Below are positions 1 through 64,000 of a DNA stretch of 64,000 nt, piece by piece. Location of the stretch: contig NC_135362.1 in the NCBI RefSeq assembly GCF_051622035.1, positions 25,257,001-25,321,000 of the forward strand, written 5' to 3'. This DNA comes from Arctopsyche grandis. Lineage: Eukaryota > Arthropoda > Insecta > Trichoptera > Hydropsychidae. The notes beneath the pieces are model-generated. The model saw only the letters and a list, made by a program, of their open reading frames with translations. It had not been told where the DNA came from and made no database searches. The position numbers and the translations under genes were made by a program. The stretch's first letter is position 1, and each line of letters opens with the position of its first letter.

Positions 1-3000
1 AACAGTCTCTTGGAGCGAGTTCTTAATAATGCAAAGGTGTCGTAATCTCTGGGATTACCAAAGACTTTGTATATAAAGACATATAATGTATGTATGTAAA
101 AATAAAAATAAATGAAAGTTGGAATGAAAGAATGCGTATAGTGGTCGAATTAGAAAGATACGAAAAATTGTTCAAAATAGAATTGAGTAACAAAACCGCA
201 AAGAGAACGATTTTTATTCGTAAACCACAATTTAAAAAAAGCCACAAACAGAAAAATAAATTTTAATCGAAAAAATAGAATACCAAAACTGAATATATTC
301 TTAGAGGAAAATCACTGAATTTTAATGCAATGCAAACGACATGCGCAAATATTCAAAATTACACCACGATTAGCATATAATCAAAAAAATGTTGGCATAA
401 AAATTATGGTAATCGCAGGGCCATATATAGTGAGTGCATATTTAAAATTGGCGCCACCAACACGCAACTTTTCAAGTAAGAATCCAGTCGAACAACTTCC
501 ACGACAGAGAATAATCCAAAGAACCACACACTCTCGTTTAAGGGCGGTTTGAGAAATGTCGAAAAATATTAAGTTCTTTGGTAACCGGTGTCTTCTGCTT
601 CTGCGACACTGTCCAGAATCTGGTTTAAGATATTCTAACTTTCCACCTAGGATCAGGTTTGATATTTCGCAGAAACTAGACAAAACCACGTCTGCTTTTC
701 GGAAGTTTCTGGAAGTAATCGTCGGTACGCCTTTCATATGCTAATCGCTCATACCAAATAAGTAACGCGAGTCGAGTTTCTTAGTACGCGCATTCCGATA
801 GCGTCACACATCTCGCGGATGAAATACTAAACTAAATCGAGTTTCTAAAGTTTAGAAACTAGAAAACTTGAGAATTTGAAATACATTATATGTAGCTGAG
901 GGTTATACGTGTGCATACACCAGACTAAAATTAGAACAAATTGCACCAGACGAACTTGGCTCACTTTGAACGATCGCGCGATTAATCCATTCGACCAGGA
1001 AGAGGAAAGTCATACATGTATGTTATGATTTTTATGTCAACTTTTAGATGTTTAGATTGTTTGTTTGTTTTTATACAATCTGAAGGTTGATCTCGTTTGT
1101 CTTCACCTTTCAGATCACCGCCCTTATAATCATCGTGACAGATGACTGTTATTTGGACAGGTCGTTACGCGGCACGGTTCATTTGGAGCAATCATCGTTT
1201 GATCTACATATGAACATATATGCGCAAATTGTTTTTCATACATTATGCATATATTTTATATTTGATTCAAAATAGTCATATATAAACATATTAAACTAAA
1301 ACTAAAACACCCAGCTCTGCTTGAGTTCAAATTCATGTGTAAAACAATCACGTTGAAAATGTGTATGCATGCAAAATTTGGCGGAGATTCATTAAGCTGA
1401 TTATGTAAATAAATTAATCGACAAACAGTGACTTGCGTTGACTTTTAAAACAGTGTATGCGGTCAGGGGAGAACACAAACATATTATCTGAATTTAAATT
1501 ATTCTGAATTTAAAAATAGATCATATAATTTACAATGTTTTTTTGATCGATGGTCTATCATTAATCACAAAAATTTTTCGTATATTCAATTTTCGACCAC
1601 ATATGTAGCTTTAAAGGTCTGTTCATACCTATCCAGCACGACCCGTATCCTGCAGGTGTCATGCAAGTGTGGATAGTATTCTTTGGTACAAGTTCTAAGA
1701 TTAGGAGTGTGTACAAGTTCTAAGATTAGGAGCGGGGGTAGACGGTTTCGTCGGCTCTTCCCATGAATCTCACGCGTACTTGTCCCGTATCACCTTCCTG
1801 GGATATTCTCCTGGTAAGAGTTCATTTTTCGAGTCTTTATCAACAAGGAGTAACCGCTTTAAAAATTCGTCTTGTTACATGTCCCGCACCTACCATTTTT
1901 GTGAACCGCGCGCCATCGAATTTATGTATTCGTATATAAATGAAATATAGATGAATTTAATATGTAATAACATTATGCAAATATAATAAAATGCGTCAAA
2001 TCTCAGTCTGGTGCTATTACTTTTTTATATTTATTTATCTATCTAATTGAACCCAATGACTACTGTCAAGCATACAAATTTACAATTCAAATGTCTATGC
2101 TGTCGTCGGTGACACTTTAATTCAATACCCTCTGTGTCTGCATTTTAATGTCAATATGCATCGCATATGTATTATACATATATCAAATTGTAAAATCCGA
2201 GACTCCGAATAGGGAATGCAAATTTACCGGAATTTCCGATAATGGCCGGCAATCGTCGCCATTTACCGCTTCGCGGGAAGATATTGCAAATGGATTGTTC
2301 TGTCGTCAAACCGACTGCAATGCATGTTTTGAATTTGAACCTAAGCAGAGCTGGGTGGTTTTTAAGTGTGTTTTTAATCTAACATATGTATGCATTCGAT
2401 TATATTATATTTATATATGAACATTATTTATCGATCGCCGACTCGTAAGCGTATGGAATTATTTTTCGATTTACCAGTTTACCGCGTGTGCTCAATTTAA
2501 ACATTCATGTTTATTTTAAACCGTGTTGATAAAATTACTGTCAGTATCAATTAAATTAATACATGCAAACAGCAACATAAGGGCAATGAATGTCGAACAC
2601 GAAATGCTAATTAACATTGAAAAAACACTTGAAAACTTTAATATTAGAAATGAAAAATAGTCGAAGGAAGTTGCCTTTGGACCAAAAAAAATCTCAACCG
2701 AATTTACCCTTGACCTGACGAACGAATTTCCACGGAAGAGCTTCCGCGGAATGTGTCCTCTGCATAAAAAGTCATCGACTTTAAAAATTTTAAAACGACA
2801 TTTTAAAAATAGTACCAGATTTGAGAAATTAAAACTGTTTTAGCTTGGTTTGGGCGCCGCACCCTTCCATTAAAATTGACAAGTTTTAATACGATAATAT
2901 TTGAACGCACGGGCGTATCGGTGCATTAACTTACCTGTGTACTAATAAATACAGGGCAAAACTCGATAACGTCATACTTTGTCTATAAAACATCGATTAC

Positions 3001-4235
3001 AATATGAGAGAGGCGACAAATGTACGATAGTAACCAAGATAAAAAAAACTGATAGATAGAGGCGTTTGAATAATGCTCCTTTGCATAAATAATAAATAAA
3101 TTATTCAGCATGCAATGTTTTTCGTGGAAATTATATTTAAACGCGATGAATATATTTCGGAGTAGGGTTGGTAAAAAAAAAGTGTTGCGGCCAAAGATTT
3201 TGACAGCTAACGGGCGCGGCAAGGCCGTTTGAATAAATCTATATACGAAGTGTGATGAACTTGAGTTTGTTACTATGTTGACCACGTGCTCGCTCACATA
3301 CATGTTTTAGGATAATTAAATAAATAATTATTTATAAGTAAATCAAACTTTGTGCATGTATCTATTTGAAATCTAAAGAAACATTTTATTTTTAATTTTG
3401 CACATGAAAAAAATTGAAAACAAAAGACACTCACCTTTTCCGTTTATATCTATCTGGATATCTGGATCAAAGTGAATAAATATCGGCCTTGTAAAAAATA
3501 CTTTTTTAATCGGTTTTTCAACAACAAAAAAAGGGAATTTGTTTTTTTAAATAAAATTTATTTATTTTAGTTGTTTATTTTTTATCAATATTTTTTTAGA
3601 TGAAATTTCAAAGGGGAAGTTTTGTTCAGAGCTGAGAGCAGAGCACGACCAGTCAAGACCAGAACGCGAGATCAACTAACTTGTCTAGAAGTCGAGTAAG
3701 CCGAAATAAACCGCTGACAGTCGACAATGACTGGAACAGCTTTCGACATGAGTTGACAACATTGGCATTCGAACCACGTCATAAAACACAAATATTATAT
3801 ATTGGTCGGTGAGAGATGTCAATAGAGTGCGTCTAATTGCGTCAAACGTTGTAGAAGTATTTGTTGAAAATAAACAACAAGAATATCATCATCCTCAATA
3901 TTAGAATCTTATTTATATTTTTTCCGAATACAACTACAATCCACACGTGCTATTTTTGCCTTTTTTTATAATCTTAAATCTTCGGTATTCCTAGACAGCT
4001 TGTCAGAACAATTAATCAGTATATATGTATGTATGTACATAGCTAAAGAGTGAACAGCTAAACATCCTAGACACACGTGCTATGTGCCACGTTTTTCATA
4101 TTATACATTAAACTAACTGGAAAGGAGAAAATTTGTCTCCTCAGCACATTGGTCGAGCCACTACAAAAAACACCCATGTTCCCGCACATATGTACATGGA
4201 AAACGGATTATTCCGCACATTGTGATCGCGCAAAC
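1..4235. other. Noncoding, AT-rich sequence without a recognised gene
   Basis: No open frame has coding character or splice context. Visible structures are an exact 22-bp tandem duplication around 1688-1732 and an inverted pair (CCAGCTCTGCTTGAG near 1310 and its near-complement near 2345). The latter suggests an old palindromic element of about 1.1 kb. Confidence 0.6.
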
Positions 4236-4239
4236 GATA

Positions 4240-4345
4240 ATTATTGTCACGAAAATCGCGAATACGGAATATCTGGTACTCAAGTTCTCGTTAGTATGAT
4301 AGTTCGCGTAAAAAAATACTATATTGGTTGCCAGACAAAAACTAA
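4240..4345. repeat. MITE family M1, partial copy
   Basis: Contains the family core (AATCGCGAATACGGAATAT, then CTGG and a CAAGTTCTCGTTAGTATGAT stretch) shared with copies at 5.5, 7.4, 10.1, 51.4 and 61.2 kb. Only one side is preserved. Confidence 0.6.
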
Positions 4346-5524
4346 GACTATTTTCCAACTGGCTATTTTCTATTGGATTATCCGTATTCCAGTTAGATTC
4401 GAATTAGACTGTTTGTCAAAGTTTAAAAAATGGTTAGAGTTCAAAAATAAAAAACGGTTTCCGATATATGCTTACGTAATGAAAGAGAGACGAAAAGAAC
4501 TAAAAGCCCACAGTATAACGACCCTTAATGACGGATATCAACTGATATATGAAGCGAAAATAGCACGAGCGCTGGTGAAAACATTCGACGTAAGTCATGC
4601 TTTTTGTTCAGCGCTGAAAATGACTTTCAAAATCGGCAATACATATTCAAATTCCGTCATCAAAAATTAATCCGGCAAAAATAAAAATTGTAAATTTATT
4701 ATTATCATCATTGCTATGCAAATTTATTCATATACATATTTTATAAATACCATATTTTGTACCCAAATTTTAGTGTGGGTGCTTCATCGTGATAATCACT
4801 TTACAGTTTGACATACGTATAATGAAAACATTTCTCCCTTTCATATTTTATATTTAATATACAGAGTGTAACTTTCAAATCGTACGAAAAAAACAAGATT
4901 TTGTATATTAAAAAGGATGTTCAAGGTCACGAATGGGAAATGTGAAACTTTTGATTTGTTTGAATTGACCACCTACAATTGATCAAAATGAAATACAAAA
5001 AAACCACAAACCATCCCCAATCGTGGGGTATTATGATGCGAGGCGAAAAGGAGCTGGTGCTGATCAGAGCGCACATGCATGTATTCTACCTTTTACGACT
5101 ACTTCGAAAACAGGAATTAGCTGAAAGCCATACTATACATTAGAAAGAACAATACGAATTTTTCCTTACCAATTCCGAATCGCGACTATAGAAGTTTACA
5201 GTACAATAAAATAAATATGTAAAACGTTCACTTTCAATAACTTCCATTGTCCCGAGATAAGTAAACTCCTAATTTAGATAAAAAAAATTGAAACGTTTAT
5301 TGGTTGTATGCACAGTGGCACAAACCTTCATCTGATCAAAATTTCAGATAGGAATTAAATTAAATAAAAAATACATAAAAATTTAAGTAAAGTTTATGGA
5401 TTAGTAAATTATAATTCTAATATTTCAATACTTAACGATTTGCAAAGATGAATTTGAACATTTTGCAAAACACGTCTTTTCAGTGCACTCTATTTTTTAT
5501 ATCCTATTCTGGTAAATGGACAAT

Positions 5525-5700
5525 TGGCATATGGTGATCTCGTACACGGCAATCGTTGCCACGAAAATCGCGAATACGGAATATCTGGCACTCGAATTCT
5601 CATTAGCGTGATAGTTTGGGTGTATGACTCTCGGTGGGTGGAATTTTCGGTTCTATATATTTCATGTTCGAGATTTTCGTGACGTGTGGGAGACGCCATA
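5525..5700. repeat. MITE family M1 copy
   Basis: Shows the core AATCGCGAATACGGAATAT, the downstream CTCTCGGTGGGTGGAATTTT segment, and an inverted closing part containing GAGATTTTCGTGACGTGTG. The left and right parts are roughly complementary, as expected of a foldback MITE. No open frame of note. Confidence 0.65.
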
Positions 5701-6749
5701 TATTCTATATATTTATTTTATTTATTTATATTATTTTATTACAATCAATCAATGTACACTCGTCATTACAGATCGCTCCAATGCGACGAGTGTACAAGAA
5801 CAGTTAGAATACAATAATACATAGAATACAATCAGAATACGTAGAATACAATAATTAATAAATACAGAAATAATAATCATAGAGACATCTATGGATTATT
5901 TTTAGATTTTTGTGCACAATTATTGTTACAATTTTATACACATAATAAACACAAAATTATAAATTTCAAATTTCTGTGCATAATTTCTACAAATTATACA
6001 CATAGATTTTTGTGACAACAGGAAATGATCTATTACCAAGTTTCAGGAACCATTTCAACAATGATCAGATAAAATTGGCAAACTCTGATAGAGAAACGAT
6101 CGATTTGGAGTCACAAAACCCCCAAATCTAACCATCAGTTGATTGGCGAATCGAACCAGTGATCGTCGTGGTGCTAAATATGTATATACGCTACCATTAA
6201 TAGGTTTATAATAAAAAGGATAGTAATGCTGGTCAAAAGCGTGAATTTCAATTGTGCCTCCCCATAGCGAATGCCTAAAATTTGATATGAAATTGATATG
6301 TAGTGTAATTTGAAACTAATGACGTAGGTTAACAAAAGGTTAGCAATCGCTTTGAAGCGACTGTGGGTATTTGTGTTTTGTAAGTGTATGTAAAAAAAAC
6401 GCGAACGGAAACGCACAGACAACGTGACATACGTGATTGGCATGGAATGTGCGAGAAGTGGGGGTATGGGCTCGCAATCGGGCCTCCATTTTGATTGGTC
6501 CAACGCGCCAAGCCTCCAACTAATACCGTATGACGTCACGTATGCGCCAGAGATAGCAAAGTATATAAACGCGAACTCAAATTGCAAATGTTCAAGTGAC
6601 CAAATTTTATTCATAGCGACACATATCGGTATGAAAAGGATTTGATGACAGTTTAACATTTTATTCGAATTTCTAGGTCGTTTCCTATTGGGTACTAAAA
6701 ACATCCCACAAGTCATTGCGATGTCAACTCGTGTACAATACATGCTTTA

Positions 6750-7279
6750 GGGCGAAATCACACAGGGAAGATTGCTTGGCTACCCGCTGTTGGAGTTATC
6801 CTACATTTCTTCAAATATGAGATACACTGTTATCGATCATTGTCAAGCAAGGATAAATACAAGGATCAAATTTTACCAAAAACACTCCAGGGGGTGGTTT
6901 TGGGACGGAGCTGAGTGTGCCATGAATATGTGCAAGGCCGGTCTCCCTCACGGGCCCGAAAGTGAAACGCCCGAAAACGCAAATATCGGAAGGCAAAGAT
7001 CGAAAATCGAAAGATCTTAATTCGAAAGATCAAAAAAAAAGGGTGCATGGTAAACGGTGGATACTCACTTAATTTGCGCGAGCAGGATACAACAGGAACA
7101 AGAGGAACAGGCTTTTCCTCCCATATTAATGTGCGCGCGCAGATTACATTTGCGTTTTCGGGCGTTTCACTTTCGGGCCCGTGAGGTAGACCCATGCAAG
7201 GCATGCCACATTTTTTTCGCATGTTTATAAGTATCTAAAAAAAACCATGTGTCGCGTTCCTTCCTGTGTGATTTCGCCC
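6750..7279. mobile_element. PIF/Harbinger-like MITE with a nested palindrome
   Basis: The ends are GGGCGAAATCACACAGGGAAG and its near-complement, flanked by TTA on both sides (6747-6749 and 7280-7282), the typical Harbinger target. Inside, 6938-6986 and 7146-7192 form a second inverted repeat of about 45 bp (containing CACGGGCCCGAAAGTGAAAC). This inner unit also occurs in part at 17597-17692 and 42090-42305, so a different MITE appears inserted within this one. Confidence 0.75.
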
Positions 7280-7384
7280 TTACATCCCATTTCAGGACTG
7301 TGTAGCCGGAATCGTAAAAAAAACGAGCGACTCCAACTCTGATTTATATTTAAATTACATATGCATACACCGGTTCGATTTACA

Positions 7385-7540
7385 TTTAAATTGCATATGC
7401 ATATGAAAGTCGCGAATACGAAGTATCTGGCAGTTGAATTCTTGTTAGCGCGATAGTTCGTCTACGTGTCTCTCGGTGGGTGGAATTTTCGAGTGCTAGA
7501 TATTCCGTATTCGCGATTTTCATGGTAAAAATTGTCTTTT
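7385..7540. repeat. MITE family M1 copy
   Basis: A foldback structure with GTCGCGAATACGAAGTATCT on the left and its near-complement on the right (about 7500-7526). The middle carries the shared CTCTCGGTGGGTGGAATTTT segment. Confidence 0.65.
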
Positions 7541-7905
7541 AATCAAATTACCATTTGTTACATACATTGAATTTTATTTATTTTTAAGTTCAAAAATTTC
7601 AAAAGCTTCTATGTAGAACCGTATAATATAAAGAGTAAGTAGACTATAGAGTGCTTTTCCCAATTGCCACTGGGGCAATGTAACCAGAGAAATGTTATGA
7701 ATGTAACACTCAGACATTCGGACGTACGGACAAACGTACGCATGACCTTTTATATATGTTATATACTTATACAAAAATGATATTAATTCGATAGTCAAAG
7801 TTGAGAATGAATGGCCACTTTCATTTCGGCATTATAATTATACTTTTGTTGCACTTAAAAAAACTCGATTGCATTTCAACAGGTATATTATACATACATA
7901 TATGT

Positions 7906-7947
7906 ATTGTATATATATATATATATATATATACGTATATATATATC
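7906..7947. repeat. (TA)n microsatellite
   Basis: A TA dinucleotide run with one CG interruption near 7934. Confidence 0.9.
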
Positions 7948-8665
7948 CAGAATTGTTCAAATTTGCATATAAATTGCGAGATGATTATTGTCAATAATCG
8001 CCTCATAATAACACGTTTAATATATACACATATCAAGGTTATATAAAGAAATCGACTTTTTTTAGGGATAAGATAAAAAATGTACATATAAACAATAGAG
8101 CTATGCATAATTTTAAGCAAGGCTATATCTTACAAGTATTAAAATTCAACATTATTAAATTCGATAGGCGAAAACACCTAAAAAATGACGAATAGAATGT
8201 AGCGGTATTTGAGCCACACCCCCACTTTTTTACATCGGCAAATGACGCAATATATCCAAAGGGGTATTAAGCTAAGCAGTGAGAAAGTTAAATTTACCAA
8301 TTATTATTTAATTTTTCGGTTGGCATCCAGGCAAAAAATCTGTTTACGTGTATAGAACAGTTCAGCTATTGGGCTAAACTACGTTCAAACACGAAGCGTA
8401 AAAATAGTTTTATTTGCAGGATAGTAGTATTACCAGGAGAGTGTGAGTGTTGAAAAGTTTTTCACATTTCATGACTGGCATGTCGAGTCTTTTTAGGACT
8501 TCAATCGTGGTTTTTTTTTCAAATTTCTTTAGTTTGGGGGAAGAGCCCCTTGGATAAGCTTCTCATTCCCGTTATTTGTTAGTATCCTGCTTCCACACAC
8601 GCAAGTTGCGTATATGAAAGGAGTTACTGTCTACACACATTCCAACACTATTATCATGGTATTGG

Positions 8666-9976
8666 CAGTGGCAGATCAAATAAATGGGGACTCCAAGCCC
8701 ATTTGAAATTTGAGGCCGTTTTCATCATCATTTTTACCATGCTTTTCAGTATATGGTTTTTCATTAGAATTTTACCAAACCATATTTTTTTATTTATTTA
8801 CTATACGTACATGAAACACTATCAGTTTTTGGAATATAATTATTACTGTGGTAAACACCTTTACGCGGGGAAGTGGCTCTCACAACACGTTCTAAAGGGA
8901 AAACGTGGACTGACCTGGAATGTGTCGTTATCTGTTGTAGGGTTCTCCTCGTTCTATGTTACTCGTCGAATCGCAGCCAGCTGTGTGAGCTGGAAGGAGA
9001 AAAGCTGGAGACTCGGTCACGACGTCCTTCTTCTACGTAGACGGCTTCTGGCTGTTCCGTAAACAGTGGCGTATATAGAGGGCGGGAGCTCCAGGAACTG
9101 TACATCTACTACTGAGACTCAGCCGCACGTGGACCGCTCGGCTCTCGGGATGCAGGAAGACACACATGACTGTGTCTCTTGAAGGCCTGATGACAAGAGA
9201 GGCGTCTGGTACGGGAGATCTGAGCTCGAACGTCTCCGAAGAAATTCCGATGGCAAGAGAGCGCTTCTCTCCTTGAGCGCGCCCGGAAAGCTACGTTCGG
9301 GGAGTGGGGGTAGCAGAATGCTAACCTCACCTTTGGCACTGCCACCAACTGAAGGGACGATGAGGAAGACGTAGCGTTACAATAGTGTTTTAAAATACTG
9401 TTACGTATACTAAAAAGAGTAATTGCGATCGGATTAGGCCGGGTAGCGTCCTGAGAGACCGTGTGACCGGTGTAAGTGGTTTTAAGGATTAGCGACAGGC
9501 TAAGTGCATGTAGGCTAAACAATGGCGACCGAGTTGGCTGGTATTGTTCCTTTCACAGAATTGACCTGTACCGTGGGAGCGAATGTCGTGGGAAGACATA
9601 TCCGTACGTGACCATAACAATAGGTAAACAAATTATACGTCGAAGATGTTCTGAGAGATCTATCCCTTATAAGGCGAAACTTAGGCGATATCATGTCATT
9701 CTGGACTGAGCACTGCCAGTGCGTGTATCTCCTTAATCACCAATAAATGCTGTGATACGACTAAGGCCTTTTACTTTGATCCTCCACCCACCCCTACGCA
9801 ACAATACTATTTAAAATAGGTATTCATTTCATTTATTCTTGGTTGACGAACGTATTTTGTACATTCACAATAATTTGTAAGTTGTAAATTTTGGTAGCAA
9901 AGGCCCAATTTGGGGCCCTCAAGATTCGGGGGCCCCAAGCACGCGCTTATTTCTAATGTATGATAAACCACCGCTG
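8666..9976. mobile_element. hAT-like MITE split by an LTR-like insertion
   Basis: The left end CAGTGGCAGATCA and right end (complement CAGCGGTGGTTTA) are flanked by an 8-bp duplication, GGTATTGG at 8658-8665 and GGTATTGA at 9977-9984. The outer parts match the uninterrupted copy at 60569-60913, including the GGGGGCCCCAAGC stretch near the right end. The middle (about 8847-9803) has no counterpart there and is a later insertion. Confidence 0.8.
8847..9803 (+). mobile_element. GC-rich LTR-like insertion (possibly two nested pieces)
   Basis: This 957-bp block begins TGTGGTAAACACC and ends CTACGCAACA. It interrupts the hAT MITE with TTAC on the left and ATAC on the right, a 3-of-4 match. A TTATAAGG box near 9668 and AATAAA at 9742 fit an LTR promoter and poly(A) site. 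The last 405 bp (9399-9803) also begin TGTTACG and are flanked by a perfect ATAC duplication (9395-9398 and 9804-9807), so that part may be a separate solo LTR. No gag or pol sequence was seen. Confidence 0.5.
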
Positions 9977-10074
9977 GGTATTGACATATAATTCTATGAT
10001 GCTTCCCCAATGTGAAGAGAGGCCATGAAATATTGAGTTTTGGAAAAGTTGAAATATGTACACCTAATATAGTA

Positions 10075-10256
10075 ATTGGACTATTCGTCACATTGCGGTG
10101 GTCACAAAGACAATTTTTGCCATGAAAATCGCGAATACACAACATTTGGCACTCAAGTTCTCTTTAGTATGATAGTTATCGTTAGTATGATGGACTTTTC
10201 GGCTGCCAGATGTTCCGTTATAGAGATTTTAGTGACTTTGTGACCAGTAATCACCG
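10075..10256. repeat. MITE family M1 copy
   Basis: The inner arms GGTCACAAAG and CTTTGTGACC enclose the M1 core. The right end reads CAGTAATCACCGAACC, the complement of the GGTTCGGTGATTA terminus seen at 51333. It directly precedes the ZAD pseudogene. Confidence 0.7.
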
Positions 10257-10275
10257 AACCACCTAATATGTATAT

Positions 10276-10310
10276 AGCTGTAGTTTGTGTAACTTAGACC
10301 AAATCTCAGG
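10276..10310 (+). promoter_or_regulatory. Conserved ZAD-gene upstream box (pseudogene copy)
   Basis: AGCTGT, then TTAGACCAAATC, ending 78 bp upstream of the ATG of the pseudogene. The same arrangement is seen before the other ZAD-C2H2 genes in the window. Confidence 0.55.
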
Positions 10311-10387
10311 ATGAGTGCGAAAAGTCAAAACTTTCAACAGTAGCGCAATTTTTGTCTTGTTTTATGTAGATTTTGATCTGCGCAGTA

Positions 10388-11440
10388 ATGGAGATCAAGC
10401 TTTGCCTTTGCTATGCACCAGCCGAGTCTTCTGTCTCCATCCATGATAATCCTCATCCACAGGTTCGACGCGTTCGGGCCTGCTGTCAGCTGCGGGTTGG
10501 TTTCGATTACTTTTAACCTGTTGCTATCCATTAGTCAGACTGATCACTAACTTTCCCATATGTCAGGTTAAGAAAAATTATGGTTTACCAGATATGATAT
10601 GCGCACTATGAAACTAATGTAGAAGCAGTTTTTGAAGTATTTGTCTTAAAATTGACGAAGTGTCAAAACTAAGGTTAAAAAAAAAAGTTTGGAGCCGGAA
10701 GAAATTTTGCTGGAAGTTTTATGATGAGAGAATGAGTCGAGTGTTGATTCGCCTGCAAACTTTTGTAATTTCCCTATCAATGACGGGAAAACTAAACAGG
10801 AATTGAATGCTTTTGAAGGTTAGTATCAATTTAATTTTAAATATAAATCCATCAATAAATTGACTAGTCATCCTTATAATCAAATATATATAATGTCAAT
10901 CTTAATTTACAGGTGTGTAGAGGAAAAGTTACTTAGTGTGAGCCGGAATGTAGTAATGAGCCTGAAATTATAGATGATGCTAAACATCAATTAAATAATC
11001 AAATTAAATCATTAAACAAAAACCATGCACACTTTACGAATAAAAAATAAACAAATTCTAAAATTTCAAAATCACATGACGGAGTAAAATCATATAAATA
11101 TGTAAAATCATATATTTGTTTAATATCGTTTACTCAAAAATCTCACCTTACAATATATAAATAAAATCTTATTTTGGGGAAAAACCCTCCCTATAATTGT
11201 GGTATCTGTCTGAAATTTTTTGTTCATATAATCTAATCTTGTAATTCGTAGAAGATCTCATACCGGGGAAAAGCATTACACATGTGGCATTTGTTTAAAA
11301 TCATATCTTGCCAAACATGTATATACAAATGTATCATATTGGAGTGAAATCACATATTAAATATGCACTTTGCAAACATGCAGATGTAAATATTTGTTTA
11401 AAATCATTTTCCACAGACGTAACAAGTGCAAAAATGCTAA
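10388..11440 (+). pseudogene. Decayed ZAD-C2H2 zinc-finger gene
   Basis: The first exon (10388-10495) keeps the family's 108-nt length and its GT donor. However, the start reads MEIKLC where functional members have MECRLC, so the first ZAD cysteine is lost. The second exon is recognisable from about 10565 (acceptor CAG, then the VKKNYGLPDMIC segment) but runs into stops. A third-exon remnant from about 10915 retains the GGAAAAGTTAC start and scraps of C2H2 fingers (CGICLK near 11200 and HTCGICLKS near 11280). Frameshifts and stops throughout leave no usable protein. This remnant lies 26 kb from the main cluster. Confidence 0.85.
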
Positions 11441-11473
11441 GATTTACATTTTTTTATTTTATTTTTAATTTAT

Positions 11474-11940
11474 AATAGGAATGCCTAACAGGTAACCCCA
11501 ATGCTCCTTCTTAGCCAGAAACATTGTACACTTGATACAAATATTATTAGTATTATACAAAATACATAAATACATATCAATTAATATCCACAGAGACATC
11601 TAAGTATAGTCAAATTTGTAAATTTGAAGCATTTTAAACAATTAAGTAAATACATATCAATTAACATCCACAGAGACATTTATAGTCAAATTTGTAAATT
11701 TGCAGCATTTTATACAATTCATCAAAATTCGAAATTGCTGAAAACTTGAGATTTTGCGAGAAAATGGGTAAGGTTGCCAATTTTTTGGAACCATTTCAAT
11801 GAAAATCAGATCATTTGGCAAACTGATCCACCTGGAGTCACAAATCCAAGGTCTAGCCGGCAGAAACCAGTGCAATTTGAACCCGTGACCACTCTGTTCA
11901 AAGCATTATATGCTAACCACTATTATATTCTGCTGGTTCT
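11474..11940 (-). mobile_element. tRNA-like SINE copy
   Basis: On the minus strand it starts ACCAGCAGAAT. A TGGTTAGCATATAATG A-box-like element and a GGGTTCAAAT B-box-like element suggest a tRNA-derived pol III promoter. The body carries an internal tandem duplication of about 75 bp (11574-11720), and the 3' part has the TAACCCCAATGC segment. It is homologous to the copy at 16945. Confidence 0.7.
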
Positions 11941-13170
11941 TCAAACTAAAACTTCTTATATTTATTTACACATTTACTATTATTTTAAAAAATATGTATA
12001 CAGTATGCTATACACTTATTAAATGACTACATAATCCCACTTGTTCGGGCTAACTCTCGGTAACAGACTTAAGTAAGCCTATCTATACATTTAACCTCTA
12101 TTTAGAAAAGTTTGTATGAACATTTGAGGAAAATAAAGATATATTGATAAATAATAAAGCACTTAATGCTGAAAAAATAAATTAATATCATGTGACTTAC
12201 ATTTGAGAAGACTTTCCTCGACAATATCTTTAAAATCACATTCTGAATCTCTTCTTTTACTTCCAACAATTATAGAACAAGCAAGTTCACATTAATTTTT
12301 GTATTACAATTAAAGTTCCTTTTTTTTCAATTTACATTTTGCTTATATTTTATTTTTAATCTTATTTATTTTGATTAAATCTGCATGTAAACGCAGTTAT
12401 ATAATAAATTATCACAACATATACATATTTTTATTTTTATTTGACATGGCCCGGCCGACCTAGAACTAAGAAGTATTCCTATTTGGCCCTTCTAAGTTGG
12501 AAACCCCTGAAATAACCTCAACCTTTATCCAAGATATCTCATTTGTTATTGCAAATGTGTCAAGTCAGATACAAAAACAGCTCCAGGAATGATCTGATAC
12601 AAATTGAAAGCCCGAGAAAAATATATTCAATCGATAAGATAGTAAATTCAAATAAAATAAACTATAAAGAAATCCGGAAATATGTATATAATATTTGATA
12701 AAGGTTTCGATCTTAGATATAAGATAATAATTTTAGGATGAATCAACAAATTATGAATGCTATGATTTAACAGCAAAATATTATGTTTGTAAGTGATGAC
12801 AAAACGATAATATTAAACGTTTTGAAATGTTTTCTGTGAATTGTTTTTAGAACTTCAGCAATTAACACAAATATTTTGAACTTCTTGATATTTCAATCTG
12901 ATGAAATAGTATGAAATGTTGATTCATTTTCGCAAAAGTACATATAATAGATAAATATAACAATGGGCTACTTTTTTAATCGACATATTTGATTATAACT
13001 CAGAAATCTTTAATAATTTGAACTAAATTATTAAGATTACGAAAAGATATTGAAATTTTTTAATTTGGACGAGCTTTCGAAATATATTTCATTAAAAAAA
13101 ATGCCTCTCCACGTTGTATGGTCATTACTCAAACTACCTGAATTATATTAATACAGGTAGTTTGAAACAA
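11941..13170. other. AT-rich noncoding stretch
   Basis: No recognisable gene, repeat terminus or coding signal. It ends at a homopolymer run of C at about 13172-13189. Confidence 0.6.
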
Positions 13171-13196
13171 TCCCCCCCCCCCCCCCCCCATTTGAA

Positions 13197-14940
13197 ACAA
13201 TGCCTTTTAACGCGTGTGGCATACTCTATATAAAAGGGTTTTTCTACCTACAATTTTGGCATATGTATGTATGTCGGTATCAAAAATATGCTACCTTATA
13301 TGGGCTTTTCTACCTGTCTACTTTCGGTCAGGTTCAAACTTCACACCCAAACGCTACAACTGCAATATTAATGCTAATTGACAGGAAATTGTTATGTTCC
13401 TATACATTAAAATAATGAAAGTTTAGGTAATTCCATACAAAGGCTTGGTGATTCATCCAACGATGATTCATCCATTTTCTTTTACATACATATTACATTT
13501 CACTATCAATTCCATATATTTTTATTTATTTCGACGTCACCAGGTTCAAGAAAATCACTAGGCTCTATTTATATGTACATACATATATTAGAGTACATCG
13601 AAAACAGAGAATTTTGGAATATGGATACAGCTTTCGTTGGGAAAGACCAGGGCCACCGAGAGGAATCCCGGGCCCTGAAAAAATAATTCCATACCCTATG
13701 AAAAAACAACAAAAAAAATCGTAAAGATATATTTTTTTAATATGCGAAAAATCTATCAGAACTATTATATAGAAAAATATCTATATGTATGTTAAATGCT
13801 GTGTTTTGAAATAATCGAATATATTTTTTTTGATTTTTAAATGCTTTTTATTATTACTAAATTATGTTCACAATACAACTTATATCTATTTTAATAGCTA
13901 CCGATCTACTGATCATTTTCTATTTTACAATTTAATTTAATTTGATTAGTAATCATAGTATTATATTATTATAATGTTAATCTACAGCATAATAGGAAAA
14001 AGAGCTCAAAAACCTATTTACAATCGTTATAAATGCTCATAATACATCTAATACATAATATTAATTAAAGACTCTCTAAAGTCGATGACCTAAATCAGAT
14101 TGTGTTTAGGTAATCTGTGTTTATACCTCAAGGGTATAGATATTTTGTTGTAATCACTGAGACTCTTCACAAGTGTGCTAGTATGGTTATTAGTGATTCT
14201 GTCATAGAATCTACTGGTTAGTTTGTTAGTAATGTCTGTAACAAACGGAATATTATATATAATAATCGAATATGAAAGTATGATCTAACAGGTACAATTT
14301 CACACGGACACAAAGAATGCGCGGATCGAAAAATAATAAACATTTAACATTAAAAATATACATATATTTTTATGTAGAATTATATTAAATATCAATAACG
14401 ACCAGTTGAATGTCCCAACATGGGTATCCCAAGTAAGTATCATAGTTAGTCTGTAAAATATAATATAAAAATTATAAAACAAAATGATCTGCACTGCCAC
14501 CGGCCCGGCCCATTAAAGTTTGTGAAAATCATGTTTTTTTTTATTAACCGATATTTGGATCAAGTTTCAGATTTTTTTCTTATCTTAGCAATGTGAAGAA
14601 ACATCCCATGTGATGTTTTTTAATGTTAAATTATTCCGTTTATATGATAAGTAAACTATTAAAGCGGTGCTAATTCTTTCAGAATATTTATAATATATTT
14701 TACGGATTCACCATGATACAGAACGTCTTTTCTCACTTTAAGCTGTTTCCAAAATCCAAAATTCGCTGTTTTCGATGTATGTATAATATGTATATTCATT
14801 TTGTATATAGTTTTCGATGTGTATGTATATATTTTTGATACCTACATACATATGTATGACAGAATTGCAGCCAAGTATACACCTCAGGTAGAAAAACCCC
14901 TTTATAGAGAGTATGCCACACGCGCTGAAAGGCATTGTTT
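13197..14940. repeat. Inverted pair of a repeat
   Basis: The left arm (13197-13249, and again near 13592-13615) is matched in reverse by 14886-14940 and 14745-14772. Shared pieces include ACGCGTGTGGCATACTCTAT and CATCGAAAACAG. The left arm is longer because of extra sequence between the two matched parts. It is either one large foldback element or two copies in opposite orientation. The sequence between (13640-14700) is AT-rich without a gene. Confidence 0.55.
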
Positions 14941-15099
14941 TTAATGAATGGGGGAGGGGTAATACTGGATTCATTTTAATCATAGAATTCAGGAAGTTTC
15001 AGAAATAACCAAAGATCATCGGCCAAATTGATTTTACCCACAAAAATGGTTGTTAAAACGAGAGCTAAAATAAGGTTGACAATATTGAACCATTTTTGT

Positions 15100-15320
15100 G
15101 GGTACAAGCATCCTGGCTGCTAAAGTCTGCTTATGATAGCTTGATTTTACTGCCTAATGTTACAAATGTAATTCATCACATGTACCAAGGTGCCATATCA
15201 TCAATGAAATGTCTTCTAAAAACTCTTGCTGAGGAAGATGATCAATTGATCAGTTTCTGGAAATTGTATAGTACATATATTGGATGCTATACACAGAATA
15301 GCAAAATGTTTGGTCGAAAG
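15100..15320 (+). pseudogene. pogo/Tigger (jerky-like) transposase remnant
   Basis: The frame reads SLILLPNVTNVIHHMYQGAI and continues SSMKCLLKTL. This aligns by eye to the DDE motif region LLPPNVTSLIQPMDQGVI of pogo-group DDE_1 transposases. The expected Gln-Pro-Met-Asp residues are mutated to His-His-Met-Tyr, so the catalytic acidic residue is lost. It is flanked on the left by a 16-bp stem-loop (ACCCACAAAAATGGTT, 15038-15104). Related C-terminal sequence may extend to about 15660. Confidence 0.6.
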
Positions 15321-16664
15321 TAAAATTAATAACACTGGTTCGATCATGAAGAAAGATTCTTCCTAATGTGGAAATAGCTTTATCAGATTCTGAAGAGATT
15401 GCGGCTAGTGATAAGAATATCTGAAATATGCAAATTAATGGAAATTTTTAAATGTTTGGAAAATATTGATCGAGAAGAAGATTATCTTTCAATTATCCGG
15501 TCCCATGATCTCAACATCAGCCAGGATAATCGAGAGTACACTGTATTCACTATTCGACCATTACTTTATAAGTACATATATTTAGCAGGTCGAGTGGATT
15601 TTCTTAATAGATTTCGACTTCATAAACGAGTAATGGCTTGCAAGTATTTTACATATGTCTGTATATTATTTTTATCATATATGTACTTACATATAATTTA
15701 TATTTACATATAATAAATTTCGCTAGAAATTTCCCGAGCAACTTAAATTTTACGAAAAGATATTTACATATAACCAAAATATAATTCTAGAAAGGAATAA
15801 GTATGAATTATCTAGTGAAAAAAATCATATATAAATTATAACCAAAGTTATAATGTGGTAGAATTATCAATCGGTAATATTTATTTTGTATTAATTATTT
15901 TAATATTTTGTATAATCTATCATTTAATTAATTAATTTATAAATGATTGAATTAATAAAACAATAATTTTCTTAAAATTATTGGTGTTGTTTTTTTTATA
16001 ATACAGAAACAAAAGAAGCCGTTATTTATTACATAATGTACATATGTATCTAACTTAAAATTTTATCTCTTCATTTTTTGTCACTTTGAAAGTTTTCGAA
16101 TGTATTCAAATATTCGAATACTTCGTAATTCACTATTCGATATTCTACACAACTCGACGAAAATTTTGTAACCCTAGTATGAATAGTTAATTTATTTTTT
16201 GAAGATTTTTCAAAATCACGAATACATATATTTTAAGACATTAGTTTTATCGAGTTACATTTTTCTTGGCTCTATTTATGGCATTTAAACATTGAAAAGC
16301 TTCAGAATGTGAAGGACCGATACTCTCTCTCGAGAATTTCCTCTTCGTCTTCTTGATCTTGATCCTAAAAGCAAAGTTTACCATAATTATTGACTCATCA
16401 TTTAAAATTTGTAATCCAGAATCAATCCAAATCACCCGGTGATATATTCTTCATTGCATATTGAAATTTGTAGTACTGCTTTCGTGATATCTTCTAAATC
16501 ACTTTCTACTACATTAATGAAATTTACATACATTACTGAAACTTATATACATTACATACGATCTTTTCAAAATGGTTTTACCAAATTTGACACATCTAAA
16601 AAATTCCATATCTACTACCATATAGCTACAGTGTTTTGAATTTGATGACTGTGTCTTGAAGCTG

Positions 16665-16870
16665 ATTGGTTCGGTGATTGTTCCGCAAAAAGTGATCTCG
16701 CGCAAGTCACTGAAATCTCGATCACGGAACATCTGGCACCCAAAAACGACATCAATCGAAAGCTACGACGCCAAATATTGTACCAACGAGAACTCGAATC
16801 CTAGATGTTCCGTGATCGATATTTTAGTGACTTGCGCGAGATCGCTTTTTGCGGAGTAATCCATATACCG
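16665..16870. repeat. Foldback MITE related to M1
   Basis: Starts GGTTCGGTGATTGTTCCGCA. Long inverted arms of about 60 bp (containing CGCGCAAGTCACTGAAATCT) close with TTTTTGCGGA near 16853. The ATGTTCCGTGATCGA segment pairs with TCGATCACGGAACAT. It resembles the copy at 40205. Confidence 0.75.
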
Positions 16871-16944
16871 TTTTCATTAACTTCGTCTGCTAACAATAGT
16901 ATTCGACGCGTTTGTTATCGATACAAGCGTTTGACTGTACATTA

Positions 16945-17422
16945 ATTACCAGCAGAATAGACCAGTGGTTACCATATAATGCTTTGAACAGAGTGGTCAC
17001 GGGTTCAAATCCCACTGGTTTTTGCTGGCCAGACCTTGGATTTGTGACTCCAGGTCGATCGTTTCCTAGCAGAGTTTGCCAATTTATATGATTTTTCATT
17101 GAAACGGTTCCAACAAATTGGGAACCTTACTTACTTACTTCAAATTGGGAATCTTGGGTTTTCAGCAATCTCGGATTTCGCTGAATTGTATAAAATGCTG
17201 CAAATTTACAGATTTGATCATAAGTGTCTATGTAGATGTTAATTGATATATATTTACCGAATTTCGCTGAATTGTTTAAAATGCTGCAAATTTTCAAATT
17301 TGACTATAGATGTCTCTGTGGATATTAATTGATATGTATTTATGTAATTTGTATAATACTAATAATATTTGTATCAAATTAACAATGTTTCTGGCCAGGA
17401 AGGCGCTTTGGGGTTACCTGTT
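16945..17422 (+). mobile_element. tRNA-like SINE copy, interrupted
   Basis: A TGGTTACCATATAATG A-box-like element and GGGTTCAAATCCC B-box-like element lie within the first 75 bp. Next come CTGGCCAGACCTTGG, an internal tandem duplication of about 75 bp and the GGCCAGGAAGGCGC 3' segment. The 3' end is interrupted at 17422 by a MITE. A second copy of the 3' segment follows at 17693-17830 with an AATAATAATAAAAATAAA tail. The internal duplication also occurs in the copy at 11474, so it belongs to the family. Confidence 0.7.
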
Positions 17423-17572
17423 GGCTACGTCTACACTACCGATATCTTCACCCGATATTTTCAAATTTTCCATATCCAGTTCCCATATTGCAACCTGTGG
17501 TTGCTATTTAGAAACTGGTTATGGACAAATTCGTAAATATCGGGTGTAGATATCGGTGGTGTGGACGTAGCC
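17423..17572. repeat. 150-bp MITE with 38-bp inverted ends, inside the SINE
   Basis: GGCTACGTCTACACTACCGA on the left and its near-complement at the right end, flanked by GTT on both sides (17420-17422 and 17573-17575). No coding capacity. Confidence 0.7.
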
Positions 17573-18397
17573 GTTAGGGGACGTAGCCTTTTTTTGATCT
17601 TTCGACTTAAGATCTTTCGATTTTCGATCTTTATATCCTTCCGATATTTGCGTTTTCGGGCATTTCACTTTCGGTCCCGTGAGGGAGACCGGTATTTATG
17701 TACTTTGTATAATACTAATAATATTTCTATAAAATTAACAATGTTTCTGGCCAGGAAGGCGCTTTGGGGTTACGTGTTAGGCCTTCTTGGTATAAATTAA
17801 AGATAATAATAAAAATAAATAAATAAATTACACCCTGATCCTGGATCCATTAGTTGTATTACAGCCAATCAATGTACCGGGTTGTTGAAAATTCGTAAAA
17901 TTTCGTTTGTTTTGAATGATTTGTCTTGTTCGATTTCCTTTTTCCGAATAATCGAAAATCTGGATAATGTTCTACTGTATTTAGAAATTTATTTTTGGAA
18001 AAAAGTCCTGAAAAAAACTGGTTTTATCTTACAACTCACCAAAACAGATACCCAAAGAAGCAGTACTGCACCAGTATGAATGGTCACCCTGACGAATGCT
18101 CACCCTAATTTTGTATATTCAAGCTTTCTAAGCCATGTGTTGCCATTACAGTCTATGCTAAATTCTACCTAGTTAACAATTATAATTTATGTCGTCAGTT
18201 CCGATCAGGTAGCCCGCGCGGCCTGGTGTCCATCCAGCGCGCTCTCGGCCCGCGTTTGCAAAAAATATATATATCGATCCCAAAATCGAAATTATTAAAT
18301 AGACATATTTTGGGAGGATCAATTATGTGCACGTGATTATAATTTTTTTACGTGTGCGTGTGACTTTTGTATACCTACCTACGTAAATCCAAGCAAG

Positions 18398-20928
18398 ATG
18401 TCCCTCAGCAATTACCTGACGATGAAGCCTCAACTGGCCGAGTTCCGCGCTGGATCAGATCGAGACACCATGAGTGAGGTCAGCCCTAAGTTCATGTTTA
18501 TTTAAATTGATTAACTAATAAAAAATAGTTTTATTATAAATATGTATATCCCTTTTATAAAATATAACTTTTTATTTCTTTTTACCACCCTTAATTTTAA
18601 ATGGGGTAGCAATTTCAGTATATATTTTTTATTCATTCAAATTAAAAAATGAAAGTATAAAACTAATTAATACTCCATTTAAGATTAAGGGTGGTAAACA
18701 GGAATAGAAAATTACTTTGTCAACTGTCAAATTTGAAAAAAATCGTTTACTTTTTTAATAATTAGAAATGCAATAACAATTTAATTCAAACTAATATTTT
18801 AGCTATATTTCCATACGTATGTATTTATATATTATTCTAATAATCTAAATGAATTATTTAATTGTATTAATATTGTAACAATAATTTTGCAGTTAATGTT
18901 TCAGTCATTCGCAGTATTTTATACATATATACTTATTATTTACTATATATGTATGTATGTATATTATGTGCATGGTTTTTATTTTGCTAAAATTATTTTT
19001 TTTAGTACTAAAAAAGGTTTATTACTTTAAAAAATACTACTACAAATTTTTTTTTTAGGGTTTAGTCAATTTTTAAATTATTATGCGTATTTATACACAT
19101 CTTAAAAAACAATTACATCAAAGACTCCCTACCATTTTTCAGATATCGATCCCTTTTTATAAAAGTCAACTAACCCGCGATCTCAATACATCTGAAAAAT
19201 ACATTTTTAATGTATAAAAAATATAATAATTTTTTAGGTGACCACACAGAAAACCTTTCGCCACCCCATTTGGGGTTTTCCGAACCCATAATTTAGACTT
19301 TGAAACTTTAAGCCAAGCACAATGCCTTTGCATTGAAACACTAAAAAAACCACTTTGTCATGGAAATACCCATACTCTATTTATAATTTCCTAGAATTAC
19401 AATTTAAAACTGCATTCAATTACATAACTATGAAGCATATTTACTTTGCCGTCGCTTTCCTCATGCCTGAGGGTCGTGACTTTCCCGTCTTCTGACTTCC
19501 ATAATACGGCCAATCATTATCCTTCAGCCCTCTCTTCCTTTGCTTCCCTCAACGCTTCAACACCAATTTTTCCAATGTGGTCTTGCCTCGCGATGTACCC
19601 AAAGAATTGGAGGATACCCCTAAGACAAATGGTTAACAGCCTATCGCTAACCATTTCGCATACATAGTGATGCCCCAGGTTTTCCAAATTTCCATCAGTT
19701 TCTTCATTAAGATTATCGCCATAGCGATCTGCCCTAATTTCAGTCTCACCCTCTGGTATAAATTGACTCGTGTACAACTTCAAGATCAGATAGAACATCC
19801 GTCCTCACGAGTTGACTACGTCGATCCACCATCATAATTCGCTCCGTTCATCTCAAGGCATCGCCATATGACTTTATAAGTGTGGTATTATAGGCGTATC
19901 AGATAATTGGATATGCTTTTGCCCCCCCCATTTTTCATTATATACTCCCCATAAATATTGAACAACATGGGAGACATGCACTACGACTTCACACAATCAA
20001 AACCCTTATATTCCATGAAGCAAAGCACCACTGATATTTCGAACTTACGGCTTTTCTCTATAATCAGAATCTGCTCCCTGGTTCCATTGCCTTTGACAAA
20101 TCCCACTTATTCTTACGGAATCTATGAATTCAGGTATTGTTTGAACCTTTGGTGTATTATTTGAAGAAGTATTTTGCTGGCATATGAAAGATATGTATTA
20201 TTAATAACTAGCTGAACCCTGCATGCGTTGCAATTCCACAATAACGCATGCAATTCCCGTTCCTGTTCTCGTTCCCGTTCCCATTTTTCGGAACAACGCA
20301 GGCAGCGAACACCCTGGTCGCGACGCGAAAACATTTGAAATTATAGCGAATGACACTCATTCCCGTTTTCGTTCCCGTTTTTTTTTTCACAGTAATCTTC
20401 CTGGACATGCATACAACAAATCCTGAAAGTTCCATCGCTTCAGTGGCTTAGGAGCCTATTCGAGACACACACACACATAGACATTCATTTTTTTATATAT
20501 ATACATATATATATATATATATAAATATAATAACATGAAAATTATTAACTGAATTTATGATGTTTTTCATATCTACCTAAAAAAGTAATCGAAATCCTAA
20601 AATATGTTTGATATAATTATGAAACCATTGTATTGTTTGCTTAGGTTTCAGATTCGGGTACGGCTGGTTCAATGAACTCGGCGATGGGTTCTGCAGAAGA
20701 ATTGCAAAAAGTAGCTCTAATTCTCAGTATACCCGTAGAAGATGTGGTCCAAGATAGATTCCGAGTTGATCGGAAAAAGTTAGAACTAATGTTGGCAGGT
20801 AATCGTACAAAAAACCACATTTTCCTATATCATTATTCGACTTGTATTCATGTTTTATTTTCTTCTGATTTTAGACGATATAAACGAAGATGAGTCGGCT
20901 GCTAAATTCTTTCAAAATGTAAGGCTTC

Positions 20929-20998
<70 letters not shown>

Positions 20999-23900
20999 TG
21001 GCGGCTCGTCCTAATGGGCTGCCGGGCTGCAGCCCCTCCTATAAAATTCTAAGATATATGTTTAATAATACATTTAATATTTTATTTAATAATGATATTT
21101 TTTTTATTAATTGGATGGACGAACTATTGGATGGACGAACTATTATTTTAAATATATAAAGATTTTTTTTCTTTTAAAAATGGAAGAACAAAAGAATTCA
21201 GTAAAATATTTACAAAATTTGCACTTTTCACGACTAGAACTTACCGAAAAAGTCGCTATAAAAGCATTACGCTGCCTCACTCCCAATTTAATTATTTCAC
21301 AGCCTGCAACTAGTAGATCTTTTAGTTACTCGCGAAAATTTAATCCAGACATTTATAAAAAATACAATTGGTTAACGAGATGTACAGAAAAAAACGCGTT
21401 ATTTTGTTATCCGTGTCTTTTGTTTGGAGGCGAGTCGCCAGGCGAAGCATCTTGGACGAAAACAGGAGTTATTGACTTAAAACATTTAAACGATAAATTT
21501 AAAAACACGAGGGAAGTGTCGAACACTTAAAAAATGTGTGTAATCTCACGATTTTGGGAAGCTTGTCGGCGGGAAATAGATAAGCATAACGAAAACGTCA
21601 AAAAAAATCGGGATGTTTTATTTTAAATTATTGATTGCGTTAAATTTGAAATGCCAATGAGGGGACACGATGAAACAGCTCGTTCGAGTTTTTCGGGGGC
21701 TTCTAGAATATTCACAAAATTTCGACGATTCTTTAAAAAAACATTTTCAAACTTCTTCGGTTTTTAAAGGGACATCAAAAACTATTCAAAATGAACTTTT
21801 AGATTGTATTTTGAACGTGTGTAGGGAACAAATAAGTGCTGAAATAAAAAAAGCAACTTATCTAGCTGTTATGGCAGATGAAACAACCGATGTATCGATG
21901 CATTGTCAACAGGTTAATGTTTTTCGTTACGAATTAGGGGGTTAAGTTTTTGAAAGGTTTTGGGGTTTTTTTTTATCCGCGTCGCGAAACCAGCAAGAAC
22001 GAATTTTTTTTAGCAATCTTACTGGAGTACCAGCGTATTTTTCGAAATCTTCATCACGTTTGGACGCACCCCTTTAATGGGTGGTGAATTTTGCTAGTTT
22101 TTTTTTTCAATAATACTTAAATCCACATGGAAGTGGTCGTACGCCAAAAAATGTGCTTATTTTGTCCTGTTATGACATGATAGAATAATTATGGTGACAT
22201 TTTTTAGACATCTTTTCAGTGCAGCCCCGCCACTAAAAATTATCACGAGCCGCCACTGATATATATTATAAAAATACAGATTATTTTAATTATGTATTTG
22301 TATTTATATAATTCTTATTTATTAAGGTAATGGAAGAAACTTCTACAGTTATAAATTGGCCTTCCAGACTGAAAGTAGGAGCTAAATCAAAGAAAGGTAT
22401 TATAATTTAATTTCCAGCAGATATGCTGCCTCTCTCAAGTATTTAAATAAACACTATCGATGATTCTTATCATGATTAATATTTATTTTTATTTTAGATC
22501 CTCATGTTAGAGTTGCTGGCAAACTTGAAAGTACAAAATTGGCTAGGGATAAAATCATGCAAATGTTGGATACCCGAGTAAAACTTTTAAACGAACAAAA
22601 TTTAATTATAACTTTATATAAACACTGCTTTACTTAATCGGATACGTTTTCATTTTCAGGGCAACAGAGTAACAATGAAGCTTGATTTAAGCTATACAGA
22701 CCATTCTCACATAATTGGAAAGGTAACTACATAAGTTCGATCATTAGAAAAATTTTAGCTTTACTGCTTATACAGACATGTGTATTATTTCAGGGTGGTC
22801 TTACTATTAAACGTGTAATGGAGGAGACTGGTTGTCATATTCATTTCCCAGACTCAAACAGATCAAACCCGATGGAGAAGAGTAACCAAGTGTCCATAGC
22901 TGGTGATATGGAAAATGTCGAAAAAGCTAGAGCCAGAGTTCGGGTATAAAATAATGCATATGAAAAAAATACGTATAGTCATAGTTATTTGAGAAGTTAT
23001 TTATAGTAAACATTCAAATTTTCAGGCCCTGACTCCGTTGATATTCAGTTTTGAGTTGCCTATTATGAATTCTTCCCAAACTCCCCCTGATTCATCGTCA
23101 CCCTACGTCATCAAAGTCCAAGAGAAATACAACGTTCAAGTAAAACATATAATATTGATTAAGCAACTAAATGATATTTACATTAAATGTAGATGTAATT
23201 TCAGTGTTTTTTCTATAGGTTATGTTCCGCACTAGACCAAAGTTGCATGCAACACTCGTAGTGGTTAAAGGCCAGCAATGGGAAGTTCAATCAACAATGG
23301 AAGCGACAAATCTACTCATAAACTACATGTGTGGATCTTTAGCAGTGAGTATTATCTCCATTTGAAAAGGGTTGAAAAGATGGGGTGGAAATAATTAGAC
23401 AGCCGGTAACTTGAAAATGAAAACTTTATTTCCTCAATCAAAGGAAACTTCATAGCATAATGCATTATGCCCTAAAAGAAATTTTTTAGCAAATCCTAAC
23501 ACATTCTTGGATATAATGCATCATTTTAGTTTCTAGAAGAGTTTGATTTTAACAGAATGGGGTACAAATGAATGGATGCATACCACACAAAATTCCAAGT
23601 AAGTCGTCCCAGAAATATTCCCGCAACATTTTAAGCAAATATTTCCTTTAAATTAAAGTGGCAATTTTCAAGATCTAATTTTTTATGCCCTATCTGTAGA
23701 CACGTATTTTAGGCATCTATTTTTGTCAATTTTAGCATTTTTATTTTGCATTTTAGCGTTTTAAGGCATTAATAATGTTCAATTTTAACATCTATTTTTA
23801 TGAAGTTTAATTTTAAATAATAAAAAATTTCGATGAATTTTAATCAAATTTATATTCATATATACAATTTAAAGACAACACAACAATTAAAAAATAATAG

Positions 23901-26900
23901 AAAAATTCAAAAATTAAAATTTCAATGAAAAAACATGAATATAAAAAAAGACAAAAAATATAAATATAAAAATATAATACCAATTAAAATTTATTAAAAC
24001 ATGGAGCATATTTCTACAGACTCTTTTTTGAGATTTGTGCGACGATCGGTAAAAACTACATTGTATTTACTAAAATACCTTTTATTGTATATTAATATAT
24101 GTGGACGGCATCCACACTTACTATTTACTACTATTTACATAAAAATACCGTCTATTGTAAACTGCAAGCTCTGTTTTATCCCCTCAATTTCTTCACATAA
24201 TAAATGGGCAAAGGGATAGAAAGACACTTCTAAATTGTCTATTAATTTTATAAATTTTGTGCAAATTTCACTTTTGTTTGTTATTTTAGCATCTATTCGC
24301 ATATTCTACGAATTTAGCATCTATTCCGAATTTTAGCATCAATTAAGCATTAATAGCAAAATACCCAAAATACGTGTCTCTACCTATCTGTATTAAATGA
24401 CAAAATTTTCTGAAAATTGCATTTTTTCCGTAGATGCAAACTTTAGTGCAGATGTCATTGGAAATTACACCGATGCACCATCCTGTAGTTCTGGGTCGTG
24501 CTGCATCTCAACTGAAGCTCATAATGTCCAATACGAAGGCTCAGATCATGTTTCCAGATGCGGGTGACCCAAACATCCCCATGCTGAAAAAAAGCAATGT
24601 CACTATTACAGGGAGCATCAAAGACGTCTATTTGGCTAGGCAGCAATTAGTTGTAAGTATCACATACATGTGGCTAATTACAATATATACATCAGTTCAC
24701 CAATAAACATAAAACTTTATTCATTAAAATGTATCGATATTGAATTGAATATATTAGCTGAACTTGATATATACATATATGAATTCGATTTTGAATACAA
24801 TTGTAGGGAAGCTTGCCGTTGGTCATAATGTTTGATTTGCCGGAGGAAATAAAAGATGTACAAAACGAACAGGTGACTGAATTGATGCAAAACTTCAATG
24901 TTTTCATCAATATACGTCACAAACCAAAGTTATCATCTCTGTCTGTCATCGTCAAAGGAATAGAAAGAAACGCAGGTACTCAACCCATTATAAATATGTA
25001 CACCAATTCCATTTACCGCAGCACTATGGAGATACATTAGCTTTCGCCCATTATAAATGCGGTCTAAAGCGGTATCAGGAATATAATAGATTGCATACAC
25101 AACGTAAATTTCAAGCTACCCGAATTAAGTAATATACATACTCGGAACTCGGGAGACGTTATTTTAAAACCATCAGATAGATTTTTAAATTTTTTTTTTT
25201 TCCACCATAAGTATACATATGATAATACTTTTTAATAACTTCTAGTGTCTTGAAACATGTGTGTTGCTAAGTCAAACAATAACTGAAGATTTTGGGTTAT
25301 ATGTGATGTTTATATGACACCTTATAAAGATCCTAACCTTTGCCACCCTGTAATAGTAAACTAGTTTACATTTAACGTTTATTCCATAATAATCATTCAA
25401 CTTTCACATCAAATCTATAATGTTATATTGTAAGGCAGGGAAGGTATGTTGACCGTATCCCGGCCTAACGAAACACATGTTGTGTAGTTTGTAAGAGGAT
25501 CGTTTATTTTTGTTCAATTGTTACAATGGTTATTGTATGTACGAAGAGGTTGAGCTTCGGAGAAGTGATCTGGTTGAACTCCAGAGGTTAACTCTGGTGT
25601 TGGGAGCTGGTGTGTCGCTTTATATGCGTTCTGACTTGAAGCGTGCTGCGTGCAGATGCTTTGTCTTCGTTTCCAGGACACGTGTTGACCTGTTTTCGAG
25701 GCACGTGTCTTCGGTACACGTGTGGTTTATAGCTATGGGGTCAGCGCCACGCGTAAATGACTTTTCAGACATGTGTTACGGTTGCCTGATGACATCACTG
25801 TTGGCTTTCGTTCGTTTTACGATCGAGCGATGAACTCTTTCTTCTGGAATTGTCGAAGGGGACGTTGCCCTTGAGTTATGCATGTTTGTACAGGATCGAT
25901 GACGAGATCACTGGTTTTGATTCGTAATAGCACAAGTTGTGCTAGATTCCTACATTATAATAATCATAATACATTTTTAATGATTTTAATTTCAAAGCAC
26001 AACATTTTGCAATTTAAACTATGTATATAGTTTACAACGCAGTAGCTTACAGGATACTAGAACAATGGTTATCTAATGGAATTTAGCTCCATAGTGCTTA
26101 TGTAAACGAAATTAAGTAGTCACTACTAAATCTAAACTAATCTGAATAAATTCGAAATTTAAGGAGACATATATGAAGCTCGACGCCATCTATTGAATTT
26201 GAAAGAATCGTCTGTGACGGCAAGCATTCCAGAAAGTTACCACATCCCGATGATACCCGGATGCGAACAAGTTCCTTTCTTCAATCCATTCTCTCCTACT
26301 CATCACAACACTTTACCACCACAGTCACCGATGAACGTTACGACGACAGTCCACAAAATGACAAATAACAACAACAACCGCGCTTTCCCACCGCTGCGTA
26401 TCAACGACGTGCCTTACTTTTCGTCAATGAACAGTCCTCAGTATAATCCGTCGACGCCGGGTGGTTATTCCAACACCCTGAGTCCTTTAACTTTAAGTCC
26501 TTCGGTGTTCACCCCAAATTGGGAACTGGTCACTCCTTCACCGCAAGGACAGACGAACGGAAACGTTTTTCAGTATCCGATCAACAACCCGACGGCTTCT
26601 CTCGCACCACCATCACATCACAACCTATGGGGAAGTAAGATCTATTTCTAGATTGTTTTTACATTATACTCATTTAATACAAGTAAATATAATCAAATAT
26701 TACCTTTCAGATCCAACAGTTCAACAGCAACCGTTGCCAAACGTTGTCTTGCAAACTTTAGGAAACCACCAGTACAATGCAGAATATAATTTGGAGACGT
26801 GTCAAACAAACTCTAACTCGAGTAGCAGTCAATCGGTTTGTTTAAAAATATTAATAAAAACCTATGACCTAAAACTATAACATAAAAGCCTCTTCCAAGA

Positions 26901-29900
26901 AGAGTGTACCTCTTTATTCAACTACAAGGGTCATTTTTTAGTAAGAATCGTTTGCATATACTTAACGAAAGTTGTGGCTTTGGAATGCAACCTAGTCAAA
27001 ATCGTGTCTTAATTTGTCTGTGACACTCTCAGTTGGTTTTGAGCTCTCGAATGTCTTATATATTATTTTTCAATAACATTTAATTCACAATCCCTCAACT
27101 GCTCCAAAGAAATGCTAGCAAATTTCTTCAATTGGATCATCAAGCTCGTCTCCCGATTTTAAAAATGCTCAGATGTTACAACATGGCTTAAGATATATTT
27201 TCATTATCAAAACAAGGATTTTGAATTACAATATATTATTGTGGCAAAACGATACAAATGACCCTCGTAAAATGAGCCGGCCATTTACTGTTGGCTAGAT
27301 GTTCATTAAGGAATGTCTTTGGATATAAAAGGATTGCTGATCCATCAAACTGTAGGACACTAGCACTAGGTAAAAGAAAATAGAGGATTCTTGGAGGAGG
27401 CTTAAACCCATATTGGATTTTTGGGCCATTTATTTTATAGATATATATGTTTCATAAATTTATTTGGTTTTCTATTTGTTTTAAGAATTCCCTCAATCAT
27501 CTTTTTAACATGAGCTCACAAGCAAGTAGTGGTTACCACAGCAATTTCACTGGAAGCACTATATCATTGGATGTCCACAGCGTTTCAGGTATATATTTTC
27601 ATGTACAGTCTTAATTGTCTGAATATAGAGCTATTTTGAACAATCGCAACTAATTTAATTACATATATGCGGTGAAAACTATGAATTTCGGGTCTACAAG
27701 TAAACATTCAAAAACCCCTCTGCCTATCCAATTTAAAGATGCTCTTTGAAAACTTAATGCTCAATTATAGTTGACAGTTGGTTAAGGTCTTTTCTTCGCT
27801 TGTACCCATGTGTATTATATAATCTGATTATTTAGTAGTTATTTCATTTTTTAAGCGTTGAATAAAAAGGAATCGTTGATTTGAATATTAAAGAATGGTC
27901 AATCTAATTGTATTACTTTATAGTTCGTTGAAATAAATGTCTCCAAAAACAATTGAAAAATTTTTGACGATTCGTTTCAACGATTATCTTAATAAGAATT
28001 TAGAAATGCATACACTTTTTAATTTCGTACCAATCTAGAAACCAAATATCATTTTGGGAACTAGAAATTATATAAAGATATAATGAAAAACATATAAAAC
28101 TTGAGGCTTTCATCAAAAACTAAAAATGCACTTAAGAGGGCTGTACACCCGAAACCTTAATTTTGTTGCCGTTCCTTTCTTCGATATATATATTGAGTTA
28201 ATGTATATATTGAGTGAATGCGACAGTTGCGCTTCGACCAGATAATACGTATTTTAAATCGACAAAATCGAGGTTTCGTATTCTCCTCCAAAACTGGACC
28301 AATTTTTAAAAGAATTTCATCATCAGTATGAGAAAAATATTTTCTGTGCAACTATGTGCGTATTTTTTTTTAAATCGACCGTTAAATAAGCACGCTGGTC
28401 TCTTTTCGTGGATGTAAAAAAGAGGCGATTTTATATATGTTTGGCGGCTCCTAGCTCATATAAAAAATAACTAATCAAAAAAATAAAACGATAGATGCAT
28501 CCCAATGGTGGATATCCATAGCATATTAAAAAATAATTTCTCTAGTGCCATAATTGAGAAAGGGAGAAGTGTAATCCGTTTGTATGGACAAGGCGCTGGT
28601 GTCCAGCCCTCCTAAGACAAAAAGTTCTAATACCAGTATTTTCTTAATATAATACATTTTATCTTTTTAATTTATAAAATATGTACTTATAGGTGGAGAT
28701 AGTGTCAACGGAGGAAGCAATTTTGTTAGTCCGTCTGTCAGTCCTATAAGTAAAGGTCATAGTCCTACGCCATCACCAGGCAATGATAATCCAACTAATA
28801 ATGGTAGTTATACACGTACATATTATATTTAAAATATAAAATTTGATATAAAACATTAAAAATATATATATTATTTTAGATTTGATAAACATATTGAACG
28901 AGATGGGCGTAGGAGACAGAAGAGCTCCAGGAATAGAAAAGAAGGCGCTTGAAACTATACAACAATCGCTCACACCACTTAGAGACTATCAACAGATGAA
29001 AATGCAAGCGACAAAAGTATGCTATCAATTTTATACAGTAGAATGGAGTGGGAGTGGAGCAGATATAATTAGACGATTAATATCTTAAAATGAGCACTTT
29101 AATTTAATAATAAATATTCATTAGTTTAAGAATAGTTAACTGTATAGTACTATACCCAGAGAAATGTTATATCAATAGAAGTGGCTTTAGGCGTCATATT
29201 GTTGTCAAGTGACGATTGTCCACAGACAATCCTAAATAATTTTAGCATCAGTCGTATTTGATGTTTGGTGCTCGACATATGTCCGATAAAAACTTATCTG
29301 TTTGTTTATATTACTCGCAAGATGGGCAAGCATCGGTAAAAATTGCACAATGCATTCAAAAACACAATAAACAACATGGGATACATTTTTATAAGTAAAT
29401 TGGTCATTTAGTTCGCATATTATTCAATTAACATCGTAGTTTGACAGTTTGTATAGTGTATAAGTAAATTTATCCGATTGTATTATGTGCGATGTAGCGT
29501 ATTTACGTGCCGCATAAAATTGACAACAATTATTTATTCGTAAGGGCCCCTCTATTCTTATTACATATCTCTGGGTCTATCTGCCAGGCCTTCCTGGTAT
29601 ATACATATCTATGTAAAAATTAAAAAGAATATCAACTGTTTAGTACGCGGGACAGATGTGTTGACCGTGTCCCGGTCTAAGAAAACACCGTTTGTGTTTG
29701 TAAGAGGATCGTTTATTTTTGTTCAATCGTTGTATATGTACAATGGTTATTGTATGTACGAAGAGGTTGAGCTTCGGAGAAGTGAGCTGGTTGAACTCCA
29801 GAGGTCCACTCTGGTGTTGGGAGCTGGTGCGTCGCTTTATATACGTTCTGGCTTGAGGCGTGCCGTGTGCAAATGCTTTGTCTTCGTTTCCAGAACACGT

Positions 29901-31785
29901 GTGTTAGGAACACGTGTTGACCTATTTTCAAGGCACGTGTCATCGATACACGTGTGGTTTATAGCGATGGGGTCAGCGCCAGGACATCGTTCGTTTGAGT
30001 ACGCGTAACCGACTTTCAGGACATGTGTGGTGGTTGCCTGATGACATCACTGTTGGGTTTCGTTCGTTTTACGATCGAGCGATGAACTCTTTCTTTTGGA
30101 ATGGTCGAAGGGGTCGGTGCCCTTGAGTTATGCATGTTTGTACAGGATCGATGATGAGATCATTGGTTTTGATTCGTAATAGCGCAAGTCGTGCTAGATT
30201 CCTACAACTGTAAATTAAAATATCTTTGACATAATGCTATACTATGTAGTTTGGTTTTATTTAACTAGTGATTATTTACAATTTATATAAAGTGTTAATT
30301 TTCAATTAAATAATCGTTTAATTGTTTCCAATCCAACATGTATATATGTGTATGTAAATTTCATATTTTAATGCTCATTTCTTCGAAGGCTGCAAAGGAA
30401 GCATTTTCGACCGATAACTATAGAGTTCCGACGAGTCGCTGGTCCGGCTATGGCTTCAGCCAAACTTCACCAGGCCACATGCTAAGTCCCGGCATACAGA
30501 GTCAAATCGTATGTTATTATGAAATTCATAGTATTTTTAAGTCAAAGCTTATGTTCGTTCTGTTTTATTTCGAACGTTATGTTTTATTTCGATTTCAGAC
30601 CAATTCGCCGTGGTCTAACGACGTGTCAAAGACTCCGCAAAATCTCACCAGGCCTAATATTGCCGACCCGATGAAAACTCCCGTTCAGGGGAACAAAACA
30701 TTCACGGAGAGTGCATCGTGTAGTTATCAGCAGCTCAGCCAACTGTTTACCGAGCACGGTCTGGACAAATACATACGTAAGCATTATTATGTTTAAATTG
30801 TTACGGGGACGAGTAGGAGATGGTGTAAAAATATTATAGTCACAGATTTTATCAGATGATTATATTCTTTAAATAGCAGTAAGTATACACGAGATTAATG
30901 TACAAGTTTGTATTACAAGTTACTGGGTCTTAAAGTGCTACCACAAGTTAGGCAGTTAAATCGCAAGTGGTCTTCAATATGTTTAACATGAGCATATATT
31001 CAATAAGGGTAACAATTTCAACCAATCACGTTTGGTAAAACAACTGATGATTAACAGTGGCATTCATGTGTAAGATAGTTTTAGTATTTGATATGTGTAT
31101 CCCTTAGTGTATCGACAAATAGTTGGGTAGGACTAAGAGGGATAATAATATTTGAGGGTAGCACAATTCGTGAGAAAAATATAGTTAAGCAATAAAAAAC
31201 AATATTTTAAGATTTATTATTTGACATATGTATCTCTTGAGTGTATCTAGAAATGGTTGGGTAGATATACACAATTAGTCATGCAGATTAAAAGGGATAA
31301 TAATATTTGAGGGTAACAAAAATCGTGAGACAAAAATACAGCTGAACCAATAAAGATTTTGAAAGTCTCATAAATAATATTAAAGGAAAATGTCAATTAA
31401 GCGTGCGCTCAAACAATCAAGATCAAAAAACAAACGGGAATAAAGAGTAATACAAGTACATACATAGATTTTAAGATATTCACCACATAACAAAATAAAA
31501 ATAAATCTATTACGTTTTTTTGGATTTTAATTATGACATATTGTTTGCAGAGATGTTTCAATCTCATGAAGTGGATATTTCTACGTTCTCCACTTTTACC
31601 GATGGTGATTTATGTGAAATTGGAGTTACTGCATTCGGAGCTAGAAAAAAAATGTTATTAGCCATTGCAGGTGGGTATTTGAAAACACATTTGATAAAAT
31701 GAGTTGACAGTTAACTGATTTGATCACATTTTCAGAATTGAAGAAAAATTACATACCATCGCAGCAAATATCTACGAGAGTATAA
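18398..31785 (+). CDS. BicC: Bicaudal-C (KH-domain and SAM-domain RNA-binding protein), 20 coding exons
   Basis: Exons read from splice sites: 18398-18478, 20645-20798, 20875-20918, 22327-22396, 22498-22577, 22660-22722, 22794-22943, 23026-23139, 23219-23344, 24434-24652, 24807-24975, 26164-26634, 26711-26835, 27486-27588, 28693-28803, 28880-29016, 30389-30508, 30599-30776, 31551-31670, 31736-31785. They sum to 2,685 nt in one open frame: 894 aa, close to the fly protein. KH1 lies at about residues 50-143. KH2 at about 144-225 has its GKGG loop split across an intron. A KH-like segment follows, then KH3 at about 295-370 with a degenerate GRAA loop. A Ser/Pro/Asn/Gln-rich linker spans 425-815 and the SAM domain is at about 820-884. 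Family knowledge: a cytoplasmic repressor of translation that recruits CCR4-NOT deadenylase, needed in oogenesis. The first junction is ambiguous: donor at 18479 with acceptor ending 20644, or donor at 18474 with acceptor ending 20651. Both keep frame. The start ATG is the first in frame, and I did not confirm an upstream noncoding exon. Confidence 0.95.
18588..18699. repeat. Small palindromic MITE in BicC intron 1
   Basis: About 110 bp with inverted arms of about 25 bp: TTTACCACCCTTAATTTTAA on the left and its near-complement on the right. The centre is AT-rich and has no coding capacity. Confidence 0.65.
19440..19800 (-). mobile_element. Degenerate LINE reverse-transcriptase C-terminal fragment
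   Basis: The minus strand encodes a stretch resembling the C-terminal end of insect LINE polyproteins, with ILQFFGYIARQDHIGKI matching the conserved FFGHIARRD-type motif. It is short, broken and 5'-truncated, and lies in BicC intron 1. Fragment ends are approximate. Confidence 0.55.
20933..20995. repeat. (TA)n microsatellite
   Basis: About 31 uninterrupted AT/TA dinucleotides directly abut the left end of the hAT element. It was probably the insertion target. Confidence 0.95.
20996..22258 (+). mobile_element. Decayed hAT transposon in BicC intron 3
   Basis: Perfect 14-bp terminal inverted repeats (CAGTGGCGGCTCGT and its complement) bound a 1,263-bp insert. The flanking 8-bp duplication ATATATAT is consistent with hAT but lies in an AT microsatellite, so it is weak on its own. 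Inside is a 116-codon fragment (21181-21528) with a TTF-type zinc finger of the DUF4371/ZMYM hAT group, recognisable by the FCYPCLLFGG stretch. A second fragment (21670-21945) carries the family motif MADETTDVS. The frame breaks between them and the catalytic C-terminal half is missing, so this is an inactive internally deleted copy. It sits in the same orientation as BicC. Confidence 0.9.
23697..24382. mobile_element. hAT-like MITE in BicC intron 9
   Basis: The insert begins TAGACACGTATTTT and ends with the complement of TAGAGACACGTATTTT. It is flanked by the perfect 8-bp duplication CCTATCTG (23689-23696 and 24383-24390). The inside is AT-rich, with repeated TTTAGCATCTATT-like runs near both ends and no recognisable transposase. 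An 8-bp duplication with short inverted ends fits a non-autonomous hAT. Confidence 0.8.
25427..25954 (-). mobile_element. Solo LTR, family L copy 1 (BicC intron 11)
   Basis: 528 bp, flanked by the 4-bp duplication TTAT (25423-25426 and 25955-25958). On the minus strand it starts TGTAGGAAT, has a TATATAAAG-like promoter box and an AATAAA signal, and is homologous over its length to the copies at 29639, 35357 and 61293. No internal retroelement domain adjoins it, so it is a solo LTR left by recombination. It is antisense to BicC. Confidence 0.8.
29212..29460 (+). repeat. THAP-like repeat copy in BicC intron 16
   Basis: Homologous for about 245 bp to the sequence at 42968-43215 and 56500-56747. 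At the position where the other copies start an MGKC reading frame, this copy has lost bases and meets a stop, so it cannot encode the peptide. Confidence 0.7.
29639..30206 (-). mobile_element. Solo LTR, family L copy 2 (BicC intron 16)
   Basis: 568 bp, flanked by a perfect 4-bp duplication ACTG (29635-29638 and 30207-30210). It has the same LTR sequence as copy 1, read on the minus strand from TGTAGGAAT. Apparent open reading frames inside it are LTR sequence, not genes. Confidence 0.85.
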
Positions 31786-32190
31786 AATTATTATAGTATT
31801 AAAAATGTTTTGAATCCAAATGTCTCAATGGCATTTTAAGAATCTTTTATTTGCTGTGCAAATTAAATACGATATATTTATTATATGTATGTACAATTTT
31901 ATGGGAATTTATAACAATTGAAAATTTAAATGTGTTATAATATTTACAACATATTTTTTATGAGATTTGATATTTTTACCATCAGTATGACACAGTACTG
32001 CCAATATATAAATGTGAAGCGTTATTTATAATTATTAAATTTTATTTAAGGCCATTGCAAATATTATAGTTATTACAAAAATGTGCATTAATTTATAAAA
32101 AAAAACTGAAAAGATATGCGATATATTTTGAAATCTAATATGAAAGTGTGTTTTAAAAGAATATTCTGTTTATACAAATCAATCAATATA

Positions 32191-32196
32191 AATAAA
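32191..32196 (+). terminator. Candidate poly(A) signal of BicC
   Basis: This is the first canonical AATAAA after the BicC stop codon, about 405 bp downstream. The sequence between is AT-rich and noncoding, consistent with a 3' UTR. Actual cleavage is not shown. Confidence 0.45.
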
Positions 32197-32588
32197 ATGG
32201 GGGGATTATTTTTATGATTTAAATGTACTATGAAAATAAGAATGTTATTTTTTCACGAATAATATATGTTTTAAATGCATTTTGTAGTGAAAATATTTGT
32301 GCGTCGAAATATAGGCCCAGTATATAATTTATCAAATCTGATCAATGTAATACATTTTGATACATTTATGTTTTACCATTGTCTATTATACATCTGCATA
32401 GAGAGAATTTTATTTTTTTTTTTGTACCTTTTTAAGTAATGTGAATATTAAAATTTGACTTATATGAAGTATTTCTTTTAAATTTATAAAAAAAAAACAT
32501 TTATGTTTCCATACATTTGCTTCACAAAATGTATTATCCATTTCTGATGTTGTAATGGTGTGATTTTTTTTTTATTATTTCTTATTTT

Positions 32589-32831
32589 CTAAATATTGTC
32601 ATCGTACGATAAATCTTCAATGTAATAGAAATCACCCGTAGAGCGCACTGTAATCTTTGACTCGTTAGCGATGAAATTTAAATGCATCAAAGAAGATGCA
32701 TCTCTTCCGGGAAGGACAACACTTGAACGACGTGAACTGAGTCGACGTCTCTGAACATGTAACACACATTCACGATTCCAAACCTCAGGCTCGGCTTCTT
32801 TTTTCATATCAGCACCTCGACTCGGAGTCAC
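32589..32831 (-). CDS. Possible coding exon, unrecognised
   Basis: The minus strand has an 80-codon frame ending in TAG at the low-coordinate side. Its composition differs from the surrounding AT-rich sequence: mixed charged residues, an Arg/Ser-rich middle and an acidic end, FYYIEDLSYDDNI. I do not recognise the family. An in-frame stop lies two codons above the frame, so it would need an acceptor near 32820, and only a weak AG (CTCCGAG) is present. A neighbouring frame continues for 12 more codons to an AG after TTAATATGT near 32862, which hints at a frameshifted exon. It could be a terminal exon of a minus-strand gene, a retro-copy fragment, or chance. Confidence 0.3.
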   Translation of the reverse strand: MTPSRGADMKKEAEPEVWNRECVLHVQRRRLSSRRSSVVLPGRDASSLMHLNFIANESKITVRSTGDFYYIEDLSYDDNI

Positions 32832-32899
32832 AGTTTACAGTATGCTTACCGGGTTCTCTACATATTAACATACGATATTGCTATGACGTTCATGAATGT

Positions 32900-35340
32900 A
32901 CTCTTGCCTCGTGGCAGATGACCATCGCCAAATAGGCTCTTCAGTCTATTTAAATAGTAATTTTGTACAAGGAATCATTTTCATGCATGGTTCTATATCT
33001 ACAAAATCGTTGACGATTATTTTCCTTTTAACACATGATCAGCGTCCGCATGAAAAATATTCACCGCCGCATAAAATGTATGTTTTTTACACAGGGAAAT
33101 TGTTTATTGTTTTATGAAACATATAATTCGGTCATCGCAAGTTTAATTATGTAAATATAAACTATCTGTGCCCCATTGAAAAGAGATTGATCTTATAAGA
33201 ATTCAATTATGGTAATTATTAGATATGTTTACTATGGTTATGTAATTTATACATGATTATAATAGCCGTAATAAATTACCTAGATTGATTTATATGATAT
33301 AAAATATGCTTTTTGAAATATCAAATAAGATTATTATTTTTTGTCACTCATCGAAAGCTATGTATGTTTCATTCTGTATAAATATATATTCATATAAATC
33401 ATCCTTGTAATACTGTAGTTGTAAATATCATATTACATAGTTGATTATTACAAGGAAATTTCTTGAATTGTTTATAAGTATTTACATTAAAAACAATCAT
33501 TCTTGAAATGCCTTACTTTAAATGGAATATTTTTAAAATGTTACATGCTACACTGCCTTTAATTCAAATAATATACAATGCATACTTAAAAATATTTATT
33601 ACTTTTGACAAAATGTTTCTTTTGTTCGTAATTGGGAGATTTCACTGATTGCAGTAAATACATTCGGTTTCAATAAGTGTTTGTCGTATTTGATTACTTG
33701 CCATATTTTTATGTTTACGAATTGACACAGTGTACTTGATCAAAGATGAAATCAAATTATGCTTTAAAAATTCAATTAAAAAAGTGATGTGTATGTATTT
33801 GTATGCTTTTTTGTCGTCGCGCAATTTGAAGAAAACCTCAAAACATAAAAAATGCGAAAGAGTGAAAATGACCCAAAGACGTATAAATTTATTTTGTAAT
33901 GTAATTTCGTATCACTTCGTGATCTTTTATTTAATCCTGACTCTTGTTATTATTCTCTAATTTCTGCGATAGTTTATCTGCTCGCCTCCCGCATTTTCGC
34001 AGGATTTTCGAATGAAAATTCTTCTTTTTTAATTACGTTTGACGTACATATATAATTCCATTGACCCAAATGAAACCCCCTAAATAATTCATCATTCTTT
34101 CATATTTTTAATGAATTGAAAAGGTTTTGATAATTTTCCTTTTAAGCTGATAGAATTATGTCCATTTTATATTTTAAATATTTGGCAACATGCAAAAATA
34201 CAATTATTAATTTTGTAATCAAAAATTTAGGAAAAAAATGTATTGTGTATTTGCTTCAATTGGCCCAATTATGAATCAGTGTTATTCATTTCTTTTATAC
34301 GATATATATGTATATATTTAAAATATCTAGGAGTTAAAAATGTAGTTAAAATTGTGAAAACATTCATTAACGTTTCAAGTTTTTGAGTGACTATATTGAT
34401 TTGATTCTTCATTTTTGAATATATTTTTCCATTTTGAATTATCAAATTGAGTTCTATATGTTGTTTCGCATCTGTTCATATATACATAAAAATATGTTAA
34501 GAAATTATTACATTTTATATTTTATTTTTTAAGGATTATTACGAACATTTGAATGTTTCACAATTTTGTACTCAAATATTCATTATTTGTTATTTCGTAA
34601 AGAAAAAAATATCTTGAAAAAATGCATGCTATTTTTATATAAATATAAATTTTGCAAAAACTATTAATTTTCGTATTATTTACCGTTTAATACCCAGTAC
34701 TGTTTCTATTGATACAAAAATGAAAACCACAAAACTGCAAATAAATGAGAAGTATTAATTATATATGATAAACATACATATGTACAATGAAAAGGTTGAA
34801 GTGTGAAACAATTTATATTCCTATATAGGCAAAAATTTTCAACTTAATATGATTCAAAAATTAATATCGCAAAGTACAAAAATTATGAAATAGAAAATAT
34901 TCATAAATGCATATGTGATATGTACATATATGTATGTACCTATACATTGAAAAACAATTAAACCAAAATAGTTTCTGAGACATGCAATATGGAAAAGGGA
35001 GATGAAAGGAGTAATAGAAATTGTAATTATAAAAGATAACAAAGTTGACACAGAATAATATATCACAGAATGGATTTTACATACATATCTGGGCCGAAAT
35101 TTATTTTATAACTAAAAATAAGAAAGTTTTTGGTGCTTCTTTTCACTAAAAAAAACATAATTTGCACAACTTATTCGAGTATAGCAATTAGGGTGATCTC
35201 AAAAATGCACACAAGAGATATACCTACAAACTTTCAAAAGCGCTCAAGAAGAACTAACGCAATAGAATTCCACAAAAAAACATCAAGGGGTATTTGTATG
35301 TTATCCGAGGGTGCTGACGCTTTTTTGTAGTATATTGCGT
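32900..35340. other. AT-rich intergenic sequence
   Basis: No protein gene, RNA gene or repeat terminus recognised between the BicC downstream region and the solo LTR at 35357. Confidence 0.6.
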
Positions 35341-35356
35341 GAATTATTCTTGAGTC

Positions 35357-35913
35357 TGTAGGAATATAGCACGACTTGTGCTATTACGAATCAAAACCAG
35401 TGATCTCATCATCGATCCTGTACAAACATGCATAACTCAAGGGCAACGTCCCCTTCGACCATTCCAGAAGAAAGAGTTCATCGCTCGATCGTAAAACGAA
35501 CGAAACCCAACAGTGATGTCATCAGGATACTGTAACACGTGTCTTAAAAAGATATTTACTCGTGGCACACGACCGCATTCTCAAACGAATGACGTCCTGG
35601 CGCTGACTCCAAAGCTATAAAGCACGCGCCTCGAAAATAGGTCAACACGTGTCTCTAACACACGTGTCCTGGAAACGAAGACAAAGCATCTGCACGCGGC
35701 ACGCTTCAAGCCAGAACGTACATATATAAAGCGACGCACCAGCTCCCAACACCAGAGTGAACCTCAGTTCAACCAGCTCACTTCTCCGAAGCTCAACCTC
35801 TTCGTACATATAATAACCATTGTAAAAATTGAACAAAAATAAACGATTCTCTTTCAAACTCAACTGAGTTTCCATAGGCTGGGAAACGGTCGAAACCTTT
35901 AACCCATCCTATA
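35357..35913 (+). mobile_element. Solo LTR, family L copy 3
   Basis: 557 bp starting TGTAGGAAT, flanked by a perfect 4-bp duplication AGTC (35353-35356 and 35914-35917). It shows the promoter-like TATATAAAG at about 35723 and AATAAA at about 35838 in sense orientation. The 3' end has diverged from the other copies. It lies about 0.45 kb upstream of zinc-finger gene A. Confidence 0.8.
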
Positions 35914-36252
35914 AGTCTCTTTGAAAATTAGAATTTCAATATATGTAGAGTGCATTTGCGTGCATTTTTCCGGGAACCAGCGATTAGTATACACTGTCAA
36001 TAATTACTATTGCTGGCCATCTAACGGGGGCTTGTGTCATCAAGTTTATTCATTAATTATGTAGTTGTGTCACAGAGTTATTCATAAATTATATAAAATT
36101 AATATTCTATTCAGATTTTCACCAACGGTTAAATGTTATGTTTAGCATACAGGTTTTTTAATCCAAATTGACCTTGAAATGAAAGAGTTTTGATTTTAAA
36201 TGAAAAAGGGTTAATTTGGAATGAAAAACCTATATCAATATACCAGCGATAT

Positions 36253-36288
36253 AGCTGTGATTTGTATGTAATTTAGACCAAATCGAAG
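36253..36288 (+). promoter_or_regulatory. Conserved ZAD-gene upstream box (gene A)
   Basis: AGCTGTGATTT, then ATTTAGACCAAATCGAAGGA, ending 77 bp upstream of the gene A ATG. It recurs before other cluster genes at similar distance, so a promoter or transcription-start role is inferred. Confidence 0.55.
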
Positions 36289-36364
36289 GAGTATGAAATA
36301 GTAATTTTATTATTATTGGCGATTTGTAGATGTGTGTATGTAGCTGTTCCTCTTATTTTGTGTG

Positions 36365-37688
36365 ATGGAGTGCAGACTTTGCCTTCGTCCTGCTCCAGCC
36401 GAGTCTTTCGTCTCCATCCATGACGATCCTCATCCACTGGCTCAGCGCATTTGGACCTGCTGTCAGCTGCAGGTTTGTTATTACGGTTGCATTGAACGTA
36501 TTTCTACCTCATTAGTCGTCTCGCCACTGTCTTCTCATTCACAGGTAAATAAAGGTGATGGGCTGCCAGATGGAATATGTCCTTCGTGTGATAGTTATCT
36601 GGAATTGCTAAGCATCTTTCGAAACGTCTGTCGCCAAAGTAATGAAACGTCAAAGCTAAAGTTAAACGAGTATTTGGATATTAAGCCGAAAGAAATTTTA
36701 CTAGAAGATGAATCATGGGAGGATGAGTTGGATGCTAATTCGCCAACAAACGTTTGTATTTCCTATGAATTCTCATCCCATTATAATTATATAAAATTAT
36801 ATATCGTTACGTTATATTTTACAGATGCTTGGAGAAGAAGCTACTTCGTGTGATTACAAAGCGAAATCAGGACAAGAAATTAATTTTGAAGATATCTCGA
36901 AATCACACACCAAAGTAAAATCCCATACATGTGGTATTTGCTTAAAAACATTTCCTTACAGATCTAACCTTGTGATACATGAGAAATGTCATTCCGGGGA
37001 AAAACCGTATAAATGTAATATTTGTTTGCAATCATTTGTTAGGAAACCTCACCTTGTGAGACATGAAAAAACTCATACTGGGGAAAAGCCATTCAAGTGC
37101 AGTATTTGTTTACAATCATTCGTTAGAAAATCTCACCTTGTAGCACACGAAAAATGCCATACTGGAGAAAGGCCATACAAATGTGACATTTGTTTAAAAT
37201 CATTTGTTGACAAATTTCGACTTTCCACACACATGAAATTTCATCTTGGTCTCACTTCACACAAATGTGACATTTGTTTTAAATCATTTGCTACAAGATC
37301 TGGAATTACGAGACATGAACTGTCTCATACTCGGGAAAAACCATACAAATGTGATATTTGTTTAATATCATTTTCTCAAAAATCTCACCTTGTGAATCAT
37401 GAAAGATCTCACACTGGAGAAAAGCAGTACAAATGTGACTCTTGTTTAAAATCATATACTAGAAAATCTCACCTTGTGAGACATGAAATGTCTCATACCG
37501 GAGTAAAACCACATAAATGCTACGTTTGTTTAAAATCATTTTCTATGAAATATGACCTGGTAAAACATGAAAGACGTCATACTGGGGAAAAATCAAATAA
37601 ATGTCGCATTTGTTCAAAATCATTTACTATAAAATATGACCTTGTGAAACATGAAAAACGTCATACTGAGGAAAAGTCATACAAATGA
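36365..37688 (+). CDS. ZAD-C2H2 zinc-finger protein A (9 fingers)
   Basis: Exons 36365-36472 (108 nt), 36545-36751 (207 nt) and 36825-37688 (864 nt), with phase-0 GT-AG introns, give 392 aa. Exons 1 and 2 encode a ZAD: the first cysteine pair is in MECRLC, the second in GICPSC, followed by an acidic linker. Exon 3 encodes nine consecutive C2H2 fingers joined mostly by TGEKP-type linkers. ZADs mediate dimerisation and the fingers bind DNA, so a nuclear sequence-specific factor is expected; the target cannot be read from here. The start is the first ATG of the frame, and all paralogues begin at the same place. Finger 9 is followed by TEEKSYK and the stop, so the array ends cleanly. It appears intact. 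Confidence 0.9.
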
Positions 37689-37699
37689 AGCACATATTT

Positions 37700-38560
37700 A
37701 AGCTATTTAAATGGGTTGGGTTAGGTTAGGTTAGCACAGATGTTTTGTATAACTTTATTTGTGTATGATTGTGTGACTGGCCACAGTGACCCGTTAGAGT
37801 ACTCTGTAATGTCACTGTGGCTAATATGTTTAAAATAAAAATAAATATTTGTTAAAAACCATTTGCTAGAAAATGTAACGATGGGATATGAATGATTTCT
37901 TACTGGGGAATATTTGATAATGTATTTAAAGCAACGTTTTTACTGTATTTTGGATATGAAATAGAAATTGTACAATGCACTAGAATTTTTTATTTTAAAA
38001 TGTTTCTTGTATATTATTCTAAAAAGAAAAGCGTTCTAAAGATGCGTTGTAGGCAAATTCAAATATACCAGTAATAGGAGATGTGCATATTGTAGCACAA
38101 AAAAATTGTGAAGTGCAGTAATATAATATCTTCGTGTAAAATAGCATTGTGCAAAAAACGTTTAGCGCCTATTTGATTTGTTTACTATTTTCTTCCGTAA
38201 TTTTTTTTTTAATTTAAATTTTATAATTTTTTTTAGTAAATTTGAGTAAGAAATAAATTTTGGTGTTTTTTTGTCAGTATAAATCATGCAAAACATTCGT
38301 ATTTTACCATAAATAAAAGTGGTCAGTATGCTTGCCACCGCGCATACGTACACATACAATTGTTTTCCAAAAAGGTCAGGTGGAATTATACATATTGACC
38401 TATTGGGACTTATTACAAGCGATAACGATTTTTTTAAATAATTTATACTACATCCGTGTACCGATATTCGAATTTTTTACTAAAAATGTGAAAAAAATAG
38501 TCTTGCCCTATAAACTATAAAGGGTTAAATTAAAAAAAAACTCCAGTCACTTATTAAAAT
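37700..38560. other. Downstream region of gene A
   Basis: AT-rich. A short GGGTTAGGTTAGGTTAG run at about 37716 resembles the insect telomere unit TTAGG but has only about three units. A stem-loop with 11-bp arms (GCCACAGTGAC, about 37780-37823) and AATAAAAATAAA follow and may form the gene A 3' end. One more finger-like scrap is visible near 37857-37900. Confidence 0.5.
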
Positions 38561-38569
38561 AATGGTATT

Positions 38570-39647
38570 ATGGAGGATGAACGAATGAGACGACTGGCAT
38601 GTTAATGCACGTGTTTATTATATGACAGCTGAAGACAGAGTGAGTAGTAGCTCTCCGAACCCAGCCGAGTTGGTTCCCACTCGCAGGAAGGCAACCAAAC
38701 TCGACCATGTCGTATAAGCGAGCCGCCACATCACTCCCCCCCCAGCATCAGCGATACCAAAATTACAAAGAAACAAATTTTACAAAAGAAAAAAATTATT
38801 GTTACACAAGGAGAAAAAATTATTACGTGGGGAGAAAAAAAATTGTTGACGTGGGTCATCCGCTGTGTACATAGGTGTACCGCCCTGAATGGTCGGTAGA
38901 TTCGAGGGCGGTGACGTCGCGAGCAGGACGGTGGGTGGTCCGATGGTCGCGCCGATCAATGCGATGCTGCGGCGGCGGCGCTCTTCCGAGGCTGATGTCG
39001 GTTGGTGGGGCGGCGGGGGCGGCAGGGGCATCGATGTGGTTGATGATACTCCGAGCTGGACTGTGAGTCGTTGTGGCTCGTGGAGGTGTTGTAGCGCTAC
39101 CGCCCGTCTCGGCGTGACGACGCTCGTGGGGACGGACGGGGCCTTGATGATGATGATGATGATGGTGCTGAGGTGGTGTATGTCTTGTGGTGCTGGATGA
39201 CCGTTCTATGTGTAGTGGATCGCGCATGACTCCACATCCAGCTGTCAAGATCGTCGTCTCATTCGCTCCCCCATTTTTTTAAGCACCTGTCATCGACGTT
39301 GTGGCTGGACGTCGGTAGGTAGGTAGCCGTGTCTGCTCGTTTATTGTCACCCGCGGGCCGCGACGCGCTCTGTTGATGGCGATGGGGGCGCGGCGGGTAG
39401 CTTCCCCGCCTGGCTCGGCGAGGCAGGGATGAGCGGCATGTTGAAATTGATCGAGGCTGCGTGGCTCGATGTCGGGGGTCACCAGTATGGAGGATGAACG
39501 AATGAGACGACTGGCATGTTAATGCACGTGTTTATTATATGACAGCTGAAGACAGAGTGAGTAGTAGCTCTCCGAACCCAGCCGAGTTGGTTCCCACTCG
39601 CAGGAAGGCAACCAAACTCGACCATGTCGTATAAGCGAGCCGCCACA
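38570..39647 (-). mobile_element. TRIM-like LTR retroelement with identical 161-bp LTRs
   Basis: The LTRs (38570-38730 and 39487-39647) look identical and are flanked by a perfect 5-bp duplication GTATT (38565-38569 and 39648-39652). Read on the minus strand, each LTR starts TGTGGCGG, has an ATAATAAAC poly(A)-type signal and ends CTCCAT. Two bases inside the 5' LTR is a primer-binding-type site TGGTGACCCCCGAC (39471-39484). Abutting the 3' LTR is a purine tract GGGGGGGGAGTGA (38731-38743). The 756-bp interior is GC-rich and encodes no gag, protease, RT or integrase. It must therefore rely on another element's enzymes. Identical LTRs point to recent insertion. Confidence 0.9.
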
Positions 39648-39690
39648 GTATTTTAGTCTAACATTAAGGTGACCATTCCTATTATTTTTA

Positions 39691-39985
39691 GGGTATCTGT
39701 TCGGTAAATGGACTACTATTCATATGCGAACCAGTCACAGGACAACCGGTCGCTCTAGATCGGTCACACGTGATCACCTGTCACACTAAAACTGGTCACT
39801 CACGAAAAAACTGGTCACACCCAAAAATTAAAAATTGGTCAAATTTTTGGGTGTGACCAGTATTTTCGTGACCAATTTTCGGGTGACTAGTTTTCTCGTG
39901 ACCAGTTTAAGTGTGACGGGTGATCACGTGTGACCGATCTAGAGCGACCGGTTCACATTTGACTAGTAATCACCGAACCATCTGT
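39691..39985. repeat. Large near-perfect palindrome made of GGTCAC-like units
   Basis: Arms of about 110 bp (about 39746-39840 and 39845-39955) are complementary almost throughout; CTCTAGATCGGTCACACGTG occurs with its complement. The arms are themselves built of repeated ACTGGTCAC/GTGACCAGT units. The right outer end reads AGTAATCACCGAACC, the complement of the GGTTCGGTGATTA end found on M1-type MITEs, so it belongs to that superfamily. Confidence 0.8.
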
Positions 39986-40204
39986 TCTGGTAAGTCGTTT
40001 GATAAAACCGATACACTTTTTGATTTAATTGATGAATTGAAATAACAAAGTCTTCAGTAAATTGTTTCATAATATTCGTTTTAAATAATTGAAGTACATT
40101 TTAAGAATTTTTTTTTTTGCATAAAATGTTCTGGTTTTGAATTTGATACATATTTGATTTTTTTTTCTATTTATGATGTTAATTAGAAGAGGAGAATTAT
40201 TTAG

Positions 40205-40395
40205 TGGATGGTAAAAAGGTTCGTTGATTATTCCGCAAAAAGCGACTTCGCGCACGTCACTAAAATCTCGATCACGGAACATCTGGCACCCAAAAACTGC
40301 ACCAATCGAAAGCTACCACGCTAAATATTGTACTAAAGAGAACTCGAGTGCCAGATGTTCCGTGATCGAGATTTTAGAGACTTGCGGAATAAAAC
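40205..40395. repeat. Foldback MITE related to M1
   Basis: Starts GGTTCGTTGATTATTCCGCA. Inverted arms contain CTCGATCACGGAACATCTGG and the complement near 40345-40372. It ends about 15 bp before the conserved box of gene B. Confidence 0.75.
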
Positions 40396-40407
40396 GAGAA
40401 ACTTATA

Positions 40408-40436
40408 GCTGTGAACTAAATAATTTGGACCAAATG
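40408..40436 (+). promoter_or_regulatory. Conserved ZAD-gene upstream box (gene B)
   Basis: AGCTGTGAACT, then TTTGGACCAAATG, ending 63 bp upstream of the gene B ATG. It has one change in the core compared with gene A. Confidence 0.5.
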
Positions 40437-40498
40437 TCAGAAAAGAAAAAACCGTACTTTTGGCAGATCAGGTGTTTCTCTCGTCGAGGCTCTTTACA

Positions 40499-41580
40499 AT
40501 GGAGTGCAGACTTTGCCTTCGTTCTGTTACAGCCGAATCTTCCGTCTCCATCCACGACAATCCTCATCCACTGGTTCAACGTATTTGGACCTTCTGTCAG
40601 CTACAGGTTGGTTACGGTTACATTAATCCCATTACTATCTCATTAGCCAGTCTCGTCACTCACTTCTCACTTGCAGGTAACGAAAAGTGATGGACTGCCA
40701 GATGGGATATGCCTTTCGTGTAATAGTTATCTGGAATTGCTAAGCATCTTTCGAAACGTCTGTCGTCAAAGTAATCAAAAGTCAAAGCTCAGATTAAGTG
40801 AGTGTTTAGATATTAAGCCAAAAGAAGTTTTACTAGAAGATGAAATATGGGAAGATAAGTCGAATGCTAATTCGCCAACAAACGTTTGTATTTCCTCTCA
40901 ATTGTCATCCCACTGTAATGGTATTATACACATTTAAAATATCATTACGTTGTATTTTACAGATGCTTGGAGATGAAGCTACTTTGTATGGTGACAAAGC
41001 GGAATCACGCCATGAAATTAATTTTGAAGATCGCTCGAAATCACACGCCGAAATAAAAACCCACCAATGTGGTGTTTGCTTAAAAACATTTGCTTACAGG
41101 TCTAACCTTCTGATACATGAAAGATCTCACACTGGGGAAAAACCTTACAAATGTGATATTTGTTTAAAATCATTTTCTCAAAAATCTCATCTCGCAATAC
41201 ACGAGAGGACCCATACTGGGGAAAGGCCTTTCAAATGTTGTATTTGTTTTAAATCGTTTGCTTCAAAATCTGATATTATGAGACATGAAAAATCTCATAC
41301 TAGGGAAAAGCTGTTCAAGTGTGATAATTGTTTAGACTCATTTGCTACGAAATCTGAACTATCAACGCACGGACGATCTCATGCCGGACTTAAACTTTAT
41401 AACTGTGATATTTGTTTAAAATCATTTGCTAGAAAATTTAATCTTGTGACACATGAAAGATCCCATACGGGGGAAAGACCGTATTTATGTGTCATTTGTT
41501 GTAAAGCATTTATTACAAAATCTGATCTTGTAAGACATGAAAGATCTCATGCTGGTAGAAAAGCCACACAATTGCGATAA
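40499..41580 (+). CDS. ZAD-C2H2 zinc-finger protein B, finger array cut short by a frameshift
   Basis: Exons 40499-40606 (108 nt), 40677-40883 (207 nt) and 40963-41580 (618 nt) give 310 aa. The ZAD cysteines are present (MECRLC and GICLSC). Exon 3 has six C2H2 fingers. After the sixth, one extra base near 41553 shifts the frame, so the linker reads AGRKATQLR and stops. The alternative frame continues KPHNCDNCLK, clearly the start of a seventh finger that then decays. The protein could still be made with six fingers, or the gene may be on its way out. From 41019 on, the sequence is duplicated at 54552, including the frameshift. Confidence 0.75.
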
Positions 41581-42089
41581 TTGCTTAAAATTACAACAAA
41601 ATCTGGACTTGAAAAATACTAACGATCGCATTCTGGAGTTAAACTGTATAAATGTGATATTTACTTATAATCAAATTGTTAAAAATGTAGTTTGCCAGTT
41701 ATGGGAAATACTAAAGTTATAAACTACTTATATAGGTTTATTTATTATTACTTTTTTATTTATTGATTTTTATTCAATAATTAATAATACATTTAGATAT
41801 CTTTTTAAAGCCCGCTTTAAAGGTTAAAGAATTCGACCCTTAAAGCTCTCAACATTAAGCCCCCCACCAATACTAAATAGATATCTAAAGAGAAATATAA
41901 TTACTCCTAAATAATGCTTAAAATATTCAATGACCAAGTTAACTCACGATTTATTGTTTTAAAGCCTGCAATAAATCGAGGGATTGAATAACAAAATTAT
42001 AAATTTTCATTATTCACTCAGCTAGATCAGCTCTAGGTAGACACGTTTTAATGGCTCAGCAGAAGATCAGCAATAATATGGAGTTTCAC

Positions 42090-42305
42090 TGTAATTGGCA
42101 ATCGCGCGCACATTAATACGGGAGGAAAAGCCTGTTCCTCTTGTTCCCGTTGTATCCTGCTCGCGCAAATTAAGTGAGTATGTACCGTTTACCATGCACC
42201 ATTTTTTTTTTTGATCTTTCGACTTAAGATCTTTCGATTTTCGATCTTTGCCTTCCGATATTTGGGTTTTCTGTCATTTAACATTCTGTCTCGTCACGGT
42301 GACCG
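42090..42305. repeat. Copy of the palindromic MITE nested in the 6750 element
   Basis: Carries the shared segments GGAGGAAAAGCCTGTTCCTC and GATCTTTCGACTTAAGATCT. One terminal arm is degraded. It is duplicated at about 55623-55838. Confidence 0.6.
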
Positions 42306-42599
42306 AATACAATTATATATTAATATTTTACTTTTTATACTTAATAAATTTCTTTAGATGCGAAGTGAGGATAAATCCGAATCCGAATAAAAAACGCGGC
42401 TACAATTTTCTTAAAAACATGAAAATATTTTTTTTCTTTTCTCCCTCCCTTTTTTTTATTTTTCATTAAATTTGATTGAATTCTGAATGTAAATATAGAT
42501 GAAACAGAGAATAACTATAAACATATAAACAATTTCAATTATATCTTCAACTTTAATTTTTACTGGATAATTGACATATTGCATGACTTTTCATGAAAT

Positions 42600-42963
42600 T
42601 TAATTGCGCAAAGTACACCAACTTGTTTTGCCATTTTTTTTTAACAATATCTGTGTGCATCTTAAACTTAATTTACAATCGAAATAAATGCCTAAATACT
42701 TAATATTATCTACTACTTCTACCACTTTCCCATCCATAATCACATCACACACAACGCTTTTATTGCTAACCTCCTTTACGTTCCACATGGTCTTCGTTTA
42801 AGAAGTCATTATTCATCCACATCATCTTTGACTTACTTAAGTTCACTTTCGTTTTATTCTCACATAACCAATCGCTTAAATACTGTAATTCCCTACATAA
42901 AATATCACTCATAACTTGCACATCATCACCTACAATATAAACTAACGTATCATCCGCAAACAA
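42600..42963 (-). pseudogene. LINE reverse-transcriptase fragment (Jockey/I-like)
   Basis: Two overlapping minus-strand frames read MFADDTLVYIVGDD and, after a shift, KVVEVVDNIKYLGIYFD. These are the catalytic FADD motif and the following conserved IKYLGI segment of a non-LTR reverse transcriptase. The fragment lacks everything upstream and is frameshifted. Confidence 0.75.
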
Positions 42964-42967
42964 ACGG

Positions 42968-43215
42968 ATTGTCCACGGACATTCCTAAATAATTTTAACA
43001 TCAGTCGTATTTGATTCTTGGTGCTCGACGTATATCCGATAAAATCTTCTCTGTTTGTTTATATTACTCGCAAGATGGGCAAGTGCATCGTTAAAAATTG
43101 CTCAATGCAATCAAAAACACAATATACAACATGGGATACAATTTTATGAGTAAATTGATCATTTAGTTCGCATATTATTCAATTAACATCGTGGTTTGAC
43201 AGTTTGTATAGTGTC
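42968..43215 (+). repeat. THAP-like repeat copy
   Basis: About 245 bp shared with 29212-29460 and 56500-56747. At 43075 an ATG opens 24 codons beginning MGKCIVKNCS. This resembles the first C-x4-C half of a THAP zinc finger (the DNA-binding domain of P-element transposases and host THAP proteins). The frame stops after WDTIL. It is probably the first exon of a decayed P-like transposon or THAP gene. Confidence 0.45.
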
Positions 43216-43355
43216 GTTATGGAAAAATATGTACGTATTAGTTTCGAGAAAACACTTCTATTATTGTTACGTTTCTCTGCTGATATCACTTTACAGGTGA
43301 ATTTTTATTCTCGATTCAATTAACGTATTAAGGCACTCAAATACCATTCACTCAC

Positions 43356-43733
43356 CTCGCTATCGTCCGGCGAACCAGAAATGTTTGGTGGATAATTAGC
43401 ACCCGACTCAGTTTCCCATATTAAATCTTCCTCCGGCTTGACTTTCAAATACATGTCTAATTCAACCCTCGACGTTGTGTCACTCCGAAAACAAGCGTTT
43501 CGAAAGCTGTGAAGTAATTCCAGATTGTTGACACAAGAAAGGCATGTCATATCTGGCAGATGGTCCCCTTTCCTAAACTGCAAATGAGAAAGGTATGACG
43601 TTTACGAGGACTAGCGAATTAACAATAGCAACGGTTCCAGTGTAACGTAACTAACCCGCAGCTGACATCAGGTCCAAATACATTGGAGGAGACGAAGGAT
43701 CCTGCTGGAGCAGAGCTGAGACATGCACTCCAT
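43356..43733 (-). pseudogene. Inverted ZAD gene remnant E (ZAD exons only)
   Basis: On the minus strand, exon 1 is 43656-43733 (78 nt, with 30 nt missing compared with paralogues) and exon 2 is 43356-43577 (222 nt). Exon 1 starts ATGGAGTGC but then loses register. It has TGA in place of the conserved TGC codon just before its end, so no full ZAD can be made. Exon 2 still has an open frame, its cysteine pair (MTCLSC), a good acceptor and a strong GTGAGT donor. No zinc-finger exon follows on the minus strand: a LINE scrap and a THAP-like repeat lie there instead. Its start faces gene C head-to-head, 251 bp apart. Confidence 0.85.
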
Positions 43734-43902
43734 TACTCCTTGGGCGGGAGAAGCACAATCCCTAGATGAACACGTTTCAGATGTTCGGATTTGAGAGTCT
43801 TCCCAGATTCACTATTGAATACGACTTGGTTGAAGCAAGTAGTTAGATTAATTAAAGAATATATTAATGTGAAACGTAAAAGAGGTTTGTAAAAAAGTGA
43901 CG

Positions 43903-43935
43903 TGGCCGTAATCCATGTAATTTAGACCACATTCA
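43903..43935 (+). promoter_or_regulatory. Conserved ZAD-gene upstream box (gene C)
   Basis: GCCGTAATCC, then AATTTAGACCACATTCAAAG, ending 50 bp upstream of the ATG. Just before it is GTGAAACGTAAAAGAGGTTT, which is also found at the 3' end of the exon-1 module copies at 46.9, 51.2 and 63.5 kb. Confidence 0.5.
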
Positions 43936-43984
43936 AAGAAGAAAAACTTTTGACAGATCGCGCAATTGTGTATCTTTTTTAAGG

Positions 43985-45910
43985 ATGGAATGTAGGCTTT
44001 GTCTTTGTTCTGCTCCAGCCGAGTCTTCCATCTCTATTCATGACAATCCTCATCCACTGGTTCGACGCATTTGGACATGTTGTCAGCTGCAGGTTAACTA
44101 CACTTACTTTTACCTATGACCATCATTAATCAATACATGCATAGTCATTTTATAATTACGTTTCTCACTTAAATGTAGGTTGGGGAGGATGACGGGTTGC
44201 CAAATACGATATGTGCTTCGTGCGATAGTAATCTGAAATTGCTCAGCAGTTTTCGAAATGTTTGTATACAAAGTAACGAAACGTCGAAACTGAGGTTGAA
44301 TGAATGTTTGGATATCAAACCTGAGGAAGTTCTACTAGAAGATTTGATATGGAAGGATGAGACAGATGTTAATACAATAACAAATGTTTGCAATTCCCAT
44401 GTCGATGACAAGCTAAGTACACAGGAATCGAGTGCCTTACAAAATTGGGCAGACGCCAAAAGAAAAAAACAACGAGACGCTGGACAGGCTTATATATCTA
44501 GAAAAAGCAAAAATCCAGTGCCTTGCAAAATTCCACCAGATCAAGTAAGAAAATGTATAGGTTACTCTCGGTTATCCGCTTTACGGATTATCCGTACATA
44601 AAAGATTTTTTTTATTTTTATTCCATTGTATTTGAATGAAAATATGCGTCTGTAGCGACATTTGAAACAAACGGAATGGTAAGCTCGTAGATTTGTAGCA
44701 TTTGACGATGAGTGAATCTAACCAAGCGAGTTTAGTTTAATTGAGAATATAAATTCACATGAAAAATGACCTCATCCTATGTAAAAATATTGTACATCTT
44801 AAATTATATAACGATTGTTTTATTTTATAGATGCGTGAAGGAATTGCTACTATGTGTGATTACAAAATGGAAATAATTGACAAAGTTGAACATCCATTAC
44901 TGGACACCTGCTCCTCACATTTTGAATTAGGTCATAAAATTAATCTCGCAGATATATCGGAGTCACATGTCGGAGTAAAACTGTGCAAATGTGGCACTTG
45001 CTTTAAGTCATATTCTAAAAAAACTGAACAGGTGACGCATGAAAGATCTCATACTGGGGAAAAGCCGTTTAAATGTAATATTTGTTTTAAATCTTATACT
45101 ATGAAGTCTAGCCTTAGCACACATGAAAAATCTCATACTGGCAAAAAGCCGTACAAATGTGACGTTTGCTTAAAATCGTTTGTTAAAAAAACTCAACTTG
45201 TAATACATGAAAGATCTCATACTGGGGAAAAGCCATTCAAATGTGATATTTGTTTAAAATCATTTACTGAAAAGTCTAACCTTGTTACACATGTAAAATC
45301 TCATCTTAGTGTAAAACCATACAAATGTTCTTTTTGCTTAAAATCGTTTGCTCAAAAATCCAATTCTGTGATCCACGAGAAGTCTCATACTGGGGAAAAG
45401 CTGTACAAGTGTGACATTTGCTTAAAATCATTTGCTTCGAAGTCTAACCTTTCCAGACATAAAATGTCTCACACTGGAGAAAAGCCTTACAATTGTGATT
45501 TTTGCCTTAAATCGTTTGCCAATAAACGTGAACTTGCGATTCATCAAAGATTCCATACTGGGGAGAAACCATACAAATGTGATATTTGCCTAAAATCGTT
45601 CGTTTCGAAATCTATCCTCGTGAGACATAGAAAAACTCATACTGGGGAAAAGCCGTACAAGTGCGATGATTGTTTAAAATCATTTGCTACAAAATCTGAC
45701 CTATTAATTCATGTAAGATCTCATACTGGGGAAAAACCGTATAAATGCGATATTTGCTTAAACTCATTTACTAAAAATTTTCATCTTTCTGAGCATATGA
45801 AATCTCATATTGGGGTAAAACCTCACAAATGTGACATTTGTTTAAAATCCTTTGCTCAAAAATCTAATCTTGTGGTTCATAGAAGATCTCATAATGGCGA
45901 AAACCCGTGA
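43985..45910 (+). CDS. ZAD-C2H2 zinc-finger protein C (11 fingers)
   Basis: Exons 43985-44092 (108 nt), 44179-44544 (366 nt) and 44831-45910 (1,080 nt) give 517 aa with phase-0 introns. Exon 2 is longer than in A and B because it uses a later GTAAGA donor, which adds a basic Lys/Arg-rich linker after the acidic ZAD tail. ZAD cysteines: MECRLC and TICASC. Exon 3 has eleven C2H2 fingers with conserved linkers. The first starts KCGTC after a short Cys-containing leader, and the last ends HNGENP and stop. Intact by inspection. Role: a predicted nuclear DNA-binding factor, target unknown. The front half is duplicated nearly identically in C'. Confidence 0.9.
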
Positions 45911-46640
45911 AAATGTATGTGATATTTGCTTAAAATCATATACCCAAAAGTCTCACCTTTCTAGACTAACATACATACATATATGCCTATAGGGGTTAAA
46001 CTGCATAGTTTTGATATTTTGATATTTGAATTATTTACTACCAAATCTGAGCTCGTGAAATATGAAACATCTTACAGTGGCGGAAAAACCATATAAATGT
46101 GATCAAATTAATTCCCATAAAATTCAAGTCAAGGCTATTCAGACTTAAGATTTGTAGATATGTATTTTTTTCAATTAATTTCCATAAAAAAAATTCAGAC
46201 TTTGTAGATATGTATTTTTTCCACTGTTACATTTGAATAAAACTAAAATTAAATTTTGTGCTTAGTATAATACCTGCTTCGAAGAATAATAACAAACTAA
46301 TGTTTTGCAGTACATTTTAATTCTTATAAAAATCAATTAACAAATTTTTAATAAAAGATCCAATAATTAAAAAAATGTGTAATTTATTTTTACCGTTCGT
46401 TTCATTTTTGAATATCTTTAGAGTATTAATACAGAATATCGCATATATGTACATATGTATATATTATACCTAACATATTGAACTGATGTAGACAAATCAT
46501 TAAAATTTAATTAAACTTACTTTCAATATTTTGTATTTTTATTTATTAATACATACACGAAACTAATAAAATGTAAATATTTTGCGTAGAAGATTTATTA
46601 AATATCAGGTCTCTCAGTTTGACCTAAACGTAAGAATTAT
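45911..46640. other. Degenerate finger sequence and AT-rich 3' flank of gene C
   Basis: After the gene C stop, finger-like scraps (CDICLKSYTQKSHLS in one frame near 45920-45965) and a decayed repeat unit continue to about 46110. This shows the array was once longer. The rest is AT-rich with AATAAA-type signals. The region is about 90% similar to 59107-59480. Confidence 0.6.
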
Positions 46641-46900
46641 TATTTTGAATAAAAACACCAATATTTTTTTTACTACCGCCATCTATGTATAAAATTAATG
46701 ACTACCAACTGTCACCGAGATTAAAAATCTTCAGACCTGAAATGCTTGTTATACGATATTTTATCTCTCGTAATGGCGGAGGCTCCATTTACTTATATTG
46801 ATGACCAAAATGAGCAATATGGCAAAGTATGAAAACGATCGGATAAGTGGCAACATTTTTCCTGAATTGTAATCGTAAGTGAAACGTAAAGGAGGTACGT
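46641..46900 (+). repeat. Exon-1 module copy 1
   Basis: About 260 bp shared with 50931-51198 and 63221-63484. It holds an ATG at 46773 opening MAEAPFTYIDDQNEQYGK, followed exactly by GTATGA, a plausible splice donor in phase 0. No matching second exon was found downstream before the LINE, so this copy is probably orphaned. Confidence 0.6.
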
Positions 46901-47099
46901 AATAAAAAGTAGTACACTGGCTATGTATGTACATTGGTGAGTCACTCTTAGTAATTAATTATTAAGTTAAAACAATAAATGTGAAATTAGACTTGAAGTA
47001 GCTTGAGTTTTTAACGACATCCCGGATAATATATAACCGATATATTGAATAGTAACCATGTGCATCCATTCGTGAACTTGATAGAAAGTTAGCACCGCT

Positions 47100-47146
47100 T
47101 AAAAAAGGATGTGAAACTTGGACTTTGAACGTCAAGATGTTGGAAT
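47100..47146 (+). mobile_element. RTE-like LINE fragment
   Basis: GGATGTGAAACTTGGACTTT followed by GAACGTCAAGATG matches the coding sequence of the intact LINE at 47239-50207. It is broken off by sequence beginning GGAATATAGCG, which is itself tandemly repeated (47145-47190 and 47191-47238). Confidence 0.7.
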
Positions 47147-47225
47147 ATAGCGCAACTTGATGATGATTTTATCTATTTCCCTATTTTTATTGGAATATAG
47201 CGCAACAAAGTTGATGATTTTATCT

Positions 47226-47238
47226 ATTTCCCCTGTTT
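47226..47238. repeat. Target-site duplication, left copy
   Basis: ATTTCCCCTGTTT, identical to 50443-50455. It abuts the 3' (TGA)n tail of the LINE. Confidence 0.9.
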
Positions 47239-50200
47239 CATCATCATCATCATTTACAGCCATTCGCCATCCACTGCTGGATGAAGGCCTCTCCAACACG
47301 CTTCCACTCGTCTCTGTTTTGCGCAACACTCATCCATCTCATTCCGCACATTTTCCTAATTTCGTTCACCCATCTTCCTTGCGGTCTTCCTTTTACTCTT
47401 TTGCCTTCTCTCGGGTACCATTCAAGCACTTCTTTTGTCCACCTTTCGTCCATCCTCCTAGCTACGTGACCCGCCCATTGCCATTTCAATCTCTTCACTC
47501 TATCCACTATGTCCACTACCCTTGTCATATTTCTCACCCACGTGTTCCGCTTTCTGTCTTTCCTCGTTATGCCAAGCATACAGCGTTCCATACTTCTTTG
47601 AGTGCATTGGATTTTATTTAGCATCTTGGCGTTCAGTGTCCAAGTTTCACATCCATACGTCATCACTGGCAAAACGCATTGATCAAAGATCCTTTTCTTC
47701 AGGCAGAGTGGCATTTTTGATTTAAAAACAGCATTCATCCGTCCAAATGCACTCCATCCTAATTTCATACGTCTCTTTATCTCTTCATTTTTACTACCAG
47801 ACATGTCAATTATTTGACCTAAATATAAATAACTATTTACTACTTCTACTGGTTTATCATCTAAGGGGATGCTATCAGGCATGCAATAACTATTGAACAT
47901 TAGTTTAGTCTTATCTACGTTAATTTTTAATCCTACTTTTCTACTTTCCCTGTCCAGCTGTGTTAGTCTAATAAGTAGGTCAGCTGAATCACGAGCTACT
48001 AAAACTATATCGTCTGCGAACCGAAGGTGACTCAAAAAGCGACCATTGATGCTTACTCCGGCTGTATCCCAATCCAAGTTCCTGAAAACTCCCTCAAGCA
48101 CCGCATTGAATAACTTGGGCGAGATTGTATCTCCTTGTCTTACTCCTTTTCCTATGCTAAATCTATCTGTACCTGAAAAAATTTTAACCGAAGCTGTGGC
48201 ATTCTTATATATTGCAGCTAACAGTCCCACATAGGGTTCCGGCACTCCCTGTGTTTGTAGAGCGTTAAGTACTGCATTATGACTAACTGTATCGAAGGCT
48301 TTCTCATAATCGACGAAACCTAGGCACAATGGCCGTTGATATTCGTTGGCGCGCTCGATTAGTTCGCCAACTACTTGGAGGTGGTCCATTGTGCTGAAAT
48401 TTGCCCTAAACCCTGCCTGCTCTATAGGTTGGTTCTCGTCGAGGATATTCTTCAGCCTTTCTGTAATAACCTTCGTGAAGAGCTTGTAGACCGCTGAAAG
48501 TAAACTAATGGGTCGGTAGTTCTTGATATCGCTTTTGTCGCCTTTTTTGTGTATTAAAATGATAGTTGCGTTATTCCATCCTTCTGGTATAGCTTGGTTC
48601 TGGATGCATTTGCTGAAAAGCCTAGCTAAGATATTAATTAGGGGGGGGCCGCCACATTTTAGTAAGTCAATGGGAATATTATCTTCCCCTGGGGTTTTAC
48701 CGTTTTTTGCAGTTTTTAGCGCGGCCTCTACTTCGCTAGGCAATACTGCAGGAACCCTTTGGCCATGTGTCGATTCCGGAGCGGGAAATTGACCGTTGTT
48801 GTTCTCGTAAAGTTTTGCATAGAACGTATAAACTCTGTCTACGATCTCTTCTCTATTCCTAATTATTACTCCGCTCTCTGATCTGATTGCGATCATTTGG
48901 TTTTTGCCTAAGAAAAGATCTTGTTTGCACTTTTTCAGGCTACGGTTATTCTTAATGGTATTTTCTATTAGCTTGCTGTTAAAATCCCTGACATCCCTGA
49001 CTATTCTCTTCTTAATTTCCTTATTTACTAGATTGTATTCTTGCTTATTATTATCCCTATCTAACTTCCTTTTATGCTTAATTAGATTTTTGGTTTCCTC
49101 TGAAATTTTGCTTAGCTTAATCTGTTTCCTGAGTCCAACTAATTTCTTACCTGTTGAGGTTAGAACCGAACTAATTACAGTGTTCAATTCCTCGATGTCT
49201 GCTTCTGGGTTCAATTTCCCGTATCGATTTCCAAGTTCGAGTTCGAATTCCTTTTTCCTAGACCTTAGTTGAGCGAAATCTGGAGAGTTACTGCATCCTT
49301 TTATTAATTTCCTACGTTCGCAATTTATATTAATGGCCATCCTGGCACGGACTAATCTGTGATCGCTACCTATATCTACTTTACTTAAAACACTAACGTC
49401 TTTAACGGAGTGCAGGGCATTTGTTAGGATGAAATCGATTTCGTTTCTGTCTCCTTTAGGACTCTCCCAAGTCCACTTATTGTTGGTGTTTTTCCTGAAA
49501 AATGAATTAGTGATAAAGAGCCTGTTGTGTTCTGCGAATTCTATGAGGCGATCGCCTCTGTCGTTTCTTTGGCGGGTACCAAAATTGCCTACTGCTCTTT
49601 CTGTGTTTGCCTTTTGTCCTATTTTTGCGTTAAAGTCGCCCATGATTATTTTAAAGTGGTGGCGGCTATTATCGTATGCGCCCTGTAGTTTTTCGTAGAA
49701 GTCTTCTATTTCCTCGTCTGGGTGGCTAGATGTGGGGGCGTACACTTGGAAGATTTGACAAGTGTACCTGCTCGAGATTCTTAATACTACATAGCATATA
49801 CGTTCCGATATGTCGTTTATTTCTATAATATTTCTTTCTATTCTCTTATTGATAAGAAACCCTACTCCTCCTATTCTACCATTTGGTAGCCCTCTCCAGT
49901 AGAGACAATTACCACTTTTTAGGATTATTTGGTTTTCCTGTTTTCGTCTTACTTCGCTAAGTCCTACTAAATCCCATTTGATACTTTCTAATTCACTCTC
50001 TAATGCAAGCACACTTCCTTCACTCGATAACGTTCTTACATTGTACGTGGCTAAATACAGGTTTCTATTAGCTAAGCTATCATCCATCGTCACTCTTACC
50101 TTGTTGGAGGTTTGGATATTATTTTTCTCGCATTTATCCAAGATGTGTTGAGAAAAAGGCGGTACTTGAGAGAGATTTCCATTCAAGGAGTGAGTTCTTA

Positions 50201-50335
50201 CCGCCATAGACTCTTCTCTGTGGTCAGCTTTGACAGATAGTCATCCTAGGTATCACTTGGATCACTTATGAGTTATTACATGCCATTTAACAGGGTTACT
50301 TTGTAAGTGATAGTAGTTAGTTATGATAATGGTAG
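47239..50335 (-). mobile_element. RTE-like non-LTR retrotransposon with intact ORF
   Basis: On the minus strand: a 5' leader of about 128 nt (50335-50208), then one ORF, then a tail of TGA repeats ending at 47239. It is bounded on the 3' side by the target duplication, and on the 5' side it is fused to a U6 sequence. The ORF stop codon is the first TGA of the tail, so there is essentially no 3' UTR, as known for RTE-clade elements. Older 5'-truncated relatives lie at 47100, 51203-51700 and 60335-61140. Confidence 0.9.
47250..50207 (-). CDS. LINE polyprotein: AP endonuclease and reverse transcriptase (985 aa)
   Basis: The N-terminal half is an apurinic endonuclease-like domain (about residues 50-300), with TYNVRTL, SEVRR, IMGDFNAKIG and SDHRLV in order. 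The reverse transcriptase (about 500-780) shows NYRPISLLS, FVDYEKAFDTV, RQGDTISPKLF and the catalytic box LRFADDIVLV. A C-terminal region typical of RTE-group elements follows (GCETWTLN, WQWAGHVARR and GRPQGRW). No stop or frameshift interrupts it, and all catalytic motifs are present. The enzyme would nick chromosomal DNA and copy its own RNA into the site. It lies in the opposite orientation to the surrounding zinc-finger genes. The start is the first ATG of the frame; the first 40 residues are not conserved-looking, so a later start is possible. Confidence 0.92.
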   Translation of the reverse strand: MAVRTHSLNGNLSQVPPFSQHILDKCEKNNIQTSNKVRVTMDDSLANRNLYLATYNVRTLSSEGSVLALESELESIKWDLVGLSEVRRKQENQIILKSGNCLYWRGLPNGRIGGVGFLINKRIERNIIEINDISERICYVVLRISSRYTCQIFQVYAPTSSHPDEEIEDFYEKLQGAYDNSRHHFKIIMGDFNAKIGQKANTERAVGNFGTRQRNDRGDRLIEFAEHNRLFITNSFFRKNTNNKWTWESPKGDRNEIDFILTNALHSVKDVSVLSKVDIGSDHRLVRARMAININCERRKLIKGCSNSPDFAQLRSRKKEFELELGNRYGKLNPEADIEELNTVISSVLTSTGKKLVGLRKQIKLSKISEETKNLIKHKRKLDRDNNKQEYNLVNKEIKKRIVRDVRDFNSKLIENTIKNNRSLKKCKQDLFLGKNQMIAIRSESGVIIRNREEIVDRVYTFYAKLYENNNGQFPAPESTHGQRVPAVLPSEVEAALKTAKNGKTPGEDNIPIDLLKCGGPPLINILARLFSKCIQNQAIPEGWNNATIILIHKKGDKSDIKNYRPISLLSAVYKLFTKVITERLKNILDENQPIEQAGFRANFSTMDHLQVVGELIERANEYQRPLCLGFVDYEKAFDTVSHNAVLNALQTQGVPEPYVGLLAAIYKNATASVKIFSGTDRFSIGKGVRQGDTISPKLFNAVLEGVFRNLDWDTAGVSINGRFLSHLRFADDIVLVARDSADLLIRLTQLDRESRKVGLKINVDKTKLMFNSYCMPDSIPLDDKPVEVVNSYLYLGQIIDMSGSKNEEIKRRMKLGWSAFGRMNAVFKSKMPLCLKKRIFDQCVLPVMTYGCETWTLNAKMLNKIQCTQRSMERCMLGITRKDRKRNTWVRNMTRVVDIVDRVKRLKWQWAGHVARRMDERWTKEVLEWYPREGKRVKGRPQGRWVNEIRKMCGMRWMSVAQNRDEWKRVGEAFIQQWMANGCK

Positions 50336-50386
50336 AAAAAATGTGGAACGCTTCACGATTTTGCGTGTCATCCTTGCGCAGGGGCC

Positions 50387-50425
<39 letters not shown>

Positions 50426-50442
50426 CCCAGCCGAAGCAGGAC
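50336..50442 (-). ncRNA. U6: U6 spliceosomal RNA sequence, retrotransposed
   Basis: The minus strand carries a full-length U6 snRNA. It has a 5' stem with a UUCG loop (GTCCTGCTTCGGCTGGGC), CATATACTAAAATTGG, the ACAGAGA box that pairs with the 5' splice site, the AGC triad, the conserved internal stem-loop and the terminal ATTTTTT. The body looks unmutated. The 5' stem differs from the common insect form but still pairs. It is not a normal U6 locus: the base before its first nucleotide is already the target-site duplication, so no upstream pol III promoter (PSE or TATA) came with it. It is joined to the LINE on the same strand. Confidence 0.93.
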
Positions 50443-50455
50443 ATTTCCCCTGTTT
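50443..50455. repeat. Target-site duplication, right copy
   Basis: ATTTCCCCTGTTT, identical to 47226-47238. It directly abuts the first nucleotide of the U6 sequence. Confidence 0.9.
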
Positions 50456-50483
50456 ACAGATATATAATTACATCATCGCGTCC

Positions 50484-50910
50484 TGTACGAACACGTAAAG
50501 TCAACCGTGACCGAAATACCTTCGTTTAAACTAAATCAAAGACACCATCAACTCACTGCAGATACGCAATCACGACACGGAAACCCCCGGAGACGATGAT
50601 CTCACTACATAGCTGCGTAGCAACCAAAATTTGAGGCACTCAAAGGATAACCTCGACCCCGTAGGAATCTTCCAGAATATAATCTCACCAGCCAAGCTAC
50701 GCGTTGCACAATCAACTAGTATATAAACCAGCGCATCATCCCCAAATGCCAGTGAGCTTCATAAGCTCAACCGGCTCACTCCTCCGAAGCAACTACCTGT
50801 ATTAACTGAGTAACACACCTGTATTAACTGAGTAATAAAGATCCTCTTTCAAACACACGTGTTTATATAGGCTGGAACACAGTCAAGATACTTCTCCTGC
50901 CTTAATACAA
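50484..50910 (+). mobile_element. Diverged LTR-like segment related to family L
   Basis: It begins TGTACGAACACG and contains a TATATAAACC promoter-like box near 50720 and AATAAAG near 50834. It shares stretches with family L around the cap-site region (CTCACT, CTCCGAAGC). I could not define a target duplication, so the ends are approximate. Confidence 0.45.
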
Positions 50911-50930
50911 TAATTTGTATATAAAATTAT

Positions 50931-51198
50931 GATTTTGAATAAATACACCAATATTTTTTTTTCTACCGCCATATATGTTTAAAACTAATAAACAAACGTC
51001 ACCGAGTATCTCGCCGGGCAGATTTGAAAAGCTTCTTAAACGATATTTTATCTCTATCGTAATGGCGGAGGATCCATTAACTTATATTGATGACCAAAAT
51101 GAGCAATATGGCAAAGTATGAAAACGATCGGATAAGAGGAAAATTTTTTCCTGAATTGTAATCGTAAGTGAAACGTAAAGGAGGTATGTAAAAAAAGT
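50931..51198 (+). repeat. Exon-1 module copy 2
   Basis: Homologous to 46641-46900 and 63221-63484. ATG at 51062 opens MAEDPLTYIDDQNEQYGK followed by GTATGA. Two residues differ from the other copies, and the frame and donor are kept. Confidence 0.6.
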
Positions 51199-51202
51199 CC
51201 AG

Positions 51203-51700
51203 TGTACTCACAAAACTATGGAATGCTGTATGCTCGGCATAACGAGGACAGATAATAAGCGGAAAACGTGGGTGAGAAGTATAACAAGGGTATTGAATAT
51301 AGTGAAGAGATTGATATGGCAATAGGTAGGTCGGTTCGGTGATTACTGGTCACAAAGTACTCGGTGATTACTGGTCACAAAGTAACGTATAAGTCCATCA
51401 TATTAACAATAACTATCATAGTAACGAGAACTTGAATGCCAAATATTGTGTATTCGGGATTTTCATGGCAAAAATTGTCTTTGTGACCACCGCCATGTGA
51501 TGAATAGTCCAATTACCAAGTAGGTCATGTATCTAGAAAAATGTACAAAGTTCTAGAAAGGTACCCGAGAGAATTTAAAGGCGTGAAAGGAAGATGGGTA
51601 GACGAAATCAGAAAAATGTGTGGGGTGAGATAGACGAGAGTTGCACAAAGGAGACAAATGGAAGTGTTTTGGAGAGTTGTCGTGTTGGCATGTCATTGCC
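51203..51700 (+). mobile_element. Decayed RTE-like LINE 3' fragment, split by a MITE
   Basis: 51203-51332 matches the intact LINE around its CMLGITRKDRK region. 51527-51700 matches the part around EVLEWYPRE to the end. The MITE at 51333-51519 separates them, with a GTAGGTC repeat on each side. Stops and frameshifts are present. Confidence 0.8.
51333..51519. repeat. MITE family M1 copy inside the LINE fragment
   Basis: Starts GGTTCGGTGATTACTGGTCA (its first part is tandemly repeated) and contains the M1 core in inverted form. It ends near CTTTGTGACC and ATGAATAGTCCAATT. It is flanked by GTAGGTC at 51326-51332 and 51520-51526, consistent with a 7-8 bp target duplication. Confidence 0.8.
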
Positions 51701-51814
51701 TTCGTCCAAGCTGTTAAGCTGTCTAGATATTAGTTAACTTATAATAAGATGCTGTTTCTACTTTAACATCGACGTTTAGATGCTAGTAAATCAATAAAAT
51801 AAATGACTTGGACA

Positions 51815-51846
51815 TAGCTGTGAACTGTGCGATCTAGACCAAATCT
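51815..51846 (+). promoter_or_regulatory. Conserved ZAD-gene upstream box (gene D)
   Basis: AGCTGTGAACT, then TCTAGACCAAATCTGAGGA, ending about 45 bp upstream of the ATG. Confidence 0.5.
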
Positions 51847-51890
51847 GAGGAAGAGAAAGTCTTTAACGGCTTCTCATTTCTCATCTCGTG

Positions 51891-53821
51891 ATGGAGTGCA
51901 GACTTTGCCTTTGTTCTGCTCCAGCCGAGTCGTCCGTCTCCATTCGTGATAATCCTCATCCACTGGTTCAATGCCTTTGGACCTGCTGTCAGCTGCGGGT
52001 CAGTTGTTATTACTTTTGACCTGTTGTCGTCCCATTGTCATTGTCATGTCAGTATCATCAATGCCGTTCTCATTTGCAGGTTGAAAAAGATGACGGGTTA
52101 CCAGATTCGGTATGCCTTTCATGTAATAGGAAATTGGAACGGCTCAACAGTTTTCGAAACGTTTGCCTTCAGAGTAACGCTAAATCGAAACTGAGGTCTA
52201 ATGAGTGTTTGGATATAAAGCCGGAAGAAATTTTACTGGAAGACTTAATATGGGAAGATGAGTTGCGTGTTGGTTCACTACCAAATGTTTGGAAAACCCC
52301 ACTCAATGACAAAATGCATGAACGAGAATCGAGTGTCGTAGAACAGAACGACTCTAAGCACAACGTCAATCAAATAGAAAATATAAATTCACCGGTAGAG
52401 TGAATTCATATCCCATTTAATAATATTATAAACATTGAAAGTTGGATAACGTTCATATTATTTTACAGATGCATGGAGGAAAAGTTACACCATGTGAGGA
52501 CGAAGTGGAAATAATTGACAAAATTGAACAGCCATTACCGAAAACATCTGATGACGCATATTCCACACATTTAGATTTAGATCTTAAAATTAGCACCGAA
52601 GATGTATCGAAATCACATGCCGGAGTAAAACCGTTCAAATGTGGCACATGTTCAAAATCATTTGTTAAAAAACATAACCTTGTGACACATGAAAGATCTC
52701 ACACTGGGGAAAAACCATATAAATGTGGTATTTGCTCAAAATCATATACTTCAAAATTTAGCCTCTCCATACATGAAAAATCTCATACTGGGGAGAAACT
52801 GTACAAATGTGAAATTTGTCCAAAATCATTTATGGCTAAATCTAGCCTTTCCATGCATGAAAGATATCATTCCGGGGAAAAGCCGTTCAAATGTAATATT
52901 TGTTTGAAAGCATTTGCTCAAAAATTTGCATTTGTCCGGCATGAAAGATCTCATACTGGGGAAAAGCCTTACAAATGTGATATTTGCTTGAAATCGTTTA
53001 ATACAAGTTCTTACCTTGCCAAACATGAAATATGTCATACTGTAGAAAAGCACTATAAATGTGATCTTTGTTTAAAAACATTTACTCAAAAATCTTCGTT
53101 TGAACGACATGGAAGATCTCATACCGGGGAAAAACCGTATAAATGCGACATTTGTTTTAAATCATTCGTTGATAAATATTACCTCGCTGCACACATGCAA
53201 TCTCATTTTGGCGTAAAAGCACACAAATGTGAAATTTGTTTAAAATCATTTCTTGTAAAAGCTGCCCTTTCAAGACATCAAATATCTCATAACGGGGAAA
53301 AACTATACGAATGTGATATTTGCTTGAAATCATTTATTACAAAATCTTACCTTGCAAGACATAAAATATTTCATACTGGGGAAAAGCCGTACAAATGTGA
53401 TGTTTGCTTAAAATCATTTACTGCAAAGTCCAGCCTTACTACACATAAAATGTCTCATACTGGGGAAAAGCCATACAAATGTGAAGTTTGTTTAAAATCA
53501 TTTGTTAAAAATACTCATCTGGTTATACACGAAAGAACTCATACTGGGGAAAAGCCGTACAAATGTGATGTCTGTTTAAAAGCATTTGCTAAAAAGTCTA
53601 AACTTGTTGCGCATGTGCAATCTCATCTTAGTGTAAAACCACACAAATGCTCAGTTTGTTCGAAATCATTTGCTCAAAAATCAAATCTTGTGATACATGA
53701 AAGATCTCATACTGGGAAAAAGTCGTACAGATGTTACATCTGTTTAAAATCATTTGCTCAAAAATTCATACTAATGAGACATTATAAATCACACAATGAA
53801 ATAACCATGCTAATGTCTTAA
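51891..53821 (+). CDS. ZAD-C2H2 zinc-finger protein D (14 fingers)
   Basis: Exons 51891-51998 (108 nt), 52080-52394 (315 nt) and 52469-53821 (1,353 nt) give 591 aa, with phase-0 introns. The ZAD cysteines are in MECRLC and SVCLSC. Exon 2 is read through to a GTAGAG donor at 52395, which adds an acidic/polar linker. An earlier GTTTGG donor after LPN, like the one used in A and B, is an alternative. Exon 3 encodes fourteen consecutive C2H2 fingers with TGEKP-type linkers, the longest array in the window. It ends after finger 14 with a short hydrophobic tail. No frameshift was found. It is a predicted nuclear DNA-binding factor of unknown target. Confidence 0.9.
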
Positions 53822-53960
53822 ATCTAAATATGTACGTTTTATTTTATTAATTGAAATATATTGTATGGTAAACTTAAATAATGCCAATCTATTTTAAATT
53901 ATTGTTTATTAAATTTATTTCACAATTATGTTATATTAGTTATATATATAACGACGGTAA

Positions 53961-53962
<2 letters not shown>

Positions 53963-54041
<79 letters not shown>
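53963..54041. repeat. (TG)n microsatellite
   Basis: About 39 uninterrupted TG units. Apparent coding through it is an artefact. Confidence 0.97.
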
Positions 54042-54043
<2 letters not shown>

Positions 54044-54094
54044 TAACTCTCGCCGAACATAATGAACGAATCGATAAAAATCGATTTATTCATT

Positions 54095-54180
54095 TTTCGA
54101 CGAGACGACTTTGTCGCGACTCGAACCGATCACCCCAAATAGCCTGAATATGGGTCTAAATGAGCTAATCGTCTCGGACA
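54095..54180 (-). repeat. tRNA-like SINE head
   Basis: On the minus strand, CGAGACGA and TCGTCTCG form a perfect 8-bp outer stem. Inside, TTAGCTCATTTAG resembles a pol III A box and GGTTCGAGTC a B box. The D and anticodon stems do not form properly and extra bases follow the T arm. It is therefore a tRNA-derived relic, not a functional tRNA. A second similar head (GGTTCGAGTC) lies near 54400-54480. Confidence 0.5.
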
Positions 54181-54531
54181 TCGTGCCAAATCCAATTTTT
54201 CATTTCGCCTTTTTTTTTTAAACATTAATTGAAATATTCCTTCTCGCCATATAAAAATACATAATTTTAATAATTTCATTTATCGAAGTTTTGAACCATT
54301 TTTTTTTCTTTTCATATAAAACAATTAATATATATATTATTGAAATTATTGAAATTGAATTTGAAATTAATTTATATTTTAGCGATATTTGAAAAAATAA
54401 AATCAAATCCAGGACGCCGACTCGAACCTACCCCCATCGCGCCCAGATCAATATACACTGACCAGTACACCATGATACGGATATAAAGGCTGCTCTAAAT
54501 AACGTTAATATTCAATAATCGTACAGAACGT

Positions 54532-55113
54532 ATGGACAACCAATCAACCAATAATTTTGAAGATCGCTCGAAATCACACGCCGAAATAAAAACCCACCAA
54601 TGTGGTGTTTGCTTAAAAACATTTGCTTACAGGTCTAACCTTCTGATACATGAAAGATCTCACACTGGGGAAAAACCGTACAAATGTGATATTTGTTTAA
54701 AATCATTTTCTCAAAAATCTCATCTCGCAATACACGAGAGGACCCATACTGGGGAAAGGCCTTTCAAATGTTGTATTTGTTTTAAATCGTTTGCTTCAAA
54801 ATCTGATATTATGAGACATGAAAAATCTCATACTAGGGAAAAGCTGTTCAAGTGTGATAATTGTTTAGACTCATTTGCTACGAAATCTGAACTATCAACG
54901 CACGGACGATCTCATGCCGGACTTAAACTTTATAACTGTGATATTTGTTTAAAATCATTTGCTAGAAAATTTAATCTTGTGACACATGAAAGATCCCATA
55001 CGGGGGAAAGACCGTATTTATGTGTCATTTGTTGTAAAGCATTTATTACAAAATCTGATCTTGTAAGACATGAAAGATCTCATGCTGGTAGAAAAGCCAC
55101 ACAATTGCGATAA
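54532..55113 (+). pseudogene. Headless copy of gene B exon 3 (B')
   Basis: A 193-codon frame starting at an ATG unrelated to gene B, then identical to B from NFEDRS onward: six C2H2 fingers and the same frameshift-generated end AGRKATQLR. There is no ZAD, acceptor or ZAD-gene upstream box in front; the sequence before it is SINE-like and AT-rich. It exists because the duplication began within exon 3. It could in principle be translated as a bare six-finger protein, but nothing supports a promoter. Confidence 0.8.
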
Positions 55114-56092
55114 TTGCTTAAAATTACAACAAAATCTGGACTTGAAAAATACTAACGATCGCATTCTGGAGTTAAACTGTATAAATGTGATATTTACTTA
55201 TAATCAAATTGTTAAAAATGTAGTTTGCCAGTTATGGGAAATACTAAAGTTATAAACTACTTATATAGGTTTATTTATTATTACTTTTTTATTTATTGAT
55301 TTTTATTCAATAATTAATAATACATTTAGATATCTTTTTAAAGCCCGCTTTAAAGGTTAAAGAATTCGACCCTTAAAGCTCTCAACATTAAGCCCCCCAC
55401 CAATACTAAATAGATATCTAAAGAGAAATATAATTACTCCTAAATAATGCTTAAAATATTCAATGACCAAGTTAACTCACGATTTATTGTTTTAAAGCCT
55501 GCAATAAATCGAGGGATTGAATAACAAAATTATAAATTTTCATTATTCACTCAGCTAGATCAGCTCTAGGTAGACACGTTTTAATGGCTCAGCAGAAGAT
55601 CAGCAATAATATGGAGTTTCACTGTAATTGGCAATCGCGCGCACATTAATACGGGAGGAAAAGCCTGTTCCTCTTGTTCCCGTTGTATCCTGCTCGCGCA
55701 AATTAAGTGAGTATGTACCGTTTACCATGCACCATTTTTTTTTTTGATCTTTCGACTTAAGATCTTTCGATTTTCGATCTTTGCCTTCCGATATTTGGGT
55801 TTTCTGTCATTTAACATTCTGTCTCGTCACGGTGACCGAATACAATTATATATTAATATTTTACTTTTTATACTTAATAAATTTCTTTAGATGCGAAGTG
55901 AGGATAAATCCGAATCCGAATAAAAAACGCGGCTACAATTTTCTTAAAAACATGAAAATATTTTTTTTCTTTTCTCCCTCCCTTTTTTTTATTTTTCATT
56001 AAATTTGATTGAATTCTGAATGTAAATATAGATGAAACAGAGAATAACTATAAACATATAAACAATTTCAATTATATCTTCAACTTTAATTT

Positions 56093-56495
56093 TTACTGGA
56101 TAATTGACACATTGCATGACTTTTCATGAAATTTAATTGCGCAAAGTACACCAACTTGTTTTGCCATTTTTTTTAACAATATCTGTGTGCATCTTAAACT
56201 TAATTTACAATCGAAATAAATGCCTAAATACTTAATATTATCTACTACTTCTACCACTTTCCCATCCATAATCACATCACACACAACGCTTTTATTGCTA
56301 ACCTCCTTTACGTTCCACATGGTCTTCGTTTAAGAAGTCATTATTCATCCACATCATCTTTGACTTACTTAAGTTCACTTTCGTTTTATTCTCACATAAC
56401 CAATCGCTTAAATACTGTAATTCCCTACATAAAATATCACTCATAACTTGCACATCATCACCTACAATATAAACTAACGTATCATCCGCAAACAA
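56093..56495 (-). pseudogene. LINE reverse-transcriptase fragment, duplicate
   Basis: Copy of the fragment at 42600-42963 with one base fewer in the T run. It carries the same FADD motif and frameshift. Confidence 0.75.
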
Positions 56496-56499
56496 ACGG

Positions 56500-56747
56500 A
56501 TTGTCCACGGACATTCCTAAATAATTTTAACATCAGTCGTATTTGATTCTTGGTGCTCGACGTATATCCGATAAAATCTTCTCTGTTTGTTTATATTACT
56601 CGCAAGATGGGCAAGTGCATCGTTAAAAATTGCTCAATGCAATCAAAAACACAATATACAACATGGGATACAATTTTATGAGTAAATTGATCATTTAGTT
56701 CGCATATTATTCAATTAACATCGTGGTTTGACAGTTTGTATAGTGTC
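56500..56747 (+). repeat. THAP-like repeat copy, duplicate
   Basis: Copy of 42968-43215, with the same 24-codon MGKCIVKNCS frame starting at 56607. Confidence 0.45.
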
Positions 56748-56887
56748 GTTATGGAAAAATATGTACGTATTAGTTTCGAGAAAACACTTCTATTATTGTT
56801 ACGTTTCTCTGCTGATATCACTTTACAGGTGAATTTTTATTCTCGATTCAATTAACGTATTAAGGCACTCAAATACCATTCACTCAC

Positions 56888-57265
56888 CTCGCTATCGTCC
56901 GGCGAACCAGAAATGTTTGGTGGATAATTAGCACCCGACTCAGTTTCCCATATTAAATCTTCCTCCGGCTTGACTTTCAAATACATGTCTAATTCAACCC
57001 TCGACGTTGTGTCACTCCGAAAACAAGCGTTTCGAAAGCTGTGAAGTAATTCCAGATTGTTGACACAAGAAAGGCATGTCATATCTGGCAGATGGTCCCC
57101 TTTCCTAAACTGCAAATGAGAAAGGTATGACGTTTACGAGGACTAGCGAATTAACAATAGCAACGGTTCCAGTGTAACGTAACTAACCCGCAGCTGACAT
57201 CAGGTCCAAATACATTGGAGGAGACGAAGGATCCTGCTGGAGCAGAGCTGAGACATGCACTCCAT
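56888..57265 (-). pseudogene. Inverted ZAD gene remnant E' (duplicate of E)
   Basis: Exon 1 at 57188-57265 and exon 2 at 56888-57109 on the minus strand. It carries the same deletion and TGA nonsense codon as E, so the decay predates the duplication. Confidence 0.85.
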
Positions 57266-57516
57266 TACTCCTTGGGCGGGAGAAGCACAATCCCTAGATG
57301 AACACGTTTCAGATGTTCGGATTTGAGAGTCTTCCCAGATTCACTATTGAATACGACTTGGTTGAAGCAAGTAGTTAGATTAATTAAAGAATATATTAAT
57401 GTGAAACGTAAAAGAGGTTTGTAAAAAAGTGACGTGGCCGTAATCCATGTAATTTAGACCACATTCAAAGAAGAAAAACTTTTGACAGATCGCGCAATTG
57501 TGTATCTTTTTTAAGG

Positions 57517-59106
57517 ATGGAATGTAGGCTTTGTCTTTGTTCTGCTCCAGCCGAGTCTTCCATCTCTATTCATGACAATCCTCATCCACTGGTTCGACGC
57601 ATTTGGACATGTTGTCAGCTGCAGGTTAACTACACTTACTTTTACCTATGACCATCATTAATCAATACATGCATAGTCATTTTATAATTACGTTTCTCAC
57701 TTAAATGTAGGTTGGGGAGGATGACGGGTTGCCAAATACGATATGTGCTTCGTGCGATAGTAATCTGAAATTGCTCAGCAGTTTTCGAAATGTTTGTATA
57801 CAAAGTAACGAAACGTCGAAACTGAGGTTGAATGAATGTTTGGATATCAAACCTGAGGAAGTTCTACTAGAAGATTTGATATGGAAGGATGAGACAGATG
57901 TTAATACAATAACAAATGTTTGCAATTCCCATGTCGATGACAAGCTAAGTACACAGGAATCGAGTGCCTTACAAAATTGGGCAGACGCCAAAAGAAAAAA
58001 ACAACGAGACGCTGGACAGGCTTATATATCTAGAAAAAGCAAAAATCCAGTGCCTTGCAAAATTCCACCAGATCAAGTAAGAAAATGTATAGGTTACTCT
58101 CGGTTATCCGCTTTACGGATTATCCGTACATAAAAGATTTTTTTTATTTTTATTCCATTGTATTTGAATGAAAATATGCGTCTGTAGCGACATTTGAAAC
58201 AAACGGAATGGTAAGCTCGTAGATTTGTAGCATTTGACGATGAGTGAATCTAACCAAGCGAGTTTAGTTTAATTGAGAATATAAATTCACATGAAAAATG
58301 ACCTCATCCTATGTAAAAATATTGTACATCTTAAATTATATAACGATTGTTTTATTTTATAGATGCGTGAAGGAATTGCTACTATGTGTGATTACAAAAT
58401 GGAAATAATTGACAAAGTTGAACATCCATTACTGGACACCTGCTCCTCACATTTTGAATTAGGTCATAAAATTAATCTCGCAGATATATCGGAGTCACAT
58501 GTCGGAGTAAAACTGTGCAAATGTGGCACTTGCTTTAAGTCATATTCTAAAAAAACTGAACAGGTGACGCATGAAAGATCTCATACTGGGGAAAAGCCGT
58601 TTAAATGTAATATTTGTTTTAAATCTTATACTATGAAGTCTAGCCTTAGCACACATGAAAAATCTCATACTGGCAAAAAGCCGTACAAATGTGACGTTTG
58701 CTTAAAATCGTTTGTTAAAAAAACTCAACTTGTAATACATGAAAGATCTCATACTGGGGAAAAGCCATTCAAATGTGATATTTGTTTAAAATCATTTACT
58801 GAAAAGTCTAACCTTGTTACACATGTAAAATCTCATCTTAGTGTAAAACCATACAAATGTTCTTTTTGCTTAAAATCGTTTGCTCAAAAATCCAATTCTG
58901 TGATCCACGAGAAGTCTCATACTGGGGAAAAGCTGTACAAGTGTGACATTTGCTTAAAATCATTTGCTTCCAAGTCTAACTTTACAAGACATAAAATATC
59001 TCACACTGGAGAGAAGCCTTACAAATGTGACATCTGTTTAAAATCCTTTGCTCAAAAGTCTAATCTTGTGGCTCATGGAAGATCTCATAATGGCGATAAC
59101 CCGTGA
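57517..59106 (+). CDS. ZAD-C2H2 zinc-finger protein C' (7 fingers)
   Basis: Exons 57517-57624, 57711-58076 and 58363-59106 give 405 aa. The first two exons and fingers 1 to 5 look identical to gene C, including the upstream box (57435-57467). Identity ends inside finger 6. From there the sequence is only about 90% like gene C and jumps to the equivalent of C's last finger, so C' has seven fingers instead of eleven. It ends HNGDNP and stop, in frame. This is a chimera of a fresh copy of C's front and an older paralogue's tail. The reading frame is intact and the gene could be expressed from the copied promoter. Confidence 0.85.
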
Positions 59107-59479
59107 AAATGTGATATTTGCTTAAAAGTCTCACCTTTCTAGACTTACATATATTCCTATAAAGGTTAAAATGCATAGATTTTGACATGTTTTAAATTAT
59201 TTACTACAAAATCTGAGCTCGTAAAATATGAAACATCTTATTATACACCGGCGGAAAATCCATATAAATGTGATCAAATTAATTCCCATAAAATTCAAGT
59301 CAAGCCTATTCAGACTTAAGATTTGTAGATATGTATTTATTTTTTCCACTGTTACAATTGAATGAAACCAAAATTAAATTTTGTGCTTAGAATAATAATA
59401 AAAAACTAATGTTTTGCAGTAGATTTTAATTTTAATAAAAATCAATTAACAAATTATTAATAAAAGATCCAATAATTTA

Positions 59480-60330
59480 AAAAATGTATAAATTATTACT
59501 TTATCTACATATGTACGTAGTAACAATAGATTTTTGCCTTTTTTTTTTGATTTTTAACTCGAAATTTTGACTGATTCGAAACTCAGAATCGATCACTGAT
59601 CTGATCTAGAAAAAATGAGTGTGTCTGTGTATTTTGGGGATTCTTTGAACACCGTTAGTCCTATCGAACTGAAACTTAGTATTGGTTAATGAAATTCTTA
59701 TTGACACAAAGTAAATTTTTAAGTTGACCGGAAATGGTACCTCCCCTTATAGGTGTCCTCTTTTTTTTTAAGTTTTTGAATTCAATTATCTCCCAAACCG
59801 CTAACTGAATCGGACTGAATTTTTTTTACATGTAATATAAATTATAAATTTTATAACTTAATATATTATGAATATTTTTACCTGAACCGGAAGTAGTACT
59901 TTTACTCTGGAGAATCGAGGTTTTTTATGTTTTTCTCAGAAACCTTTTGGTTTATTGAACTGAAATTTCATATCTAGAATTTTAAGCTTAATACTAAGTT
60001 ACCTATAAAATTTGGAAAGCATCCGTCAACCGAAAGTGGCAGTTGACTCTTGTTCGATTTTTCTTCCACTACTTTTTTCGACCCCTTAAACATGTGTGCT
60101 CTTTTCGAAAAAATTCAAGTATAATTCTTGTATCAATGTGATGAAAATAAAAATAATCACTAAGTTTAATAAACCTTAAAAAAAATTCCTAAGATTTTTT
60201 CGTTGAAATTGCTCGAGTTTTTAACGACATCCCTGATAATATATTACCAATATATTGAATAGCAACCAGGTGCACGCATTCGTGCACTTGACCAAAAGTG
60301 GGCACCGTTTAAAAAAGTAAAAAAAGGATG
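59480..60330. other. AT-rich intergenic sequence
   Basis: No gene or clear repeat terminus. 60210-60330 is about 85-90% similar to 46990-47100, which also precedes an RTE fragment. The shared flank is therefore likely part of the same older repeat. Confidence 0.5.
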
Positions 60331-60334
60331 TGAA

Positions 60335-61140
60335 ACTTGGACATTGAACGTCAATATGCTACACAATGTCCGTAAAAATGTTAGCAAAATTTTATCCCAT
60401 AGCCAAATTTATCGACTGACACAATCTGCATCACGCCTTAGAGCGTATGCATGTCCAATGCACTCATAAAACTATGGAACGCTGTATGCTCGGCATAACA
60501 AGGAAGTATAACAAGGGTAGTGGATAAATTGGAAAGAGTGAAGAGATTGATATGGCAATAAGTGGGTCCAATGGCGGATCAAGTAAATGGGGGGGCCCCA
60601 GGCGTATTTAAAATTTGAGGTCCCCACTTGAGTAAAAAAAAAATGCTATCGTTTTTTACCATGCTTTTTCATTGGGATTTTACAAAATCATATTTTTTTA
60701 TTTATTTACTAACGGTTTTTGGAATAAAATAGATACTATTTTAAATACTAGATACTATTTAATACTATGTAAAATAGGTATTAATTTATTCTTGGCTTAC
60801 GATCGTATTGTGAACAATGATAATAATTTGTAAGTTGTAAATTTTGGTAGAACAGGTCCATTTCGGGGGCCCCAAGCGCGCGCTTATTTTCAATGTATGA
60901 TAAACCGCCGCTGAGTGGATCTTGTATCTAGAATAATGGACAAAGGAAGTGCTAGAATGGTACCCGAGAGAATGTAAAGGTGTGAAAGTAAAGCCACAAG
61001 GAAGATGGGTAGACGACATTAAGAGAATGTGTGGAGTGAGATAGGCGAGATTTGCACCAAACAGACGAGTGGAAGTGTGTTGTAGAGTTCGTGCATTCAT
61101 CCAGCAGTGGATGATGAGCGGCTGTAAATGACGATGACGA
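60335..61140 (+). mobile_element. Decayed RTE-like LINE 3' copy, split by a hAT MITE
   Basis: Matches the intact LINE's C-terminal coding region from GGATGTGAAACTTGG to the end, GGCTGTAAATGACGATGACG. It thus preserves the natural 3' terminus with a variant tail. The MITE at 60569-60913 interrupts it. Frameshifted and 5'-truncated. Confidence 0.8.
60569..60913. mobile_element. hAT-like MITE (345 bp)
   Basis: Starts CAATGGCGGATCAAG and ends with the complement of CAGCGGCGGTTTA, flanked by AGTGGGTC (60561-60568) and AGTGGATC (60914-60921), an 8-bp duplication with one change. It is an uninterrupted relative of the element at 8666-9976. Confidence 0.85.
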
Positions 61141-61199
61141 TAGATAGATAAATGGTAAACGGGTTACGTCGCAAAAGTCAATCGCTACCAAGATAACTG

Positions 61200-61790
61200 C
61201 CGCTATTTTTATTTGAGATGGTAAACTGACTATTTCGCACATGGAGATCTCGCACACGACAATCGTTGCCACGAAAATTACGGAATATCTGGTTTAGTAC
61301 GCGGGACAGGTATATTGACCGTGCCCCGGTCTAAGAAAACACCGTTTGTGTTTGTAAGAGGATCGTTTATTTTTGTTCAATTGTTACAATGATTATTGTA
61401 TGTACGAAGCTCGGTACACGTGTGGTTTATAGCTCTGGGGTCAGCGTGCCAGGACGTCGTTCGTTTGAGAATGCAGGCATGTGCCACGCGTTAATGACTT
61501 TTCACGTGTTTACGGTTGGCTGATGATATCATTGTTGGGTTTTCGGTCGTTTTACGATCGAGCGATGAACTATTTCTTCTGGAATGGTCGAAGGGGTCGT
61601 TGCCCTTGAGTTATGCATGTTTGTACAGGATCGATGAGGAAATCACTGGTTTTGATTCGTAATAGCACAAGTTGTACTATATTCCTACACTGGCAATCGA
61701 ATTCTCGTCAGTGTGATAGTTTGCGTGCGTGACTCAGTGGGTGAAATGATCGAGATTTTAGTGACGTGTGTGAGACGAACTTGTCACCTA
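61200..61790. repeat. MITE family M1 copy, split by a solo LTR
   Basis: The left part (to 61292) has the GATCTCGCACACGACAATCG and ATTACGGAATATCTGG segments. The right part (from 61690) continues the same core and closes with GAGATTTTAGTGACGTGTGT. The LTR of family L lies between. Confidence 0.75.
61293..61689 (-). mobile_element. Solo LTR, family L copy 4, nested in a MITE
   Basis: 397 bp, flanked by a perfect 4-bp duplication CTGG (61289-61292 and 61690-61693). It splits a family M1 MITE precisely: the sequence on each side rejoins the M1 core found elsewhere. It is shorter than the other copies because of an internal deletion. Confidence 0.85.
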
Positions 61791-61921
61791 TATATTTAGG
61801 ATTAATACAAATAACGGCTCAATAGCTCAAATAATAAACAAGATATTAGCATAAAACTGACTAGGTGAATTTAAATCGACTTTTTTCCGGTGAGGGAGGG
61901 CTAATGATTAAATAAAGGACG

Positions 61922-61955
61922 TGGTCGTAAACCATGTAATTTAGATCACATTTAA
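61922..61955 (+). promoter_or_regulatory. Conserved ZAD-gene upstream box (gene C'')
   Basis: GTCGTAAACC, then AATTTAGATCACATTTAAAG, ending about 46 bp upstream of the ATG. Like gene C with two changes. Confidence 0.45.
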
Positions 61956-62001
61956 AGAAGAAAAACTTGACAGATCGCGCAATTGTGTATCTTTTTTCAG
62001 C

Positions 62002-62562
62002 ATGGAGTGTAGGCTTTGTCTTTGTTCTGCTCCAGCTGAGTCTTCCGTCTCTATTCATGACAATCCTCATCCACTGGTTCGACGCATTTGGACATGTTGT
62101 CAGCTGCAGGTTGACTACAGTTTCTTTTGACCTATGACTATCATTAATCAATACATGCATAGTCAGTTTATAATTACGTTTCTCACTTAATTGTAGGTTG
62201 GAGAGGATGATGGGTTGCCAAATACGATATGTGCTTCGTGCGATAGTAATCTGAAATTGCTCAGCAGTTTTCGAAATGTTTGTATACAAAGTAACGAAAT
62301 GTCGAAACTGAGGTTGAATGAATGTTTGGATATCAAACCTGAAGAAGTTCTACTAGAAGATTTGATATGGAAGGATGAAACGGATGTTAATACAATAACA
62401 AATGTTTGCAATTCCCATGTCGATGACAAGCTAAGTACACAGGAATCGAGTGCCTTATTTCATTGGGCAGACGCCAAAAGAAAAAAACAACGAGACGCTG
62501 GACAGGCTTATATATCTAGAAAAAGCAAAAATCCAGTGCCTGGCAAAATTCCACCAGATCAA
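62002..62562 (+). pseudogene. ZAD exons of a third C-like gene (C''), zinc-finger exon not found
   Basis: Exon 1 62002-62109 (108 nt) and exon 2 62197-62562 (366 nt) match gene C at roughly 97%, with intact ZAD cysteines, frame, acceptor and GTAAGA donor. Gene C's finger exon lies 286 bp after its exon 2. Here the next 1.4 kb contains only a tandem duplication (62584-62680 and 62712-62810), AT-rich sequence and the exon-1 module. The finger exon is either lost or lies beyond the window. If expressed as it stands, the product would be a ZAD with a basic tail and no DNA-binding fingers. Confidence 0.7.
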
Positions 62563-63220
62563 GTAAGAAAATGTATAGGTTACTCTCGGTTATCCGCTTT
62601 ACGGATTATCCGTACATAAAATATTTTTTTTATTTTTATTCCATTGTATTTGAATGAAAATACGCGTCTGTAGCGACATTTGAAACAAACGAAATGGTAA
62701 GATAAGAAATGGTCTCGGTTATCCGGTTTGCGGACTATTTGTGCATGAAATATTTCAATATTTTTTTATTTCATTGTATTTAAATGAAAATACGCGTCGT
62801 ACAAATACGCGTATAACAAATAGTGTGATGATTTTTATAACCCATAAATGTGGAACAAGTGCGTAGATTTGGAGCATTGGATGATGAGTGGGAGTTTTTC
62901 GTTGAATTCGTATGTTCAGTTATTTATAGATTTACTTTTTGCATTGGATTATAATCTCTAAAACTGTTTGAGATATAGTAAAACGAAAATAAACAAGTTG
63001 GAGGCGTTCACAAGAGATTATGATAGTACTGCAGGTCCTTCCAAACAAAAGAGTATGAAAATGCCATCCCTACAAAATGTTTATTTCATTACAATCATGT
63101 GATGTGGAAATTTATCTGGAACTCATGAAATGAAACTTTTGGTAATTGGAAAAGCAAAAAAAATATATAAAAAAAAAGTTTTCTAAAAACATACCTCTTC
63201 TATAATTAGTATATAAAATT

Positions 63221-63484
63221 ATTATTTTGAATAAAAACACCAATAATTTTTTTTTACTATCGCCATCTATGTTTAAAACTAATAAACAAACGTCAACGGT
63301 AAACGTCAAATAGAATGTCGGCGGGCAAATTACACGATATATTTGCACCATCGTAATGGCGGAGGCTCCATTTACTTATATTGATGACCAAAATGAGCAA
63401 TATGGCAAAGTATGAGAACGATCGGATAAGAGGCAAACTTTTTCCTGAATTGTAATCGTAAGCGAAACGTAAAGGAAGTATGTA
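63221..63484 (+). repeat. Exon-1 module copy 3
   Basis: Homologous to 46641-46900 and 50931-51198, with TATATAAAATTAT just upstream (63210). ATG at 63356 opens MAEAPFTYIDDQNEQYGK followed by GTATGA. This copy is the one that has a plausible partner exon downstream. Confidence 0.6.
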
Positions 63485-63990
63485 ACAACTAGATCATTTG
63501 AGAGGACTGCGATATAAAATCTTCTTGTTGATTTTGTAATCAAAAAAGGTGCATGGATGGATAGAGAGATCTCCAAAGCTTGATTTAAAACTTAATGGGT
63601 TCCTGAAGTGAGCTCCTGATTTTTTTTAAAAGTAAACGGTTGCCACAGAAAGCAGTATTATCAATAGATAATTCTCTTTCTCATCCGAATGAAACTACAT
63701 AAATATATGAAAAACAAACGACGTTCAAAAACATACACGGTCAGATTTGCCTTGAATTCTCGTATGGGACATTTTTGTTCACGTGCTTTAACAAAAAGGG
63801 AACATCGTGGTCCAAAGACCTTTTATTAGAATTTATCGAATTATTTAAAACTTTAGAGCCGTTGTGGTTCTTAAAATCCAATGACTATCATAATAAAGGA
63901 AAGCGTAATGAATGTTATGATTTGCTTTTAAAAAAAGTTTTGCCAGTTGAACAGCTACAATCATTATTAGTTCATTCAGAAAACAACTAA
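63356..63990 (+). CDS. Candidate MADF-like gene: module exon plus second exon
   Basis: Exon 1 63356-63409 (18 codons) could splice in phase 0 to an acceptor AG at 63797-63798. That gives exon 2 63799-63990, a 63-codon frame beginning GTSWSKDLLLEFIEL and containing LWFLKSNDYHNKGKRN. The pattern Trp, then helix, then LW, then Y..K..RN resembles the first two helices of a MADF (Myb/SANT-like Adf-1) DNA-binding domain. The total is 81 aa. The MADF domain is cut short by a TAA, so this is a truncated gene, a transposon-derived piece, or an exon whose true donor lies before the stop. The acceptor tract is poor in pyrimidines. Splicing is inference only. Confidence 0.4.
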
Positions 63991-64000
63991 AAATAAGTGC

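Follow-up and report, generated by a model that had tools for sequence, protein, structure and literature searches.

A U6 snRNA retrocopy fused to an RTE-like LINE and inserted with it as one unit in Arctopsyche grandis (Trichoptera)

Introduction

SINEs with heads derived from small RNAs (e.g., 7SL) consist of a small RNA joined to a LINE-related end. These SINEs multiply as families, whereas no retrotransposed progeny of the U6-LINE chimera described here was detected in the assembly.

Chimeras of U6 with RTE, L2 and L1 elements have been published for vertebrates; U6 is joined to the RTE-like element RTEX-2 in Anolis (three lizard copies) and to L2 in platypus and Anolis (PMC4476161). For the human U6/L1 chimeras, both a template jump and a prior ligation have been proposed (PMC13174262; PMC13247085), and Doucet et al. 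explained inverted snRNA/L1 chimeras by twin priming (PMC4476161). No U6/LINE chimera of an insect was found in the open-access literature, searched by titles and the beginnings of abstracts.

The chimera of A. grandis belongs to the kind already published in vertebrates, here in an insect. Like the mammalian U6/L1 chimeras (PMC13174262, PMC4476161), it has a full-length sense U6 directly fused at the 5' end of a LINE, a single target-site duplication (TSD) and a putative T/A nick; unlike them, it has an RTE-like partner whose ORF is whole and whose tail consists of (TGA)n and not of poly(A), and its host is an insect. With the Anolis RTEX-2 and the platypus and Anolis L2 chimeras (PMC4476161), it shares the joining of U6 to a non-L1 LINE, but the host lineage and the RTE-like family are different, and here the ORF is intact and a paralogous empty site is present. 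A second locus of the same genome (L017), with an inverted, 3'-truncated U6 (bases 1-67) beside a short LINE 3' end, resembles the inverted snRNA/L1 chimeras (PMC4476161), although its partner is an RTE-like LINE and not L1. The U6/RTE-like chimera is cleanly documented by its TSD and its paralogous empty site, and the same genome probably holds a second event, of the inverted type. This supports the published view that U6 capture is a general habit of LINEs and not a peculiarity of mammalian L1.

Results and Discussion

Structure of the chimera

The window, i.e. the whole stretch of 64,000 nucleotides that was analysed, was placed at C8:25257001-25321000 of the 475.7-Mb assembly (189 contigs, denoted by C). 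On its minus strand the parts follow each other in the order 13-mer, U6 (50442-50336), LINE (50335-47239), 13-mer:

47226-47238, minus strand: 3' copy of the 13-bp TSD, AAACAGGGGAAAT in LINE sense, exact match to 50443-50455
47239-50335, minus strand: RTE-like LINE of 3,097 bp, 5'-truncated within the 5'UTR (~604 of 3,701 bp missing)
47239-47252, minus strand: (TGA)n tail, its first TGA being the ORF stop codon (from the sequence and the ORF coordinates)
47250-50207, minus strand: ORF of 985 amino acids with APE-type endonuclease (PF03372) and reverse transcriptase (PF00078)
50208-50335, minus strand: final 128 bp of the 5'UTR of the LINE family; upstream it stops at the U6 junction, short of the 5' end of the family
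50336-50442, minus strand: full-length U6 retrocopy, sense to the LINE (RF00026, 112.6 bits)
50443-50455, minus strand: 5' copy of the 13-bp TSD, directly before U6 base 1; a single 13-mer is present in the empty site L060

A sequence-only reading of this DNA had described a full-length U6 fused upstream of the LINE on the same strand, an unbroken ORF of 985 codons in the LINE, and an identical 13-mer after the (TGA)n tail and before U6, and all three descriptions were confirmed. The Rfam model RF00026 matched 50337-50442 (minus strand) with 112.6 bits over model positions 1-105 of 105; if one extra T is counted, the U6 start lies at 50336. U6 is complete at both ends, stands in sense directly 5' of the LINE sequence and ends with six T, the last of which can be assigned to either U6 or the LINE, i.e. 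the overlap at the junction (U tail to ..AAT|CTA..) is at most one T. The 13-mer ATTTCCCCTGTTT has two exact occurrences in the 64 kb, both on the plus strand (at 47226 and 50443), with a probability at a given place of 2.0e-8 calculated from base composition. A single exact 13-bp TSD therefore encloses U6 and the LINE together.

The LINE was also said to keep a 5' leader (50208-50335). The ORF is indeed whole, but this leader represents only the last 128 bp of a 5'UTR of 719-732 bp (measured in six distinct copies), and the element is 5'-truncated. Compared to the full-length copy L012 (3,701 bp, first bases GAGTTCGG), the window LINE aligns from about position 605, so that ~604 bp of the 5'UTR are missing, while the ORF is kept.

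Empty site and duplication of the locus

With both flanks joined over a single 13-mer as query (40 of 226 candidate places scored), a paralogous empty site (L060) was found at C8:25339261-25339546, with 95% identity over all 278 bases of the query. The alignment is continuous across the insertion point and contains one 13-mer, but neither U6 nor the LINE. Because this site has one 13-mer and neither part, U6 and the LINE arrived as one unit. The earlier proposal of a joint insertion is thus borne out by both the shared TSD and the paralogous empty site, and an empty site with a single 13-mer, named there as a possible check, does exist. What speaks against our reading is that this site is a paralogue, neither an allele nor an orthologue. 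The insertion is also lacking in four relatives of the target repeat that are more distant, but so is the exact 13-mer. Window positions 50456-50600, together with L061-L064, show that the target lies within an interspersed repeat; beyond the C8 array, 35 more places with 75-89% identity were present among the 40 scored.

A second U6-LINE copy, 100% identical over 3,375 bp, is located 21.6 kb downstream in a segmental duplication, its TSD, U6 and leader being at C8:25328820-25329067. The duplication spans window positions 44778-52388 with an overall identity of 98.9%, and all 83 differing alignment columns fall in 44750-46499, none of them in the insertion. The identical second copy goes back to tandem duplication and does not represent another retrotransposition.

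A C2H2 zinc-finger gene cluster is tandemly duplicated in the window (41019-45751 and 54552-59274, 97.8%), and the surroundings of the chimera are duplicated again downstream. Judged from its ORFs, the DNA probably carries zinc-finger genes of the ZAD type, which would be in line with an insect host. Diverged LINE-related pieces are found around the insertion (46993-47139, 51189-51332, 51548-51676 and 60326-61141); those matching the LINE run in the orientation opposite to it.

Proposed mechanism of the fusion

The chimera is almost certainly the product of a single retrotransposition event, i.e. of target-primed reverse transcription during which a LINE cDNA, truncated at its 5' end, was prolonged along U6 RNA. 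The endonuclease of the RTE-like LINE would have nicked the strand reading ATTTCCCCTGTTT/ACAG; the cut site TGTTT/A resembles the L1 consensus TTTT/A (PMC4476161). The reverse transcriptase, probably primed at the tail, would then have started at the (UGA)n tail of the LINE RNA and copied the entire ORF, up to a point 128 nt ahead of the start codon, after which a full-length U6 RNA would have served as template from its U tail to base 1. Repair would have left one 13-bp TSD around both parts, and the tandem duplication of the locus would later have copied the insertion. As the first 604 bp of the family 5'UTR are missing, where an internal promoter would be expected, the fused element has presumably lost its promoter. 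Of the two origins proposed from the sequence alone, these observations fit the template switch after nearly full-length copying, or an equivalent event that joined the two RNAs. The similarity between the divergence of the LINE (1.4-1.9%) and that of U6 (2/107 differences) is a weak argument in the same direction.

The second fusion, at C3:15209705 (L017:1469-1567), bears on the passage from the LINE to U6. Here, U6 bases 1-67 lie inverted, directly beside 32 bp matching the LINE 3' end (an 18-bp (TGA)n-type tail preceded by ~14 bp; 27 bp are exact compared to the window LINE). This LINE piece, which is only 32 bp long, may originate from the same or a closely related family. GACAATATAT is present on both sides of L017 (two bases longer, if the GC common to U6 is counted), but the target also holds a longer repeat, and the TSD is less clean than at the window locus. 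The arrangement fits twin priming; in that case, U6 RNA would have been free to serve as a template at the target site.

Alternatively, U6 could have been joined to a cleaved LINE RNA by an RtcB-type ligation, and the resulting chimeric RNA then reverse transcribed. This mechanism is published (PMC13174262; PMC13247085), and a U6 with a complete U tail, joined end-to-end to an internal LINE position, would be in line with it. However, the overlap of at most one nucleotide at the junction is not decisive, as one shared T does not discriminate between a template jump and RNA ligation, and for L017 a separate U6 RNA template seems necessary. Furthermore, no ribozyme was present among the matches up to E 1 in four family loci, i.e. 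there was no sign of a self-cleaved 5'-OH end: all 51 matches obtained with L011, L012, L024, L042 and the empty site L060 belonged to microRNA-type or snoRNA families and were below the gathering scores. Ligation by an RtcB-type enzyme is a serious but only tentative explanation, and the reading of any pre-made U6-LINE ligated RNA has a slightly less than even chance. A template jump by the reverse transcriptase at the target is slightly favoured, because L017 points to U6 RNA having been at hand as a template in its own right, and we consider it rather probable. A LINE that lacks poly(A) could serve to tell a template jump from RNA ligation.

Origin and status of the U6 part

A nucleotide search with the window U6 gave seven matches (7/7 candidates scored), namely the chimera, its duplicate and five pieces on C10, C3 and C1 (three), whereas the Rfam U6 model resulted in six matches over the cut-off (48 of 46,477 candidates scored). 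No U6 in the assembly scores higher than that of the window, and the 44-base U6 core is intact only in the chimera and the duplicate (one mismatch in one other match, three in another). At the loci on C3, C10 and C1:18752972, the 5' stem is fully paired (GTCCTGC..GCAGGAC), and C1:26223664 possesses the same second half of this stem. The window U6 has GCTGGGC where the other loci have GCAGGAC, i.e. two differences in 107 bases, both in the 5' stem. No functional-looking (parent) U6 gene was found in the assembly with either the U6 sequence or the Rfam model; a working U6 gene seems to be missing from it, perhaps because it was not assembled.

In the same assembly, three U4 matches over the cut-off (two of them strong) and two U6atac matches were found. 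CCAAG lies at -57 in both U6atac genes and at -67 in the U4 on C13; TATATA lies at -29 or -31 in the former and at -31 in the latter. The U4 on C1 lacks both elements at these positions. No clear shared 18-mer emerged as an upstream motif common to the U4 and U6atac genes. Upstream of the window U6, only TATATA is present (at -24), and CCAAG is absent within 120 bp. In our view, the window U6 is a retrocopy without a promoter; for this, the empty site is a stronger argument than the promoter comparison, which is thin.

It is very improbable that the LINE was inserted just downstream of a pre-existing U6 gene or pseudogene in an event of its own. The high score of the window U6, its intact core (shared only with the duplicate) and the TATATA 24 bp upstream might be expected for such a gene, but the 13-mer encloses both parts, the bases before the LINE (..CATTTTTT) differ from those after the tail, the empty-site paralogue carries the same flank without U6, and the CCAAG element of the U6atac genes is absent upstream. 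The placement of the TSD and the empty site led us to reject this scenario. We give hardly any credit to the idea that the window U6 is a working gene which happens to sit on a LINE: although no intact 44-base core exists in the assembly besides this one and the duplicate, the three loci on C3, C10 and C1:18752972 have a different, fully paired stem, and the sequence upstream of U6 is pre-existing target DNA without the CCAAG found in U6atac genes. Both the 5' stem difference and the upstream sequence make this unlikely.

At four further U6-derived loci (L015, L016, L018 and L019), no flanking direct repeat of at least 6 bp was detected in the 40 bp upstream and 60 bp downstream, and no LINE 3' end was present among the matches listed within 1.5 kb of the four other U6-derived loci, where only TA-repeat matches appeared. 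Two of the six distinct U6-derived loci (duplicate excluded) would have arisen independently by fusion with the RTE-like LINE described here, which targets mainly (TA)n, or with one closely related to it; a template switch would account for the window locus and twin priming for L017. It is conceivable, though we put it forward with considerable reserve, that LINE ribonucleoproteins preferentially take up U6, and do so far outside vertebrates and L1. If true, this affinity for U6 would be an ancient and general property of the LINE machinery.

The LINE family and its 5' end

The family was surveyed with a query consisting of TSD, U6 and leader, which gave 828 candidate places; among the 40 scored, two matched in full (the locus and its duplicate) and 38 matched the leader only, 37 of the latter on contig C1. 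In all 38 leader-only copies, the match to the full-length L012 continues upstream past the U6 junction for at least 31 bp, i.e. 0/38 of those examined begin with U6 and all run into their own 5'UTR. The second origin proposed from the sequence alone, a LINE lineage that took over U6 as its 5' end and now spreads in this form, could point to the two identical U6-LINE copies, but is practically without prospect, as both copies share their flanks (the second lying within the segmental duplication), U6 is absent from 38/38 other leader copies examined, and only seven U6 matches were found genome-wide, of which just the locus and its duplicate have U6 joined to the leader. Several independent copies starting with U6 were found neither among the 40 scored of the 828 candidates nor in the genome-wide U6 search. 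Because the relatives run into their own 5'UTR and the only other such copy lies in a tandem duplication, U6 is not the 5' end of the family, and we reject it as a family head.

The window LINE has one ORF with APE endonuclease and reverse transcriptase, but no RNase H (Pfam, E 0.001), and practically no 3'UTR, the stop codon being the first TGA of (TGA)n. The three frames of the L012 5'UTR contain only short open stretches. The clade label RTE-like is based on this architecture; a comparison of the ORF with solved structures (PDB) listed R2, L1 and other reverse transcriptases, which do not separate the clade. A search for relatives of the ORF in viral contigs gave three pattern matches, none of them confirmed. 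The reading frame comprises at least 985 codons in 23/38 loci (simple search for the MAVR start), i.e. an intact ORF is ordinary for this family. The window LINE is 96.4-98.6% identical to its relatives (33 alignments >2.5 kb), and its divergence is 1.4-1.9% in 30/33 of these alignments.

The family resides mainly within (TA)n microsatellites. Among the 26 one-piece full-length copies from the 38 loci (mostly on C1), 24 have at least one TA-rich flank (defined as ≥80% TA/AT steps), 23 on the 5' side and 16 on the 3' side, whereas the U6 chimera was inserted off the (TA)n target. A (TA)n-specific RTE was not found in the open-access literature searched. Most family copies share the 5' end GAGTTCGG, and many have TGATG|ATATAT at the 3' side. 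Full-length copies L011, L024, L025, L041 and others carry one additional G before GAGTTCGG, as expected if a capped transcript was copied to its end. L024 (flanked by ATACAATATTT), L033 and L042 lie outside (TA)n and have short duplications of the ordinary kind; L033 is 5'-truncated at position 560.
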